Shown one piece after another: positions 1 through 64,000 of a DNA stretch of 64,000 bases. The notes below the pieces were generated by a model that saw only the letters and a program-made list of their open reading frames with translations, was not told the origin of the DNA and searched no databases. The first letter of the stretch is position 1. Each line of letters starts with the position of its first letter. The translations under genes were made by a program, and so were the position numbers. Source of the stretch: Prochlorococcus sp. AG-363-P08 (GTDB taxonomy: Bacteria; Cyanobacteriota; Cyanobacteriia; PCC-6307; Cyanobiaceae); the NCBI GenBank assembly GCA_003278195.1, contig QCGE01000002.1:1-64000 (forward strand), read 5' to 3'.

Positions 1-165
1 TTCAAAAGGGAGATCATCAAAGAAATCATTGTCGAGAACACTCGGAAGTTCTGTTTGATCTCCATCAAGCTCTTGGTTGGGATAGCCATTTTCGGCCCAG
101 CTTGGTTGGAGCGACAGAAGAAATAGCATGATTGCAGCGGCTATGGCTAATAAGCTGTTAAGCAT
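1..165 (-). CDS. Secreted hypothetical protein, N-terminal fragment
   Basis: The first 55 codons of a minus-strand gene run off the left edge of the window. The start is the ATG whose complement lies at 163-165. The N-terminus is a clear signal peptide: MLNSLLAIAAAIMLFLL, then a polar stretch and a likely cleavage site after a WA pair. What follows is acidic (many Asp and Glu). I do not recognise the family from this fragment. It is divergent from rsmA, with about 168 bp between the two starts. The reading frame is open over its whole visible length, so a real gene is likely, but the function is unknown. Confidence 0.6.
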   Translation of the reverse strand, partial: MLNSLLAIAAAIMLFLLSLQPSWAENGYPNQELDGDQTELPSVLDNDFFDDLPFE

Positions 166-333
166 TAAACCTTAGAAAGCATGAAAGGAACCTAGGACCG
201 ATTGTCTAATGAGATGAGAAAGCGATATTTGCTGAGAAGGTTTGGGGTTTATCGGTTGTTATTCATAATGACTCAGTCTTCTTTAAAGACTCAAGATTAG
301 GCAAAGTTTCAAAATTTTAGGTGGAGTGGGTTA

Positions 334-1176
334 ATGGTTTTCGAAAAGCATGCTTCTCGTAAAAGATTTGGACAGCATTGGCTGAAGGATCCTTCAGTTT
401 TAAGAAATATCGTTCAGGCTGCGCAATTGACATCAAATGACAGGGTTCTTGAAATTGGTCCTGGAAAGGGTGCGCTTACTGAACGGTTGCTTTCTTCAGC
501 TGCAAATTCTGTTCATGCTATTGAGATTGATAGAGACTTAGTTGGAGGACTGAGGAATCGATTTGCCAATCAACCGAGGTTTACCTTGATTGAAGGAGAT
601 GTATTGAATACGCCATTGAATTTGCCTGGTGGTAATAAGGCCACAAAAGTAGTGGCAAATATCCCTTACAACATAACGGGCCCACTTTTGGAGCGTTTAA
701 TGGGCAGGCTTGATAGGCCTGCTCAAGAACCGTTTAAGTTGTTAGTTTTACTTTTACAGAAGGAGGTTGCTGAAAGGATTATTGCAAGTCCTGGAGCTAG
801 CAGTTTTAGTGCATTGAGCGTAAGGCTTCAATTGATGGCTCGCTGTAGAAGGGTTTGCTCAGTTCCTCCTAGTTGTTTTCAGCCGCCTCCAAAGGTTCAG
901 TCAGAAGTTATTTCAATAGAGCCATTCGGTTCAACGAAGTTTCTGGATGTTGTTCTGGCAACTCGCGTAGAGAAATTGCTTAAGAAGGCTTTTGTTTCTC
1001 GACGAAAGATGTTGCGTAATACTCTTAAGGGAATGTGCTCGCCTGAAGAACTCGAGGATATTGCCAATAGGGCAGGGATCGGTCTTCAGCAGAGGCCTCA
1101 GGAGATTCCCCCTGGGGCATGGTTGGAGCTAGCAAAGGGCTTAAACCAACAAGTGCAATTAACCAAAGGATTATGA
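334..1176 (+). CDS. rsmA: 16S rRNA (adenine1518/1519-N6) dimethyltransferase RsmA
   Basis: Methylates the two adjacent adenines in the 3'-terminal hairpin of 16S rRNA during 30S maturation, using S-adenosylmethionine. The 280-residue protein opens with the family's RFGQHWLKD block (11-19), followed by the SAM-binding motif LEIGPGKG (39-46) and the catalytic motif NIPYNI (109-114). The C-terminal small helical domain contains the conserved SRRKMLRNTLK stretch. Length fits the family. A GGTGGAG purine run about 9 bases upstream supports the ATG at 334. The gene ends 4 bp before ispE, so the two are probably co-transcribed. This rsmA (ksgA)-ispE pairing is common in cyanobacteria. Confidence 0.96.
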   Translation: MVFEKHASRKRFGQHWLKDPSVLRNIVQAAQLTSNDRVLEIGPGKGALTERLLSSAANSVHAIEIDRDLVGGLRNRFANQPRFTLIEGDVLNTPLNLPGGNKATKVVANIPYNITGPLLERLMGRLDRPAQEPFKLLVLLLQKEVAERIIASPGASSFSALSVRLQLMARCRRVCSVPPSCFQPPPKVQSEVISIEPFGSTKFLDVVLATRVEKLLKKAFVSRRKMLRNTLKGMCSPEELEDIANRAGIGLQQRPQEIPPGAWLELAKGLNQQVQLTKGL

Positions 1177-1180
1177 GAGC

Positions 1181-2137
1181 ATGAAAGAACTTGATTCGGA
1201 AATGAACTCTTTAGTTGTTATTGCCCCGGCAAAGATCAATTTTCATTTAGAGATTTTGGGCTTAAGAGATGACGGTTTTCATGAGCTGGCGATGGTTATG
1301 CAGGCAATTGATTTAGCAGATCGCCTTATGTTTAGAAAAAATAGTGAGGGGAAAATAACTTTGAGTTGCGACATTAAGGATCTCAGTACATCAGATGATA
1401 ACTTGATTGTTCGTTCGGCTTTGTTGTTGAAAAACTGCTTTCAATTGAAAGGGCTTGGAGCGGATATTCGATTGGAGAAAAATATTCCTATTGGAGCAGG
1501 GCTTGCGGGAGGTTCAACTGATGCGGCGGCAACGCTTGTTGGGTTAAATGAATTATGGGAACTTGGTTTGCCAATTAAAGAATTAGAGGGTTTGGCATGT
1601 GAACTAGGTTCTGATGTTCCATTTTGTTTGGAAGGAGGAACTCAATTATGTTTTGGACGTGGTGAAACGTTAGAGCCAAAGTCAAAGGCGAGTTCATCTA
1701 TGGCACTTATTTTGGTTAAGGATCCTTCTGCAAGTGTTTCTACTCCTTGGGCATATGGTCGATATAGGGAAAAGAGATGCCAACAGTATTTAGTTAAGGA
1801 ATCTGATTTTGAGTCTTGTCGAAAATCCTTGAGAGAAGCGAGCTGGCTTAATCCACTTTGGGGAGGATGTTTGCCTCCATTACGTAATGATTTACAGCAG
1901 GTTGTTGAACCGGTAACGCCATCAGTTCAGTTGGCATTAAAGCTATTGCGAGATATCCCAGGGAATTTGGGAGTAGCCATGAGTGGATCAGGTCCTAGTT
2001 GCTTCGCTTTGTTTCCAGATATTGCTAGCGCTAATTCTTGTTATCTTCAGAATAAGAAACTTTTTGAGCAAGCAGGGCTAATGAGTTGGTGTTGTGAACT
2101 TAGAGATGAAGGAGTCACAATTGAGACTTATCAATAA
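1181..2137 (+). CDS. ispE: 4-diphosphocytidyl-2-C-methyl-D-erythritol kinase IspE
   Basis: ATP-dependent kinase of the methylerythritol phosphate pathway, which supplies isoprenoid precursors for carotenoids, the chlorophyll phytyl tail and quinones. The GHMP-kinase signature is intact: PAKINFHLEI near residues 16-25 and the glycine-rich ATP loop PIGAGLAGGSTDAA (103-116). A conserved C-terminal MSGSGPSCFALF block is present. The start could be the ATG at 1181 or the one at 1202. The first is 4 bp after the rsmA stop and has an AAAGGA run about 10 bases upstream; the second begins closer to the family's conserved core. The stop overlaps the start of the next gene by one base (TAATG). Confidence 0.95.
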   Translation: MKELDSEMNSLVVIAPAKINFHLEILGLRDDGFHELAMVMQAIDLADRLMFRKNSEGKITLSCDIKDLSTSDDNLIVRSALLLKNCFQLKGLGADIRLEKNIPIGAGLAGGSTDAAATLVGLNELWELGLPIKELEGLACELGSDVPFCLEGGTQLCFGRGETLEPKSKASSSMALILVKDPSASVSTPWAYGRYREKRCQQYLVKESDFESCRKSLREASWLNPLWGGCLPPLRNDLQQVVEPVTPSVQLALKLLRDIPGNLGVAMSGSGPSCFALFPDIASANSCYLQNKKLFEQAGLMSWCCELRDEGVTIETYQ

Positions 2138-2466
2138 TGGCTGACAAATCAGATCTTCCAGAAAAGAGCGAGCTTGCTAATAAGAATTCATCTTCAAAGG
2201 GTCCTTTAAGTTTTCTTTCTGGCGCTTTTACAAGTTTTTTGTTTGCTTGGTTGTCTCTTGGTTTGAGCAAAAGAGCAGTTGGCTATTTCATGAGCCATCA
2301 ACCCAGCTATTCATCAGCAATTGCTCAGAGCATTGCCTCAGGATTGAAAACTTTGGTAATTGGTATGACTTTTCTCGCGACATTTACGTTTGCTTTTATT
2401 GGGTTGGGCTTAATTCTTGTTTTTCTTCGTAGTTTGATACCTGGCAATGAGGCTGATTCAGATTAA
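2137..2466 (+). CDS. DUF3082-type small membrane protein
   Basis: A 109-residue protein with a polar, Lys/Ser-rich N-terminus (about 22 residues) and two predicted membrane helices: roughly GAFTSFLFAWLSLGL and LKTLVIGMTFLATFTFAFIGLGLIL. The pattern matches the cyanobacterial DUF3082 family as I remember it; no enzymatic motif is seen. It starts at the ATG overlapping the ispE stop (TAATG), so it is translationally coupled to ispE and belongs to the rsmA-ispE operon. Function is unknown. Confidence 0.8.
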   Translation: MADKSDLPEKSELANKNSSSKGPLSFLSGAFTSFLFAWLSLGLSKRAVGYFMSHQPSYSSAIAQSIASGLKTLVIGMTFLATFTFAFIGLGLILVFLRSLIPGNEADSD

Positions 2467-2508
2467 GGTTGTATCAATGCTTTTTTTGCTCGAAAGGGCG
2501 GTGAATAG

Positions 2509-2604
2509 ATGACTTTGCACGATTTAGGTCAATTGGTCTTGCTTTTGTGTCCTGGCATGTTGATTTCTGTTTTGTTGTTGACCACATTTGCTGCAGGGGG
2601 CTAA
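2509..2604 (+). CDS. Candidate 31-residue single-span membrane peptide
   Basis: A short ORF in the 200 bp spacer before pdhB. It encodes a 31-residue peptide starting MTLHDLGQLVLLL and ending TTFAAGG. It has a short polar N-terminus, one hydrophobic helix of about 20 residues and a Gly-Gly terminus, in the size class of cyanobacterial photosystem, cytochrome b6f or NDH-1 small subunits. It does not match PsbM, Psb30, PetN, PetL, PetG or PsaM as I know them. A GGGCGG run lies 7-12 bases upstream of the ATG. Without comparison to other genomes it remains a candidate. Confidence 0.4.
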   Translation: MTLHDLGQLVLLLCPGMLISVLLLTTFAAGG

Positions 2605-2666
2605 TGCACCCCGTATTGAGATAGTTTGGCTTCATTACCCGTTTTGATCGGGATTGCATAGATGCC

Positions 2667-3650
2667 GTGTCAGGGACACTTCTTTTTAACGCACTCCGGG
2701 AAGCCATTGATGAAGAGATGGCTAGAGACGCACTCGTTTGTGTCATGGGCGAGGACGTAGGCCAGTATGGGGGCTCCTACAAGGTCACAAAGGACCTGTA
2801 TGAAAAGTATGGTGAACTTCGGGTTTTGGATACCCCTATAGCCGAAAACAGCTTTACAGGAATGGCTGTGGGGGCAGCAATGACAGGATTGAGGCCGATA
2901 GTGGAAGGGATGAATATGGGTTTTTTGCTTTTAGCTTTTAACCAGATCTCTAACAATATGGGGATGCTTCGATATACCAGCGGAGGGAATTACACCATCC
3001 CAACAGTGGTTCGTGGCCCGGGTGGAGTAGGGCGACAGCTTGGTGCAGAGCATAGCCAGCGTTTAGAGGCTTATTTTCACGCAGTCCCAGGAATCAAAAT
3101 TGTTGCGTGTAGTACTCCTACAAATGCAAAAGGTTTAATGAAGGCTGCAATTAGGGATAATAATCCAGTGCTTTTTTTCGAGCATGTCTTGCTATATAAC
3201 TTGTCGGAAGAGATTCCTGCAGGTGATTATGTTTGTGCTTTAGATCAAGCTGACCTAGTTCGAGAAGGTAAGGATGTAACAATCATCACTTATTCGAGAA
3301 TGAGACATCATTGTCTTAAGGCTGTTGAGATGTTGGAGGCTGAAGATATAGATGTTGAACTTATTGATTTGATCAGCCTAAAACCCTTTGATATGGCTAC
3401 TATTAAACGGTCTATTAGTAAGACTAATAGGGTTATTGTTGTAGAGGAGTGTATGAAGACAGGTGGTATAGGTGCTGAGTTGATAGCACTTATTACTGAG
3501 CAATGTTTTGATGATTTGGATGCACGTCCAGTTAGACTTTCAAGTCAAGATATTCCTACTCCATACAATGGAAAACTTGAGAATCTAACTATTATTCAGC
3601 CTCACCAAATTGTCGATACAGCAAAAAAAATGCTCAGCAAGGAGATTTAA
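2667..3650 (+). CDS. pdhB: Pyruvate dehydrogenase E1 component, beta subunit
   Basis: Beta subunit of the thiamine-diphosphate-dependent E1 enzyme that decarboxylates pyruvate and feeds acetyl groups to acetyl-CoA synthesis. The 327-residue length and blocks such as [25 protein letters not shown] and [13 protein letters not shown] are typical of the cyanobacterial and plastid type. The likely start is the GTG at 2667: no ATG lies further upstream in frame, and the protein then begins at the usual [12 protein letters not shown] block. The stop is 4 bp before secD, so pdhB probably leads a pdhB-secD-secF operon, an association seen in other picocyanobacteria as I recall. Confidence 0.95.
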
Positions 3651-3653
3651 TAG

Positions 3654-5135
3654 ATGGCTCGTCAACAGGGTTGGTTTGCTCTAATCCTTGCTATTTCAAT
3701 TTCTGCAGGAGCTGTATGTGTAAATTTTCCACTTCAGTTGGGCTTGGATTTCAGGGGTGGTAGTCAGCTCACTCTTGAGGTTCAGCCTGCTGGGGAAATT
3801 AAAGAAGTAAAAGCAGAGCAGCTTGAGGCAGTTAAAACAGTTTTAGATCGGAGAGTAAACGGGTTAGGGGTCGCGGAATCAACTTTGCAGACCGTTGGGG
3901 AAGATCAATTAGTTCTTCAGTTGCCAGGCGAGCAAGATCCATCTCGAGCAGCGAAAGTCTTGGGTGAGACAGCTTTGCTTGAATTTAGAGCTCAGAAGGT
4001 TGGTTCTGAGGAGAAATTCCGAAATTTACAACGTCTTAGAGCCCAAGCGAAAAGTGTTTTGGAATTAATTCTTGCTAGGAGTCCCAATCAAGACCTTTCT
4101 TCTTCGGAAGTGAATAAGCAAGATCTTATTGCTGCTCAAAAAGCTTTAGGTCTAGAGGGTGGGGCTGTAAGTGAATTAGAACAGATTCAGCAATTGCTAG
4201 AAAAAGTTAATGAGGAGATTGTTGCTCTTTATGAGCCCGCAACATTGACAGGCAAGGACTTAGTTACGGCGGGAAGACAACAAGAACAAAATGTACTTGG
4301 TTGGGAGGTGACGTTAACTTTCAATAGTGAAGGAGCAGAAAAATTTGCCGAGTTAACTCAATCTCTTGCTGGATCAGGACGTCTTTTAGGGATTGTTCTT
4401 GATGGTCAATCTATTAGCGAAGCATCAGTAGGAGAACAGTTCAAGACTGCTGGAATTACCGGTGGAGCAGCAACAATTAGTGGGAGTTTTAGTGCGGAGG
4501 AAGCGCGTGATTTGGAGGTTCAGCTACGGGGAGGATCTTTACCTTTACCAGTAAGTGTTTTAGAGGTAAGGACGATAGGCCCAACCTTAGGGGAAGAAAA
4601 TATTCGACGCAGCTTGGTTGCGGCTCTATCAGGACTTTTCTTGGTTGCTGTTTTTATGTTGTTGGTTTATCGATTAGCGGGACTTGTTGCTGTAATCGCA
4701 TTAAGCCTTTATGCACTTTTTAACTTGGCAACTTACTCATTAATTCCGGTAACACTTACTTTGCCTGGAATTGCAGGATTTATACTAAGTATTGGCATGG
4801 CAGTGGATGCAAATGTACTTATTTTTGAAAGAGTAAAGGATGAATTACGAGGAGGGAATACTCTCATACGTTCTATAGAAACTGGATTTTCTGAGGCTTT
4901 TTCCTCAATTGTGGATGGACACCTAACTACTTTAATTAGTTGCTCAGCATTGTTTTTCTTAGGGACAGGACTTGTTAAGGGGTTTGCCGCAACTCTTGGA
5001 ATAGGTGTTTTATTGAGTTTGTTTACAGCACTTAGTTGTACTCGAACATTATTGAGATTCCTTATGGGATATCAATCACTAAGACGTCCAACAAATTTCT
5101 TACCAGCTCATCAGCTTCCAACCCCTTCAACTTAA
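3654..5135 (+). CDS. secD: Protein translocase subunit SecD
   Basis: Auxiliary subunit of the Sec translocon; with SecF it uses the proton gradient to pull exported proteins across the membrane. The 493-residue protein has an N-terminal membrane helix, the characteristic GLDFRGGSQLTLEV motif (about residues 28-41), a large periplasmic or lumenal domain, and a C-terminal bundle of about five helices with the conserved IGMAVDANVLIFERVKDEL segment. The order and length match cyanobacterial SecD. The start is 4 bp after pdhB and the stop is 8 bp before secF. Confidence 0.96.
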   Translation: MARQQGWFALILAISISAGAVCVNFPLQLGLDFRGGSQLTLEVQPAGEIKEVKAEQLEAVKTVLDRRVNGLGVAESTLQTVGEDQLVLQLPGEQDPSRAAKVLGETALLEFRAQKVGSEEKFRNLQRLRAQAKSVLELILARSPNQDLSSSEVNKQDLIAAQKALGLEGGAVSELEQIQQLLEKVNEEIVALYEPATLTGKDLVTAGRQQEQNVLGWEVTLTFNSEGAEKFAELTQSLAGSGRLLGIVLDGQSISEASVGEQFKTAGITGGAATISGSFSAEEARDLEVQLRGGSLPLPVSVLEVRTIGPTLGEENIRRSLVAALSGLFLVAVFMLLVYRLAGLVAVIALSLYALFNLATYSLIPVTLTLPGIAGFILSIGMAVDANVLIFERVKDELRGGNTLIRSIETGFSEAFSSIVDGHLTTLISCSALFFLGTGLVKGFAATLGIGVLLSLFTALSCTRTLLRFLMGYQSLRRPTNFLPAHQLPTPST

Positions 5136-5142
5136 TTAAGTT

Positions 5143-6171
5143 ATGGGCTCCTCGAACTTTTTAATGACCTCAAAACGCTTTTCAAGATTGAAGGTATGTC
5201 GCAATCGCCGATTTATTTGGATTATTTCCTTGGTTTGCGTTCTTTTGAGCCTTTTGGGAATTATTCTTTCTAGTTTGAATCCCTCAATAAAGGCCCCTTT
5301 AAAACCTGGATTAGATTTTACTGGTGGAACACAGATTCAGTTAGAGCGAGAGTGCAGTCCTAATTGTGAAGCTATAAATACTCAGAAAATTGAGAATGCA
5401 ATTAGAAGTGTTTCATTTGCTCCTGGGAATGATGTTGAGAAATCAAGTCTTTTCAGGTCAAAAGTTCAGATTCTTGATGGAGGTCAGTTGGTTGTATTGA
5501 GACTTCCTTTTCTTTCTGCTTCGCAGAGTCAACTGGTTATCGATGCAATTAAACCAGTCGCCGGTCCCTTTCAGATAGGTGCTCAGTCCATAGATACTAT
5601 TGGGCCAAGTCTTGGGGGCCAGCTATTACGAAGTAGCTTGGTTTCTTTGCTTGTTGCATTTGCAGGAATTGCTGTTTATATAGCGTTGCGCTATGACCGC
5701 CTTTATGCATTTTTAGCACTAGTAGCTCTTACTCATGATTTGTTGATTGTGTGTGGAATCTTTGCATGGTTTGGATTGATAATAAATTTAGAAGTAGATA
5801 GCCTTTTTGCTGTTTCATTGTTGACAATAGCGGGATACTCAGTTAATGACACAGTAGTGGTTTTTGATCGTATTAGAGAGAGAAGTGAATCTGATAAGAA
5901 CATGCCATTGGCAGAACAAATTGACCGGGCTGTTTCTGCAACTTTTACTAGGACTCTTTATACAAGTGGAACAACATTACTACCCTTGACTGCGCTTATT
6001 CTTTTTGGGGGTAATACTCTTTATTGGTTTGCAATAGCCCTTGCATTAGGGGTTGTAGTGGGCAGTTGGTCGAGTATTGCTTTGGCTCCATCACTTTTAA
6101 GCCTAAGAAAAGATTCTAATCAGTTCACTAAGGCAGATTTATCAAGAGAGAATAGCGAAATTGATGCTTGA
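5143..6171 (+). CDS. secF: Protein translocase subunit SecF
   Basis: Partner of SecD in the SecDF complex. The 342-residue protein has an N-terminal helix, a GLDFTGGTQIQLE motif, an external domain with two cysteines (CSPNC) near the start of that domain, and a C-terminal bundle including YSVNDTVVVFDRIRE, the SecF counterpart of the SecD proton-path segment. The annotated ATG at 5143 is 8 bp after secD; an internal ATG seven codons later is possible. The stop overlaps the next small ORF. Confidence 0.95.
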   Translation: MGSSNFLMTSKRFSRLKVCRNRRFIWIISLVCVLLSLLGIILSSLNPSIKAPLKPGLDFTGGTQIQLERECSPNCEAINTQKIENAIRSVSFAPGNDVEKSSLFRSKVQILDGGQLVVLRLPFLSASQSQLVIDAIKPVAGPFQIGAQSIDTIGPSLGGQLLRSSLVSLLVAFAGIAVYIALRYDRLYAFLALVALTHDLLIVCGIFAWFGLIINLEVDSLFAVSLLTIAGYSVNDTVVVFDRIRERSESDKNMPLAEQIDRAVSATFTRTLYTSGTTLLPLTALILFGGNTLYWFAIALALGVVVGSWSSIALAPSLLSLRKDSNQFTKADLSRENSEIDA

Positions 6172-6409
6172 TCTTTTTCGACGGAAATCAAAACCAGCCT
6201 TTAAAGATAAGTTCCTTCCAGTAATTCTTCTGATTTTGGCTTTTTGGGATTTGCGTACTGAATTATATTTGCTTCTAGATCATTTGACTCTTACATCTAT
6301 TTTTTATGCAATTCGACACCATACCTTGGCAGTAGTTGTTTTAATTTCAAGTCCTTCTTTGTTAGTTAAATATGGACTCTTTAATAATTTTCATTCCCCT
6401 AACCAATGA
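6164..6409 (+). CDS. Small membrane protein downstream of secF
   Basis: An 81-residue protein beginning at the ATG at 6164, overlapping the secF stop by 8 bp, which suggests coupling to secF. It has a basic N-terminus (FRRKSKPAFKDK) and two hydrophobic segments, about FLPVILLILAFWDL and TLAVVVLISSPSLLV. I recognise no domain. The composition and position suggest a small membrane protein of picocyanobacteria; a link to export is inference from position only. Confidence 0.6.
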   Translation: MLDLFRRKSKPAFKDKFLPVILLILAFWDLRTELYLLLDHLTLTSIFYAIRHHTLAVVVLISSPSLLVKYGLFNNFHSPNQ

Positions 6410-6430
6410 AAAGTTTTAATAAATCATTCT

Positions 6431-7429
6431 TTACCATCGGTCCATTACCTTTACTACTAATATTTTTTGCATTATAACTTGGATAACAACAACAAGAGGA
6501 AGAGCTAAAAGTACTCCAGGTAATCCTAGTAAAGCCCCTAAGCTTAATTGAGATGTTAGGGCTACAGTTGGAAGAAGATTTACTGTTCTTCTAAGTAAGA
6601 GAGGTGTTAATACAAATGCCTCTAGATTCTGTAAAATAAGTCTAAGGAACAGAACTTGAAACATTAATGTTGGTGAAATGAGTAGTGCCACTCCTAATGG
6701 TAAAAGAGTTGCTGTTGTTGGACCGATTGTCGGGACAAAAGTGAGTAGTCCACATATCAAGGCGCTTAGTAGAGCTAGTGGAACTTTTAGTAATGCAAGA
6801 CCAGCCCAGGTCAAAAGAAAGATACTGCTTGCAGAAATGGTCATTCCGGTGAGCCAACCGCCTAAAGATGCACGACACAGGTCTAATAGCTCTTCCATAT
6901 CTTTTCTGCCTGGTCTTGGGGTTGCCGAAATTAGTATTTTTCGGTGAGAATTTGGGTCAAGGGCTAGAAGGATTGCGATTAGGGTTACTAGTAAGAGTTG
7001 AATAATTATATTTGCTGCGCCACCTGCAAACCCAAGCAATCTATTCCCGATAGGTTGTATCTTGTCCCAGCTAACTTTTTCAGGTATTAAGTCCTGAAGA
7101 TTTAATAATCTTGGTTGGCTTGCTAATAATGATTTTAGTTTCGCCGCTAAATTTGGAAAGAGTGTTATTAATTCTTTTGTTTGATTAATTAATTCAGGAG
7201 CTAAAAGTAAATATATAAGACTTCCGCCAACTATAAGTAACGATAATGCTATCGCTAAAGAGAGGGATCTGGGTATATTTATTAGGCGCTGTATTTTTTT
7301 TATTAGAACATCAAATGCAACTGCAAGAACAATTGATCCGAATATAATGAGAATTACCCAGCGAAGTTGCCAGGTAAGGAAAAGTAAAAATGTGAGGGCT
7401 AACCCTGAGAAAAGTATTCGTGAGTTCAC
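6431..7429 (-). CDS. AI-2E/PerM-family transporter, second tandem copy
   Basis: A 332-residue polytopic membrane protein of the AI-2E transporter (formerly UPF0118, PerM/TqsA-like) family, recognisable by its length, helix layout and the C-terminal segment QNLEAFVLTPLLLRRTVNL followed by PGVLLALPLVVVIQV. Substrates for cyanobacterial members are not known. The start is a GTG overlapping the stop of the preceding paralogue by 4 bp, so the pair is translationally coupled. The two copies share the layout and the QNLE motif but are clearly diverged. It is convergent with the secF operon, leaving only about 21 bp between them. Confidence 0.9.
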   Translation of the reverse strand: MNSRILFSGLALTFLLFLTWQLRWVILIIFGSIVLAVAFDVLIKKIQRLINIPRSLSLAIALSLLIVGGSLIYLLLAPELINQTKELITLFPNLAAKLKSLLASQPRLLNLQDLIPEKVSWDKIQPIGNRLLGFAGGAANIIIQLLLVTLIAILLALDPNSHRKILISATPRPGRKDMEELLDLCRASLGGWLTGMTISASSIFLLTWAGLALLKVPLALLSALICGLLTFVPTIGPTTATLLPLGVALLISPTLMFQVLFLRLILQNLEAFVLTPLLLRRTVNLLPTVALTSQLSLGALLGLPGVLLALPLVVVIQVIMQKILVVKVMDRW

Positions 7430-8508
7430 TGTACAAAGCGTTGCTTTTTCCAGTTATCTAGAAGGTCATGGATTACTATTTCCCTAATAAGAACTTGTAT
7501 CACAACCGCAAGAGGTAGTGCAAGAAATAGACCAAGGGGACCAAACATAACTGTGAAAATGAATTGAGCAGTTAGAGTTAACCCAGGCAGAAGCTTCACT
7601 TGGTGATGCATTACTGATGGTGTTATTAGATAGCTTTCAAGATTTTGTATTAGTACATATAGGGCGATTACTGCTACAGCTTTCCATGGGGCATCTAGGA
7701 GTGCAACGGATATCGGAAAGACTGTGCTAAGAGTAGGCCCTACATTTGGAATTATGTTTAGCACACCTGCTAAAAGTGCATTTGCCATTACTAATTTTAC
7801 GCCTAGGATTGAGAGCCCAATTCCTGCAAGGATCGCAACACATACTGAACTTATTAGTACTCCAACCATCCAACTGCTCAAAGCATCTCCACATTGGATG
7901 ATTATTACTTTTGCTCTACGTCTGTAAAACGAAGGCACTAGTTTTATCAAAACTTCGCGATATGCATTTGGTTGCATTGCGACCATCAGTCCAACTGAAA
8001 TAACAAAGAGAAATTGAATGATTCCATTCCCAAGATTTCCTGCTATTCCAAGGATTTTCTGAATCCCTTGTGTAAGACCAGTAGCAAGTGTTGTTGAATT
8101 TGGGAATGGATCAAAGCTATTTTGAAGGAACCAAATTTGATCTAAAGAACTTTTTGACTCATTTCCATATACGAATGTTGAGATTTGATTGATTCCATTG
8201 AGCGAGATTGCCCATAACTTTCTTCCTGCTTCAGGTAATTGTCGGAGTATTTGCTGGAATTCTTCAGTAAAAGGTGGAATTACGATGGCTACCGCCATGC
8301 AAATGACTAGTAAGAGACCTGAGAGGCATATTGCTAGAGCAAATAATCTTGGTATTTTCCACTTTGTACGAATTTGGTCTGCCAAATTGCAGATGGCCAT
8401 CGCTAAAACAACCCCTGCAAAAAGGTGAATAAGAATATCGCGCAGGTTCCATAGAAGCACTGCGCAAGCAACTAGAACTGATAGAGAGAGCCAATGAGGA
8501 AATTTCAA
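7426..8508 (-). CDS. AI-2E/PerM-family transporter, first tandem copy
   Basis: A 360-residue paralogue of the next gene, with the same family features: an N-terminal helix pair, long central amphipathic region, and C-terminal IQNLESYLITPSVM and GPLGLFLALPLAVVIQVLI blocks. The likely start is TTG at 8508, giving MKFPHWLSLSVLVAC directly into the first helix; no better ATG is nearby. It lies 19 bp after psb28 and overlaps the second copy by 4 bp, so psb28 and both transporters may form one transcript. The physiological substrate is unknown. Confidence 0.9.
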   Translation of the reverse strand: MKFPHWLSLSVLVACAVLLWNLRDILIHLFAGVVLAMAICNLADQIRTKWKIPRLFALAICLSGLLLVICMAVAIVIPPFTEEFQQILRQLPEAGRKLWAISLNGINQISTFVYGNESKSSLDQIWFLQNSFDPFPNSTTLATGLTQGIQKILGIAGNLGNGIIQFLFVISVGLMVAMQPNAYREVLIKLVPSFYRRRAKVIIIQCGDALSSWMVGVLISSVCVAILAGIGLSILGVKLVMANALLAGVLNIIPNVGPTLSTVFPISVALLDAPWKAVAVIALYVLIQNLESYLITPSVMHHQVKLLPGLTLTAQFIFTVMFGPLGLFLALPLAVVIQVLIREIVIHDLLDNWKKQRFVQ

Positions 8509-8527
8509 TTTTTTGGTATTGCTCTCG

Positions 8528-8896
8528 TTAAGAGTTTTCTTTGTTGGACTCTGAATACCCTAATCCGTGAGTCTCTGCATATCTTTGAGCAAAGCGCATA
8601 AACCTTTCAAAATCTTCTGGTGAGCGCCAGCTATAAATTGCCTCAATTGCACTTGGACTTCCATTCACAAACCGAGCTTTAACTTCTCTTGTCACAAGTT
8701 GGCCTTCTTCATCTATAAGAATCATTCCATTAATCTCCCCCATCTTCTCTGGATCGAGGGCCTCTGGTTGTTCAAACACAAAAAATGCTTGTCCAGTCCT
8801 GCCATCTCTACTCCGTGTAAGTCTTATTTCTGGTACACAAGGCTCGTCTGTCCCTCGGAAGAATTGAATCGCCGCATAAGAACTTGATTGGGGCAC
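8528..8896 (-). CDS. psb28: Photosystem II assembly protein Psb28
   Basis: Psb28 is a soluble factor on the cytoplasmic side of photosystem II that associates with CP47-containing assembly intermediates. The 122-residue protein matches the family well: [23 protein letters not shown] near the N-terminus, [13 protein letters not shown] in the middle, then [27 protein letters not shown] split across the C-terminal half. It is followed closely by two transporters on the same strand. A good SD is not obvious. Confidence 0.95.
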
Positions 8897-8974
8897 AGAC
8901 CTTCACGACATAAATTTCTTTTAGGATCTTAAGAGGCAACCTTGTCTAATTGAGGACTTCTTTTAGAAATGGCT

Positions 8975-10027
8975 TCAAATTCCTATTGATAAAAGTTTTT
9001 CAGCTGCTGCATTTGGTCCCAATCCAGAAATATCTACGCATTTATGGTTTTTGGCTTTAGAAAGTTCATGGTCATAGCAGCGATCGTAGTAATCAATTAT
9101 TTCAATGCAAGCGTCATGCCAGTTTTCTTTTGAGATTGCTTCTAGGGCTTTCTTGGTGCGTTGCGGCCCTAGTCTGCGACTGATTCTTAAGGTTGCTTCT
9201 GTAAGTTTTTTGATTCCATAGGGGCTATATACCTTTACGAGGTTTGTAACCCGTTCATTTTCGGAACGAGTTATCTCAAAAACTGGTGCAACTTTCATTT
9301 GCCTTAGAAGAGTATGTGGAATTCTGCATTTTCCTAAATGTGAGCTTTCTGCTTCAAGCCATATTTCTTTTGAACCAGTTGATAGAAAAAAACTAATTTC
9401 TTTGGCTAACAAATTTTCATATTGTTCACTTGTTGGCTGTTCAGGTAGGCCAAGAGCTCCAAAACTACTTCCTCGATGATTTGCCAATCCTTCTAGATCA
9501 ATAACAGCCACGCTTTTACTTGCCATTGCAACTAGAAGGTCTGTTTTTCCTGTGCCTGTCTTTCCTCCTAGTAGCTTTAAAGGGAGTTTATCCTCGAATA
9601 GTTGTAGGACCCAGCGCCTATAGCTTTTATATCCACCTTCAAGTAAAAGTGGATTTAGATCAACAAGGTTTGCAAGCCAAGCAACACTGGATGATCTCAT
9701 CCCTCCTCTCCAGCAATATATTTTTATTGGAGATTGATCATCGTCGTTTTGACTACCCTTCCTAGCGATTTTTTTAAGTTGATTAGCTAGAGAATGCATC
9801 TCAGGCCCTATATACCTTAGACCTAATTGAATAGCTTCTCCTCTGCCTTTGATTTTGAATGTGGTCCCAATTTCTTTGCGTTGATCATTGCTGAATAGAG
9901 GAAGGTTAATTGCACCAGGTAGATGCCCTTGTATAAATTCGATTGGACTTCTCACATCTACTAAAGGTCCATTTGATTCAAGGAATTTTTTGACTGAGTA
10001 GGTAGGTGTTACTCCCATGCCTGACAT
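8975..10027 (-). CDS. mnmH: tRNA 2-selenouridine synthase MnmH
   Basis: MnmH (SelU, YbbB) converts 2-thiouridine at the tRNA wobble position to 2-selenouridine via a geranylated intermediate. The 350-residue protein has an N-terminal rhodanese domain with the active-site cysteine at residue 105 (CWRGGMRS) and a C-terminal P-loop GGKTGTGKT (154-162), the hallmark fusion of the family. It starts at ATG 10027, divergent from gun4. Whether the host makes selenophosphate (selD) cannot be seen here; without it the enzyme may only geranylate or act differently. Confidence 0.92.
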   Translation of the reverse strand: MSGMGVTPTYSVKKFLESNGPLVDVRSPIEFIQGHLPGAINLPLFSNDQRKEIGTTFKIKGRGEAIQLGLRYIGPEMHSLANQLKKIARKGSQNDDDQSPIKIYCWRGGMRSSSVAWLANLVDLNPLLLEGGYKSYRRWVLQLFEDKLPLKLLGGKTGTGKTDLLVAMASKSVAVIDLEGLANHRGSSFGALGLPEQPTSEQYENLLAKEISFFLSTGSKEIWLEAESSHLGKCRIPHTLLRQMKVAPVFEITRSENERVTNLVKVYSPYGIKKLTEATLRISRRLGPQRTKKALEAISKENWHDACIEIIDYYDRCYDHELSKAKNHKCVDISGLGPNAAAEKLLSIGI

Positions 10028-10069
10028 AGTGGGTTATGGCCGAGCCAAAAAGTAGGTCGGTTGTTTTAT

Positions 10070-10786
10070 ATGGTCTCCGCAAGTTCCCCTAATAACAACC
10101 TCAGTGTTACTGAGCTCCTAGAGAGATTCACCAGCGGCTCTCCACGGCAGAGAAGGGGGTTGCTGCAAACAATTGAGGAGAGGGCTTCAGATTTGGTCTC
10201 GCTAGGACCTGCTGTAATGGCCTCATTTGATCCGGAAAGTGACAATTGGAGTGCGGGATGGATCTTGCAAGTTTTGCAAAAGCATGAACCTTCTGCAGTT
10301 AAGGTTGTCTTGTCCCAAAAAACTGCTGGATGGTTTAATTCGCCTTCTTCAGTTGGAATTGATTATTCGGTTTTACAAGCAGAGCTTCTTAATCAGAACT
10401 TTGAAGAGGCAGATCGATTCACTAGTAAGTCACTCAGAGAGTTGGCTGGAACTGAAGCCGTAAGGCGAGGATACGTTTATTTCAGTGAGATTGATCGAAT
10501 TCCTGGCATTGATCTAGTAACTATTGATCGATTGTGGATTGCTTATTCGCAAGGAAGATTTGGGTTTTCAGTTCAGGCTAGTCTCTTGAAGGCTTTGGGC
10601 GGTAGGTATGACAAGTTGTGGCCGAGAATTGGCTGGAAAAAAGAAGGTGTATGGACTAGATATCCATCTGCATTTACTTGGTCAATAGATGCTCCTGAAG
10701 GACATATGCCACTGGTAAACCAACTGAGAGGTGTACGGCTTATGGATGCAATTCTGAGACATCCTTCATTAGTTGACCGTTCTTAA
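10070..10786 (+). CDS. gun4: GUN4-domain tetrapyrrole-binding protein
   Basis: GUN4 binds protoporphyrin IX and Mg-protoporphyrin and stimulates magnesium chelatase, directing tetrapyrrole flow to chlorophyll. The protein of about 238 residues has an N-terminal helical-repeat region and a C-terminal GUN4 core: LRELAGTEAVRRGYVYFSEI, ID..TIDRLWIAYSQGRFGFS and FTWSIDAPEGHMPL. The ATG at 10070 is preferred over the in-frame TTG at 10061. It is divergent from mnmH. It is followed by a hairpin that could terminate transcription. Confidence 0.93.
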   Translation: MVSASSPNNNLSVTELLERFTSGSPRQRRGLLQTIEERASDLVSLGPAVMASFDPESDNWSAGWILQVLQKHEPSAVKVVLSQKTAGWFNSPSSVGIDYSVLQAELLNQNFEEADRFTSKSLRELAGTEAVRRGYVYFSEIDRIPGIDLVTIDRLWIAYSQGRFGFSVQASLLKALGGRYDKLWPRIGWKKEGVWTRYPSAFTWSIDAPEGHMPLVNQLRGVRLMDAILRHPSLVDRS

Positions 10787-10790
10787 ATTC

Positions 10791-10823
10791 AAGGCTTGAG
10801 TTAAGGATTTTGTTTCAAGCCTT
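10791..10823 (+). terminator. Hairpin after gun4, probable terminator
   Basis: A perfect 9 bp stem (AAGGCTTGA with TCAAGCCTT) closes a 15-base loop 4 bp after the gun4 stop and is followed by a short T-containing run (TTAG). Position and stem favour a terminator, but the T tract is weak. Confidence 0.5.
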
Positions 10824-10892
10824 TTAGCCGGTATGTTTAAGAGGGTTATTGATATGAAGTTTTAGTTTTCAACAAAGAGCTAAAAGCGTTTC

Positions 10893-11327
10893 ATGAGTTT
10901 TTTGGGTTTCGTGGATAAATCAGCTTTTAAATGGTCAGAATTTGTGGTGCCTTCAAGTCTTCAACTGTCTTCCTTGATTGAAACTTTGCTTGAGCCTGTT
11001 GATAGCAAGGAGATTTTTCTTCAATTAGAGCTTGGTCTCCATGAGGCGTTGGTAAATGCTGTAGTACATGGAAATGCTGGTGATCCAAATAAACTTGTAA
11101 GGATTAGGAGGATTCTTACTCCAAATTGGTTTGTTTGGCAGATACAGGATCAAGGGGATGGAATTCCTTTAAATGCAAGGGTTGATTCCCTTCCAAGTCG
11201 TGTTGATTCAATTAGTGGAAGAGGATTATTTTTGATTCACCAGTGCTTTGATGACGTTCGTTGGAGTCGAAGGGGAAATCGGTTACAACTTGGTTGCAGT
11301 CGAGTAAAGAAATTTGTTAGTGCTTAG
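10893..11327 (+). CDS. RsbW-like anti-sigma/serine kinase ATPase
   Basis: A 144-residue stand-alone GHKL (HATPase_c_2) domain like that of the anti-sigma kinases RsbW and SpoIIAB. The N-box has E51, N55 and HGN (59-61); the G1 box is DQGDGIP (86-92) and the G2 box GRGLFLI (109-115). Such proteins bind a sigma factor or phosphorylate an anti-anti-sigma factor. No STAS antagonist, PP2C phosphatase or sigma factor is encoded nearby, so its partner is unknown. It is convergent with the next small gene, whose 3' end overlaps this one by 11 bp. Confidence 0.85.
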   Translation: MSFLGFVDKSAFKWSEFVVPSSLQLSSLIETLLEPVDSKEIFLQLELGLHEALVNAVVHGNAGDPNKLVRIRRILTPNWFVWQIQDQGDGIPLNARVDSLPSRVDSISGRGLFLIHQCFDDVRWSRRGNRLQLGCSRVKKFVSA

Positions 11328-11574
11328 GACATCCAGGATCTTTAAGTTCTTTTTTGAGCCATAGAACAGCTTGGCTGGCGAGTTGTTCTACATCAGAAGT
11401 TTTACCACCTTGAAGAAGATGAATAATTGCACCTGATAATAGTTCTGCAGCCCTATAGTCAGAATTTGATTTTCGCGAATGCCAGTTTTTATCATTGAGA
11501 CTTAGTTTGGCATGCAACTCTTTAGCTAAAGAGATAGCCTCTTTAGACCAAGCTTGTTCCTTTTGCTTCCTCAT
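11317..11574 (-). CDS. Small conserved-type cyanobacterial protein
   Basis: An 85-residue soluble protein, probably all helical, with a basic N-terminus (MRKQKEQAWSKEA) and a central RAAELLSGAIIHLLQGG segment. It may correspond to a small DUF family found in cyanobacteria (DUF6439 comes to mind, unverified). It lies 6 bp downstream of the methyltransferase gene's stop, so the two are probably one transcript. Its 3' end overlaps the RsbW-like gene by 11 bp. Function unknown. Confidence 0.7.
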   Translation of the reverse strand: MRKQKEQAWSKEAISLAKELHAKLSLNDKNWHSRKSNSDYRAAELLSGAIIHLLQGGKTSDVEQLASQAVLWLKKELKDPGCPKH

Positions 11575-11580
11575 AAATCC

Positions 11581-12663
11581 TTAATTTGATGAAGTTTCAG
11601 TCTGATTTGGCTTTATTGCAGACCATACTTTAGTCATGAAATATGAATCATTGTTTATTGAGATGAAACCACTATCTTCTAGTTTTAGGTTGATATCATC
11701 ATTAATGTAATCACGATAGTAAGGTTCATGAAAAATTCTTTGAAAGTTATCCATTACAATCTTAAAATTTGGTGAGTCAACTAATTGGATTGAGTCAGCT
11801 ATTATTAAAGCTCCTCCAGGCTCAAGAACTCTCCAGCATTCTTTTAAGACATTTGTTCTTGCGTGCTTAGGTAACTCATGAAGAAGATAGACGCAAGTTA
11901 TTGCCTGGATACTTTCGCTAGCAAAAGGTAGTTCTTCAGCATTGGCCCTAAGCAGTTGGGTTAAAGAACCTTTTTGATTATTTAGTGACTTATTTGCTTG
12001 CCTAAGGTATGACAGAGAAAGATCTATTCCTATTAGTTCGATGTTTGGATTAGACCTTCTTATTTGCTGAAGGGTTCTTCCAGTTCCTGTTCCAATATCT
12101 AATACTTTCAAGCTTGTCTCATTCCTTGAGCTGAATTTTTTGAGTGTTTTCTTAAGCGGAGCTAAAACTCTTCTTCTCATTGCATCGGCTGTTCCGCTGA
12201 AGAGAATTTCGACTTGTAGATCATATAAACCAGCAGAATGATCACTTAAGTATCCATCTGTTTGATGATGGAAATTTTGCAAGTAATAGTCTGGATATAG
12301 GTTTTTATCTATTTCATTAGGCAAGTCATGAACTTTATTTGCTTTTCTCCTTTCCCATGTCGAGGGAAGGTCAAGCCATATCAAAGGGTATCTTCCTGCC
12401 CAGTCAAGCCAAGGGGATTCGAATAGTTGAGCTTTAGGGTAAATACCTTGTTCGGCTTCTAGCCAGTCAATATTCTCTAAGGTTTGCATGGCTCTGCGTA
12501 GTTCAATGAGCAGGCTGTTTGGAATCGGCTCTAAAGTTGGCATTGCAGATGGGGCAAGTACCTCCATCAGCTTTGTACTTAAGCTTTTGTGAGCTAAACC
12601 AGCTACGCTTTTTCCTACTTGAAGGGTTTGATAAGCAAGCTTTGTGAGGTTGGGCTGGGCCAT
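11581..12663 (-). CDS. Class I SAM-dependent methyltransferase
   Basis: A 360-residue protein with a Rossmann-fold methyltransferase domain in the C-terminal half. Motif I is VLDIGTGTGR (187-196), followed by LIGIDLS, RANAEELPF and LLHELPKHARTNVLKECWRVLEPGG, the pattern of UbiE/COQ5-like small-molecule methyltransferases. The N-terminal 170 residues form an extra domain containing DLPSTWERRKANK, which I associate with a cyanobacterial family of unknown substrate. It starts at ATG 12663. No biosynthetic neighbour hints at the substrate. Confidence 0.82.
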   Translation of the reverse strand: MAQPNLTKLAYQTLQVGKSVAGLAHKSLSTKLMEVLAPSAMPTLEPIPNSLLIELRRAMQTLENIDWLEAEQGIYPKAQLFESPWLDWAGRYPLIWLDLPSTWERRKANKVHDLPNEIDKNLYPDYYLQNFHHQTDGYLSDHSAGLYDLQVEILFSGTADAMRRRVLAPLKKTLKKFSSRNETSLKVLDIGTGTGRTLQQIRRSNPNIELIGIDLSLSYLRQANKSLNNQKGSLTQLLRANAEELPFASESIQAITCVYLLHELPKHARTNVLKECWRVLEPGGALIIADSIQLVDSPNFKIVMDNFQRIFHEPYYRDYINDDINLKLEDSGFISINNDSYFMTKVWSAIKPNQTETSSN

Positions 12664-12828
12664 GAAGCGGGACTTGGTAATTAATTCCTTAAAGTTGGAC
12701 TTTGGTTTTGATAGTTTAAGCCTTTTATATAGTTATCCTCTAAATAAGGTAAAGGAATTTATGCAATATTCGCTAAAAGGTGTAGAGGTTTTAGTGAATT
12801 TGATAAGCAGAAACTAAAAAAGATGTTT

Positions 12829-13158
12829 TTAATGACAGCTTTTCCTAGATATGGCTATAAGAAGGGCTCTGATTTTTTCCCAATTATGTTGTGGCTCAAT
12901 GTAATTCAATAGGCCTACATTTTCTTTGATTATTGATGTAGCTTCTAGGGACTCTTTGCATGTTTGACTATGCTCTTGATTTCTAATAAGATCATCAATT
13001 AGTTCTAGTTTTTTATTGATTTTCAGTCTGATCTGATGTGCTTTTTCTGAGTCAAAATTGGCTTCTATGGATTTTGTATTATCTGAAATCGATATAGAAG
13101 TTAGAAATGCTAAAAAAAAGAATAAAATTGAATATCTACGTATCTCTTCTGAAGACAT
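12829..13158 (-). CDS. Secreted hypothetical protein
   Basis: A 109-residue protein with a hydrophobic N-terminal segment (YSILFFFLAFLTSISI) that looks like a signal peptide or anchor. A charged helical region follows (KAHQIRLKINKKLELIDDLIRNQEH). Two cysteines remain, in QTCKES and at the end (KSCH), which could form a disulfide outside the cytoplasm. I do not recognise the family. It is flanked by about 165 bp without a gene on one side and by the glnA terminator on the other. Confidence 0.6.
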   Translation of the reverse strand: MSSEEIRRYSILFFFLAFLTSISISDNTKSIEANFDSEKAHQIRLKINKKLELIDDLIRNQEHSQTCKESLEATSIIKENVGLLNYIEPQHNWEKIRALLIAISRKSCH

Positions 13159-13208
13159 AAAACCTTAGATTTGCTGATTGAATGATATTTATTTTGGCTG
13201 TAAGAGAA

Positions 13209-13250
13209 AAAATTGAGTGCATAATCAGAATATTTTATGCACTCAATTTT
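13209..13250 (-). terminator. Rho-independent terminator of glnA
   Basis: A perfect 16 bp stem (arms 13209-13224 and 13235-13250) with a 10-base loop lies 18 bp past the glnA stop. Read on the minus strand, the second arm runs into a T-rich tail (TTTTTTCTCTT), the classic layout of an intrinsic terminator. Confidence 0.85.
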
Positions 13251-13267
13251 AACTTTAACTTTTAGCT

Positions 13268-14689
13268 CTAAGCATCGTAATACATTACGAATTCATGAGG
13301 GTGCGGTCTCTGGCGTAGTTGTTGGACCTCTTCGTATTTGATATCTATCCAGTTTTCAATGAAGTCTTGGGTAAATACTCCACCATCCGTTAAGTAGCTG
13401 TTATCAGACTTAAGTGCTTCTAGTGCACTATTTAAGGAAGAAGGAACAGTTGCAATGTTTGCAAGTTGTTCTGAGGGTAATTCAAATAGATCAACATCGA
13501 CCCCATCTCCGGGATCTATTTGGTTCTTTATACCATCTATGCCCGCCATCATCATTGCGCTGAATGCAAGGTAAGGGTTTGCCATTGCATCACCTGGGCG
13601 GAATTCAAATCGCTTAGCTTTTGGACTTGGACCTGTCAGTGGAATTCTTACCGCTGCTGATCTGTTCCCTTGCGAATAGACAAGATTCACAGGAGCCTCA
13701 AATCCAGGAACCAGTCGTTTATAGCTATTTGTTGTTGGGTTGGTAAATGCTAGGAATGAAGGTGCGTGTTTAAGTATCCCTCCTATATACCAGCGAGCAG
13801 TTTGCGAGAGATTTGCATAGGTTCCTTCTCCAAAGAATAGGGGTTGACCACCTTTCCAAAGGCTTTGATGTACGTGCATGCCGGTACCGTTGTCATTAAA
13901 GACAGGTTTAGGCATGAAGGTTGCGCTTTTCCCATATTTTTTGGCAACATTTCTGACTACGTATTTGTAGGTCATTACGTTATCTGCAGCTTGAATCAGC
14001 TCGGCGAATTTCATTCCTAATTCATGCTGCCCGGCACCGGCAACTTCATGATGGTGCTTTTCAATAGGAATTCCTAATTGCCCCATCTGAAGCAACATTT
14101 CTGACCTTAAGTCTTGAGCTGTATCGTTTGGTGCAACTGGGAAGTAACCCTCTTTTGTTTGTATTTTGTATGCAAGGTTCCCCCCTTCTTCAACTCTTCC
14201 TGTGTTCCATGGTGCCTCAATAGTATCCACGCTGTAAAAGCAACCACCTTCGCTTGAGTTATAACGAACGTCATCAAAAATGAAAAACTCAGGTTCGGCA
14301 CCGAAAAAGGCAGTATCAGCTAAGCCAGTACTAGCTAAGTGGGACAGGGCTTTTTGTGCTAATGCTCTAGGACACCTTGAGTAGGGCTCACCACTCCGTG
14401 GCTCCTGAATAGAGCAAATCAAGCTAAGTGTTTTATGCCTATAAAAAGGATCTATCCATGCAGTGCCTGCGTCGGGGACCATTGCCATATCTGATTCATT
14501 GATAGCTTTCCATCCCCTGATAGAGGAGCCGTCAAAGGCAAGCCCACTTTTGAAGGAGTCCTCTTCAATCATGTCTGAGGTGACAGTTAGGTGCTGCCAT
14601 TTCCCATGTAGGTCCGTGAATTTGAGATCAATAAGCTCAATGCCCTCGTCCTTGATTTGGCGGAGAACATCTTGAGAGGATTTGCCCAT
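13268..14689 (-). CDS. glnA: Glutamine synthetase type I
   Basis: Condenses ammonium with glutamate using ATP; the entry point of nitrogen via the GS-GOGAT cycle. The 473-residue length and the motifs [55 protein letters not shown] and [16 protein letters not shown] identify GlnA type I. At the position of the adenylylated tyrosine of enterobacterial enzymes this protein has phenylalanine (Phe402 in DLFELP). That fits control by other means, as known for cyanobacteria. It has an NtcA-type promoter upstream and a strong terminator downstream, so it is monocistronic. Confidence 0.97.
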
Positions 14690-14725
14690 TTCGAAAGTGT
14701 TTCTTCATCAATACTTCAGTAGTAG

Positions 14726-14731
14726 AAGTTA
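14726..14731 (-). promoter_or_regulatory. -10 element of the glnA promoter
   Basis: TAACTT on the minus strand matches the TAN3T pattern and lies 23 nt downstream of the NtcA box. A nine-base A run sits immediately after the box. Confidence 0.65.
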
Positions 14732-14754
14732 GAGAGCCTTGCTGCTTTTTTTTT

Positions 14755-14768
14755 GTATCAACAGGTAC
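14755..14768 (-). promoter_or_regulatory. NtcA-binding site upstream of glnA
   Basis: The sequence is GTA, eight bases, TAC: the exact NtcA consensus (GTAN8TAC). On the minus strand it is followed 23 nt later by TAACTT at 14731-14726, which fits the TAN3T -10 element. This is the canonical spacing (20-24 nt) of an NtcA-activated class II promoter. It predicts a transcript start near 14719, about 30 nt upstream of the glnA ATG, leaving no room for a riboswitch. Confidence 0.85.
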
Positions 14769-14956
14769 TTTTTATTGAACCCTCACATTACTTTTTGTGG
14801 CTATTAACTTCTTTAACCCCAATCTCCTAAAGGGTTCTGATGGCCTATCCCTGCATGATTAGCTGCTTTAGCAGCCATTGCAATACCTCAATGAATATCA
14901 CGGCCTGAAATCTGCTTGCGTAGGCTCGAATAAATTTATGTACAAAACTTAGAACC

Positions 14957-16120
14957 TTGTCGCTGAAGCAATACCTTCCAGAAGTTGTCGAAAGTCGTCA
15001 AAAGGACTTGAAGGCAATCTCAACTCCTGAGCGTCTTTTATTAGGCCCAGGGCCGTCAAATGCTCATCCTGATGTCTTAAAGGCCATTGCACGTCCTCCC
15101 GTTGGGCATCTAGATCCTTTTTATGTTGATCTAATGGGGGAGGTTCAGGAGCTTTTGAGGTATGCCTGGCAAACCAAAAACAGGCTCACTTTGCCAATGA
15201 GCGGGACAGGAAGTGCTGCTATGGAGGCAACAATTGCCAATTCAGTTGAGCCTGGCGAAAAAGTTTTAGTGGCTGTTAAGGGGTATTTCGGACATCGTTT
15301 GGTTGATATGGCAACTAGATACCAGGCTGATGTTCAAATTATTCAAAAAGATTGGGGTGAGGCTTTTTCGCTTGAAGAAGTAGAGGAGGCATTGTTAAAT
15401 CATCGACCATCAATACTTGCAATGGTTCATGCTGAAACTTCCACAGGTGTTTGCCAACCTATGGAGGGAATCGGAGATCTTTGTCGCAAATACGACTGCC
15501 TTTTATTGCTGGATACAGTGACTTCTTTAGGGGGTGTACCACTTTTTCTTGACGAGTGGAAAGTTGATTTGGCTTACAGTTGTAGTCAGAAGGGGCTTAG
15601 TTGTCCGCCAGGTCTTGGACCTTTTTCAATGGGGCCAAGAGCAGAAGCGAAGCTTTTAAAACGCAAAAACAAAGTTCCAAATTGGTATTTAGATGTATCT
15701 CTACTTAATCAATATTGGGGAAGTGATCGTGTTTACCATCACACTGCACCGGTCAATATGAACTTTGGTATTCGTGAAGCTCTTAGGCTTTTAGCTGAGG
15801 AGGGACTTGAAAACTCTTGGAATCGTCATCAAATGAATGCTGAGAAGCTATGGAATGGCTTAGATGATTTAGGTCTCAAGTTACATGTTCCAGAACATTT
15901 GAGATTGCCAACACTTACTACAGTCGTTATTCCCGATGGGGTTGATGGGAAAGCATTTAGTACACACCTTTTAAGAAAACATGGAGTTGAATTAGGAGGA
16001 GGGTTGGGTTCACTTGCCGGAAAGGTATGGAGAATTGGCCTGATGGGTTATAACTCCACAGCCAAGAATGTTGAACATATTCTTCGCTTATTTGAGCTTG
16101 AACTTCCTAATTTTTCTTAG
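14957..16120 (+). CDS. Serine/alanine-glyoxylate aminotransferase family protein
   Basis: A PLP-dependent class V aminotransferase of 387 residues, most like alanine- or serine-glyoxylate aminotransferases, which convert photorespiratory glyoxylate to glycine. Features are LLGPGPSNAHPDVL (28-41), SGTGSAAMEA (82-91), the cofactor aspartate D186 in LLLLDTVTS, and the Schiff-base lysine K212 in SCSQKGLSCPPG. The start seems to be TTG at 14957; the only nearby upstream ATG is followed by a stop in its frame. It is divergent from glnA across a 267 bp spacer that carries the NtcA box, so co-regulation is possible but unproven. The exact amino donor cannot be read from sequence. Confidence 0.9.
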   Translation: MSLKQYLPEVVESRQKDLKAISTPERLLLGPGPSNAHPDVLKAIARPPVGHLDPFYVDLMGEVQELLRYAWQTKNRLTLPMSGTGSAAMEATIANSVEPGEKVLVAVKGYFGHRLVDMATRYQADVQIIQKDWGEAFSLEEVEEALLNHRPSILAMVHAETSTGVCQPMEGIGDLCRKYDCLLLLDTVTSLGGVPLFLDEWKVDLAYSCSQKGLSCPPGLGPFSMGPRAEAKLLKRKNKVPNWYLDVSLLNQYWGSDRVYHHTAPVNMNFGIREALRLLAEEGLENSWNRHQMNAEKLWNGLDDLGLKLHVPEHLRLPTLTTVVIPDGVDGKAFSTHLLRKHGVELGGGLGSLAGKVWRIGLMGYNSTAKNVEHILRLFELELPNFS

Positions 16121-16601
16121 AAAGCTTCCTCTGCTTTTTGAACCAATTTTCTAATTGCTTTCTTGTGTCGTGCTCCATCAAACCTCCTGAAACATTCATG
16201 TGGTGATGGGCACTCTTGTGACTTGCTAAATCGATTGTTCCTCCAAGTCCTCCTCTCTTGGAGTCAAATGTCCCAAAAATTACTCTTCCCATTCGAGCCT
16301 GAGTTAGTGCTCCTGCGCACATAGGACATGGTTCAAGAGTCACAATCAAAGTGCAGTCGTTAAAACGCCAGTCTCCTTGTACAAGGGAAGCTTGTTTTAA
16401 GGCAACTAATTCTGCGTGTCCCAAGGGATCTCGATTTTTAGTTCTTCTGTTACTTCCATGCCCAATACATTTTCCATCTTTATCGAGAATTACAGCGGTG
16501 ACAGGTACTTCTCCAGTTTCACCAAGTCGGGCAGCTCTTTGTATTAGTAGCTCCATCCATTGATGGAGTTGCTTTTCTGTTAGGTCAGCTGTTTTGTTCA
16601 A
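16107..16601 (-). CDS. tadA: tRNA(adenine34) deaminase TadA
   Basis: Deaminates adenosine at position 34 of tRNA-Arg to inosine. The 164-residue protein carries the zinc-deaminase signature HAE (H62-E64) and PCPMC (91-95), with the catalytic glutamate at 64 and zinc cysteines at 92 and 95. A KRGGLGGTIDL block near residue 115-125 is typical of TadA. The 3' end overlaps the aminotransferase gene by 14 bp, tail to tail. Length and motifs distinguish it from cytidine and guanine deaminases fairly well. Confidence 0.92.
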   Translation of the reverse strand: MNKTADLTEKQLHQWMELLIQRAARLGETGEVPVTAVILDKDGKCIGHGSNRRTKNRDPLGHAELVALKQASLVQGDWRFNDCTLIVTLEPCPMCAGALTQARMGRVIFGTFDSKRGGLGGTIDLASHKSAHHHMNVSGGLMEHDTRKQLENWFKKQRKLSKKN

Positions 16602-16676
16602 TGACTCAAATTGTTAGCTTGTTCATATCGCAAATGGACATCAAGAGCCAGAATGTAGTTTGAGTAAGGTTAGGTC

Positions 16677-18092
16677 TTGGCTGGCATAGCACAAATTAAG
16701 CCGGTCACTTCGTTGGCGCCTTTCGCTTCGCCGGATGATGTTGATCCCACATTGCAGTTATTCCTGGAGGAGGCTAATGCGCGCCTTTGTAAATGGTTTG
16801 GGCATGCAAGTAAAAGAGGCCCTTTGCCGTTAGTAAGTGTTCTGCCAGAAGTGGCACCTGCTATGAGGGGACTTACTTCAGGGGAATTGCTTGATGAACT
16901 CGAGCTTGTTATGGAAGGCGCGTATCAGCCTTCGCATCCTGGTGCTTTGGCACATTTAGATCCACCTCCATTAACTGCTTCTATAGCAGCTGATTTGATT
17001 TGCTCTGGACTGAATAACAATCTTTTAGCCGAAGAGCTTTCTCCTAGCCTTTCCAGATTGGAAAAAAAACTTTGTAGTTGGTTTGCAGACTGTCTTGGGT
17101 TGCCCGCTAGTTCTGGTGGAGTCGCTGCAAGTGGTGGGAGCTTGAGCAACCTAATGGCTTTAGTGGTAGCAAGAAGCCAAGCTGGCTTGAGGGGTGACCC
17201 TAACGCGGTCGTTCTCACAAGTTGTGATGCACATGTTTCTGTTTTAAAGGCAATTCGTGTCATGGGGCTGGCAGACGACTCGTTGGAATTTGTTCCTACA
17301 GATGACGATGGGACGATTTCAATGGATGCTTTAGAGAGTTGTTTGTCTGGTCTTAGGAACGCCGGAAGGAAATGCTTTGCAGTTGTTGCGACTGCAGGGT
17401 CTACAGCAAGAGGAGCTGTAGATCCATTAGATAAATTGTCAGAATTTTGCCGCAAAGAAGCCCTTTGGCTACATGTCGATGCCGCAATTGGAGGTGCTTT
17501 TGCCCTTTCACCAAAAAAGGCTCATTTAATTGGAGAAATTTCAAAAGCAGATTCGGTAACTTTGAACCCTCAGAAGCTTCTTGGTATTCCAAAAACCTCT
17601 TCGTTGTTACTTGTTGCTGATAGGGACCATTTGTTGAATACTTTTTCTACAGGGTTGCCTTATATGGAACCACCAGGTGGACTTTCTCATGGAGGTGAGT
17701 TAGGGCTGCAGGGTTCAAGGCCTGCTGAAGTCTTAAAGCTTTGGTTGGGTCTGCGCCAGTTGGGACAGGAAGGAATAAATCATTTATTGGATGGAGCATT
17801 GAATCGTCGGAGCTATTTACAAAATCAGCTGGACATCTCTCAATTCAACATAGTTAGTGGTCCTTTACACCTTATTTCTGTCACCCCAAAGGGTGTAGAT
17901 CGAGATAAAGCTCAATCTTGGTCAGCTTCAACGAGGGATAGTCTTCTTAAGAACAACTTAATGCTTTCTAGACCGCTATATAGAGAACGATATTATCTCA
18001 AGGTCGTTCTGGGGAACCCTCATACAACCACAGAACATTTAGACCTTCTTGCAACTTTATTGAAAGAATCTTTGCTCGAGGAGAGTCACTAA
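16677..18092 (+). CDS. Group II PLP-dependent amino acid decarboxylase
   Basis: A 471-residue member of the glutamate/DABA/aromatic amino acid decarboxylase family. It shows the cofactor-stacking region ASGGSLSNLMAL (151-162), SCDAHVSVLKA with the ring-stacking histidine, HVDAAIGG (267-274) and the PLP lysine K300 in NPQKLLGIPKTSSLLL. In most family members the residue before the lysine is histidine; here it is glutamine. The substrate could be diaminobutyrate, glutamate or aspartate, and I cannot decide. The start is TTG at 16677, with no upstream ATG in frame. The stop overlaps the next start (TAATG). Confidence 0.88.
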   Translation: MAGIAQIKPVTSLAPFASPDDVDPTLQLFLEEANARLCKWFGHASKRGPLPLVSVLPEVAPAMRGLTSGELLDELELVMEGAYQPSHPGALAHLDPPPLTASIAADLICSGLNNNLLAEELSPSLSRLEKKLCSWFADCLGLPASSGGVAASGGSLSNLMALVVARSQAGLRGDPNAVVLTSCDAHVSVLKAIRVMGLADDSLEFVPTDDDGTISMDALESCLSGLRNAGRKCFAVVATAGSTARGAVDPLDKLSEFCRKEALWLHVDAAIGGAFALSPKKAHLIGEISKADSVTLNPQKLLGIPKTSSLLLVADRDHLLNTFSTGLPYMEPPGGLSHGGELGLQGSRPAEVLKLWLGLRQLGQEGINHLLDGALNRRSYLQNQLDISQFNIVSGPLHLISVTPKGVDRDKAQSWSASTRDSLLKNNLMLSRPLYRERYYLKVVLGNPHTTTEHLDLLATLLKESLLEESH

Positions 18093-18319
18093 TGACAAAA
18101 AAGCCTTCTAGCGGCCGGTGGGTTGCCTTGATTACAGGTTTTATTTCAGTAGCTATTGGTTTGCTATATCTATTGATGATAACGGTTCTGGATTCTCGAG
18201 GTCCTATGCTTCCTCCTCCGCCTGAGGCTTTGGGCGTGGTGGAAGTTGGTATCGATCATCCTTTTTTTGAAGGGGCTCTACGACTCTTTTCAGGGCAATT
18301 TTTAAGAACTTTTCCATAG
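18092..18319 (+). CDS. Small single-span membrane protein overlapping the antisense GTPase gene
   Basis: A 75-residue protein with a short basic N-terminus, one strong membrane helix (WVALITGFISVAIGLLYLLMI) and a proline-rich PMLPPPPEALGVV segment. I believe this type is conserved in marine picocyanobacteria, often ending near the PPPPEALG block. Here the frame continues another 27 residues across the 3' end of the convergent GTPase gene, giving a 116 bp antisense overlap. The start ATG overlaps the decarboxylase stop by one base, so it is probably coupled to it. Function unknown. Confidence 0.65.
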   Translation: MTKKPSSGRWVALITGFISVAIGLLYLLMITVLDSRGPMLPPPPEALGVVEVGIDHPFFEGALRLFSGQFLRTFP

Positions 18320-19790
18320 AAGATTTACGACTACTTAAGTCGTAATGTTGCTGTACCACTTCCTGAACTCCTCCGTCACCCCAGTCTTGATTTTGTTGAA
18401 AGTAGGTTATGAAACTAGCTCCAGCTACTCTTGTGAGCCATGCTGCTGCAACACCCTGGACAGCCTTCCCTAGGAGAGCTGTAGGTAAACTTATGCTTAA
18501 CGCTGCGCCAATTATGCTTATGCTGCCTTTTACAACCCCTAAGCCAGCAAGAGTACGACCTACGGATATTGCTAGTTCCTGAGCTCTGTTTCGAGTTAAT
18601 TCTACTCCATATATTTTTGCCACTTCCATAACCATTTGTGCATTTACTGCTGCTGTGCCAAGAAGATCAACTCCAGGGAGAGGGTTTGCAGTAACTACAC
18701 CCCCAGTAATCCAGCTATATCTGTCTATACAGCCATTGGCTTCTTTCTTTCGCTGTTCACCAAGTAAATGTCTACCTTTATCACCTAAATTTCTGCATTG
18801 AAGGAGAATATTATCTGCAAGTAGCTCTTCTCCTTCAGCATGAAGAACACTAGAGAGTCTCTGAAGTAGTGATTGCAATTCTGCTGGTGGTTGCCAAGGT
18901 CGTTGCCCTGGACGAGGAATGGATTGAGGAGATGCACTAACAGCAACAACATCTTCAGGTGTTAGTAGCCCTTTACATCTTGTCCTTAGAAGTGAGAGGA
19001 GCCTCCTTTCTTCTTCTTCACCACGTAGATCACATTTGTTTAGAGCTAATAAAAGTCTTTTGCCAACTGTGCTTAGGCTTTGGATGATTTTTAATTCTGA
19101 GGCTCTTAAGTCGCCATCAACAACCACAATCATTAAATCTGCTCTACTAGCAATGTCTCGAGCTCTTTTTTCTCTATCCCAACCTTCTGCTCCAGCTTCT
19201 AAAATACCTGGTGTGTCTACCAAGTTGAGACTTCTTCCAAATCCTTTTAGTCTGAGTCGATAGGATTGAGACTTTGTTGTAGATCCCATAGTTGCCCCTA
19301 CTTCTCCAACTATTTCATTTAGGAGTGCTCTTATTAGTGATGTCTTGCCGCTAGAGCCACTTCCGAAAAGCACTACAACCAGATCCCCACGAGCAAGCTC
19401 TTGTGCTACGCGTTTTCTCTCTTTAATAAGTCCTTGACGCCCTACATCATCTTGAAGACGATCAAGTAGACAATCAATACTTTCAAGGCTTTTTTCCGCA
19501 GCTTCACGTCTACTACTCGGCGGCACAATAGGGTTTCTTTCCCCTTTTAAGTTCCATATATTCTTTTTTTGTGCTTTCTTCCACCAATTCCCACCATATT
19601 GATATATCAAGCCAATTATTAAAATGAGCGTAAGCAGGAGTACGGGACTTACTAGCCAATAAGGGAGGAAATATTCAAGGGAATATCTCAATTCATTTAT
19701 TATTCTTAGAAATGTTCCTATTACTGCTCCTACCACGAGAAGGATCGCTAATGCTCCACATATGATTAGGAGAACACGTTGTCGAGACAT
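18204..19790 (-). CDS. Membrane-anchored GTPase with C-terminal DUF697 domain
   Basis: A 528-residue protein. Two N-terminal membrane helices (about residues 5-28 and 45-65) are followed by an Era-like G domain with P-loop GSGSSGKTS (143-151), DTPG (192-195) and NKCD (251-254). The C-terminal region (about 340-480) is Ala/Gly-rich and hydrophobic and looks like DUF697, the YcjF-type domain. Such GTPases are widespread in cyanobacteria and plastids with poorly known roles, perhaps in membrane remodelling. The C-terminal tail LPPRPKPQAEEEA is encoded within the region antisense to the neighbouring small gene. Confidence 0.85.
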   Translation of the reverse strand: MSRQRVLLIICGALAILLVVGAVIGTFLRIINELRYSLEYFLPYWLVSPVLLLTLILIIGLIYQYGGNWWKKAQKKNIWNLKGERNPIVPPSSRREAAEKSLESIDCLLDRLQDDVGRQGLIKERKRVAQELARGDLVVVLFGSGSSGKTSLIRALLNEIVGEVGATMGSTTKSQSYRLRLKGFGRSLNLVDTPGILEAGAEGWDREKRARDIASRADLMIVVVDGDLRASELKIIQSLSTVGKRLLLALNKCDLRGEEEERRLLSLLRTRCKGLLTPEDVVAVSASPQSIPRPGQRPWQPPAELQSLLQRLSSVLHAEGEELLADNILLQCRNLGDKGRHLLGEQRKKEANGCIDRYSWITGGVVTANPLPGVDLLGTAAVNAQMVMEVAKIYGVELTRNRAQELAISVGRTLAGLGVVKGSISIIGAALSISLPTALLGKAVQGVAAAWLTRVAGASFITYFQQNQDWGDGGVQEVVQQHYDLSSRKSSMEKFLKIALKRVVEPLQKKDDRYQLPPRPKPQAEEEA

Positions 19791-19835
19791 TATTTCAGGG
19801 ACATGGTTGATAAGGTAAATTTTGACTCAAATGGA

Positions 19836-20327
19836 TCATTTTTGAATTGACGAGGGACTATGGCCATGTCGAATAGTAAGGGTGTTAAGAGCTAGAAATA
19901 GAATGGCGAGATTTATTGATATGTCTGCAATGTTGAAAATAGGAAAATTAATTGGTATCAGTTCAAGAAAATCTGTGACTTCGCTATGAAACCATCTATC
20001 AATTCCATTCCCAATTGTTCCCCCTAATAAGAATGAACCAGCCATGCCTTTAAGCATCAGATTGGGAGATGATTGAAATAACCACCAAAGTAGAAAGATC
20101 GCAACGATAAAACTTAGAAATCCAAGAAAAAATGTAGAGTTGCTAAATAAGCTAAATGCGGCACCAGTATTTTTTACAAGACGTAGTTGTATTAAATTAG
20201 GGATAAAGGGTGTGGGAATGTTTGGAATAAGTGCATTACGTGCCCATATTTTGCTGATTTGATCCAATGCCACGATTACGCAACTAACTAAAATTATTAA
20301 AGGAAACTTGAATAGGCGTTTTTTCAT
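19836..20327 (-). CDS. lspA: Lipoprotein signal peptidase LspA
   Basis: Type II signal peptidase that cleaves prolipoprotein signal peptides after lipid modification. The 163-residue protein has four membrane helices and the family boxes: NTGAAFS (53-59), GGTIGNGIDR with catalytic D110, and FNIADISI with D135. The ATG overlaps the stop of bioY by 4 bp, so the two genes are coupled. Confidence 0.94.
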   Translation of the reverse strand: MKKRLFKFPLIILVSCVIVALDQISKIWARNALIPNIPTPFIPNLIQLRLVKNTGAAFSLFSNSTFFLGFLSFIVAIFLLWWLFQSSPNLMLKGMAGSFLLGGTIGNGIDRWFHSEVTDFLELIPINFPIFNIADISINLAILFLALNTLTIRHGHSPSSIQK

Positions 20328-20926
20328 TTGATAAGTAGTAGTCGCCTTAAGAAAAGAGCAAGGATGCCAACACTTGCACAGAGAGCTAGTTGTGTGGGTA
20401 ATGGACCGAGGCTATAGCTAAAAATTAGTTCTGCAAGGTTATTTGGCCAACGGTAAAACATTGATCCAAAGATTAAATTCGTTATACCGCATATATGAAG
20501 GCAAAATAAACCGGCGAAAGCCGAGTACATGAGGGGTAGAAATCCATTCATTCCATCTTGTTGAGCTAAACGCCCACTAATAAAAGCAGCAGGAATTAGT
20601 CCCAAGATGTATCCAAAACCTGGCGTGAAGATATAGCTAAGACTCCCTCCAGCGTTGAACACTGGTAGGTGCACAAGTCCAATGGTTATATATGCGATGG
20701 CGGCTATGACACCAGATCTAGGCCCTGAGACAAGAGAACAAAGAAGTAGTGCAGGGACTTGCCAAGTACTTGGGAGTTCCAGCACAATTGGGGATGAAAG
20801 TGTGCTGGGAATTAAAAATCCAACAGGGATTAGCCCCCCTGTTAGAAGCATCATTAAACCGGCAATTGCGCCAGCGACAGTAACCAAGGAGCGCACTGGA
20901 TGATTACATCTGGATCCATCCTGCAT
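20324..20926 (-). CDS. bioY: Biotin transporter substrate-binding subunit BioY
   Basis: Integral membrane S-component for biotin uptake. The 200-residue protein has about six helices and BioY-type features: GPRSGVIAAIAYITIGLVHLPVF split around the second and third helices, then FTPGFGYILGLIPAAFISG. No ECF ATPase or T-component lies in the window, so it either works alone or uses a shared ECF module elsewhere. It is coupled to lspA by a 4 bp overlap. The N-terminus is short and polar (MQDGSRCNHPVRS). Confidence 0.9.
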   Translation of the reverse strand: MQDGSRCNHPVRSLVTVAGAIAGLMMLLTGGLIPVGFLIPSTLSSPIVLELPSTWQVPALLLCSLVSGPRSGVIAAIAYITIGLVHLPVFNAGGSLSYIFTPGFGYILGLIPAAFISGRLAQQDGMNGFLPLMYSAFAGLFCLHICGITNLIFGSMFYRWPNNLAELIFSYSLGPLPTQLALCASVGILALFLRRLLLIK

Positions 20927-20952
20927 TAGGACCTTGTTCTTGACTAGCTCTT

Positions 20953-21162
20953 ATGACTTTTAAAATTGGTGACCAGGTCTCTATTTCGACCCCATTGCCA
21001 TATTTAAAAACTGCGGACTCTATGCCTATGCTTCGTCCACCGGAACTTGTATCACCTGGAGAGAGCGGAACAGTTATGGCGATTAGATCTATGGGGATAA
21101 TTGAGGTACGGTTTCGTAGAGGGAGATTTTTGATTTCCGAAGAGAAATTGGATTTGCACTAA
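20953..21162 (+). CDS. sipA: SipA-like regulatory protein (DUF3148)
   Basis: A 69-residue protein resembling SipA, a small cyanobacterial protein that interacts with the sensor kinase NblS and influences stress and photosynthesis gene regulation. The pattern of an N-terminal FKIGDQVSI strand, LPYLKTADSMPMLRPPE, GESGTV and VRFRRGRFLI matches what I know of the family (SH3-like barrel). It is divergent from bioY with 26 bp between starts. The symbol rests on my memory of the motif, not on a search. Confidence 0.75.
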   Translation: MTFKIGDQVSISTPLPYLKTADSMPMLRPPELVSPGESGTVMAIRSMGIIEVRFRRGRFLISEEKLDLH

Positions 21163-21172
21163 CTTGCCAAGA

Positions 21173-21201
21173 AAAATAAAAATGATTTTAATTTTTATTT
21201 T
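21173..21201. terminator. AT-only hairpin between sipA and the M16 gene
   Basis: Two 11-base arms (AAAATAAAAAT and ATTTTTATTTT) with a 7-base loop lie between two converging genes. The loop and second arm include the stop codon and last codons of the minus-strand M16 gene. The stem contains no G or C, so it would be a weak terminator for sipA at best. Confidence 0.3.
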
Positions 21202-22450
21202 CCCAAAAGCTCTTAAGTTTTTTCAGGGCTTTGCTTGTACCGCAGAGACTTAGTAGTGGATTCATGAGATGTCTTTGTGCAACTGTTTGAAGCTCATTAC
21301 TACTTAAAGAATTTATCAATTGAAGACTTTTTAGGTCGTAGTCAAGTGGTAATCCAAATGCCTTGAGTTGAGCTTTCCTTTCAGCTCGTTGCCCTGAGGT
21401 TTGCGAGCTATGTGCAATAAGCCCTTTGAATTTAGCCTTGGCAAGTGAGAGTGCCTGTTCGGTGATCGTTCTTTCGCTTAGTTCCCACCAGCAATCTAGG
21501 AGTAGCTCAAGTGTGAGCATCGATTTATCTTCAGTTGTTGAGGCATGAAGTACAAATGGAGCATTCCCTTCTCTAAATGGATGGTGAACTCCTACGTCAT
21601 AGGCCACTCCATGTTCTTCTCTGAGTCTTTTGAAAAGTAAGCTCGACATACCTGCACTAAGATGACAGTTCATTAGTCGAAGTGCTAAGTCGTCTTGGTG
21701 TCCATGCGGAATAGTTGATTGACCTAACATCATTACGACCTGTTTGGTTTGGATGAAATTTGTATGGATGGTGGAATTTGAAAATGATTTAGCTTCATTA
21801 TGAGAAATAGCTTCTTCTTGAAAATTCTCTTTTTGATTTTGAATAATTAGTGAATCAAATGGCTTTACTTTGCTGATTTCCTCTTTGGTCTTTTGATCAA
21901 TGTCTCCTGCAATCACGAGAACGGAAGCCCTTGTTTTCATCTTGCTCGCTAGTGGAATTAATTCATGGCGCCCTAACTTGAGTAAGTCATCCTCGATCCC
22001 TAGAGGGTCGTGGCCGTATGGACCATTTTTGTAGGTAATTTGACGCCAACCATCAAAGGCAATATGGAATGGATTTTCTTTTTGTCTTTGTAGGGCTTGT
22101 AAGCTGAGATCTCTCTCTAGAGTTACTTGATCATTTTCAAGATGTGGATCCCACATCATCCAACCTAGGATAGGAAGAAGTTGATCAGCATTTTGATTTG
22201 AGCATTTTAAACTGATTAGGAACCCATCTTCATTAACGTCACAGCGCAGGCCTGCTCCATAGCCTTCAACAAGATCAGCTAAGGAAATGTTGTTATATGG
22301 ACCACATCCTCTACTTAATACAGATCCAAGTAATTGATGGAGGCCTTTTTGTCCAAAGGGATCTTCTCTACTTCCACCTTTTATCCAAAGTTTGGCGGCA
22401 ATAACACCTTGAGAACAAGATGGAGCGAAAATTAATTCAAGTTTGCTCAT
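21188..22450 (-). CDS. M16 family peptidase-like protein, non-catalytic partner
   Basis: A 420-residue member of the insulinase/mitochondrial-processing-peptidase fold. The zinc site HXXEH expected near residue 38 reads H-Q-L-L-G, so the catalytic glutamate and second histidine are absent. The C-terminal half keeps the M16 signature LRLMNCHLSAGMSSLLFKRLREEHGVAYDVG region. Known two-gene M16 enzymes pair an active and an inactive subunit, and this gene directly follows (1 bp overlap, TAATG type) the active partner. The likely function is substrate handling in a heterodimeric processing peptidase. Confidence 0.87.
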   Translation of the reverse strand: MSKLELIFAPSCSQGVIAAKLWIKGGSREDPFGQKGLHQLLGSVLSRGCGPYNNISLADLVEGYGAGLRCDVNEDGFLISLKCSNQNADQLLPILGWMMWDPHLENDQVTLERDLSLQALQRQKENPFHIAFDGWRQITYKNGPYGHDPLGIEDDLLKLGRHELIPLASKMKTRASVLVIAGDIDQKTKEEISKVKPFDSLIIQNQKENFQEEAISHNEAKSFSNSTIHTNFIQTKQVVMMLGQSTIPHGHQDDLALRLMNCHLSAGMSSLLFKRLREEHGVAYDVGVHHPFREGNAPFVLHASTTEDKSMLTLELLLDCWWELSERTITEQALSLAKAKFKGLIAHSSQTSGQRAERKAQLKAFGLPLDYDLKSLQLINSLSSNELQTVAQRHLMNPLLSLCGTSKALKKLKSFWENKN

Positions 22451-23739
22451 TAAGAGGCTTTTAAGGGTCTTGCCAAAAGTGTGAAACTTTGTTCAGGTTG
22501 AAGAAGATTAAATACTTCTTCTTTTAAATGAACGGAGTCCCAGTATTTGATATGTCTCAAAGGTTCTAGTAATGGTTGGTCACGACCCCAGAGACTTTGA
22601 CTTCCTGCTAGCCCTGAAACCTGAGAGGCTGCTTCTAGATTGAAGCATAGTCCGTTCTCTACTAACCTCGCGGCTCTTTCCAGTTCTTTTTCAAGAGAGG
22701 ATACGTGTGACATGTCTTTAAGGATTTTGTGAACTTCTTGTTCAACTTTCTCCAGATTATTTTCCCCGCAACAAGCCTCGAGCATTACCAGACTTCCTTC
22801 TTCCAGAACAGTTAGGTCCATGTCAATTGATTCGACTATCTGAAGATTTTCTCGAAGTTGCTGTACCAGCCTACTTCGTCTACCTTCTGATAGTAGTGAG
22901 GTCGCCAGGTCGGCTCCCATAAGCATTCTTTGATTGTTTGCTGGTGGGAGTTGCCATGCCATTAATAGGCGTGAAGACTCAAGTCTATTAAAAAAGACTT
23001 CTTCTCTTCCTTTATAAAAGACTAGGCTCGGGTCTTTAGGGGGAGTTGATTCTTCTTTTGAGCTGTTTTCTAAACCAGTAAGAAGAGAGTTACTGACTAT
23101 TTCTTCAATGCCTTTTGGTATTACACCTGAAATCACAAGGCAACAATTATTCGCCATGTAGTGACGTTGGTGGAATGCTTTCATGTCACATGGGTTGCTT
23201 TTTCTTAAACTTTCTTCTTTGCCCAAAATTGAACGCCCATAGGGATGCTTCGGCCAACATTTTTCTAGTAACTTTTGGAATACTTGTTCATCAGGCTGAT
23301 CATTGTATTGAGCGATTTCCTCTAGGACAACTTCTCTCTCTAACGAGTAAGCTTGTTTATCGATTTTTGGAGTGATTACAAGGTTTAGTAAAAGTTCTAA
23401 GGCTGCTTTTACCTCTTTGGGAGGTACTAGTACGTAGAAGTGGACATCATCAAAGCCTGTCGCAGCATTGCTGCTTCCTCCAAGGGCCTCTATACGTAAA
23501 TCAAACTCGCCTGCATCTAGTGTGGAGCTTCCTTTGAAAACCATGTGTTCAAGGAAGTGAGCAAGGCCTTCTTCCCCTGGCCGCTCTACAGCGCTTCCAG
23601 CTCTACACCAAAAGTCCACACAGGTCAGTGGCGCATCTGGGATGGGCGCTATGACACATTTGGCTCCATTTTCAAGAGACCAATGATCCAACTCTGTTCT
23701 CTCGGCCGATATCGCCAATGGTGCGTGGCAAAGCCCCAT
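22450..23739 (-). CDS. M16 family zinc metallopeptidase, catalytic subunit
   Basis: A 429-residue zinc protease with the intact inverted motif H61-FL-E64-H65 and the downstream metal glutamate region in REVVLEEIAQYNDQPDE (136-151). The C-terminal half carries GADLATSLLSEGRRSRLVQQLRE, typical of the processing-peptidase family. Substrates in cyanobacteria are unknown. It is coupled with the inactive partner downstream. The annotated ATG start at 23739 is separated by a single base from the start of pcyA on the other strand; the true start may be 10-15 codons further in. Confidence 0.9.
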   Translation of the reverse strand: MGLCHAPLAISAERTELDHWSLENGAKCVIAPIPDAPLTCVDFWCRAGSAVERPGEEGLAHFLEHMVFKGSSTLDAGEFDLRIEALGGSSNAATGFDDVHFYVLVPPKEVKAALELLLNLVITPKIDKQAYSLEREVVLEEIAQYNDQPDEQVFQKLLEKCWPKHPYGRSILGKEESLRKSNPCDMKAFHQRHYMANNCCLVISGVIPKGIEEIVSNSLLTGLENSSKEESTPPKDPSLVFYKGREEVFFNRLESSRLLMAWQLPPANNQRMLMGADLATSLLSEGRRSRLVQQLRENLQIVESIDMDLTVLEEGSLVMLEACCGENNLEKVEQEVHKILKDMSHVSSLEKELERAARLVENGLCFNLEAASQVSGLAGSQSLWGRDQPLLEPLRHIKYWDSVHLKEEVFNLLQPEQSFTLLARPLKAS

Positions 23740-23740
23740 T

Positions 23741-24499
23741 TTGATACTTTCTGCAATCGTGGTGCCCCAACTGCCTGTTAATGGAGAGGAGCTTCATCCG
23801 CTGGTGAAGTCTCTTGTGGAGCGTATTAAACAGCGTAGGGCGGAAATGCCCGAACTGTCTGCGCTGTCAATAGACCCTGCCATGGGAGAAATTGCTGGAA
23901 TGCTAGATGGAGAGCAGTTGTTTATATGGAACGAATTACATTCTTGTAGAGGGATGCGTAAGTTGCATCTTGAGATTGCAATGCTAGGGATAGGACTCCA
24001 AATACTTCATTGCGTTTTTTTTCCTGACCCTCGTTTTGATCTTCCGATCTTTGGGACAGATGTTGTTGTAGGACCAACAGGGGTATCAGCTGCAATTGTT
24101 GATTTGTCTCCAGTAAGAGAAGAACTTTCTAAATCTTTGGCCAAAAGATTAAGAGGGATATCTATTCCTTCTTTTAAACAGACAAGAGAATTACCTGCAT
24201 GGGGAACAATTTTCTCACCTTTTGTAAGGTTCATTCGTCCTTCTTCGAAAGAAGAAGAAGCAGGTTTTTTGGAACTTGTCGACCAGTATTTAATTTGTTT
24301 ATCTTCAGAGGTATTGCAAAAAAAACCTGAATCTTCCTCTGCAGCCTCTACGATTATGAGATATCAGGCTCAACTTAACTATTGCAGCAAACAGAAACGA
24401 AACGACAAGACCAGAAGGATTTTGGAGAAGGCCTTCAATCCCCAATGGGCGAATCGTTACATAGAGGAGGTTTTATTCGACGAGCCACCTCTTTGTTAG
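23741..24499 (+). CDS. pcyA: Phycocyanobilin:ferredoxin oxidoreductase PcyA
   Basis: Reduces biliverdin IX-alpha to phycocyanobilin in two two-electron steps with ferredoxin. The 252-residue protein has RKLHLEIA, LHCVFFPDP and LPIFGTDVVVG; E78, H90 and D107 have the spacing of the catalytic Glu76, His88 and Asp105 of the Synechocystis enzyme. The track start is a TTG at 23741, but GTG codons at 23759 and 23762 are also possible. The gene's 3' end overlaps the next gene by about 55 bp. PcyA is retained in Prochlorococcus despite its reduced phycobiliprotein set. Confidence 0.93.
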   Translation: MILSAIVVPQLPVNGEELHPLVKSLVERIKQRRAEMPELSALSIDPAMGEIAGMLDGEQLFIWNELHSCRGMRKLHLEIAMLGIGLQILHCVFFPDPRFDLPIFGTDVVVGPTGVSAAIVDLSPVREELSKSLAKRLRGISIPSFKQTRELPAWGTIFSPFVRFIRPSSKEEEAGFLELVDQYLICLSSEVLQKKPESSSAASTIMRYQAQLNYCSKQKRNDKTRRILEKAFNPQWANRYIEEVLFDEPPLC

Positions 24500-25404
24500 C
24501 TAATTATCGTTTGTTCCTAGCTTCCATGGGATCAATTGCATTTTTGGCTACAGCAGGATTCTTTGTTTTTGTTCGTCAGCCAGAGATCTCGAAATCCGTC
24601 AAACCTGAAGCAACAGATGTTCTTCCTTTGGAGTTAGTTGCGGCTTTAGGGCAATTAGAACCTGCTGGAGATGTACGTCGATTAGCAGCACCAGTAAGCG
24701 GATTTGGCGGTACTCCAAGAGTTTTAGAGCTAAATGTTCAAGAAGGTGACGAAGTTAAAAAAGGACAAATTCTTGCTGTTTTTGATAGTCGCCCAAAAAT
24801 CCTTGCTGATATAGAAGTTGTAAAAGCATTGGCTGAAACTATTCAAGTTGAGATTGTCATGAAGGAGATAGAGGTTTCTAGGTATAAAGAGGCAGCAACA
24901 CAAGGCGCTACTTCAATTGTGCTTTTAGAGGAAAAGCAGATTCAACTAGCTTCTTTGAAGGGGAAATTGAAGCAAGCTTTAGCTGAGCTTCTGGTGTTAG
25001 ATGCTGATTTAAAAGATAGCCAACTTAAAACTCCTATAGATGGAGTTGTTCTTAGGGTTCATACACAAGTTGGAGAACGTCCAACTAATGAGGGCATTTT
25101 AGAGGTTGGAGCGAATAAGTATATGGAGGCATTGATCGAGGTTTATGAGTCAGATATTAATAGAATTAGCCTTGGACAAGAAGTGATACTTATAAGTGAG
25201 AATGGTGGTTTTGAAGGAGATTTAATTGGTCAAGTGACTCGAATTAGTCCACAGGTAAGGCAGAGAAAAGTTTTATCGACAGATCCCACAGGAGATGCTG
25301 ATGCGAGAGTTGTTGAGGTATTGGTAAAGCTTGATAAATTATCTGCTATGAAGGTTAGTCACTTGACTGGGATGAAGGTAATAGCTCGATTTCAGAAATT
25401 GTGA
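24445..25404 (+). CDS. DevB/HlyD-like membrane fusion protein of an ABC exporter
   Basis: Periplasmic adaptor of a DevBCA-type exporter. The preferred start is ATG at 24445 (319 residues), inside the end of pcyA; an in-frame ATG-less extension to 24382 is open but unlikely. It has one N-terminal membrane helix (FLASMGSIAFLATAGFFVFV), a lipoyl-like half (VLELNVQEGDEVKKGQILAVFDS), a central coiled coil and a second lipoyl half (LKTPIDGVVLRVHTQVGE). In filamentous cyanobacteria DevBCA with TolC exports heterocyst glycolipids; in a unicellular host the cargo is unknown. Confidence 0.85.
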   Translation: MGESLHRGGFIRRATSLLANYRLFLASMGSIAFLATAGFFVFVRQPEISKSVKPEATDVLPLELVAALGQLEPAGDVRRLAAPVSGFGGTPRVLELNVQEGDEVKKGQILAVFDSRPKILADIEVVKALAETIQVEIVMKEIEVSRYKEAATQGATSIVLLEEKQIQLASLKGKLKQALAELLVLDADLKDSQLKTPIDGVVLRVHTQVGERPTNEGILEVGANKYMEALIEVYESDINRISLGQEVILISENGGFEGDLIGQVTRISPQVRQRKVLSTDPTGDADARVVEVLVKLDKLSAMKVSHLTGMKVIARFQKL

Positions 25405-26573
25405 AACTGGACTTTTTAAATAGTAGAAAGATTCCACTTGCATGGCTTTTGCTTACTAGACAACCTTTGAGGTTGTTAGTTGCGATTGCGGGAATTTGCT
25501 TTGCAGGAATCCTCATGTTTATGCAGTTAGGTTTTAGAGAAGGTCTTTTTGATGCAAGCGTTACTGTTCACCGCTTATTTGATGCTGATTTAGTAATGAT
25601 GAGTCCTCGCTCAATGAGTTCTATAAGCATGAGCGGTTTCCCTAAACGTAGACTTATTCAGTCAATGGCTCACAAGGATGTAGCAGGAATAACAGCTGTT
25701 AATTGGAACTTTTTGCTTTGGCGTAATCCAGAAAATCTTGTTACAAGGTCAATTCTTGTTTTGGGATTTGAGCCTGATGCCCCTTTGTTAGAAGAATCAG
25801 GGCTTGCCTTAAAAGCAAATACTCTTAAAAATTATGGACGTGTTTTATTTGATGAAAGATCTAGAAGAGAGTTTGGACCTATTGCAGATTGGTTCAATAA
25901 AGGCCGGATTGTTGAAGCTGAGCTCGCTGGTAAAAGAGTCCGTGTTTCTGGACTAGTTAGCCTAGGGCCTTCTTTTGGCGCTGATGGAAACCTTCTTACT
26001 AGTAGAGAAACATTTCAGCGACTATTACCAACTGCTCCAAAAGGAAGTATAGAGATAGGTTTAATCCGTCTAAATCAGCAAGCAAATGTTGACTTGGTCT
26101 CAGAATCTTTAAGAAAAAGTTTACCTAATGATGTGCGAATATTTACAAAGGAAGAATTTATAAATTTTGAGAAAAATTACTGGAAAAGTAGTACTTCTAT
26201 AGGGTTTATTTTTAGCCTTGGAGCTGCAATGGGATTTGTTGTTGGCTGTGTAATTGTTTATCAAATACTTTATAGCGATGTAAGTGACCATCTTGCTGAA
26301 TATGCAACTTTGATGGCGATGGGCTATAGACTGAAGACACTCCTTGGTGTAGTTGCTCGAGAAGGAGTGATTCTTGCTGTAATGGGTTATTTGCCTGCTT
26401 ATGCGGCTGGTCAGGGTCTATACGCCTTAGTAAGAAACTCAACAAAATTGCCAGTCTCTATGGATGTAGAAAGAACAGTTCTTGTATTTGTTTTGATTTT
26501 GTTTATGTGTATGGGTTCTGCTTTATTGGCTATGCGCAGATTGAGTGATGCTGACCCTGCTGAGATTTTTTAG
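25401..26573 (+). CDS. DevC-type ABC exporter permease
   Basis: A 390-residue permease of the FtsX/MacB-like DevC family: one N-terminal helix (LLVAIAGICFAGILMFMQLGFREGLFDAS), a large extracytoplasmic domain, then three C-terminal helices with GAAMGFVVGCVIVYQILYSDV and YATLMAMGYR. The start is GTG at 25401, overlapping the upstream stop by 4 bp (GTGA), which indicates translational coupling. It forms a three-gene exporter with the neighbours. The C-terminus ends LSDADPAEIF, as is usual in this family. Confidence 0.9.
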   Translation: MKLDFLNSRKIPLAWLLLTRQPLRLLVAIAGICFAGILMFMQLGFREGLFDASVTVHRLFDADLVMMSPRSMSSISMSGFPKRRLIQSMAHKDVAGITAVNWNFLLWRNPENLVTRSILVLGFEPDAPLLEESGLALKANTLKNYGRVLFDERSRREFGPIADWFNKGRIVEAELAGKRVRVSGLVSLGPSFGADGNLLTSRETFQRLLPTAPKGSIEIGLIRLNQQANVDLVSESLRKSLPNDVRIFTKEEFINFEKNYWKSSTSIGFIFSLGAAMGFVVGCVIVYQILYSDVSDHLAEYATLMAMGYRLKTLLGVVAREGVILAVMGYLPAYAAGQGLYALVRNSTKLPVSMDVERTVLVFVLILFMCMGSALLAMRRLSDADPAEIF

Positions 26574-26576
26574 TTT

Positions 26577-27272
26577 ATGAGAAATGATCTCCCATTTGCT
26601 GTTCAAATTGATGGCCTGAGCCACAGCTTTGGGAAAGGATCTATGCGAAGAAAGGTTCTTAATTCAATCTCTTTTGAGATTTCCCCTGGCGAAGTGGTTT
26701 TGTTAACAGGTCCATCTGGTTGTGGCAAAACAACTCTTTTGACTCTGATAGGAGCCTTGAGGACTGTTCAGTCAGGGAGTCTCATTGTTCTTGGTAATCA
26801 ACTAAGTGGATCAGGTCGCAAAGTTCGTCAAAGGTTGAGAAGAAATATTGGGATGATTTTTCAAGGACATAATCTTTTAAGGTGTCTTACAGCCGAGCAG
26901 AATGTTCAGATGGGCTCTGACCTCTTGCCTGGTTTGTCTTATTTGACAAGGCGCGAGCAGGCTAGAAGTTGGCTTAGAGCTGTTGGATTAAGTGATCAAG
27001 CAAGCAAGCTGCCTCATGATTTATCTGGCGGTCAAAAGCAAAGGGTAGCAATTGCAAGAGCTTTAGCTGCTAAGCCAAGGCTTCTTCTTGCTGATGAGCC
27101 AACAGCAGCTCTAGATAGTGTTACTGGCAGAGAAGTGGTTGATCTTCTAAAGAAACTTGCACGAGAACAGGCTTCTGCTGTTTTAATGGTTACTCACGAT
27201 CCAAGGATTTTAGATGTTGCGGATCGGGTCCTTAAGATGGAAGATGGTCGTCTAATTCACTCCTTTGGGTAG
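26577..27272 (+). CDS. DevA-type ABC exporter ATPase
   Basis: ATP-binding subunit of the DevBCA-like exporter. The 231-residue protein has Walker A GPSGCGKTT (45-53), the signature LSGGQKQRVAIARALA, Walker B LLLADEPTAALD, and the switch histidine in VTHDPR. It closely resembles LolD/MacB ATPases. It starts 4 bp after the permease stop. Substrate unknown. Confidence 0.92.
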   Translation: MRNDLPFAVQIDGLSHSFGKGSMRRKVLNSISFEISPGEVVLLTGPSGCGKTTLLTLIGALRTVQSGSLIVLGNQLSGSGRKVRQRLRRNIGMIFQGHNLLRCLTAEQNVQMGSDLLPGLSYLTRREQARSWLRAVGLSDQASKLPHDLSGGQKQRVAIARALAAKPRLLLADEPTAALDSVTGREVVDLLKKLAREQASAVLMVTHDPRILDVADRVLKMEDGRLIHSFG

Positions 27273-27309
27273 GTTGGGTTTAGATCATTGATTTTTAATT
27301 CATTTCAGT

Positions 27310-27465
27310 ATGGCTAAGCGAAGAAATCTCAAAAAAGAAAAGCAAGAGCGTAATCGCGCTTATGCCCGCAAGTTCAAGAAGCGCAAACTTCGCAATGATG
27401 GCAGAGGAGAAGGAGCTGGTAACGGTGTTACTGGTACTGCCAACAATGGTGGAGCGGCTGATTAA
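27310..27465 (+). CDS. Very basic 51-residue protein
   Basis: An ORF of 51 residues too short for most gene finders. The N-terminal half is dense in Lys and Arg (MAKRRNLKKEKQERNRAYAR, then KFKKRKLRNDGRG), and the tail is Gly/Ala/Asn/Thr-rich (GAGNGVTGTANNGGAAD). The composition resembles a small ribosome- or nucleic-acid-binding protein. I believe similar short basic ORFs occur in related picocyanobacteria but cannot verify this. It lies 37 bp after the exporter ATPase gene and could share its transcript. The ATG start is preceded by a poor SD. Confidence 0.65.
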   Translation: MAKRRNLKKEKQERNRAYARKFKKRKLRNDGRGEGAGNGVTGTANNGGAAD

Positions 27466-27562
27466 GCTTTCTAAGAACCTCCATCGCCTAGTTTTTCAGA
27501 AGAAGGCTTCTCAGTCTCTCTTTTTCGTAACTAGTCTGTGTTTATAGTTTTTTTGTTTGCGG

Positions 27563-28495
27563 ATGTTCGCGAGCGTTGTAATACCCACTTATAACCGCCG
27601 ACCGATTCTTGAGAAGTGTTTATCTGCACTTGAAATCCAGGCTTATGGTTCTGAGTTAGACGGATATGAAGTTGTTGTAGTTGATGATGGATCTACAGAT
27701 GGCACTCCTGAGTGGCTTCGTGAAAATACATCTAGGTTTCCTCATGTTCGTCTTTTAGAGCAAGAGCATGGGGGGCCAGCCAAGGGGAGAAATTATGGGG
27801 TTGAGAATTCTCTTGGTGATGTAATTGTTTTTATTGATAGCGATCTAGTTGTTACTAAAACTTTCCTTGCTGCACACTTCTGTTCATTAAGAACTTCTTG
27901 GGAAAGACGGGGTAACCGAAATTGCTTTACTTATGGGTCAGTAATTAATACAGCTAATTTTGAAGACCCTACTTCTGAACGTTATAAGGTTCAAGATCTT
28001 TCATGGGCTTATTTTGCAACAGGTAATGTTGCGATAGACAAGCAATTACTATGTGATTCTGGGTTATTTGATTTGAGTTTCTGTTTATATGGATGGGAGG
28101 ATCTTGAGTTAGGAGAAAGGCTTAGGCAGATGGGAGTAGCTCTTATTAGATGCCCAGAGGCCATTGGATATCATTGGCACCCTCCTTTGAAGTTAGAGAA
28201 TATTCCTGATTTAATTAGGGTTGAGAAAGAGCGAGCAAAAATGGGGCTTGTTTTTTATAGAAAACATCCCACGAATAGAGTTCGTTTCATTATTCAATTC
28301 ACTTGGCTACATCTTCTCTTGTGGGAGTTGTTAACTGTTGGTGGGATGATTAATGAACGTTCATTGCGACCATTGCTTGCATGGTTAATAAGGAATGGGT
28401 GGCCTGGCCTTGCTATGGAGCTTCTGCGTTTGCCATTGAATCGCATAGGAGTTCGAGCTCTTTTTCGAGAGGCTTATGAAGGGGGACGCTTTTAG
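27563..28495 (+). CDS. Family 2 glycosyltransferase
   Basis: A GT-A fold glycosyltransferase of about 310 residues. It begins with the conserved ASVVIPTYNRRPILEKCL, then VVVVDDGSTDGTPEWL and the nucleotide-sugar/metal motif IDSDLV. A later region with YGWEDLELGERLRQMG matches the WEDxDxxxR-type motif of GT2 enzymes. The C-terminus has a hydrophobic stretch (FTWLHLLLWELLTVGG) that may bind membrane. The ATG at 27563 is preferred over TTG at 27557. The sugar and acceptor cannot be inferred; cell-envelope polysaccharide is a plausible target. Confidence 0.85.
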   Translation: MFASVVIPTYNRRPILEKCLSALEIQAYGSELDGYEVVVVDDGSTDGTPEWLRENTSRFPHVRLLEQEHGGPAKGRNYGVENSLGDVIVFIDSDLVVTKTFLAAHFCSLRTSWERRGNRNCFTYGSVINTANFEDPTSERYKVQDLSWAYFATGNVAIDKQLLCDSGLFDLSFCLYGWEDLELGERLRQMGVALIRCPEAIGYHWHPPLKLENIPDLIRVEKERAKMGLVFYRKHPTNRVRFIIQFTWLHLLLWELLTVGGMINERSLRPLLAWLIRNGWPGLAMELLRLPLNRIGVRALFREAYEGGRF

Positions 28496-28546
28496 AGCGG
28501 TTATTTGATAAATTAATAGCTCACCAAAAAAACCGCACATCTGTCC

Positions 28547-28627
28547 GTTTCGGGTGATTCCGACCAATCTCTTCATTGCATGAGTTTTTTGGTCAGCATC
28601 CCTGACAGGTGGAGGCGAACCCGAAAC
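28547..28627 (+). promoter_or_regulatory. Structured 5' leader of rpsB
   Basis: A 9 bp perfect long-range helix pairs 28547-28555 (GTTTCGGGT) with 28619-28627 (ACCCGAAAC). Inside it a second 6 bp helix pairs 28562-28567 (GACCAA) with 28589-28594 (TTGGTC). The outer helix ends 10 bases before the rpsB ATG and encloses GGTGGAGG at 28608-28615, the only strong SD-like run nearby. The layout suggests an RNA element, possibly for autoregulation by S2; this is inference. Confidence 0.5.
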
Positions 28628-28637
28628 CCTAAACAAC

Positions 28638-29333
28638 ATGGCTGTAGTCACTCTCTCCGAGATGATGGAGGCTGGCGCTCATTTCGGGCACCAGACACGT
28701 AGATGGAACCCAAAAATGGGGCGCTATATCTACTGCGCCCGTAATGGGGTGCATATTATTGATCTTGTGAAAACCGCGGTATGCATGAATCATGCATACA
28801 AGTGGACTCGTTCTGCGGCAAGAAGCGGAAAAAGATTTTTATTTGTTGGAACCAAAAAGCAAGCTTCCGATGTTGTGGCGCAAGAAGCAACTCGCTGCGG
28901 AGCGGCTTATGTCAATCAACGCTGGCTTGGTGGGATGCTCACTAATTGGACAACTATGAAAGCCAGGATTGATCGATTAAAGGATCTGGAGCGAATGGAA
29001 TCAAGTGGTGCTATTGCAATGAGGCCGAAAAAGGAAGCAGCAGTTTTGCGTCGGGAACTTGAGAGACTTCAAAAATATCTTGGAGGTTTAAAAAGTATGA
29101 GAAGGCTTCCTGATGTCGTTGTTTTGGTTGATCAAAGAAGAGAAACAAATGCTGTTCTAGAGGCTAGAAAGTTGGACATTTCTTTGGTTTCAATGCTCGA
29201 TACAAATTGCGATCCTGATTTGTGTGAGGTCCCAATCCCTTGTAATGATGATGCAGTTCGTTCAGTTCAACTTGTGCTTGGTCGTCTGGCTGATGCAATT
29301 AATGAAGGCCGGCATGGTGGCTCTAATGATTAA
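28638..29333 (+). CDS. rpsB: 30S ribosomal protein S2
   Basis: Structural protein of the small ribosomal subunit. The 231-residue protein has the family N-terminus [19 protein letters not shown], the VGTKKQA segment, [14 protein letters not shown] and the C-terminal blocks [13 protein letters not shown] and [13 protein letters not shown]. It is followed by tsf, the usual bacterial order. The ATG lacks a close SD; the nearest GGAGG is 22 nt upstream inside the structured leader. Confidence 0.98.
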
Positions 29334-29337
29334 AAGG

Positions 29338-29373
29338 GAGCTGAAGGGACAATCAATTGTTGAATTCCAGCTC
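29338..29373 (+). promoter_or_regulatory. Hairpin after rpsB, possible attenuator
   Basis: GAGCTG (29338-29343) pairs with CAGCTC (29368-29373), and an inner ACAA-TCAA-TTGT helix can form between them. A T-rich stretch follows (TTATTTCCATTTTT). Sited 5 bp past rpsB, it could partly terminate transcription before tsf. Confidence 0.45.
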
Positions 29374-29387
29374 TTATTTCCATTTTT

Positions 29388-29418
29388 CCGATCAATTCAA
29401 GAATTTTGAATCGATCGG
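29388..29418 (+). repeat. Inverted repeat in the rpsB-tsf spacer
   Basis: Two 13-base arms (29388-29400 and 29406-29418) with 12 of 13 positions paired and a 5-base loop. The T run lies before rather than after the stem on the plus strand, so it is not a standard terminator in either direction. It may be an RNA processing or stability element. Confidence 0.5.
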
Positions 29419-29457
29419 AATCTATTCTTAAAATCATTTCCCAAATTAAAATTTAAA

Positions 29458-30114
29458 ATGGCGGACATTTCAGCCAAATTAGTCAAAGACCTGCGAGTAA
29501 AGACTGGTGCAGGGATGATGGACTGCAAGAAGGCCTTAATAGAAAGTGGAGGCGACCTAACCAAAGCCACTGAATGGCTTCGAAAGAAAGGCATAGCAAG
29601 TGCCGAAAAGAAATCCGGTCGTGTTGCAGCAGAGGGTGCTATTGGGAGCTATATCCATACAGGCGCAAGAGTTGGCGTTTTGTTGGAGTTGAATTGTGAA
29701 ACTGATTTTGTCGCGCGGGGAGAGATGTTTCAGAACCTCTTAAGGGATGTGGCTATGCAGGTTGCAGCATGTCCGAATGTTGAATATGTCTCAACTGATG
29801 AAATACCTAATGAGGTTCTTGAAAAAGAGAAGGCCATTGAAATGGGGCGGGATGATCTTGCTGGTAAGCCAGAAGAAATGAAAGAAAGGATTGTTCAGGG
29901 GAGAATTGGAAAAAGGCTTAAGGAATTGGCATTATTGGAACAGCCCTTCATTCGAGATGGCTCACTTACCGTCGCCGAACTGGTTAAACAAGTTGCCGGT
30001 CAAATTGGAGAGAACGTTAAGGTTCGGCGATTCACGAGGTTTACTCTCGGAGAGGGGATTGAGGTTGAGAAGATGGATTTTGCTGATGAGGTTGCCTCGA
30101 TTTCAGGAGGCTGA
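29458..30114 (+). CDS. tsf: Elongation factor Ts
   Basis: Guanine-nucleotide exchange factor for EF-Tu. The 218-residue length is the short form typical of cyanobacteria. The N-terminal UBA-like region [19 protein letters not shown] is followed by the core block [24 protein letters not shown], both diagnostic. The C-terminus contains [15 protein letters not shown]. No clear SD precedes the ATG. It lies 124 bp after rpsB, with two hairpins in the spacer. Confidence 0.97.
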
Positions 30115-30140
30115 TAAATAGCAGCAGGAGGGAAACCCTT

Positions 30141-31349
30141 TTGAAGCGATTCGATCCGTCACAGCAACTTGACCTTCTACGTCAGAAGGGTGAGAAGCTG
30201 GCTTCTGCGATATATCTAGATGAGGCTCTTTATCTACAAGAGCTGAGAAATAGCCTGCTTGAGGCAGTTAAGCGAGCCATATTCCTTTTGATTACTAATG
30301 GAGATCAAAATCGTCTGAACAAGCTTACTGAGAAAGAAAGAGATTCATTTCATAAGAAAGTTTCTCAATTGGTCGCAACATGTAGTTCTTTTCTCACAGT
30401 GGAGCAATTGATGGAGCTTTCTAGTCAAATGGACCGAGAACGACAACTTAAAAGAGATCAATCAAGACGAGAGTTACTTGCCGCGATGAGCGCTGATAGA
30501 GGAGAAAGAAAAGAAGCTCCAGGTTCAATTTCTATTAGCATTGATCCCCCTGTTGAGAATACAGAGCATTTTTCCAAATTATTAAGCTCCATAGATCTAG
30601 GAAGTCCTGTTGACGAAATCACAGAGACTAATGCTCTGGAAGAGGAAAACTTCGAAGAAAGCTACGAGGAGGAAGAAGAGCAAATGATCGAAAATTACTC
30701 TGATGAACTGACTAGTGAAAGTACTTCTCCCAGCAAAGATAAGAAAACAGGATTTGAAGTCATACGCTCACTTTTTGTGATAGCTGGAGAGACGTTCTCA
30801 AATGGTATAGCTACTTCATCCGATAAGTTTAAATCTTCTAGTGAAGATGATTTCCTGGATGATAAAGAGCCTAGCGAAGGCCTTTTGCCTCAGAATCCAG
30901 AGGATCTTTCTAGATGGCTAAACTCTATAGATTTGGCAATTAATAGACGGTTACGTAACCTTTCACATGCTTTAAATGTTGAACTACTGAGGACAGGAAT
31001 TGTTGACAATCTTTTACCAATTTCTCTTTTGGATGCTGCACAGATAGGACATGTAGATTCTCTTGATGCTGGTTCGAATCTTCTAAGAATGAATGTGCCA
31101 ATACATTATCCAATGATTGAAAAGGAAATGGATTTCATGTGTTTACTCTTACGACCCTCGGATTTAGAATATGATCTCCCTAGATTACGTAAATGTAGAT
31201 CTAATATCAAGCGACATGAAACCCTTTTGATGTCAATGGTTAAGCAGCAACGTCATTGGCAAGCTCGGTTTTTATCTGAACAAGCACATCACCAATGGTG
31301 GGCAGAATTTTCTGGTAACAATAATAATAAGAACAACTTAAAAGATTGA
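30141..31349 (+). CDS. Unknown 402-residue protein between tsf and recG
   Basis: A long protein with no recognised domain. The N-terminal 120 residues are helical and charged (FDPSQQLDLLRQKGEKLASAIY, later FLTVEQLMELSSQMDRER). The middle (about 165-245) is very acidic and Ser-rich, with EEENFEESYEEEEEQ, and looks disordered. The C-terminal 140 residues form another helical domain (LSRWLNSIDLAINRRLRNLSHALN). The start is TTG at 30141, 27 bp after tsf. The stop overlaps recG by 4 bp, so it is coupled to recG. It is probably conserved in marine picocyanobacteria, but the function is unknown. Confidence 0.8.
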   Translation: MKRFDPSQQLDLLRQKGEKLASAIYLDEALYLQELRNSLLEAVKRAIFLLITNGDQNRLNKLTEKERDSFHKKVSQLVATCSSFLTVEQLMELSSQMDRERQLKRDQSRRELLAAMSADRGERKEAPGSISISIDPPVENTEHFSKLLSSIDLGSPVDEITETNALEEENFEESYEEEEEQMIENYSDELTSESTSPSKDKKTGFEVIRSLFVIAGETFSNGIATSSDKFKSSSEDDFLDDKEPSEGLLPQNPEDLSRWLNSIDLAINRRLRNLSHALNVELLRTGIVDNLLPISLLDAAQIGHVDSLDAGSNLLRMNVPIHYPMIEKEMDFMCLLLRPSDLEYDLPRLRKCRSNIKRHETLLMSMVKQQRHWQARFLSEQAHHQWWAEFSGNNNNKNNLKD

Positions 31350-33838
31350 GACCTGACCAGTTAAAGATTTCAGTTGATTCGATAAGGCTTCTTCAAAAAG
31401 CTTTAAGGTTAGAGTCTGAGCATGATTTCAACAACTTTCATGGAAGAAAAGAATATTTTCATGAATTTGCTAGTCGTGAATTGTTGAATTTATCTGAGGC
31501 TATAGGTTCTATTAGCACTAATAATAAATTAGAGGATCTTTCAAGGAAATATCATGATTATCCATCTTTAGCGCTTTCTTTGCGACGTCGTTTGGTTACT
31601 GTTACTCGCCAGAGTCTTTATATTCTCGGAAAACAGATTCAACCTGAGCAAAAGATCTCATCTCCTCGGTTGAAATATGCTGCGAACAATAAAAATCAAT
31701 CTACCTCCGATCAATACAGCAATTTACCTCTAAACATTGAGAGCCCTTTAATTAGTTTGAAGGGAATTGGTCCGAAATCAGCAGAAAAGCTTGCTGGGAT
31801 AGGCCTTTTGAAAGTCAAAGACCTTTTATTCTATTACCCACGTGATTATGTTGATTATTCTTCGCTTCGACGTATTCATTCTTTAAAAGCTGGTGAAACT
31901 TCGACGATAGTTGCCAAAGTTAGACGATCTAACGGATTCAGGAGCCCTAGGAACCCAAACCTCTCAATACTTGAATTGTTTTTAGAGGATTCAACCGGAC
32001 GTTTAAAAGTAACTCGTTTTTTTGCAGGGCGTCGTTTTAGTAGTCATGCCTATATAAAGAAAGAATCTTCCCTCTATCCTCCAGGCACCACAGTAGCAGT
32101 TAGTGGTCTCGTGAAGGAGAGTGAATATGGGTTGAGTTTTATAGATCCTTTGATTGAGGCTATGGAGAACCCTCATGCGCCCATTCGATCAAGATCGATC
32201 GGACGTTTACTTCCAGTGTATGCATTAACAGAAGGACTTAAGGCAGACTTATTTCGCGACCTTGTAGATCGAGTAATACCTTTTGCCAAGAAACTATTAG
32301 ACCCACTTCCAACTTCAACAATCAATGATTTAAGGCTCCTTTGTCGAGCTGATGCTATGTGTCAAATTCATAAACCTGATTCACAGGAGTTATTGAAGGC
32401 TGCTCGTCGAAGATTGGTGTTTGATGAATTTCTGTTTTTACAGCTTGGCTTGCTTAGGAGACGTGCCAAGTTTCGAATGCGAGAAGTACCTTCACTTAAA
32501 ATTGATCCATTACAAAGTGGATTAGTCGAGAAGTTTTTTGAGCTTCTACCTTTCTCGCTAACTAATGCCCAAGACAGAGTATTGGCAGAGACTTTTGCTG
32601 ACCTCTCCAATCCCAAGCCTATGGCAAGGTTGATTCAAGGTGATGTTGGCAGTGGTAAAACAGTTATCGCGGTAGCTTCTTTGTTGAAAGCAGTTCAATC
32701 TGGATGGCAAGGTGCCTTTATGGCTCCAACTGAGGTATTAGCTGACCAGCATTACAGGACATTATGCACTTGGCTTCCTCAGCTTCATGTCACGGTTGAG
32801 TTGCTAACAGGCTCAACACCACGTTCTAGCCGCCGGAAGATTCTTGATGATCTTGCCAATGGCTCTCTAAAGATTTTGGTAGGAACGCATGCATTAATTG
32901 AAAAACCTGTTGTTTTTTCCCGTTTGGGGTTGGTTGTGGTGGACGAACAGCACCGCTTTGGAGTTCATCAAAGGAACAATTTACTCAGCAAGGGACTGCA
33001 GCCACATTTACTTACGATGACAGCGACTCCAATACCAAGAACCCTTGCGTTGTCAATTCATGGTGACCTTGATGTAAGTCAGATAGATGAGTTGCCCCCT
33101 GGCCGGACACCTATTGAGACAAAACTTCTGCCAAGCTCTCAGCGAGAGAAGGCTTATCAGCTCATTCGTGAGGAAGTTATTAAGGGACAAAGGGCATATG
33201 TTGTTCTCCCCTTAGTTGAGGATTCAGAAAAGTTGGATATTAAATCTGCCGTCATGGCTTATAAGGAGCTCTCAGAGGAAGTTTTTCCAGACTTTCAAGT
33301 AGGTTTGCTTCATGGCCGGATGAAGAGCCAAGAAAAAAAAGAAGTGATAAATAATTTTGCCTCTGGGAAGTGTCAGGTGATTGTCTCAACAACTGTGATT
33401 GAGGTTGGAGTTGATGTTCCAGAAGCCTCTGTAATGCTTATTGAGCATGCAGATCGATTTGGATTAGCCCAACTTCACCAGTTGAGAGGTCGTGTTGGAC
33501 GAGGTTCAGCTTCCTCTCACTGTTTGTTAATCAATGACAGCTCTAACCCTGTTGTAAAGCAAAGACTTGAAATTCTTCCTAGATCTAATGATGGGTTTGA
33601 AATCGCAGAAATCGATTTGAGATTAAGGGGACCAGGCCAGATTCTTGGTACTCGACAATCGGGGATACCAGATTTTGCATTAGCAAGTCTTGCGGATGAT
33701 GGAGAAGTCCTTAATGAAGCAAGAACAGAAGCTATTCGGATTTTAAAGAATGACCCTGACCTGGCTAGGCATAATTTACTAAGAAAAATGATTCAAGAAA
33801 GCTGGACTAAGCAGAGTGGAGCAGGCTATTTGAACTAG
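31346..33838 (+). CDS. recG: ATP-dependent DNA helicase RecG
   Basis: Branch-migrating helicase that remodels stalled forks and Holliday junctions. The 830-residue protein has an N-terminal extension of about 130 residues, the wedge/OB region (ISLKGIGPKSAEKLAGIGLLKVKDLL), then helicase motifs: RLIQGDVGSGKT (Walker A), APTEVLADQH, VVVDEQHRFG (DExQ-type motif II), TMTATPIPRTLALS, and the C-terminal QLRGRVGRG. The N-terminal extension is typical of cyanobacterial RecG. The start is TTG at 31346, overlapping the upstream stop. Confidence 0.95.
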   Translation: MRPDQLKISVDSIRLLQKALRLESEHDFNNFHGRKEYFHEFASRELLNLSEAIGSISTNNKLEDLSRKYHDYPSLALSLRRRLVTVTRQSLYILGKQIQPEQKISSPRLKYAANNKNQSTSDQYSNLPLNIESPLISLKGIGPKSAEKLAGIGLLKVKDLLFYYPRDYVDYSSLRRIHSLKAGETSTIVAKVRRSNGFRSPRNPNLSILELFLEDSTGRLKVTRFFAGRRFSSHAYIKKESSLYPPGTTVAVSGLVKESEYGLSFIDPLIEAMENPHAPIRSRSIGRLLPVYALTEGLKADLFRDLVDRVIPFAKKLLDPLPTSTINDLRLLCRADAMCQIHKPDSQELLKAARRRLVFDEFLFLQLGLLRRRAKFRMREVPSLKIDPLQSGLVEKFFELLPFSLTNAQDRVLAETFADLSNPKPMARLIQGDVGSGKTVIAVASLLKAVQSGWQGAFMAPTEVLADQHYRTLCTWLPQLHVTVELLTGSTPRSSRRKILDDLANGSLKILVGTHALIEKPVVFSRLGLVVVDEQHRFGVHQRNNLLSKGLQPHLLTMTATPIPRTLALSIHGDLDVSQIDELPPGRTPIETKLLPSSQREKAYQLIREEVIKGQRAYVVLPLVEDSEKLDIKSAVMAYKELSEEVFPDFQVGLLHGRMKSQEKKEVINNFASGKCQVIVSTTVIEVGVDVPEASVMLIEHADRFGLAQLHQLRGRVGRGSASSHCLLINDSSNPVVKQRLEILPRSNDGFEIAEIDLRLRGPGQILGTRQSGIPDFALASLADDGEVLNEARTEAIRILKNDPDLARHNLLRKMIQESWTKQSGAGYLN

Positions 33839-34173
33839 CAATTGTTTTCCACATACATAAGACTCGTATGAGTCTCGAACTTAGACTAGTGTTCTCTTTA
33901 CTTTTGAGCCGTCTGACTAAGGAACAGACGTATAGGCCATCTATATTGAATAGATTTACTCTGCTACTCCTCTGAAAAGATTGCTTTTGCAACCGATCTT
34001 GAGGAAATCCTTGCAACTTTGAAACATAAGTTTTTTCTTTAAAGCTTTGTCAATTTTTTTTTTGCTTCATTATTGTGAGAGCTTTATTAGGCAAAATTGT
34101 TTTCTTTGTTTAAGGATTTTGTCTGTGGAAAAAGCTCTCTTTGCTGTGGAAACTAGTTTTTTCTAGTTGTTTT
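33839..34173. other. 335 bp spacer between recG and the ddpX-like gene
   Basis: No convincing gene. It holds two short perfect hairpins (33860-33875 with a 4-base loop, and 33910-33930 with 6 bp arms) and later an AT-rich tract with a run of nine T at about 34052-34060. Neither hairpin is followed by a T run. I see no tRNA or known ncRNA. Confidence 0.5.
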
Positions 34174-34908
34174 ATGGGTAAGCCTTGGGTTGAAATCAAT
34201 ATAGAAGAATGTGGTGAGCCTTTTTGCGCTATACCTGCTTCAGTCCTACGGGTTAACCCCCATCCTTATATTTCTTTGGGGGCTCCTTATGGAAAGTGTT
34301 CGGATCCGTTTTGGCTTCGAGAGGGTGTGGTTAATAGACTCATTAATGCCGAAACCTATCTCAAAATTAAGGCTAGTGATTATCGTTTGACAGTCTTTGA
34401 CGCATGGCGGCCATTAAGTGTTCAAGCGTTCATGTTTGAGCTAGCTATCAAGCAGGAATGTCAAGCAAGAGGCATTGCCGCAATAGATTTATGCAAGCCT
34501 TTTGAGCGAGAGGAGATTTTTAATGTTGTAAAGAGGTTTTGGGCGTTTCCAAGCAATGACCCTTCAAGTCCTCCACCTCACAGTACTGGCGGAGCAATAG
34601 ATATAACAATTTCTGATCTGCAGGGTAAGCCTATTGATATGGGGGGGGAGATTGATGATATTAGTTCCGTTTCAGAGCCAGATTATTACTTGGCAAAGGC
34701 AAAGCTTGATTCTTTCTCAAAAGAATATTTATGGAACTCAAGAAGAAGTTTGCTCGCAGATGTGATGAAGGAAGCCGGATTTGTGCAGCACCCAAATGAA
34801 TGGTGGCATTTTAGTTACGGAGATCAACTTTGGGCCTGGCTTAGGCAAAGTCCTTTTGCTCTTTATGGAGCTTCGTCTCCCTCTCCAAGTAGTCTCAAGA
34901 CCTCTTGA
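34174..34908 (+). CDS. D-alanyl-D-alanine dipeptidase (VanX/DdpX-like, M15D)
   Basis: A zinc dipeptidase of about 244 residues. It carries the metal and catalytic motifs of the family: the arginine-bearing VFDAWRPLSVQAFMFE, the HSTGGAIDITI zinc-ligand segment (H and D ligands), and EWWHFSYG with the catalytic Glu and third ligand His. The ATG at 34174 gives the expected N-terminus; the TTG at 34141 would add a hydrophobic leader of 11 residues. No vancomycin-resistance cluster is present, so a role in peptidoglycan turnover is likely. The 3' end overlaps sir by 46 bp, tail to tail. Confidence 0.88.
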   Translation: MGKPWVEINIEECGEPFCAIPASVLRVNPHPYISLGAPYGKCSDPFWLREGVVNRLINAETYLKIKASDYRLTVFDAWRPLSVQAFMFELAIKQECQARGIAAIDLCKPFEREEIFNVVKRFWAFPSNDPSSPPPHSTGGAIDITISDLQGKPIDMGGEIDDISSVSEPDYYLAKAKLDSFSKEYLWNSRRSLLADVMKEAGFVQHPNEWWHFSYGDQLWAWLRQSPFALYGASSPSPSSLKTS

Positions 34909-36683
34909 TCTCCTAATAAATTTATATGTTCACCTAGGCTTAAACTATTACTTCTCTCCTTCCAGCTTATAAGTAGCGGCTCTATGATTTCTTCAAACTT
35001 ATCTAATTCGAGACGTTGTATATATGGCTTAGCTAATCTGCTTAGATTGGGAGTCCCTCCAAGCCAAAGCTGATATTGATTTACGCCGCTACCTACTAGT
35101 GCTAGTTCTGCCATGTAAGGGCGTGCGCAACCATTTGGACATCCTGTCATCCGGAAAAGAATTGAGTTATTAATATTTAGCTTTCCCATTAGTGTATCTA
35201 GCCGGTTAATTAATTCAGGTAGGAATCGCTCAGCCTCAGTAATTGCAAGACCACAAAGTGGAAGTGCAGGACAGGCGATAGCATGTCTTTCCGTTTTTGT
35301 TAAGTCTTTGTAATTTCTGATGCCAAGAGAGGTAAGTTCCTTGTTGACACTAGAACGTTGATGAGCTCCAATATTGCATAGCAGTAGATCTTGATTTGGT
35401 GTAAGTCGTATCTCAAGTTGATACTTACTAATAATTAATGCCAAGCCATTCTTAATATCTCTTTTTAGTCGGCCTGATATTAAAGGAATACCAATAAACC
35501 ATTTCTTTGAGCCTTGTTTATGCCATCCAAGGTAATCCTCTAGCTTTCTTCTGGGCTCATGTCTTAATTTTTGTATAGGCTTATTGAAGTATTTTTCTTT
35601 TAGTGTTGATTTAAACCAGTCTATACCTTGATCATTAATTAAGTACTTCATTCTTGCATGCCGTCTAGTTTTTCTGTCGCCATAGTCTCTTTGAAGCGCT
35701 AATATTGCTTGTACTAAATCTAAAATATTCTCTACAGATACATACCCTAGTGCGTCTGCTGTTCTTGCAAAAGTTTGTTCGTTGTTATGTGTTCTACCCA
35801 TTCCACCACCTACATATACATTGCATCCCTTTAGCGAATTATTTTTGTCTGTAAAGACAACTAAACCTATATCTTGCGTTAAAAGGTCAACAGAATTATC
35901 ACCTGGTACTGTCACAGCACATTTGAATTTTCTTGGCATATAAGTTTCCCCATATAAAGGCTCTTCTTTATTGCCGCTAAAAACCCCTGCTTTTTGTTGT
36001 CTGATTCTTGCGTCTTTAACTCTTTTATTGGGCTTGATCTTGTAGCTCAGGTCACCGTTAGCCCAGAGTTCAAGGTATGCATCTTCTGCTGCAATGGGGC
36101 TTAGTAAATCAGCAATTTCATTAGCTAACTTTCTGGCTACTGGATAGGCCCCTTTTTCGTATGGTGCAGCAGGAGCCATGACATTGCGAGAAATGTCGCC
36201 GCATGCGGCAAGAGTGGACCCCATGGAGCCAATGATTTTATTAATCACTTCATGCAAATGTTCTTTTCGTATTCCATGCATTTGAAATGCTTGACGTGTC
36301 GTAACTCTCAACGTCTGATTGCCCAATTTTTCGGAGAGTGAATTCAATGCTAAAAAAAGTTCCGGAGATATTCGGCCACCAGGACTGCGAAGTCGCAGCA
36401 TCATCTGCCAATCCTTATCTTTTCCCTTTTGTCTGTTTTCTCGATTGTCCTGCTGATAGCTTCCATGAAATTTCAGAAGCTGCACCGCATCATTAGTGAA
36501 GTGATCACTTTGATTTTTAAGCTCAGAGGCAAGCGGCTCTCTTAAATAGTTGCTGCTTGCCTTGAAGGCTTCAAATTTGCTGAGTTCAGATCGAATCGCT
36601 ATGCAAGGTGATAAGCCTTTGTCTGCTTCTTGCTTTGCTGATGATCCATCTTCTTTCACGACTTTAGTTTTCTCCTTTACCAC
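34863..36683 (-). CDS. sir: Ferredoxin-dependent sulfite reductase
   Basis: Reduces sulfite to sulfide with six electrons from ferredoxin for cysteine synthesis. The 606-residue protein has the nitrite/sulfite reductase repeats and the siroheme-[4Fe-4S] cysteines in CPALPLCGLA and TGCPNGCARPY, near residues 465-510. TTRQAFQMHGI and GGMGRTHNNEQTFAR also mark assimilatory sulfite rather than nitrite reductase. The start is GTG at 36683. It is divergent from glyS. The C-terminus overlaps the convergent dipeptidase gene by 46 bp. Confidence 0.94.
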   Translation of the reverse strand: MVKEKTKVVKEDGSSAKQEADKGLSPCIAIRSELSKFEAFKASSNYLREPLASELKNQSDHFTNDAVQLLKFHGSYQQDNRENRQKGKDKDWQMMLRLRSPGGRISPELFLALNSLSEKLGNQTLRVTTRQAFQMHGIRKEHLHEVINKIIGSMGSTLAACGDISRNVMAPAAPYEKGAYPVARKLANEIADLLSPIAAEDAYLELWANGDLSYKIKPNKRVKDARIRQQKAGVFSGNKEEPLYGETYMPRKFKCAVTVPGDNSVDLLTQDIGLVVFTDKNNSLKGCNVYVGGGMGRTHNNEQTFARTADALGYVSVENILDLVQAILALQRDYGDRKTRRHARMKYLINDQGIDWFKSTLKEKYFNKPIQKLRHEPRRKLEDYLGWHKQGSKKWFIGIPLISGRLKRDIKNGLALIISKYQLEIRLTPNQDLLLCNIGAHQRSSVNKELTSLGIRNYKDLTKTERHAIACPALPLCGLAITEAERFLPELINRLDTLMGKLNINNSILFRMTGCPNGCARPYMAELALVGSGVNQYQLWLGGTPNLSRLAKPYIQRLELDKFEEIIEPLLISWKERSNSLSLGEHINLLGDQEVLRLLGEGDEAP

Positions 36684-36733
36684 CGTAGCTAAAAGCAGAA
36701 TACTTTTTCTTTCTGCGCAAATTTCAATAAAGT

Positions 36734-38920
36734 GTGCACATCTCGTTCCTTTCGTTTTTGTCAGCCTTTTTACTTGAGATAGGTACTGAGGAGTTGCCAG
36801 CAGACTTCGCCCATCTTGCTTTAGCCCAGCTAGAAGAACTTGTCCGCTTTGATTTAGCTCAAAGGCGCCTGCTCCATGGGGAGATTACCTGCACAAGTAC
36901 ACCTAGACGAATAGCTGTTTTGATAGAGGGCTTAGCTGATTCAGCTGAAGATCTAAGTATTGAGCGAAAGGGGCCTCCTGCAGATAAGGCATTCGTTGAT
37001 GATTGCCCTACGTCTGCCGCAAGAGGTTTCGTGAAAAGCCTTGGTGCGAAGTTAGATGATTTAGAGGTTCGAGAGACCTCTAAAGGCCTCTTTGTCTTTA
37101 TAAAGATTACGGAAAAGGGTGAATCTGCTATGCGGATCTTTCAATCATCTATTCCCCGCTGGCTTGGTGCCTTACAAGGTAGGCGATTCATGCGATGGGG
37201 GGCAGGAGAAAGAAGGTTTTCACGTCCTATTAGATGGTTGGTTGCGTTGTTAGATGAAAAATTGATACCCCTTTCTCTAGATGATACTGATCCAGTTGTT
37301 TCCTCTGGAATTACTAGTAGGGGAAATAGGCTTTCTTCTGATTTGATTGAAATAAAAACCGCAAATAAATATATTCAATCTCTTGAAGAAGCGGGCATCT
37401 TTGTAAACAGGGATAAACGACGCTTGTTTATTAAGGATGTTATTGGAGAAACAGCTGAAAGACTAAATTCAATTCCAGATCTTCCTAAAGAACTTTTAGA
37501 GGAATTGACGGATTTAGTGGAGGCTCCAATTCTTATTGAAGGAGAAATTAAAGAGAGATATCTCAAATTGCCACCAGAAGTTCTTAGTACTGTAATGAAA
37601 GTGCATCAGAGATATGTTCCTCTTTATCGTGTTGATTCAGTACAAGACCCATTAGCTTTAGAGTCGAAAAATGTTTTACTCCCATCCTTTTTATTTATAG
37701 CTAACAATCTGCCTGCTGCTTCGGATTCTGTTAAAAGTGGTAACGAGAGGGTGCTTAAGGCAAGGCTTGCAGATGCTGAGTTTTTTATTGAGTCAGATCG
37801 TTCGGTTTCTAGCGGAGTAAGAACAGAGCAATTGGCATCTGTAACTTTTTCAGAAGGTCTAGGTACTTTGCAGGATCGTGTAAAAAGGATGGAATGGTTA
37901 GCAGAATATTTAGCGAAAAATTTGGATTTAGCTGAGAAGGATATTATTAACTTCTTAAGAGCAACCTCTTTATGTAAACATGATTTAGTTAGCCAAATGG
38001 TAGGAGAGTTTCCTGAATTGCAAGGTGTTATTGGGGGTAAATATCTTTTGGAAGAAGGTGAAAACAGGGATGTGGCATTGGGTGTTTTAGAGCATTACTT
38101 GCCACGTGGTTCAAGGGACAGTTTGCCTCAGTCAAATGTAGGTGCAGCCCTAGCTATAACTGAACGGATTGAGATTCTTCTAAGTATTTTTTCAAAGGGA
38201 GAAAGACCTAGTGGATCTTCAGATCCTTATGCATTGCGAAGAGCTGGTAATGGTTTTTTGCAAATTGTTTGGTCAAAGGGTTGGAATTTGAATCTGAATT
38301 TATTGCTAGAAATTTCAATTAAGCATTGGTCTAATCTGTTTCCTTCTTTTGAGATTGATCCATTAAAACTACAGGAGGAAATATCTGATTTTCTACGCCA
38401 GAGGATTTTTAGTCTTTTAGAAGAGTGTCAGGTTGATCTTGATCTAGTGCATGCAGTTGCAGGTGAAAGCATCTCTATCTATAGGCTTCTTAGTGACCCT
38501 TTGGATGTGAAGTTAAGAGCTGAATTGTTGTCAAAGATGAGAGCAACTGGCCAGTTATCTGCTGTGCAAGCTGTTGTAACAAGAGCTTCTAAATTGGCAG
38601 CTAAAAGTAATCTTTCCTCGAGTATTTTAAGTCCATCTGATGTAGTGGATCCGAATTTGTTTGAGAAGGAAAGTGAGTTCGAAATGCTAGAAGTTCTCAA
38701 ATCCTTAGAGCCGATAGTTAATGATTCTTCTTATGGCCGGTACAAGGAATTAGCTGATAAACTTATCTCAGGAGCAGAGGTCCTAGGTTCATTTTTTGAT
38801 GGAGAGCATAGTGTAATGGTTATGGCTGAAGAGGAGAATGTCAGGGCAAATAGATTGAATTTGCTCGCAGTCTTAACAAACCAGGCATCAATAATGGCTG
38901 ATTTTAGTCAAATTAGTTAA
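36734..38920 (+). CDS. glyS: Glycyl-tRNA synthetase beta subunit
   Basis: Beta subunit of the alpha2-beta2 bacterial glycyl-tRNA synthetase; binds tRNA-Gly. The 728-residue protein starts with FLLEIGTEELPADF after a short leader and contains GRRFMRWGAGERRFSRPIRWLVAL and the HD-like region VSQMVGEFPELQGVIGG. The GTG at 36734 is the track start; a later in-frame start close to the LLEIGTEELP block is possible. The gene for the alpha subunit is not in the window. Confidence 0.95.
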   Translation: MHISFLSFLSAFLLEIGTEELPADFAHLALAQLEELVRFDLAQRRLLHGEITCTSTPRRIAVLIEGLADSAEDLSIERKGPPADKAFVDDCPTSAARGFVKSLGAKLDDLEVRETSKGLFVFIKITEKGESAMRIFQSSIPRWLGALQGRRFMRWGAGERRFSRPIRWLVALLDEKLIPLSLDDTDPVVSSGITSRGNRLSSDLIEIKTANKYIQSLEEAGIFVNRDKRRLFIKDVIGETAERLNSIPDLPKELLEELTDLVEAPILIEGEIKERYLKLPPEVLSTVMKVHQRYVPLYRVDSVQDPLALESKNVLLPSFLFIANNLPAASDSVKSGNERVLKARLADAEFFIESDRSVSSGVRTEQLASVTFSEGLGTLQDRVKRMEWLAEYLAKNLDLAEKDIINFLRATSLCKHDLVSQMVGEFPELQGVIGGKYLLEEGENRDVALGVLEHYLPRGSRDSLPQSNVGAALAITERIEILLSIFSKGERPSGSSDPYALRRAGNGFLQIVWSKGWNLNLNLLLEISIKHWSNLFPSFEIDPLKLQEEISDFLRQRIFSLLEECQVDLDLVHAVAGESISIYRLLSDPLDVKLRAELLSKMRATGQLSAVQAVVTRASKLAAKSNLSSSILSPSDVVDPNLFEKESEFEMLEVLKSLEPIVNDSSYGRYKELADKLISGAEVLGSFFDGEHSVMVMAEEENVRANRLNLLAVLTNQASIMADFSQIS

Positions 38921-38977
38921 CTAATAGCAGTTGGAGTGATTTACCTCTACAGGTATGTTTTTCTTCTTAGTTAATTT

Positions 38978-40321
38978 CTATTCCCCTTTTTTAGTCCCCA
39001 CTTTGATTCCTCCTTTTATTGTACTAACAGCGAGCATTTTGTTTACCTCTTCTTCTTCTCTGACAGCACTTGGCACTGGTTTGTAGTTCTTAGGAGCAAG
39101 AGCTCGCCCTCTTAAAACAGATCCAAGAGTTAGGAAGGTTAGCTTAAGTTGTTGCCAAGGCTTCATAGCCACTACGGTTTTATATAAATAGCTGTCGAAA
39201 GTTAATCTCTGAACATCCATGTCATCGCACATTTCTACAAATGCTTCTCTGGCAGCATCAGTTGAGTAAAATATATTTTGGAGTATCTCAAGAACTTTAT
39301 AAGTTGTCCCATATTTTTTGTCCCAGGTTTGTAGATATTTTTTGAGATCTTGCTCAGTTGGAATTGTTTTCCCTCCTTGGCTAGCTTTTACTATTTCTTC
39401 AGCACACATTCTTCCACTCTTGGCTGCGAAGTATATGCCTTCCCCCGAGCTTTTTGTTACATAACCAGCGGCATCTCCTACAAGGGCCATGCGTCCAACA
39501 ACACGTCTTGGGCGTGGATGTTCAGGGATAGGGTGTGCTTCCACTTTTATTACTTCACCATTAACTAATCTCTTCTTGGCTCGTTCTCTAACCCCTTCTT
39601 GGAGACTCTTAATAAGAGACTGATTTTTCTGCATTGTTCCTGTTCCAACCGCTACATGGTCATACTTCGGAAATACCCAGCCATAGAAATCTGGAGATAC
39701 GTCCGTTCCTACATACATTTCCGCTAGATCCTCGTAGTATTTCATCTCTTCGGCAGGAAGTTTTATTCTTTCTTGAAAAGCAATGGCGACGTTGTAATCA
39801 CCTGCATCCATTGCTTTTGCAACACGACTATTGGCACCATCAGCCCCAATTATTAGATCTACCTCCAAATTCTTTGACTCGCCTGTTGCTTCTCCGTTTG
39901 AATAATCTGAATAAGTTAAGTTATAAGGACCTTGACGGTTTTCACCAGTATCAATTTTGGTGACCAACCCATTTACGAGTGTTGCCCCTAGATCAGCCGC
40001 TCTGTCCCTCATAAAGGCATCCATTACTTCCCTGCGGCACATACCTATATATTCTTTGTCGTTTTCTCCGTAAACCTTGTCTAGGCTTATATCTACCTCT
40101 CTGTTAGAAGGCGATATCATTCGCATATTCCGGACTTTTCGATCAATAATTGACTCGGGTAGATCGAACTCCGAAACCATGCATAGAGGGATTGCTCCAC
40201 CGCAAGGTTTTGCATTGTCTAGCTTTCTTTCGAAAATCCAAGTTTTAATTCCTGCTTTAGCAAGAATTTCTGCGGCACAGGATCCGCTTGGACCACCACC
40301 GATTACTGCAACACGCAACAT
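38978..40321 (-). CDS. chlP: Geranylgeranyl diphosphate/chlorophyll reductase ChlP
   Basis: NADPH-dependent reductase that saturates the geranylgeranyl chain to phytyl for chlorophyll and tocopherol. The 447-residue flavoprotein begins with the FAD-binding VAVIGGGPSGSCAAEIL, has IIGADGANSRVAKAM, and VVGRMALVGDAAGYVTKSSGEGIYFA in the second half, as in plant and cyanobacterial ChlP. It starts at ATG 40321 and is divergent from the vanY-like gene. The C-terminus has the typical KPWQQLKLTFLTLGSVLRG block. Confidence 0.95.
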   Translation of the reverse strand: MLRVAVIGGGPSGSCAAEILAKAGIKTWIFERKLDNAKPCGGAIPLCMVSEFDLPESIIDRKVRNMRMISPSNREVDISLDKVYGENDKEYIGMCRREVMDAFMRDRAADLGATLVNGLVTKIDTGENRQGPYNLTYSDYSNGEATGESKNLEVDLIIGADGANSRVAKAMDAGDYNVAIAFQERIKLPAEEMKYYEDLAEMYVGTDVSPDFYGWVFPKYDHVAVGTGTMQKNQSLIKSLQEGVRERAKKRLVNGEVIKVEAHPIPEHPRPRRVVGRMALVGDAAGYVTKSSGEGIYFAAKSGRMCAEEIVKASQGGKTIPTEQDLKKYLQTWDKKYGTTYKVLEILQNIFYSTDAAREAFVEMCDDMDVQRLTFDSYLYKTVVAMKPWQQLKLTFLTLGSVLRGRALAPKNYKPVPSAVREEEEVNKMLAVSTIKGGIKVGTKKGE

Positions 40322-40433
40322 CTTTTAGGCCTTACCTAATGAGTCTTAATTGAAAAATAACATCGCAAGAAAAAACATGTTGAGCTCTTTGCATTACCCC
40401 GTTACGATCGAAACATGATTCATTCTTGATTTT

Positions 40434-41177
40434 GTGGCTGGGGAAGAGGTCGCTTTCAAGACAGTTCGGGATGACATCCCAGTTGCAAGAAGGAGTATCT
40501 CCTCTAGAAGATCAGGGATCTTCATATATTTTTCCATTTCTTTTTTTGTTCTTGTTACAGGAACTTTATTTTGGCTTGGGCGTACAAATGGATGGACTGG
40601 ATCAGGGATAGAGCGAGAGGAGCAATTAAATTCAAAAATTGGACAATTTTCCGAAGATGGAAGACTTTTGGGACATTTTCCATATTCCGAAGCAAGCGAA
40701 GAGTCTCTAGTTTTGTTCTCTCCGGGCTTGAAGATGCATTCAGAGACTGCTAAGGCCTACAAAGAAATGCGTTCAGCAGCAGCTCAGGAGGGGATCTCTT
40801 TGATTCTTCTTAGTGCTTATCGCTCACATCAATTGCAGAAGGAAATATTTTTTGAAATCAAATCACAGAGAAATCAAACAGCATTAGAAAGATCAAAAGT
40901 CTCAGCTCCTCCAGGCCATTCTGAACACAGCACTGGCTATGCAATTGACATCGGGGATGCAAATAGACCTGATACAGATTTTGAGGAGAGCTTTGAGAAT
41001 ACCCCTGCTTTTCGTTGGTTGAAGCGAAATGCCTCTAGATATCACTTCACACTTTCTTTCCCCCCAGATAATCATCAAGGAGTTACTTATGAACCGTGGC
41101 ATTGGCGTTTTGAAGGCACGGCCGATGCCCTACGTGAGTTCGAAAAAGCGAATAAGCATTCTCGAATGCGTCAATGA
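40434..41177 (+). CDS. D-alanyl-D-alanine carboxypeptidase (VanY-like, M15B)
   Basis: A 247-residue membrane-anchored zinc carboxypeptidase. A single N-terminal helix (IFIYFSISFFVLVTGTLFWL, about 29-48) precedes the M15B domain. That domain has LLSAYRSHQLQKEIF, the zinc motif GHSEHSTGYAIDIG and the YEPWHWRF motif carrying the last histidine ligand. It trims peptidoglycan side chains. The start is GTG at 40434; the GTG has a poor SD. It is separate from the VanX-like gene, six kilobases away. Confidence 0.88.
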   Translation: MAGEEVAFKTVRDDIPVARRSISSRRSGIFIYFSISFFVLVTGTLFWLGRTNGWTGSGIEREEQLNSKIGQFSEDGRLLGHFPYSEASEESLVLFSPGLKMHSETAKAYKEMRSAAAQEGISLILLSAYRSHQLQKEIFFEIKSQRNQTALERSKVSAPPGHSEHSTGYAIDIGDANRPDTDFEESFENTPAFRWLKRNASRYHFTLSFPPDNHQGVTYEPWHWRFEGTADALREFEKANKHSRMRQ

Positions 41178-41354
41178 GAAATGTTTTGGAATTTACAAAG
41201 TAGCTTAAAGACCTTCTTTTATAGGGAGTTTTTACCAAGCCATCAGCAAGATTTTGAACAAATCAGTCTAGTTTCCTAATTGATTATCTACTTGCTGGGA
41301 TAGCCTAATCAAATGGCCCATTACGGGCGTTCTTTTATAAAACTTTCTTCCACT

Positions 41355-43157
41355 ATGACCGCCCAGATACAGGCGATCCGAAATCTAGCGATCATCGCCC
41401 ATGTGGACCATGGAAAAACCACTTTGGTTGATGCGCTTTTATCCCAGTCAGGCATTTTTCGTGAGAATGAGTCTGTTCCTACTTGCGTACTCGATTCAAA
41501 TGATTTGGAGAGAGAACGTGGAATAACCATTCTTTCCAAAAATACTGCTGTTACGTACAACGAAACCAGAATCAATATTGTTGATACTCCTGGCCATGCA
41601 GATTTTGGAGGGGAAGTTGAGAGAGTTCTTGGAATGGTTGATGGTTGTCTTTTGATAGTTGATGCCAACGAAGGCCCAATGCCGCAGACCAGATTTGTAT
41701 TAAAAAAAGCTCTTGAGCAAGGCCTTCGCCCGATAGTTTTCGTTAACAAGATAGATCGTGCTCGAGTTGACCCGGAAACAGCTGTTGATAAAGTTTTAGA
41801 CCTGTTTATTGAATTGGGAGCTGATGATGATCAATGCGACTTTACATACTTATTTGGAAGTGGTTTAGGCGGCTTTGCTAAACCAGATATGGCTACAAAT
41901 AGTGAAAATATGAAGCCACTATTTGATGCAATTATTCGTCATGTACCACCTCCTGTTGGGGATGTAAATAAGCCTTTGCAACTCCAGATAACAACTTTAG
42001 ATTATTCCGATTTCTTGGGGAGAATTGTTATTGGTAGAGTTCACAATGGAGTTATTAAGAATGGACAGAGAGCCAGCTTAATTAAAGATAATGGGACTAT
42101 AAAAATAGGAAAAATCAGTAAGTTATTGGGTTTTGAGGGTCTACAAAGAATCGAAATAGAAGAGGCTTTAGCCGGAGATCTTGTGGCACTTGCAGGTTTT
42201 GATGATGTGAATATTGGAGAGACTATTGCTTGCCCTGATGAGCCAAATGCTTTGCCTTTGATAAAAGTTGATGAGCCGACTTTGCAAATGACTTTTGTTG
42301 TAAATGATTCACCTTTTGCTGGCAAAGAAGGAAAGTTTGTAACTAGTAGACAATTGCGTGATCGATTGCAAAAAGAATTATTGACTAATGTTGCACTTAG
42401 AGTTGAGGAGACAGATTCTCCAGATCGTTTTGCAGTTAGTGGTCGAGGTGAGCTGCATCTAGGAATTCTTATTGAGACAATGAGGAGAGAAGGATATGAG
42501 TTTCAGGTTTCTCAGCCACAAGTTATTTTTAGAACCATAGATGGCGTTTTATGTGAACCAGTGGAAACATTAGTGATGGATGTTCAAGAAGAAGCAGTTG
42601 GAGCTTGTATTGAGAAACTTGGTTTGAGAAGAGGAGAAATGAGCAATATGGTCACAGGATCAGATGGAAGAACACAACTTGAATTTGTTGTTCCCTCAAG
42701 AGGTTTAATAGGTTTTCGAGGAGAGTTTGTACGTGCTACACGAGGTGAGGGGATTATGAGCCATTCATTTTTTGAATATCGACCTATGTCAGGGGATTTT
42801 GATGCTAGAAGAAATGGTGTCCTTATCGCTTTTGAAGAGGGCACAGCAACATTTTATGCTTTAAAGAATGCTGAAGATCGGGGTCAGTTTTTCATTACTC
42901 CTGGCACGAAAGTTTATAAGGGAATGATTGTTGGCGAAAACAATCGACCACAAGATTTAGATTTGAATGTTTGCAAGACAAAACAGCTAACTAATATGAG
43001 ATCAGCTGGAGCAGAGGAACTAGATACATTGCAGGCTCCTATTCAAATGACCCTAGAAAGGGCACTTGAATATATAGGTCCAGGAGAAATGCTAGAAGTC
43101 ACTCCTGATTCAATGAGATTAAGAAAGCTTCCTTCTAAGAAGTTTGCAAAGCGTTGA
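41355..43157 (+). CDS. typA: Translational GTPase TypA/BipA
   Basis: Ribosome-binding GTPase involved in stress and 50S assembly. The preferred start is ATG 41355 (600 residues), since the usual N-terminus begins a few residues before [13 protein letters not shown] (P-loop, 11-23 from this start). An upstream in-frame ATG at 41313 would add 14 residues. Other motifs are [33 protein letters not shown], then EF-G-like domains and the TypA C-terminal region ([27 protein letters not shown] in pieces). Confidence 0.95.
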
Positions 43158-43174
43158 GAGTTGGCTTGGAAAGA

Positions 43175-43540
43175 ATGTCTCCTGATCTTGTTGAAGACCC
43201 TCGATTTAAGAAGGCAGTAAGTCTTTTTAATCTCTCTGAGTGGTATGAAGCGCATGATTCTTTTGAGGAACTTTGGCATGAAACTGATGATCCTCAACGC
43301 AGAACACTTCAGGGCTTTTTACAAATATCAGTTGCTGAACTTCATTTAGAGAGAGGAAATTTGGTCGGGGCAACAATTCTTTATGGAGAAGGTCTTGGTC
43401 GTTTACGGACTTTAGGAACACCAGACTTGGGATTTGATCTTGATTTATTTTGCAGTTGTATTGAAAAACGTTTGAAATTGCTTCAGTTAAAAGCAGATTT
43501 AAGCGAATGTACTAACCCAGTTCTAATTCTGAAAAAATAA
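43175..43540 (+). CDS. DUF309 family protein
   Basis: A small helical protein with the DUF309 hallmark: YEAHDSFEELWHETD followed by LQGFLQISVAELHLERGN. The conserved His-Glu pairs suggest a bound metal or a non-enzymatic scaffold; no function is established that I know of. The ATG at 43175, with GGAAAG just upstream, seems more natural than the TTG at 43154 that would overlap typA. It is followed 7 bp later by lptB. Length is about 121 residues. Confidence 0.85.
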   Translation: MSPDLVEDPRFKKAVSLFNLSEWYEAHDSFEELWHETDDPQRRTLQGFLQISVAELHLERGNLVGATILYGEGLGRLRTLGTPDLGFDLDLFCSCIEKRLKLLQLKADLSECTNPVLILKK

Positions 43541-43547
43541 TCTAGAC

Positions 43548-44276
43548 ATGACTCTTTCACTAATAAATGTAGGACTTACTTTGGCAGGAAGACCATTAGT
43601 TAAAGATGTTTCGTTGAAGCTGAATCCTGGCGAAGTAGTGGGTTTGTTAGGCCCTAATGGTGCTGGAAAGACCACCACTTTTAATTTAGTGATTGGCTTG
43701 TTAAGGCCTGACCAAGGAGAGGTCTTTTTAGATGAAAAACCTGTAAGTAATTTGCCAATGCCCTATAGGGCAAGAATGGGGATTGGATATTTGCCCCAGG
43801 AACCAAGTGTTTTTAGAAGTTTGACCGTGCGAGAGAATCTTGAACTAGCTCTTTCAGAAAGCAAATTAATTTCTTCTAAGTTTCGAGATCGAATTGATGA
43901 GTTAATAGAAGGATTTAGTCTTCGTCCTTTTTTAGACCGTCGTGGATATCAACTTTCTGGTGGAGAAAGGAGACGATGTGAGGTGGCTAGGGCTTTGGCG
44001 GTTGGATTGCATGGACCAACATATTTGTTGCTAGATGAGCCATTTGCAGGTGTCGACCCTTTGGCGGTTGCTGACCTGCAGGACCTAATAGGTATCCTGA
44101 GAAAACGTGGCATGGGAATTCTTATTACAGACCATAATGTTAGAGAAACCCTTGCTATTACTGATCGATCTTACATACTTACTGATGGGAAAATTCTCTC
44201 TTCAGGAAGATCTAATGAAGTAGCTAATGATCCTTTAGTTAGGAGACATTATTTAGGGGAGGGATTTCAACTTTGA
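43548..44276 (+). CDS. lptB: LPS export ABC transporter ATPase LptB
   Basis: ATPase that drives lipopolysaccharide extraction from the inner membrane. The 242-residue protein has Walker A GPNGAGKTT (35-43), YLPQEPSVFRSLTV, the signature LSGGERRRCEVARALA, Walker B LLLDEPFAGVDPLAV, and ITDHNVRETL, which together favour LptB over other ABC ATPases. The following gene is a YjgP/YjgQ permease, as expected for the Lpt system. No LptA or LptC is next to it. Confidence 0.92.
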   Translation: MTLSLINVGLTLAGRPLVKDVSLKLNPGEVVGLLGPNGAGKTTTFNLVIGLLRPDQGEVFLDEKPVSNLPMPYRARMGIGYLPQEPSVFRSLTVRENLELALSESKLISSKFRDRIDELIEGFSLRPFLDRRGYQLSGGERRRCEVARALAVGLHGPTYLLLDEPFAGVDPLAVADLQDLIGILRKRGMGILITDHNVRETLAITDRSYILTDGKILSSGRSNEVANDPLVRRHYLGEGFQL

Positions 44277-44329
44277 AGTACTTCGCATTAGCAAAATTAA
44301 GGGATTATGGATCATTAAAGTGGGCCATA

Positions 44330-45484
44330 ATGAGATTTCTGACTTCTATCACCAAGAAGATACCTCTCTTGGATAGATGGGTACTTGGTGAGCTTTTTGC
44401 CCCACTCTTTTTTGCGATTGCAGCTTTTACAGTTGTTTCTCTTTCAGTTGGGGTGATGTTTGATTTGGTTAGAAAGATTGTGGAGTCTGGTTTGCCAGTA
44501 GGGACAGCGTTAAAAGTATTAGCTCTTAGGCTTCCAAGCTTTTTAGTTATTTCATTTCCTATGGCTACATTAATGGCCACATTGTTAGCTTATAGCAGGC
44601 TGTCTGCTAATAGCGAGTTAAAGGCATTGAGAAGTGTTGGTGTTAGTACTAAACGAATGATAGCAGCAGCTTTGGCTCTTTCTTTGTTCATGTCAGGTAT
44701 GACATTTGTTTTTAATGATGTAATAGTTCCTAGAGCTAATAGGGATGCAGAATTTACTTTGCAGAGGGCGTTAGGAAAGGCAATTTCAACAGAAAAAGGA
44801 GATGACATAATATATTCTCGTTTTGGGAGAATTACTACGCAAAATAATAATGATAGAAGGAAAGGTTTAGCCCAGTTGTTTTATGCAAAAGAGTTTAGAA
44901 AGGGAACCATGAATGAAGTGACTGTGCTTGATTTTTCTAGATTTGGGTATACTCAACTACTGGTAGCTAAAAAGGCCTTATGGAATGAGAAGGAGGCTAA
45001 GTGGGAGTTTATTGATGGACAAATACTTACAAGAACTCCAAGTGGAAGTACTACTTCAGCAGAGTTTGATAGATATTTATACCCTCTCAATTCAGCGCCC
45101 ATTCGTATTTCAAAGCTTCCTAAAGATGCAAATAATATGACTGTTTCAGAAGCTAGAAAAGCACAGAAGCTATATGAAGAAGCCGGAAATCGAAAGGAAT
45201 CAAGACGTATGAAAGTAAGAATACAAGAAAAATTTACTTTACCTATGGCTTGCTTGGTTTTTGGACTTATTGGCAGCAGTCTGGGAGCTAAGCCAAATGC
45301 AAGGACAAGTCGAAGTCAGGGATTTGGTATTAGTGTTGTTCTCATCCTGATTTATTACGTTCTTAGCTTTAGTTTCAGTTCTTTAGGTGTTAAAGGAACT
45401 CTTTCGCCACTTTTTGCGGCTTGGTCACCGGTTCTTATATCGTTATGTGGAGGAGGGTTGTTGCTTAAGCAGTCCAGTCGATGA
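44330..45484 (+). CDS. LptF/LptG (YjgP/YjgQ) family permease
   Basis: Membrane subunit of the LPS transporter. The protein has three N-terminal helices, a periplasmic beta-jellyroll domain and three C-terminal helices (FTLPMACLVFGLIGSSLGAKPNARTSRS in pieces). Cyanobacteria usually have only one YjgP/YjgQ-type permease per system, unlike the LptF/LptG pair of enterobacteria. The ATG at 44330 (384 residues) places the start just before LLDRWVLGELFAPLFF; the TTG at 44273 would overlap lptB by 4 bp and add 19 residues. It follows lptB. Confidence 0.88.
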   Translation: MRFLTSITKKIPLLDRWVLGELFAPLFFAIAAFTVVSLSVGVMFDLVRKIVESGLPVGTALKVLALRLPSFLVISFPMATLMATLLAYSRLSANSELKALRSVGVSTKRMIAAALALSLFMSGMTFVFNDVIVPRANRDAEFTLQRALGKAISTEKGDDIIYSRFGRITTQNNNDRRKGLAQLFYAKEFRKGTMNEVTVLDFSRFGYTQLLVAKKALWNEKEAKWEFIDGQILTRTPSGSTTSAEFDRYLYPLNSAPIRISKLPKDANNMTVSEARKAQKLYEEAGNRKESRRMKVRIQEKFTLPMACLVFGLIGSSLGAKPNARTSRSQGFGISVVLILIYYVLSFSFSSLGVKGTLSPLFAAWSPVLISLCGGGLLLKQSSR

Positions 45485-45521
45485 AAACCTTCTCATGAAG
45501 TAAAAATATTCTCCTTTTTTG

Positions 45522-46475
45522 ATGGCTCAAATCACTTCGACTTTTCTGTCGGCAGCAATTGAAGATCCTGTGCTTCTTTTGGGTCTTGTCTCTTTTGGCT
45601 TGCTTCTTTTGGCCCTCCCAGTGGCTTTTTGGGCTACTGGTGGAACTAAGACCTCTTCTTTCGTAAAGGTTCTTGTTGGATCTGCGAATTTTTGTCTCAC
45701 TGCTCAGTTGCTTTCGCGTTGGTGGCAATCTGGTCATTTTCCAATAAGCAATCTTTATGAGTCACTTTGTTTCTTGGCTTGGGCCTGCACTATTACGCAG
45801 CTTTTGGCGGAACGGTCGTGGCCTTCGCCATTGGTTGCCGCGGCTTCTACTCCTATGGCACTTATATCAGTTGGCTTTGCGAATTTTGCGTTGCCTTCTC
45901 AACTTCAAAATGCAGCTCCCCTAGTTCCGGCATTGCGATCTAGTTGGCTGGTAATGCATGTAAGTGTAATTATGTGTAGCTATGCATCGCTACTCATTGG
46001 CTCTTTGCTTTCTCTAGTTGTTCTCTTTCTAGATAAGCAAAAGTCATTAGATATTAGAAGTAGTTCTCTAGGTATAGGAGGATTTAGGAAGCCAGAACTT
46101 GCTACAGAATTTAATACGACTAATAATAGCAATATTCAATTGAATTCTATTAAATTAAGCAGCAATGAACAATTAGATAGTCTTAGTTATCGCACTATAA
46201 CAGTTGGGTTTTTATTGCTAACAATTGGATTAATTAGTGGGGCAGTATGGGCAAATGAAGCTTGGGGTAGTTGGTGGAGCTGGGACCCTAAGGAGACCTG
46301 GGCCTTTGTTTGTTGGTTGTTTTATGCTGCATATTTACATACTAGACTTACAAGAGGATGGTCAGGAAGAAAGCCTGCAATGCTTGCTGTCGCTGGCTTT
46401 TTTGTAATCATAGTATGCTATATAGGAGTTAATTTGCTGGGTATAGGTTTGCATAGTTATGGTTGGTTCTTTTGA
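45522..46475 (+). CDS. ccsA: Cytochrome c biogenesis protein CcsA
   Basis: Heme handling and ligation to apocytochromes c in system II, with Ccs1. The protein of about 317 residues has eight or so helices and the tryptophan-rich [19 protein letters not shown] motif, the hallmark WWD segment of heme lyases. The ATG at 45522 is preferred to the preceding TTG. The middle has an insert rich in Asn/Ser ([16 protein letters not shown]) that is probably a loop. It is convergent with rpe. Confidence 0.94.
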
Positions 46476-46548
46476 AGTCTTTTATAGATATATGCTTTGA
46501 TTAAATATTAGTCAGGTTATAGGCTATTTGCAGTTTTGTCTTTGTTCT

Positions 46549-47223
46549 TTAACTTGAAGGGCGTTTGCTATTTCGAATACCTTTTATGGCTTCTGCGTAA
46601 CTGGGCTGGTTGAAAACACCTGAACCACTCACAATTGCATTGGCACCTGCATCAATTACTTTCCAAGCGTTCTCAGCTTTAATTCCGCCATCAACTTCTA
46701 TCCATGGGTCAAGTCCTTTTTGATTACATATTTCTCTAAGTTCACGAATTTTCTTGACTTGACTTTCAATAAAACTTTGTCCTCCAAATCCTGGATTTAC
46801 GCTCATGATTAAGACTAAATCACAAAGCTCTAAACAATAATCAAGGGTGTCTAATCCAGTGCTTGGGTTTAAAACAGCGCCAGCTTTTACCCCTAAGTCT
46901 TTGATTTGGGCCAAATTCCTATGCAAATGAGGACAGGCTTCTACTTGGACGTAAATGTGATCAGCACCTGCTTTTGCAAAGTCTTCGACATATTTTTCTG
47001 GCTCTACAATCATCAGGTGAACGTCTAATGGCTTTTTGGTTACTGGGCGAAGTGCTTCAACAATCAATGGTCCAATTGTGATGTTTGGGACGAAGCGCCC
47101 GTCCATAACGTCAACATGTATCCAGTCAGCACCTGCCTTGTCTACTGCGCTGACTTCTTCTCCAAGTCTTGAAAAGTCCGCGGAAAGGATTGAGGGTGCT
47201 ATTACGAGTGGCTTGGTACTCAT
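46549..47223 (-). CDS. rpe: Ribulose-phosphate 3-epimerase
   Basis: Interconverts ribulose-5-phosphate and xylulose-5-phosphate in the Calvin and pentose phosphate pathways. It has the TIM-barrel family blocks [59 protein letters not shown] and [11 protein letters not shown]. The ATG at 47223 is taken (224 residues), with a TTG one codon earlier. It is divergent from glpX. Confidence 0.96.
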
Positions 47224-47437
47224 CAATTTTTAAATCTGAGGTGCAATTCTATTGATACGGGGCCTCGGACTATTTCAGATTTACTTGCACTGATACAGTT
47301 GTCGGCGCTTAGGAGCAAAGAACCATTTAGGCATTTTGACCTTTTTTTGAGTGATTAGCTTGTTCTAACTGGCTTTTCACAGATTCATGGCTCTAATTGA
47401 CTCTTGACCACCAAATTCATCATCGCTAAGCAACCAA

Positions 47438-48442
47438 GTGGATCGAACTCTTATTCAAGAAATTCTTGAGGTCGTTGAGCAGGCGGCAATTGCTTCTGCA
47501 GAGTTGACAGGTTTAGGAAAAAAAGACGAAGCAGATGCAGCTGCTGTAGAAGCCATGCGCAAGAGAATGGGCCTTATCGAAATGAAAGGACGCATTGTTA
47601 TTGGAGAGGGCGAACGAGATGAAGCACCAATGCTTTATATCGGTGAGGAAGTAGGGAGTGGGAATGGACCAGGAGTAGATTTTGCTGTTGACCCTTGCGA
47701 AGGAACAAATCTTTGCGCGAATAGTCAAAGAGGCTCTATGGCTGTGTTGGCTGCATCTGATAGGGGTGGTTTATTTAATGCCCCAGACTTTTATATGAAA
47801 AAGCTGGCTGCTCCTCCTGCAGCTAAAGGAAAGGTTGATATACGTAAGTCTGCTACTGAGAACATCCAGATTCTCAGTCAATGCCTAGGTCTTGCTCCAA
47901 GTGAGTTGACTATCGTTGTAATGGATAGGGCAAGGCACAAGGATTTAATAGCTGAAATTCGTTCTACAGGTGCAAGGGTTCAGCCAATCTCTGATGGGGA
48001 TGTGCAGGCTGCTATTGCCTGTGGGTTTGCAGGGACAGGCACACATTGCTTAATGGGTATTGGAGCGGCACCTGAGGGCGTTATCTCGGCGGCTGCTATG
48101 CGGGCTCTAGGCGGACATTTTCAAGGGCAATTGGTATATGACCCAGCAGTAGCTCAAACAAAGGAATGGGCTGATTACACAAAAGAGGGAAATATTGCTC
48201 GCTTAAGTGAGATGGGAATAACAGATGTAGATAGGGTTTATGAGGCAGAGGAGCTTGCTTCAGGCGACAACGTTGTTTTTGCTGGATCTGGAATAACTGA
48301 TGGTTTGTTATTTGATGGAGTTAAGTTTGAAACTGATTGCACTCGGACCAGCAGTCTTGTAATTAGTACTCTTGATAATTCAGCTCGTTTTACAAATGCT
48401 ATTCATATCAAGGAAGGTGCTAAAAGCATTTCTCTAAACTGA
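47438..48442 (+). CDS. glpX: Fructose-1,6-/sedoheptulose-1,7-bisphosphatase class II
   Basis: The bifunctional GlpX-type phosphatase of cyanobacteria that hydrolyses both bisphosphates of the Calvin cycle. The 334-residue protein has [23 protein letters not shown] and [11 protein letters not shown], the metal-binding motifs of the family, and [21 protein letters not shown] in pieces. The start is GTG at 47438. A 210 bp spacer from rpe should hold the promoters. It lies 37 bp upstream of hemA on the same strand. Confidence 0.95.
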
Positions 48443-48479
48443 TCTTAAATTATTAACAAGACACTTAGGAAAGGATCTT

Positions 48480-49790
48480 ATGCACATTGCGGTCGTCGGT
48501 CTAAGTCATCGAACGGCCCCGGTGGAAGTTCGCGAAAAGCTCAGTATCCCTGAGCAAACTATTGGTTCTTCTCTTAAATCATTAAAGGAAGAAGAGCATG
48601 TACTTGAGGCTTCAATCCTTAGTACCTGTAATCGTTTAGAGATATATGCTGTTGTAAATAAACCTGAAGAGGGTATAACAACTATTAGTGAATTTTTAAG
48701 TAGATATTCTGGGCTTGCAAAAGAAGACTTATTGCCTCATCTTTTCTTTTTTCATCATGATGAAGCAGTTGCACACTTGATGAGAGTGTCAGCTGGTTTG
48801 GATAGTTTGGTTCTAGGAGAGGGACAAATACTTTCACAAGTTAAGAAGATGGTTCGTTTAGGCCAAGAAAATCATTCAATGGGCCCAATTCTTAATCGCT
48901 TGCTTACGCAGGCTGTAAGCACAGGAAAGCGAGTCCGAAGTGAAACTAGTCTGGGAACTGGAGCGGTTTCAATTAGTTCTGCTGCTGTTGAGCTCGCCCA
49001 GCTCAAGTTAGGTCAATCTTTAGGAAAAGATCAGCTTGTAAGTCTCGAATCAGAAAGAGTAGCGGTTGTGGGCGCAGGAAGGATGAGTCGGCTCCTCCTG
49101 CAGCATTTGCAATCAAAGGGTTGTTCAGAAGTTCTTTTGCTAAATAGGACAAAAGAACGAGCGGAGAAACTTGCCTCTGATTTTTCTGAATTAAGTATTC
49201 ACTGTGCTCTTTTAAGCGATTTGGATGATTGTCTAAGCAAGTGTTCTCTTGTCTTTACTAGTACAGCCACTGAAGAACCGATAATTAACGCTTCTAGAAT
49301 CAATGCCTTAGAGAGAACTGGTTTTTTAAGGCTTATAGATATTGGAGTACCACGGAATATTGATGCTGATGTCACCGGAATAAATCATGTCGAGTCTCAT
49401 GATGTTGATGATTTGCAGGAGGTTGTTTCACGTAATCAAGAAGCTAGGCAAAAAGTCGCTATGCAGGCAGAAGGGCTACTCAAAGAGGAAGGCAGATTGT
49501 TCTTGGAGTGGTGGGATAGTCTTGAAGCAGTACCGACAATAAATCGTTTACGAGCATCTCTTGAATCCATTCGGGCTGAGGAGCTTCAGAAAGCCTTGAG
49601 TCGCATGGGACCAGATTTTTCTGCCCGTGAGCGGAAAGTTGTAGAAGCTTTGAGTAAAGGAATTATCAATAAAATTCTCCATGCCCCTGTGACTAGTTTG
49701 CGAGCCCCCCAGGCTCGTGCTGCGCGCCAGAATGCCTTAAATGTTGTTGAAACCCTTTTTGGAGTTAACAATGAAAAAGGTAGTGGATGA
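48480..49790 (+). CDS. hemA: Glutamyl-tRNA reductase
   Basis: First committed step of tetrapyrrole synthesis in the C5 pathway. The 436-residue protein has the N-terminal HRTAPVEVREKL, the catalytic cysteine C50 in STCNRLEIYAV, GLDSLVLGEGQILSQVK and the Rossmann motif VAVVGAGRMS. The C-terminal dimerisation helix includes LRAPQARAARQ. It is supplied by glutamyl-tRNA and feeds chlP, pcyA and gun4 functions elsewhere. The glpX-hemA-glgC-gnd order is common in picocyanobacteria. Confidence 0.96.
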   Translation: MHIAVVGLSHRTAPVEVREKLSIPEQTIGSSLKSLKEEEHVLEASILSTCNRLEIYAVVNKPEEGITTISEFLSRYSGLAKEDLLPHLFFFHHDEAVAHLMRVSAGLDSLVLGEGQILSQVKKMVRLGQENHSMGPILNRLLTQAVSTGKRVRSETSLGTGAVSISSAAVELAQLKLGQSLGKDQLVSLESERVAVVGAGRMSRLLLQHLQSKGCSEVLLLNRTKERAEKLASDFSELSIHCALLSDLDDCLSKCSLVFTSTATEEPIINASRINALERTGFLRLIDIGVPRNIDADVTGINHVESHDVDDLQEVVSRNQEARQKVAMQAEGLLKEEGRLFLEWWDSLEAVPTINRLRASLESIRAEELQKALSRMGPDFSARERKVVEALSKGIINKILHAPVTSLRAPQARAARQNALNVVETLFGVNNEKGSG

Positions 49791-49913
49791 CTACATTTTT
49801 AATACGAATCCCTTTTTGAAATTTATTCGACTTATGAGATCTGTCTTGCTAAACCCTATAAGTACAACAAAGTCCGTTAGGTTTGCTTCGAAACGTCTAT
49901 TTGAGACCGCGGT

Positions 49914-51209
49914 ATGAAGCGCGTACTCGCAATTATTCTTGGAGGTGGGGCGGGAACTCGTCTCTATCCACTCACAAAAATGCGGGCAAAGCCTGCTGTG
50001 CCATTAGCTGGCAAATACAGACTAATTGATATACCGATTAGTAACTGTATTAATTCAGGCATTAACAAGATGTATGTCCTGACACAGTTCAATAGTGCAT
50101 CTTTGAATAGGCATTTAACTCAGAGTTACAACCTTAGTGCCCCTTTTGGTCAAGGGTTTGTAGAAGTTTTAGCTGCACAACAAACTCCTGAAAGTCCTTC
50201 CTGGTTCGAAGGTACTGCTGATGCTGTACGCAAATATCAGTGGTTGTTTCAGGAGTGGGATGTTGATGAATATCTGATTCTTTCTGGAGATCAGCTTTAT
50301 CGCATGGATTACAGCCTTTTTGTAGACCACCATCGTCAGACAGGGGCGGATTTAACTGTTGCGGCCTTGCCCGTGGATGCCCAGCAGGCAGAAGGTTTTG
50401 GTTTGATGAGAACTGATGAGGTTGGGAACATAAAAGAATTTAGTGAAAAGCCAAAAGGTGATGCTTTGAAGCGAATGGCAGTTGACACATCACGGTTTGG
50501 TCTTTCAGAAAAGTCTTCTGCTGAAAGACCCTACCTTGCTTCTATGGGTATATATGTCTTTAGTAGAGATACATTATTTGACCTGTTAAATAAAAATCCC
50601 ACCCACAAAGATTTTGGGAAAGAAGTTATTCCAGAGGCCCTTTCTAGAGGAGATGTACTTAAGAGCTATGTGTTTAATGATTATTGGGAGGATATAGGAA
50701 CAATAGGAGCATTTTATGAATCTAATCTTGCTCTTACGCAGCAACCTACTCCACCTTTTAGTTTTTATGATGAGAAGTTTCCTATATATACAAGGCCTAG
50801 ATATTTGCCTCCAACAAAACTTGTAGATGCACAAATTACAGATTCAATAATTGGCGAAGGATCTATTTTGAAATCTTGTAGTATTCATCATTGTGTATTG
50901 GGTGTTAGAAGCCGTGTAGAAAGTGATGTTGTTCTTAAAGACTCTTTGGTTATGGGGTCTGATTTTGTTGAATCTTCTGAAGAAAGGGATTTATTGAGAA
51001 AAGGTGGAGGAATTCCCCTTGGAGTAGGAGAGGGAACGACTGTTAAACGTGCAATATTAGATAAAAATACTAGGGTTGGGAGCAATGTGGCGATCGTGAA
51101 TAAAGATAATGTTGATGAAGCTGACAGGCCAGAAGAGGGGTTTTATATCAGGAACGGAATCGTAGTTGTGGTTAAAAATGCAACTATTTCAGATGGGACT
51201 GTTATTTGA
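49914..51209 (+). CDS. glgC: Glucose-1-phosphate adenylyltransferase
   Basis: Forms ADP-glucose, the committed step of glycogen synthesis, normally activated by 3-phosphoglycerate. The 431-residue protein has the nucleotidyltransferase loop [20 protein letters not shown] split across its start, [12 protein letters not shown], and the C-terminal beta-helix with [17 protein letters not shown], the family's terminal block. It has a 123 bp spacer upstream and a hairpin shortly after the stop. Confidence 0.96.
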
Positions 51210-51222
51210 TCTATAAACAGTT

Positions 51223-51253
51223 CTAAATAAAGAAGGCCTAACCTTCAATTTAG
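51223..51253 (+). terminator. Hairpin after glgC, possible terminator
   Basis: An inner GAAGG-CCTAA-CCTTC hairpin (51232-51246) is extended by CTAAAT (51223-51228) pairing with ATTTAG (51248-51253), followed by TTT. It lies 13 bp past the glgC stop. Stem strength is modest. Confidence 0.45.
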
Positions 51254-51362
51254 TTTGCTGCAAATACCATCGCGAGGATGGCTCATCCCTGACAAAGCGA
51301 CTTTTATTCCTGCAATTTAGATCTGTTCTCGTCACACTGGCGCCAGTAGTAATCCCTCTGAA

Positions 51363-52781
51363 ATGTCCAAGGCGCATTTTGGTCTAATTGGTCTTGGTGT
51401 TATGGGCGAAAACCTCGTCTTGAATGCTGAGAGGAATGGTTTTTCCAGTGTTGTTTATAACAGGACTTTTTCCAAAACAGAAGAGTTTTTAAATGGCCGA
51501 GGTGCAGGTAAGCAAATAGAAGGCGCTAAGGATCTACGGGAGTTTGTTGAAAAGCTTGAAAGGCCCCGAAGGATTTTGGTGATGATTAAGGCTGGAAGTG
51601 CCATTGATTCCGTTATTGAGACGATTTCTCCTTATTTGGAATCAGGCGATTTGTTGATTGATGGAGGTAATTCGGAGTTCCGAGATACGGAGCGCCGAGT
51701 CTTGGAACTTGAAAAGAAGAGTTTTGGTTTTATTGGGATGGGTATATCAGGAGGCGCTAAAGGGGCGATGGAAGGACCAAGCATGATGCCAGGAGGAACA
51801 AAAAATTCTTATGACGCAATTGAAAGCCTTGTTTGCAAGATGTCAGCCCAGGTTGAAGACGGACCTTGCGTTACCTATATCGGCCCAGGGGGATCCGGAC
51901 ACTTTGTTAAAACCGTTCACAATGGAATTGAATACGGAATAGAGCAAATCCTTGCTGAGGCTTATGACCTAATGAAAAGAGCAGGAGGAATGAAGGGTGA
52001 ACAGATGGCGGATGTTATGGCTAGGTGGAATGAAACAGAAGAGCTCTCTTCTTATCTTGTTGAAATTACGGAAGCCTGTCTTCGTGTTAAGGACCCAGTT
52101 GATGGAGAAGACCTGGTTGAGAAAATTATGGATAAAGCAGGGCAGAAAGGTACTGGTTTATGGACAGTGGTTAGTGCATTGGAACTAGGAGCGCCAGTCC
52201 CGACTATTTATGCTGCTCTTAATGCACGTGTAATGAGCTCAATTAAGGATCAGAGACTTTCTGCTCAAAGCCTTATTAAAAGTTGGGATCTAAAACCTTT
52301 TGAAATGGGTACTTTCGAAGATGGCATGGCACCTCTTATGGATGCTGTAGTTCTCGCTTCTATTGCAAGTTATGCACAGGGGATGGAATTATTGAGAATC
52401 GGGTCAATGCAATATGGTTACAACTTGCAAATGCCTTCAATAGCACAAATATGGAAGGGTGGTTGCATAATTAGATCGCAGCTATTAGGAAGAATCCAGC
52501 ATGCTTTTCATAACAATCCTCAGCTTCCTAACCTTTTAGTGGCTCCTTGGTTTGCAGACCAAGTAAGCCTTCGTTTGCCTGGCCTAACTAGAATTGTTGC
52601 TGGAGGTGTTGAGAGAGGAATACCACTTCCATGTTTTAGTAGCACCCTTGATTACATAAATAGCTATCGGACTGGACGTTTACCTCAGAACCTTGTTCAA
52701 GCTATGCGAGATTGTTTTGGCTCCCATACCTACCAGCGTGTAGATAAGGAAGGAATCTTTCATACTGAATGGCTTGATTGA
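51363..52781 (+). CDS. gnd: 6-phosphogluconate dehydrogenase
   Basis: Oxidative decarboxylation of 6-phosphogluconate, producing NADPH and ribulose-5-phosphate. The 472-residue protein has GLGVMGENLVLN at the N-terminus, GGNSEFRDTERR, GMGISGGAKGAMEGPSMMPGG in pieces, the catalytic KTVHNGIEYG and C-terminal FTLEYIDSYRT-type region (here STLDYINSYRT). The stop overlaps the extended pgl ORF. With pgl it forms the lower oxidative pentose phosphate route, used at night. Confidence 0.96.
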   Translation: MSKAHFGLIGLGVMGENLVLNAERNGFSSVVYNRTFSKTEEFLNGRGAGKQIEGAKDLREFVEKLERPRRILVMIKAGSAIDSVIETISPYLESGDLLIDGGNSEFRDTERRVLELEKKSFGFIGMGISGGAKGAMEGPSMMPGGTKNSYDAIESLVCKMSAQVEDGPCVTYIGPGGSGHFVKTVHNGIEYGIEQILAEAYDLMKRAGGMKGEQMADVMARWNETEELSSYLVEITEACLRVKDPVDGEDLVEKIMDKAGQKGTGLWTVVSALELGAPVPTIYAALNARVMSSIKDQRLSAQSLIKSWDLKPFEMGTFEDGMAPLMDAVVLASIASYAQGMELLRIGSMQYGYNLQMPSIAQIWKGGCIIRSQLLGRIQHAFHNNPQLPNLLVAPWFADQVSLRLPGLTRIVAGGVERGIPLPCFSSTLDYINSYRTGRLPQNLVQAMRDCFGSHTYQRVDKEGIFHTEWLD

Positions 52782-52783
52782 GT

Positions 52784-53503
52784 ATGAACATAACTACTTA
52801 CAAAGTTGAAGTAGCAAGTGACTCCGAGACTCTTGCGTTTCATGCCGCTAAAAAAATCGCCTCACATATTGAGCAAACTTTGCAACAAAAAGACCGTTGT
52901 CACATGGCTCTTTCTGGAGGAAGTACTCCAGAAAAAACTTATAACCTTCTCGCTCGCGAGAATTTAAAATGGAGTCAAGTTGATATTTTCTTGGGAGATG
53001 AAAGGTGGGTTGATCAAGCTGATAAAAGAAGTAACTCGGATTTGATTCGTAGAACATTGTTAGCAGAATATCCTTCTAATGAGGCAGTCTTTCACCCTGT
53101 CCCTACTACTGAATTGTCGACTCCAGAGGCAAGTGCTAAGAAATTTTCAACTCTTCTTTCTGAGATATGTCCCGGAGATCCACCTGTTCTTGATTTAATC
53201 CTTTTAGGTTTAGGTGATGATGGTCATACTGCGTCTTTATTCCCAGGGACAGAGTCGCTAAATGTTTTGGATAGATATGCAACTGTTTCTAATGGAACTG
53301 GTCTTGATCGAATCACACTTACACCACCAGTACTAAGTTCAGCAAAAAAAGTTATTTTTTTAGTAAGTGGTAAGGCCAAAAGAGTGGCGCTAAGAAGATT
53401 GCTTGACTCTTCTGAATCTTCAATAAGAACCCCAGCGAAATTGGTTTGTCCAAGAAGTGAGGTTTTGATTCTTGCTGATGAACATTCTGTTCAAACTAAC
53501 TAA
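52784..53503 (+). CDS. pgl: 6-phosphogluconolactonase
   Basis: Hydrolyses 6-phosphogluconolactone, the step before Gnd. The protein of 239 residues has the NagB/RpiA-like motifs MALSGGSTPEKTYNLL, VDIFLGDERWVD, and LDLILLGLGDDGHTASLFPG, which distinguish Pgl from glucosamine-6-phosphate deaminase. The ATG at 52784 is taken; a TTG at 52778 overlaps the gnd stop. It is co-transcribed with gnd. Confidence 0.95.
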   Translation: MNITTYKVEVASDSETLAFHAAKKIASHIEQTLQQKDRCHMALSGGSTPEKTYNLLARENLKWSQVDIFLGDERWVDQADKRSNSDLIRRTLLAEYPSNEAVFHPVPTTELSTPEASAKKFSTLLSEICPGDPPVLDLILLGLGDDGHTASLFPGTESLNVLDRYATVSNGTGLDRITLTPPVLSSAKKVIFLVSGKAKRVALRRLLDSSESSIRTPAKLVCPRSEVLILADEHSVQTN

Positions 53504-53568
53504 GAAGAAGCTTTTACACTTAAAATTTTTATGTCGGCCAGGACTGATCTATCGGGATCATTTGGAAA

Positions 53569-54150
53569 GTGACTCAACAACAATCCCTCTCAGAACCATT
53601 GCCAGAAGCAAATGCAATAGTTTCAACAAAGCAGTTTCAAGAATGGATACCTTTGAATGACACGATTATGGGAGGGTCTAGTAAAGCAATTTGTCGACAA
53701 ACCCATGAAGGATTGTTATTTGAGGGAGACGTTATTGAAATAGATGGAGGCTTTGTCAGTTGTCAGTCCCCTCTTTTTGATCCACCCTTAAATTTATCTT
53801 TGTACAGAGGCTTGAAGTTGATGATTGACGGGGATGGTCGAACCTTTAAATTTGCAGTTGGATGTAAAGGTAGTGTATTTAGAATAACAGATGTTTTTCA
53901 GGGTGGTGTTAGATGGGTCAAACAAGTGCCTACAAATAATTCTGGTACAACAGCTGTAGACATATTGTTTGAGGAGTTACAGCCTGCCGTCCGTGCTAAG
54001 CCAATTAAATACCCTCTTAGGTTTAATCCCTCTAAAGTGAATCAGTTCCAATTGCTTCATTCGAGATTTGGTAGTCCAGGAGAGATGAATCCTGGATTTA
54101 AGCCGGGACCTATTCAAGTTTTGCTTCGTTCTATAAGTGGAATCCTCTGA
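53569..54150 (+). CDS. CIA30 family protein
   Basis: A 193-residue protein with the NADH:ubiquinone oxidoreductase intermediate-associated protein 30 (CIA30) fold. It shows FQEWIPLNDTIMGGSSKA, then YRGLKLMIDGDGRTFKF and a C-terminal strand series, a galactose-binding-like beta sandwich. In cyanobacteria such proteins may help assemble NDH-1 or bind carbohydrate; here the role is inferred. The start is GTG at 53569. Its end overlaps the next gene by 14 bp. Confidence 0.78.
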   Translation: MTQQQSLSEPLPEANAIVSTKQFQEWIPLNDTIMGGSSKAICRQTHEGLLFEGDVIEIDGGFVSCQSPLFDPPLNLSLYRGLKLMIDGDGRTFKFAVGCKGSVFRITDVFQGGVRWVKQVPTNNSGTTAVDILFEELQPAVRAKPIKYPLRFNPSKVNQFQLLHSRFGSPGEMNPGFKPGPIQVLLRSISGIL

Positions 54151-54571
54151 ATCGAGTCAAAAATGGAGTGAACTTATTGCAGCAGCAGCAGATGTATGTT
54201 TCAAGCCATGGCGACATGGTGTAGTTATTGAAGAAGGTTCGCAACTTCCCGATAGCCTTTATAGCTTATTTAATAACAATGAGGAGCAATGTCCATTTGA
54301 ATTGGTAGTCAGAATTGAGTCAAGAGATGCTGATGGGGATCGTTATCCTGATCGGGACCTTGAACTGGAGTTGTATCGAAGTGGAGATGAACTAAACCTA
54401 ATCTTGAGTTGGGCTGGCCAGCCTCAAAAACCAATTCTTTGGCAAGGTCAGCATCCAGTATGGATGAATGGCACTAGTGGCGAGCGTTGCACAAAGCCTG
54501 TTGACGGCGGTCCTTTGGAATCACTGGCTCGTCGTATTAGGTCAATTATGGAAGTTTCGATTACTGGATAA
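54137..54571 (+). CDS. Unknown 144-residue acidic protein
   Basis: A protein rich in Glu and Asp that I do not recognise. It begins at GTG 54137, overlapping the CIA30 gene by 14 bp. Visible features are a helical N-terminus, FKPWRHGVVIEEGSQLPDSL, the acidic RDADGDRYPDRDLELEL stretch and GQHPVWMNGTSGERCTKPVDG. It has no signal peptide or membrane helix. Position suggests a shared transcript with gnd-pgl-CIA30. Its stop is 2 bp from the end of ilvD on the other strand. Confidence 0.72.
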   Translation: MESSESSQKWSELIAAAADVCFKPWRHGVVIEEGSQLPDSLYSLFNNNEEQCPFELVVRIESRDADGDRYPDRDLELELYRSGDELNLILSWAGQPQKPILWQGQHPVWMNGTSGERCTKPVDGGPLESLARRIRSIMEVSITG

Positions 54572-54573
54572 GA

Positions 54574-56244
54574 TCAAGGTTGATCAGTAACTGCACCATT
54601 ACTTGAGCTGCTGACAAGACGTGCATACTTGCCAAGGATTCCTGTGCTATAGCGTGGTTTTGGTGGTGTCCATTTGGATCGTCTTAGGAGTAGTTCTTCT
54701 TCAGGAATATTTAGTTGGATGAGTCGCTGATCAGCATCGACGGTGATGCTGTCGCCTTCATTAACCAATGCGATTGTTCCTCCAACTGCGGCCTCAGGAG
54801 CCACATGACCAACTACTAACCCATAAGTTCCTCCACTAAAACGACCATCTGTTATTAACGCGACTTTGTCGCCAAGTCCTTGGCCAACTATTGCTGATGT
54901 AGGAGCAAGCATTTCACGCATGCCTGGTCCTCCTATTGGACCTTCGTATCTGATTACTACAACATCACCAGCTTTGATTTTGTTGTTGAGAATTGCTTTG
55001 AGACAGCTTTCTTCGCTTTCGAAGACTTTTGCTGGCCCAGTTAATACTGGATTTCTCACTCCACTGATTTTTGCCACACTGCCTTCATTTGCCAAATTCC
55101 CTTTGAGAATAGCCAGATGCCCTTTTTTGTAGAGAGGGTTTGAAAGCGGGCGAATAACATCTTGATTAGCAGGAGGACTAGTTGGGACTTCCTTTAAAAT
55201 TTCTTTGATTGTTTTTCCTTCAATAGTTTTGCAGTCACCATTGAGTAACCCACCTTCTAGTAATAACTTCATTACTTGAGGTATGCCTCCCGCATTATGT
55301 AAGTCAACAGTTACAAAGCGACCACTTGGCTTTAGATCGCATATCACAGGGACTCTTTGCCTTATTCTTTCAAAGTCATCAACAGATAGCTCTATATTTG
55401 AAGTTCGAGCAATAGCAAGTAGGTGAAGCACTGCATTGGTAGACCCGCCAATAGCCATGACAACACTTATGGCATTTTCAAAAGCTTCTCTTGTGAGTAG
55501 GTCAAGTGGCCGGATGTTGGATTTAATTGCTTCTACTAACACTGTCGCGCTTTTTGCAGCACTTTCTTCTTTCTCTTTGTCTTCTGCAGCCATTGTTGAG
55601 CTGTAAGGAAGACTTAGTCCCATGGTCTCAATGACAGCTGACATGGTGTTTGCGGTGAACATCCCTCCACAGCTACCAGCCCCTGGGCACGCATTTTTTT
55701 CGACAGCTTCTAATTCTTTTAGGTCTATCTTTCCATTTGCAAATTGTCCTACAGCCTCAAAGGCGCTCACAACAGTTAAGTCGCAGTTGTTAAGTCTCCC
55801 TGGCTTTATTGTTCCTCCATAAATGAATACTGAAGGGATATTCATTCTTGCCATTGAGAGTATTGCACCGGGCATGTTTTTGTCACAGCCTCCTATAGCT
55901 ATAACACCATCCATGCTTTGAGCATTGCATGCGGTTTCAATAGCGTCAGCTATTACTTCTCTTGAAACCAATGAATATTTCATCCCTTCAGTCCCCATTG
56001 AGATCCCATCACTAACAGTGATAGTTCCAAACATTTGGGGCATTGCGCCTGCTTCACGAGCAGCTTGCTCTGCTCGTTGGGCCAAGTCGTTTAAACCCAG
56101 ATTGCAAGGTGTGATAGTGCTGTATCCATTGGCAATTCCGATGATTGGTTTATTGAAGTCGTCATCCTGAAATCCAACAGCTCTGAGCATTGCTCTATTT
56201 GGTGAGCGCTGAATTCCTTTTGTTATGGCGCTTGATCGGAGCAT
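54574..56244 (-). CDS. ilvD: Dihydroxy-acid dehydratase
   Basis: Penultimate step of valine and isoleucine synthesis and of the pantothenate precursor. The 556-residue protein has the iron-sulfur cysteines in GGCDKNMPG and [16 protein letters not shown], plus GEGGPAMREM-like [16 protein letters not shown] and [20 protein letters not shown] in pieces. The ATG at 56244 fits the family N-terminus [18 protein letters not shown]. It is tail to tail with the preceding plus-strand gene. Confidence 0.97.
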
Positions 56245-56293
56245 GGTTTAGATGATTTAACGGAACTTTCTGTTGTTGCAAAATTAGTCTTGT

Positions 56294-56596
56294 TTAGCTA
56301 CGAGCGCCAAGATCTTCCAACTGCTTGCGGACATCAGCTATTGCTGCATTAAGTTGTTCAACTCGTTCTTCAAGTTGCTCATTATTTTCATCTTCTAGAA
56401 CAGAATTTTTGGAATTCTCAAATGCTTCTGACCCATCTTGCATTCTTGGGGCGTAAAGCATTGCTCTTTGTTTTCGAGAGCGTTGTCGACGCTCTGCCTC
56501 TGAAAAAAGCCACCAAGCTAAACCTGCTGCTCCAAGTACTGCACCAGTAACTAAGGAGGAGAGACTGCTGGCAGGAGTTTCACGGTATTGACCCAT
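56294..56596 (-). CDS. Small membrane protein with C-terminal coiled coil
   Basis: A 100-residue protein: one membrane helix near residues 11-27 (LVTGAVLGAAGLAWWLF), a basic stretch (ERRQRSRKQRAM), then a coiled coil (EQLEERVEQLNAAIADVRKQ). The topology is probably N-out with a cytoplasmic coiled coil. I do not recognise a named family. It lies between ilvD and the UPRT homologue on the same strand. Confidence 0.72.
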   Translation of the reverse strand: MGQYRETPASSLSSLVTGAVLGAAGLAWWLFSEAERRQRSRKQRAMLYAPRMQDGSEAFENSKNSVLEDENNEQLEERVEQLNAAIADVRKQLEDLGARS

Positions 56597-56620
56597 GGCT
56601 GTAGATGTATTGCTCTAATC

Positions 56621-57238
56621 CTAGTCCGGGTCAGTGGTCCTGCTGTTGAGTCGCAATACGGGATCCCCTATGCCTGGGATGATGCATCCATTGGTGGACA
56701 GATCAGGATCTATGCAAGCGCAATGTATTGTTATTGCTGGAAATCTTTCTGCAAGTATTTTTAGTCCAGGAGTAGCTGCTAATGCAGTTATTAATCTTAT
56801 TCGTTTAGCCTCTACTTTTTGCTCTTCAAGCTTTATTAATACTTCTAAAATCCTTTCTCCGTCTGCTATTTGGTCAATAAAGATAATTACTCCTTCGTTG
56901 CTTCTGATTTTCTCCGGGATTCCCTGTAAGCAGATCTGAGTATTTGGTAATACTGTTCTTGCTCCATTCCAGAGGTGTAGGCCTCCTGGAAGAAGTGGGA
57001 GAGAAATCAAAGGAACACTTGATTCGATCACAGTTCCTTCAGCACTTCCTTGTTGAGTAATCACCTTTTCTTTACGTTGGGGCAGCCATTCTCGAATTGC
57101 TTCATAGGTCAGCCATTTCCCTAGTTCCTCCAGCCCAGTTGCATAGAGGGCGGGGGGCGTCTCTGATGATCTAAGGACCGTCAGCCAATGTGAAATCAGT
57201 GGATGAGGGGGCACCACAACTTTTAGGCTCATAACCAT
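56621..57238 (-). CDS. Uracil phosphoribosyltransferase homologue with degraded active site
   Basis: A 205-residue protein aligned by pattern with uracil phosphoribosyltransferase: N-terminal VVVPPHPLISHWL, the PILRAG block reading PLLPGG (81-86) and the uracil-binding block as NGCIIPGIGDPVLR (183-196). The PRPP loop, normally DPMLATGG, reads DQIADGER (122-129), lacking the conserved Thr-Gly-Gly. The enzyme may be inactive or repurposed. It has a close SD-free start with two ATG options at 57238 and 57232. Confidence 0.7.
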   Translation of the reverse strand: MVMSLKVVVPPHPLISHWLTVLRSSETPPALYATGLEELGKWLTYEAIREWLPQRKEKVITQQGSAEGTVIESSVPLISLPLLPGGLHLWNGARTVLPNTQICLQGIPEKIRSNEGVIIFIDQIADGERILEVLIKLEEQKVEAKRIRLITALAATPGLKILAERFPAITIHCACIDPDLSTNGCIIPGIGDPVLRLNSRTTDPD

Positions 57239-57309
57239 AAAGATCCATCCTCCGTTAATTGCAATAGCGTGACTGGATAAATTACCTGCTATTGGAAAAT
57301 TTTTCTAAG

Positions 57310-57831
57310 ATGACATTCTCCACCCTCTCTCGAAATCCTATTTTTTCTTTTCTAGGTTGCTTTTTTTCTTTTTTTATTGTTCTTCTTATCTTTTCTCAGC
57401 ACCTCAACGCTATTACTCCACCGGAAATACGAGGTCAAAGCGAGGAGCAGATATCAGAGAATATGCATGGAGCTGATTTGATTGGCTATGAGTTTGTTAA
57501 AGCAGATCTGCGTGGTTTTGACTTTAGTGAAGCTGATCTTAGAGGGGCAGTCTTTAATAACAGCCAATTGCAGGGCGCAAATCTACAAGGTGCTCAAATG
57601 GAGGAGGTTGTTGCTTTTGCAACTATTTTTGAAGGTGCAGATTTAAGGGATGCAAATCTTACAAATGCATTGCTTATGGAAAGCACTTTTTTGGAAACAG
57701 ATATCAGTGGGGCTGACTTTACGAATGCCGTTCTCAACAAGTCTGAGCAGAATTCTCTATGCTTGAGAGCAGAAGGCATAAATAGCTTAACTGGAGTATC
57801 TACAAGTGAAAGTCTGGTTTGTAGGAATTAA
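57310..57831 (+). CDS. Exported pentapeptide-repeat protein
   Basis: A protein of about 173 residues (from ATG 57310) with an N-terminal signal peptide (FSFLGCFFSFFIVLLIFS) and a central right-handed beta-helix of A(D/N)LXX repeats: ADLRGFDFSEADLRGAVF, QGANLQGAQ, EGADLRDANL and SGADFTNAVL. Such thylakoid-lumen pentapeptide proteins are common in cyanobacteria, with unknown roles. Its TAA at 57829-57831 abuts the GTG start of the CobW gene, with no intervening base. The C-terminus has two cysteines. Confidence 0.82.
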   Translation: MTFSTLSRNPIFSFLGCFFSFFIVLLIFSQHLNAITPPEIRGQSEEQISENMHGADLIGYEFVKADLRGFDFSEADLRGAVFNNSQLQGANLQGAQMEEVVAFATIFEGADLRDANLTNALLMESTFLETDISGADFTNAVLNKSEQNSLCLRAEGINSLTGVSTSESLVCRN

Positions 57832-58896
57832 GTGATTTCCAAACGTCTTCCTGTAACAGTTATTACTGGCTTCCTTGGGACTGGTAAGACCACTCTTTTG
57901 CGCCATTTGCTTAAGAATGGCAATCAGCGACTTGCTGTGATGGTTAATGAGTTTGGCAGTATTGGATTGGATGGTGACTTAATTAGAAGTTGTGGTTTTT
58001 GTCCAGATGAAGAGATTGAGGGGCGGCTGGTAGAGCTAAACAATGGCTGTTTATGTTGCACAGTTCAAGATGATTTCCTCCCAACTATGGAGAAATTGCT
58101 TCAAAACAAGGAGAAGTTAGATGGGATAGTTATTGAGACAAGCGGTTTGGCTTTGCCAGAGCCTCTTCTTCAAGCCCTAGCTTGGCCATCTATTCGAACT
58201 AGGGTTCATGTAAATGGGGTGGTTACATTAGTAGATGGTGAAGCTCTCTCAGTTGGTAGTCCTGTAGGAGATCTCGCGGCTATAGAACTTCAGAGGAAAG
58301 AAGACCCAAGCCTTGATCATTACACTCCGGTTGATGATTTGTTTAGTGACCAATTAAAGGTTGCAGATTTGGTTTTAATTAGTCGGGCAGATTGTATTTC
58401 TACTGGAGAAATAGATTTAGTAAAAGATGAGGTTCTGAAGCATGTGCGCTCTGGTACTTCTGTTATTCCAATAACTTTTGGTGATGTTGATCCTGAATTG
58501 GTCTTGGGACTTGACCATCTAGCAGAAGTATCTTCAGATGACAACTCTTTTAATGACGATAGCCATCATGATCACAACCATGTGGAGATGTTCGGAGGCA
58601 TGGTCCGACTTGAAGGGAATGTAGATATAGATTTACTTAAAAAGCATCTTCCTGGAATTGTTATTCGTAATCAAGTTGTTCGTTTAAAGGGTCGGGTTTG
58701 GCTTCCAGGGAAAGAGCTTCCTCTTCAGGTACAGATGGTTGGCCCCAGGATCTCTACTTGGTTTGAAGTTGCCCCCAAAAAAGCTTGGCACCCATCGTAT
58801 TCTGGATTTGATTTGGTTGTGCTTTCCTTTCAAGAAAATGCTTCCAAAGAAATCGAAAAGGAATTTAGGAAGATTTTTAAATTGGATAAACAGTAG
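57832..58896 (+). CDS. CobW/P47K (COG0523) GTPase, probable metal chaperone
   Basis: A 354-residue G3E GTPase with P-loop GFLGTGKTT (13-21), VMVNEFG, the metal-binding GCLCC motif (C73, C75 and C76) and ETSGLALPEP (102-111). A linker holds a short His-rich stretch (SHHDHNHVE). The C-terminal CobW domain ends the protein. Relatives deliver zinc, cobalt or other metals. The GTG start directly follows the pentapeptide-protein stop, so translation is coupled. The metal cannot be read from sequence; zinc is plausible. Confidence 0.88.
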   Translation: MISKRLPVTVITGFLGTGKTTLLRHLLKNGNQRLAVMVNEFGSIGLDGDLIRSCGFCPDEEIEGRLVELNNGCLCCTVQDDFLPTMEKLLQNKEKLDGIVIETSGLALPEPLLQALAWPSIRTRVHVNGVVTLVDGEALSVGSPVGDLAAIELQRKEDPSLDHYTPVDDLFSDQLKVADLVLISRADCISTGEIDLVKDEVLKHVRSGTSVIPITFGDVDPELVLGLDHLAEVSSDDNSFNDDSHHDHNHVEMFGGMVRLEGNVDIDLLKKHLPGIVIRNQVVRLKGRVWLPGKELPLQVQMVGPRISTWFEVAPKKAWHPSYSGFDLVVLSFQENASKEIEKEFRKIFKLDKQ

Positions 58897-58920
58897 TTTT
58901 ATTTTTTGTTCAGGGAGTCA

Positions 58921-59409
58921 TTAAATAAAAACTTCTCCTAATTCTTCCCCTTCAAGGAATCGTCGCAGGTTTATCCCAGCTTCTTTTGACGCCATAAGGA
59001 GTTCTGCTCTCCGAATAGCTCCCAGTCCATCCCAAAAGGCATTGAAAATTTCTATGGATGATTGGCCAATGCCAATTATCCCTAATACTGAGAAGGGGAT
59101 ACTCATCCAAGGAAGAAAAAGAAGAATAAGTCCTATAGACAATGACATTGCGGCACTGTCAGTCACTGATTCGAGAAGAGTAGAAGTGACGATCTTTATT
59201 TGTTCGTTTCTATTGAGCTCTCCTTTTTTCCGCATTGCTTCGGTTCTTAGACCTATTAGTAGAGTTTGATATGCTCCGTAAATAATGACCCCTTTTATTG
59301 TTGAGCGCCTTAAGAAGTCGCAAGTAGATATAGCCCTTTTCTGAGGGCTTGCCAGCAGTGAAGCAAGTCCCACCAAGGGTGCAAAGTCAGCAGAAGACTT
59401 TGACTTCAT
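58921..59409 (-). CDS. Unknown 162-residue membrane protein
   Basis: A protein with two hydrophobic segments (about TIKGVIIYGAYQTLLIGL and SMSLSIGLILLFLPWMSIPFSVLGIIGIG in pieces) and charged flanks. Its C-terminus is a helix ending FLEGEELGEVFI. It is not recognised. It is convergent with the CobW gene, 24 bp apart. Confidence 0.6.
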   Translation of the reverse strand: MKSKSSADFAPLVGLASLLASPQKRAISTCDFLRRSTIKGVIIYGAYQTLLIGLRTEAMRKKGELNRNEQIKIVTSTLLESVTDSAAMSLSIGLILLFLPWMSIPFSVLGIIGIGQSSIEIFNAFWDGLGAIRRAELLMASKEAGINLRRFLEGEELGEVFI

Positions 59410-59635
59410 TTGAGGATAGTGCCTTGGTTGAGCAACCTAGAATTCCATTATATTTCAGCAGCAAATTTCCAAAACGCAAAGTCTCTTGCTCTTTTTAAAA
59501 GCTCTTGTAATGCGTGGCCTAACGAAAATCATTTTTGCAACTGGATTAATTATTTAAGAAGTCAACAATTTCCTAGATAGGGTTGTGCTTGGTGTTTTAT
59601 GCCGCGATCTTAAACCTGTAAAACAAGGAGCCTCA

Positions 59636-59818
59636 GTGGTCCTGACCAATCAAAAAATCAAATCTGGCTCACCTTCAATACAGCCTCTGCATAGGGGGAC
59701 TAGAACCCTTTGTACTCATTGTGGAGGAAATGGCTATACGAAAAGCAGTCCAAATTGTTATCACACCTGCTTAAATTGTCTTGGTACAGGATTGGCTAAA
59801 GCTCAACCAAAGAGTTGA
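59636..59818 (+). CDS. DnaJ-type zinc-knuckle miniprotein
   Basis: A 60-residue protein with C26-x2-C29-GGNG, C41, C45 and C48-LGTG, which resembles one half of a DnaJ zinc finger (CxxCxGxG repeats). The GTG at 59636 is preferred because AAGGAG lies 5 bases upstream; the frame stays open back to a GTG at 59585 with no SD. No DnaJ or J-domain is present. It may bind zinc and act as a small thiol or chaperone-like factor; the function is unknown. Confidence 0.7.
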   Translation: MVLTNQKIKSGSPSIQPLHRGTRTLCTHCGGNGYTKSSPNCYHTCLNCLGTGLAKAQPKS

Positions 59819-59906
59819 ATTCAAGCTCCCTTTGCTTGATTTTCTCCAAGCAATGGATTTTTAAACCTTTACTGGATCATTTAAGAATTAGCTCCCTTTT
59901 AAATTA

Positions 59907-60179
59907 ATGCCTAAATTTCAAGCCCGTGTTCTTATTAGTCTTAGGTCATCTGTTCTCGATCCTGCTGGAGAAGCCGCTAGAGCCGCTGCTAACAGGTTAG
60001 GAGTCAAGGGGATTGAGAAATTAAGGATTGGAAAATCTGTTGATTTATCTATTGAGGCACCTACTGAAAGCGAGGCACGTAGCAGACTTGAATTGCTTAG
60101 TGATCGTTTGTTGGCTAACCCAGTGATAGAAAATTGGAGCCTAGATATCCAACCTTCAAATACTTCTAAAGAGGGTTGA
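59907..60179 (+). CDS. purS: Phosphoribosylformylglycinamidine synthase subunit PurS
   Basis: Small subunit of the three-part FGAM synthase (PurL-PurQ-PurS) of purine synthesis. The 90-residue protein has the family core [37 protein letters not shown] and [11 protein letters not shown]. It is 7 bp upstream of purQ on the same strand. Confidence 0.94.
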
Positions 60180-60186
60180 TTTAATT

Positions 60187-60840
60187 ATGGCAATAGGAGT
60201 TGTTGTTTTTCCTGGTTCTAATTGTGATCGAGATGTTCGATGGGCATCAGAAGGTTGCTTGGGAATCCCTACACGTTTTTTATGGCATGAGACAAGAGAC
60301 TTGAGCGGATTGGACGCGATTGTGCTCCCAGGAGGGTTTAGTTATGGAGATTATCTGCGATGTGGTGCAATAGCTCGATTTGCTCCTGTTCTTGAGTCCT
60401 TAATTGAATTTATTGATCAAGGGCGAAAAGTACTAGGTATTTGTAACGGTTTTCAGGTGTTAACTGAGTTGGGAATCCTTCCAGGAGCATTAACACGTAA
60501 TCAAGATTTGAATTTTATTTGTAAATCAGTACAGCTGAATGTGGTTAGTGGTCGAACGAGTTGGATTAAGGGCCATCAATCAGGAGACCTGATAAGTCTT
60601 CCCATTGCACATGGTGAGGGAAGATATCAATGCAGTAATGAGACTTTGCAAATGTTGCAAGACGAGGATTCGATCGTTTTACGATATAAAAACAATCCAA
60701 ATGGATCTGTGGGAGATATAGCGGGGATAACAAATACTGCAGGAAATGTTTTAGGCTTAATGCCTCATCCAGAAAGAGCCTGTGATCCGATAATAGGAGG
60801 TATAGATGGTCGTGGAATATTGCAAGCTTTGCTGGATTGA
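60187..60840 (+). CDS. purQ: Phosphoribosylformylglycinamidine synthase subunit PurQ
   Basis: Glutaminase subunit that provides ammonia to PurL. The 217-residue class I amidotransferase has [34 protein letters not shown], the nucleophile C86 in [10 protein letters not shown], and the His-Glu of [10 protein letters not shown] near the C-terminus. It is followed by a strong hairpin terminator shared with the convergent fbaA. Confidence 0.96.
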
Positions 60841-60876
60841 TTGTATTTCTTTTGTTTAGATTAAAAAAATCAAAGA

Positions 60877-60902
60877 TGAGAGGGTGTTTTTTAGCCCTCT
60901 CA
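60877..60902. terminator. Bidirectional terminator between purQ and fbaA
   Basis: An 8 bp perfect stem (TGAGAGGG with CCCTCTCA) closes a 10-base loop between two converging genes. The minus-strand side runs into a T-rich tract (TTTGATTTTTTT), and the plus side has CTTTAAT. It probably serves both genes, better for fbaA. Confidence 0.78.
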
Positions 60903-60918
60903 CTTTAATATTCTGAAT

Positions 60919-61992
60919 TTAAGCTTTTACGGCTGTTTTAGGAGCCAGTTCTCCTTTTGCGTAAAGGTCAGCATAGTAATTAATACTTTGTTGTTTGATC
61001 TTGCTTGCTTGGCCCGCACACCAAAACTGTTGATATCTATCTAGGCATACCTGCTTCATGTATTTACGTGCAGGCTTATTGAAGTGGCGAGGATCGAAGT
61101 TTGTGGGATCAGCTGCGGCAGCTTCCCTTACAGCCGCTGTAAAGGCAAGACGATTATCAGTGTCAATATTCACTTTCCTAACTCCATTCCTAATACCCTC
61201 TTGGATTTCTTCAACAGGCACCCCGTATGTTTCTGGTATTGCGCCTCCGAACTTGTTAATCATGTCAAGCCATTCCTGAGGAACGGAACTAGATCCATGC
61301 ATTACAAGATGAGTATTTGGCAGAGCTTTGTGAATTTCTGCGATCCTGCTTATTGCTAAAACTTCCCCAGTAGGTTTGCGTGTGAACTTGTATGCGCCAT
61401 GACTGGTTCCAATTGCAATAGCAAGAGCATCTACTTTTGTTTTTGCAACAAAATCTGCTGCTTCAGCTGGGTCTGTAAGAAGCATGTCTTTTGATAGCTC
61501 ACCTTCAAATCCATGGCCGTCTTCTGCTTCTCCCTTACCAGTTTCAAGAGATCCCAAACAGCCTAATTCTCCTTCTACGCTCACTCCAACAGAGTGCGCA
61601 AAATCTACGACTGTTTTTGTTACGTTGACATTGTATTCGTAGCTAGAAGGGGTTTTTGCATCTGCTTCTAGCGATCCATCCATCATGACCGATGTGAAGC
61701 CATTTATTGCAGCTGAATAGCAGGTGGAAGGTTCGTTCCCATGGTCCTGGTGCATTACAACAGGAATGTTGGGATAGGTTTCTGTTGCAGCAATAATTAG
61801 ATGTCGCAGGAAAATTTCTCCTGCATAGCTGCGAGCACCCCTAGAAGCTTGAAGAATGACAGGGCTGTCAGTCTCTTGAGCTGCCTCCATGATGGCTTGA
61901 ACCTGCTCGAGATTATTTACATTGAATGCAGGAATTCCATAACCATTTTCAGCAGCATGGTCGAGTAAAAGTCTTAGAGGAACGAGGGCCAT
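60919..61992 (-). CDS. fbaA: Fructose-bisphosphate aldolase class II
   Basis: Zinc-dependent aldolase used in the Calvin cycle, gluconeogenesis and glycolysis. The 357-residue protein has [20 protein letters not shown], the zinc-ligand segment [12 protein letters not shown], and [14 protein letters not shown]. The C-terminal region contains [17 protein letters not shown], typical of the cyanobacterial type IIB enzyme. The ATG at 61992 is solid. Confidence 0.96.
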
Positions 61993-62020
61993 CGATGTCT
62001 CCAGGGTGTCAGGCGAACCA

Positions 62021-62039
62021 AATTCTCATTAAGAGAATT
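62021..62039 (-). repeat. Hairpin upstream of fbaA
   Basis: A perfect 7 bp stem (AATTCTC with GAGAATT, 5-base loop) sits in the 120 bp spacer between the Gfo/Idh gene and fbaA. Flanking CCAAA and TTTGG can extend it after an internal loop. No T tract follows on the minus strand; it may be a weak terminator or part of the fbaA leader. Confidence 0.35.
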
Positions 62040-62112
62040 GTTCTTTGGGCCGTGACTGTAAAAGATAGAGGTGAGAAATGTCACGCACAAAACCCTTTAT
62101 TTCTTGTTTCTT

Positions 62113-63225
62113 TTAGCCAATCGATAGCTGTAGCCGGCTTTTAGAAGACTCTTGCAATGCATCACAAACTTTTTGGCTGTAAAGCCCTTCGTTCAATCCA
62201 GGGATAATGGGAATTCCTTTTTGGATGCTATTTGCCCACCAGTCTTGGATTCTTGCTACTGGAGCGATTCGGCCATCACTCCAGGTGGTTTTAAAGGCAA
62301 AATCCTTTTCTGGATTGATAATCTTCAGAGACCCCCCCTTTTCGGAGCTCCAGAGGCTGAACCCATGGACATAGTCTCTTTGATTATCGCTTCCTAGGAC
62401 AAGAGTTCCTTCGCTGCCATATATCTCTATCCAGCAACCTCTTCCTTGTTGAGCTACTGATGAAAGAGTTACTTGTGCAGGGACATTTGATGCAGAGTGA
62501 AGCCCTTTAAGGACTAATTGGGCTAGGCAGATATCCTCGCTGGTGACGGTTTTGCGCTTGCCTGTATCTGGATCTGTTCTCTTTTTGATTGATGTTTGCG
62601 TGAACCCTGTTACAGAAATAGTTGGGCCAAAAAACCAATGCAAAATGTCAAATGCATGGGTCCCTAAGGCTCCTATTACTCCTCCTCCTTCTTCAGAGCT
62701 TGAATACCAATTCCAGGGTCTATCTGGGTTGGCACGACTTCCCATAAGCCAGTCAAATTTTACTAGCCAAGGTTCTCCGATTGCTCCAGACTCAACAAGA
62801 CGTTTGGCTTGCATGAATAGAGGAACTGCTCTGTATTCAAAGTCAACTGCCACAATTACATTTTTCTCTAAAGCTTTCCGTTGTAGGTAGGAAACCTGAT
62901 CAGAACTTAATGCGACTGGTTTTTCTAGTAATAAATGTTTTCCAGCATCGATAGCAGTATTGGCTAAATCAAACCTGGGACCTGGTGGTGTTGCGATTAT
63001 GACTGCTTCTACTGCAGGTTCATTTAGCAGGTCATTCCAGTCTTCAAAACCTTTTAAATCATTGACATCACAGGCTTTATCTAATCTTTCTCGCCTTGGA
63101 TGCCAAAGGGCAATAGGTTTTAGCTTGTCGCTTTCTTTTAAAGCAGTTAGATGAACTGATTCACCGAATCCAAGCCCAGCTATTGCAACGCCTATGCTAT
63201 TTTTAGCTTTTTGTTTTTTTGTCAT
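62113..63225 (-). CDS. Gfo/Idh/MocA family oxidoreductase
   Basis: A 370-residue NAD(P)-dependent oxidoreductase. The Rossmann fingerprint VAIAGLGFGESVH is at 13-25, followed by IIATPPGPRFDLANTAIDAGKHLLLEKPVA, the EKP motif of the family, and a C-terminal GFO/IDH domain. The substrate is unknown; in cyanobacteria, relatives often act on sugars or biliverdin, but this is not clearly a biliverdin reductase. The start ATG follows the preceding gene's stop directly. Confidence 0.88.
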   Translation of the reverse strand: MTKKQKAKNSIGVAIAGLGFGESVHLTALKESDKLKPIALWHPRRERLDKACDVNDLKGFEDWNDLLNEPAVEAVIIATPPGPRFDLANTAIDAGKHLLLEKPVALSSDQVSYLQRKALEKNVIVAVDFEYRAVPLFMQAKRLVESGAIGEPWLVKFDWLMGSRANPDRPWNWYSSSEEGGGVIGALGTHAFDILHWFFGPTISVTGFTQTSIKKRTDPDTGKRKTVTSEDICLAQLVLKGLHSASNVPAQVTLSSVAQQGRGCWIEIYGSEGTLVLGSDNQRDYVHGFSLWSSEKGGSLKIINPEKDFAFKTTWSDGRIAPVARIQDWWANSIQKGIPIIPGLNEGLYSQKVCDALQESSKSRLQLSIG

Positions 63226-63645
63226 TTAGAGTACCTCTTGTTGGCAAACATTTGTAATTAGGGTCTTAATCAATTTGTCTCCTTTTGGGCTAGACCAATT
63301 TGCCTGTAAATTTGGAATTCCATTTATAACTTTATCCTTATAAAGTTTCTTTTGACAATCGATTTCCATGAAATAATAAATTTCTTTTGCTCTGTGATTA
63401 TCCTTGACATCATTTGACTTAAACCTTGTCATAACAGTAACACTATCGTGTTTAGTTCTATGTAGAGTTGTCCTATCCCACCATTGTTGATTTATCTCAG
63501 AGGATCTAATTTCTTCCCAATTGGAAATTGATGCAACTGCAGCATTTATGCCAGCAAGATTAATATATATAAATAAAAGGAGAAAAACGAATTTCTTTAT
63601 TTCCTTTTTTAAGTTAAAGCCAACTTTCACTAACAAAAACCTCAC
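63226..63645 (-). CDS. Secreted protein, surface-adhesin E-like
   Basis: A 139-residue protein with an N-terminal signal peptide (FVFLLLFIYINLAGINAAVA). The mature part has WWDRTTLHRTKHDSVTVMTRF, YYFMEIDCQKKLY and TNVCQQ, a beta-rich pattern with two cysteines that resembles the surface-adhesin E family fold as I know it. This assignment is tentative. Its stop abuts the ATG of the Gfo/Idh gene. Confidence 0.6.
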   Translation of the reverse strand: MRFLLVKVGFNLKKEIKKFVFLLLFIYINLAGINAAVASISNWEEIRSSEINQQWWDRTTLHRTKHDSVTVMTRFKSNDVKDNHRAKEIYYFMEIDCQKKLYKDKVINGIPNLQANWSSPKGDKLIKTLITNVCQQEVL

Positions 63646-63648
63646 TCA

Positions 63649-64000
63649 TTATTTTTTTTGCTTTTTAACTGGTTGGCTACAGTGAAGTCTTATGAGGGTG
63701 GCAAGCGTTTTTTTAAGCTGTGTTCTTGGAATAATCGAGTCTACAAAGCCATGCTCTTGTAGATACTCTGCTGTTTGAAAATTATCAGGGAGTTTTTCTC
63801 TCAAGGTTTGTTCAATCACCCTTCGACCTGCGAATCCAATTAGTGCTTTTGGTTCAGCAAGTATTAGGTCACCAAGCATTGCAAAACTTGCAGTTACCCC
63901 TCCAGTGGTTGGATGAGTTAATAATGGCATATATAACAACTCTGCTTCTCTATGTCTTTCAAGAGCACCGGATATTTTGGCCATTTGCATAAGGCTGAGC
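63649..64000 (-). CDS. accD: Acetyl-CoA carboxylase carboxyltransferase beta subunit, C-terminal part
   Basis: The C-terminal 116 or so residues of AccD, with the gene continuing beyond the right edge. Seen are [13 protein letters not shown], the [20 protein letters not shown] block (carboxyltransferase core), [18 protein letters not shown] and [13 protein letters not shown], all diagnostic of AccD. It makes malonyl-CoA with AccA and BCCP/AccC. The N-terminal zinc finger lies outside the window. The stop is 3 bp before the next gene on the same strand. Confidence 0.95.

Follow-up and report, generated by a model that had tools for sequence, protein, structure and literature searches.

The DNA in front of rpsB in Prochlorococcus sp. 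AG-363-P08 raises the question of whether the mRNA leader of this gene folds into a structure that controls the synthesis of ribosomal protein S2 and, if so, how such a leader relates to those already described in other bacteria. The window considered here is the whole 64,000-nt stretch of contig QCGE01000002.1 that was analysed, and a first-pass annotation of it had proposed that a perfect 9-bp helix encloses an inner 6-bp helix and a GGTGGAGG run, together forming a leader that could regulate S2. The general idea is correct, but it captures half of the structure, and a leader of this sort had already been described at this position.

Architecture of the leader and its promoter

Picocyanobacteria is used here as a label for the window, the loci L001–L080 (mostly Prochlorococcus, Synechococcus and Cyanobium) and other genomes of the window's family. 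The leaders were read with a parser that required a CRCA-type box, an RAGG linker, an ACC strand and a pseudoknot of at least 4 bp, so that counts of the box, RAGG and ACC are partly by construction. It yielded 87 picocyanobacterial leaders (30 distinct cores) and 67 from other cyanobacteria (54 distinct cores); rows are not de-duplicated unless called distinct, and L157–L165 belong to a second collection that may repeat species of L001–L080. Outside these counts stand the picocyanobacterial L003, L012 and L015 and the divergent L143 and L145, and the parser also missed the E. coli leader, which was read by eye, and L166–L185. L003, L012 and L015 were recovered with the same 9-bp strands by R1, a covariance model made from picocyanobacteria; the parser had missed L003 because its box reads CTCA and L012 because its linker reads GTGG, a linker that also occurs in L192. 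The features of the window that bear on the question, all on the forward strand, are as follows.

28506 to 28514, + strand: extended −10 promoter-like element TGaTAAATT, TGATAAATT, with the conserved pattern TGnTAnnnT
28534 to 28537, + strand: conserved 5′ CRCA box, CGCA or CACA in 87/87 picocyanobacterial and 65/67 other parsed leaders (partly by construction)
28538 to 28545, + strand: 5′ strand of helix P1, CATCTGTC, pairing with 28604–28611 with one G–U; covariation
28547 to 28555, + strand: 5′ strand of the pseudoknot helix, GTTTCGGGT; 9 bp in 87/87 parsed picocyanobacterial leaders
28556 to 28603, + strand: variable hairpin P3, with GAT (28556–28558) opposite ATC (28598–28600) and GACCAA (28562–28567) opposite TTGGTC (28589–28594)
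28604 to 28611, + strand: 3′ strand of P1, GACAGGTG, pairing with 28538–28545; covariation
28612 to 28618, + strand: linker GAGGCGA from P1 to the pseudoknot strand, starting with GAGG (RAGG being required by the parser) and 7 nt long in 87/87 picocyanobacterial leaders
28619 to 28627, + strand: conserved 3′ strand of the pseudoknot helix, ACCCGAAAC, pairing with 28547–28555
28628 to 28637, + strand: 10-nt spacer CCTAAACAAC before the start codon, without a Shine–Dalgarno (SD) sequence
28638 to 29333, + strand: rpsB, ribosomal protein S2, the putatively controlled gene (231-aa ORF, named from sequence)
29458 to 30114, + strand: tsf, encoding elongation factor Ts and lying second in the presumed operon (218-aa ORF, named from sequence)

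The candidates contained 451 relatives of rpsB, of which the best 80 (E 2e-149 or better, 92–97% identical) were kept. Elsewhere in the window, at 25401–27272, the translations of two adjacent genes resemble what we take to be the permease and the ATPase of a DevC/DevA-kind ABC transporter.

The leader has the layout of an H-type pseudoknot with a hairpin in its middle loop, and its strands succeed each other in the order P1, PK, P1′, PK′. The perfect, fully complementary 9-bp helix (28547–28555 with 28619–28627) is present as first described, as is the inner 6-bp helix, which belongs to P3. The 9-bp helix is not, however, the plain enclosing stem it had been taken for but one half of a pseudoknot, since a second helix that had gone unnoticed, the 8-bp P1, crosses it around the variable hairpin. 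The same interleaved strand pairs, CACCUG../..CAGGUG and GUUUCGGGU/ACCCGAAAC, are conserved in the rpsB upstream regions of 80 loci. As for the GGTGGAGG run, it occupies 28608–28615 and, as had been noted, lies with 22 nt between it and the ATG at 28638; it is made up of the end of the P1 3′ strand and the start of the linker.

Taken alone, the 9-bp helix is only mildly unusual by chance: dinucleotide shuffling of the leader, whose inferred length is 117 nt, yields a Watson–Crick helix of at least 9 bp in 54 of 2000 cases, and 13 of 639 window tiles contain one. The minimum free energy of 28520–28680 is likewise no better than that of shuffles (z 0.13, from a calculation that cannot form the pseudoknot), so the case for this leader rests on conservation and comparison and not on stability. 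The P3 segment folds with a z of −2.7 in the window and a mean of −2.3 over the 87 picocyanobacterial leaders; it scores below −1 against shuffles in 66 of them and not in the other 21, short segments such as that of L011 failing to fold. Its length ranges from 16 to 113 nt among the parsed leaders. Very long P3 segments occur in the picocyanobacterial L035 (113 nt) and L071 (96 nt), and in L189–L191 a long P3 brings the whole element to 174–184 nt, the core being unchanged in all of them.

Upstream, TGnTAnnnT lies no more than 45 nt from the CRCA box in 87/87 picocyanobacterial and 66/67 other parsed leaders, and it is found in only 2/87 and 4/67 when a control stretch 95–140 nt upstream is read instead. 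The distance from the −10 box to the CRCA box is nearly fixed, at 15–20 nt in 85/87 picocyanobacteria and 16–20 nt in 60/67 of the others. With the −10 box at 28506–28514, transcription would be expected to start near 28521, some 13 nt upstream of the CRCA box, and the whole element would then be contained in the mRNA. The earlier proposal had depended on transcription not starting downstream of 28555, and the start predicted from the conserved extended −10 box falls upstream of that position. A scan of 28300–28800 for two-hexamer sigma-70 promoters returned no sites, and we found no measured transcription start for an rpsB leader in the open-licence literature. The E. coli rpsB gene, on which Aseev and colleagues have worked, reportedly has an extended −10 promoter too.

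Conservation, covariation and distribution

Two alignments carry the comparative evidence. The first (A1) contains 40 of the 81 leaders from the window and the 80 loci, and 98.2% of its cells pair. Both sides of the pair have changed in 36 cells, against a mean of 10.3 in shuffles and with none of 500 shuffles reaching that number; as related sequences can exceed shuffles without any structure, the slid controls matter here, and these give at most 4. All of the double changes fall in P1, where they affect 4 of the 8 pairs, and none falls in the 9-bp pseudoknot helix, of which eight pairs are invariant and the ninth varies on one side. By the stricter measure of pairs with any double change, A1 has 4 against 2.3 in shuffles, a value that 20 of the 500 shuffles reach. 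The second alignment (A2) spans the cyanobacteria with 74 rows (71 distinct), drawn from 62 of the 67 other leaders, five with long inserts having been left out, and 12 picocyanobacterial ones. It has 116 doubly changed cells against 47.6 in shuffles (0/500; slid versions at most 22) and 10 pairs with double changes against 6.5 (0/500). In P1 all seven scored pairs are doubly changed and 99.8% of the cells remain paired, while the outer pairs of the pseudoknot helix vary and partly covary and its core, UCGGGU/ACCCGA, hardly varies, the six core pairs being without double change.

Compensatory change, on which the first-pass annotation had staked its proposal, is thus abundant in the helix it had overlooked; in the helix it had described, such change is absent from picocyanobacteria and confined to some outer pairs across the Cyanobacteria. 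Since the 9-bp helix has no double change within picocyanobacteria, the case for it in this clade is made by its perfect complementarity and by the wider family. As far as a comparison of sequences can establish a structure, this one is established, P1 by covariation and the pseudoknot by perfect, conserved complementarity, and by all comparative signs the leader is a conserved cis-acting RNA.

The element is found throughout the order. A strict DNA pattern recovered it in only 9 of 61 genomes, and covariance models built from rpsB upstream regions, as had been suggested at the outset, were used instead. R1 matches 148 of the 150 genomes of the window's order, and the two that it does not match have no rpsB match either. 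Among 15 of the 148 in which rpsB was located, the match ends just before the gene in every case (15/15), including three that scored weakly at first and reached 54.7–58.7 bits when the element was searched whole. In the window's own genome, which is 84% complete, this leader is the sole R1 match with E below 1 (81.1 bits; the next has 10.5 bits, E 6). Among the matches listed for the order, a second one occurs in G244, where it is the other half of a split element, and in G245 (21.3 bits); weak second matches exist in further genomes too. Beyond the order, 67 of 69 further genomes of the class parse with the full core, and the other two, L143 and L145, are weak matches (19.6 and 19.4 bits) to R2, a cyanobacteria-wide model; these two lack the GAGG of the linker and retain both P1 and the AACCC strand. 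Other classes of the phylum contributed 20 leaders (L166–L185, presumed non-photosynthetic), and among these only L166 matches R2, at 21.2 bits. By eye only, a CACAC...GGCGGAGG strand pair resembling P1 can be picked out in L167, L169, L170 and L176, as well as in L166. The linker itself begins with GAGG in 61/67 of the other cyanobacteria and in 148 of all 154 parsed leaders (RAGG being required by the parser).

Relation to known S2 leaders

The first-pass annotation knew of no leader described for this position in picocyanobacteria. The rpsB motif, however, has been described at rpsB with this architecture, and the taxa that carry it include Cyanobacteria, in which P2 is very short or missing (Meyer et al. 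2009, PMC2704228). Like the window leader, the motif lies before rpsB, with a long P1, a short or absent P2 and a P3 hairpin, and the strand between P2 and P3 pairs with a 3′ extension after P1 (PMC2704228). The two differ in that five pseudoknot base pairs were predicted there and nine are present here, and in that picocyanobacteria have no SD sequence after the pseudoknot. Picocyanobacteria were not seen by name in those portions of Meyer et al. 2009 that were available (PMC2704228).

A second relative is the t44 RNA (RF00127), the gammaproteobacterial form, in the 5′ UTR of E. coli rpsB, for which S2-mediated autoregulation is reported (Aseev et al. 2008, as cited in PMC10931766 and PMC2704228). 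There, excess S2 acts together with S1 to repress rpsB–tsf through the 5′ UTR (PMC10931766; PMC2704228), and the S2 operator reportedly does not include the ribosome binding site (PMC10931766). Partly by eye, the E. coli leader shares with ours a CACA box in the same place, a P1 ending in GUG, a GAGGC linker and an AACCC strand able to pair upstream. Also by eye, it differs in that its P2 region is longer, its pseudoknot has 7 bp and its SD stands apart, further downstream; in the pseudoknot core, GGGGU/ACCCC, a G–C stands in place of the cyanobacterial C–G. With R1, whose sources are exclusively picocyanobacterial, the E. coli leader is not recovered. R2 finds it in register (L087, 278–354, 22.1 bits) with an E-value, a rough one, of about 3e-5 in 9.6 kb, so the homology runs from E. 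coli through the cyanobacteria to the picocyanobacteria. On this sequence evidence the window leader and the site of S2 autoregulation in E. coli are homologues. The pseudoknot leaders of S15 and S4, in which a ribosomal protein represses its own mRNA at or near the start region (PMC10931766), involve another protein, fold and gene and offer an analogy only.

The divergence of the picocyanobacterial form is apparent from how the existing models treat it. The Rfam t44 and rpsB models have no match above the gathering cut-off in the window; at the leader, t44 scores 18.3 bits (full model, 28516–28621) against a gathering score of 44. Of 19 cyanobacterial loci, 11 have t44 or rpsB matches at the leader, all below cut-off, and t44 reaches 25.9–28.8 bits in three of these 19 other loci, one of which is picocyanobacterial (L162, 27.8). 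The Rfam 15 family rpsB, RF01815, is presumably the rpsB motif of Meyer et al. 2009. Its best match in a whole genome falls immediately before rpsB in 21 of the 30 genomes tried from other cyanobacteria (30 of the 69) and in 0 of 10 picocyanobacterial ones, and the model exceeds the cut-off in 0 of 40 cyanobacterial genomes and 0 of 14 control genomes of the same search. RF01815 thus gives weak matches in the other cyanobacteria and none at rpsB in picocyanobacteria, but it is important to stress that an Rfam cut-off is a detection threshold and not a biological feature. Judged by architecture and homology, the leader is a member of the described rpsB motif family, within which picocyanobacteria make up a divergent branch.

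Initiation without a Shine–Dalgarno sequence and probable control by S2

The most conspicuous departure of the picocyanobacterial branch lies in the spacer between the pseudoknot and the ATG, where GGAG, GAGG, AGGA or AAGG occurs in 0/87 picocyanobacteria versus 65/67 other cyanobacteria. In those 65 the SD follows the pseudoknot strand by 0–6 nt, and the remaining two have an SD that overlaps this strand. The pseudoknot helix is 9 bp long in 87/87 picocyanobacteria and 6–9 bp in 67/67 others, the picocyanobacterial linker is 7 nt versus 8 elsewhere (66/67), and the median spacer is 10 versus 15 nt. The possibility that loss of the SD is special to rpsB was considered and rejected, because tsf is without one too: an SD precedes tsf in 0/76 picocyanobacteria (those of 80 with a start found) and in 14/18 others (those of 20 with a start found), the corresponding gap in the window being 29334–29457. 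The loss is therefore a trend of the lineage. SD-like runs precede 16 of the 59 window ORFs of at least 120 aa versus 4 of 59 control stretches. GGAGG is conserved even in leaders that have a genuine SD, which favours reading it as a component of the S2 site over reading it as an SD. No description of an SD-less picocyanobacterial rpsB leader was found in the open-licence literature, and this form, with its pseudoknot fixed at 9 bp and ending about 10 nt before the ATG, is apparently undescribed.

What, then, does the leader do? That it is the picocyanobacterial rpsB motif, an S2 (uS2) autoregulatory pseudoknot that represses rpsB and tsf, is in our judgement very probable. Membership in the rpsB motif together with homology to the E. 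coli S2 site makes control by S2 the best reading, although not a new one, and the earlier suggestion of a structured leader that could control S2 synthesis draws support from the comparative evidence. In the proposed sequence of events, transcription would begin about 13 nt upstream of the CRCA box, and the RNA would fold into P1 (8 bp), the P3 hairpin and a pseudoknot between the strand separating P1 from P3 and the nine bases after the linker. Free S2, present when more of it is made than 16S rRNA can take up, would bind and stabilise this fold, probably together with S1, the identity of the ligand being argued by analogy with E. coli. The folded leader would then exclude the 30S subunit from the start region and rpsB would be repressed, with tsf perhaps following through coupling or mRNA decay. 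The 30S initiation footprint would cover the position of the folded pseudoknot strand. Exclusion is predicted from the short distance, about 10 nt, between the end of the 3′ pseudoknot strand and the AUG: with no SD, a short linker and a median spacer of 10 nt, the folded strand lies where the 30S subunit would sit. Because the E. coli ribosome binding site reportedly lies outside the operator, steric occlusion is not simply transferable from that system. Our search of the open-licence literature returned no cyanobacterial experiment on an S2 leader.

Other explanations account for part of these observations. The pseudoknot might be a translation enhancer, an S1/30S landing platform that replaces the missing SD and in which S2 has no special role; pseudoknots are indeed reported as high-affinity S1 targets (PMC10931766), and picocyanobacteria lack an SD at both rpsB and tsf. 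A platform of this kind is nevertheless improbable, given that the same fold is found in all 67 parsed leaders of other cyanobacteria, which do have an SD, and in E. coli, where its reported role is repression (PMC10931766), and that tsf, equally SD-less, has no second copy of the motif that we could find in the window's genome. Less probable still is a ligand-free switch that gates the start region as P1 and the pseudoknot helix form or come apart in response to temperature or salt. The two helices are separable and moderately strong (isolated duplexes of about −9.7 and −13.0 kcal/mol), in keeping with such a switch, but the near-invariant CRCA box, UGGAGG and UCGGGU exceed what pairing needs and suggest recognition by a protein, and the fold is common to E. 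coli, where S2 acts.

We give very little credence to the two remaining explanations. If the conservation were of DNA only, a promoter and operator without RNA structure, one could understand why the extended −10 box is kept along with the leader at a nearly fixed distance, but not the paired changes in P1 that leave its cells paired, nor why the segment separating the conserved strands varies so widely in length; covariation has in the main already refuted it. A leader with crossing helices and some 117 nt in length could in principle act by transcription attenuation. No direct sign of this turned up, and the terminator-like sites found in 28300–28800, two where 0.7 are expected, lie at 28487–28499 and 28734–28753, both outside the leader.

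Within the preferred reading of autoregulation by S2, perhaps picocyanobacteria have also changed its mode, such that the 9-bp strand about 10 nt before the AUG gates an SD-independent, S1-driven initiation and S2 and S1 jointly choose between the open and folded states. This is a tentative proposal that we consider rather less likely than its opposite, but if true it would make for an S2 autoregulation unlike that of E. coli, whose ribosome binding site is outside the operator.

Overall, some of the most abundant photosynthetic cells appear to possess a ribosomal-protein feedback leader of the classic type, in a divergent version that scores below the Rfam cut-offs. Models of the R1 and R2 type would allow the leader to be annotated in cyanobacterial genomes. 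The same fold exists with an adjoining SD in most of the other cyanobacteria examined and without one in picocyanobacteria, which provides a natural comparison for the way S2 and S1 may control initiation and a test case for control by S2 where there is no SD.
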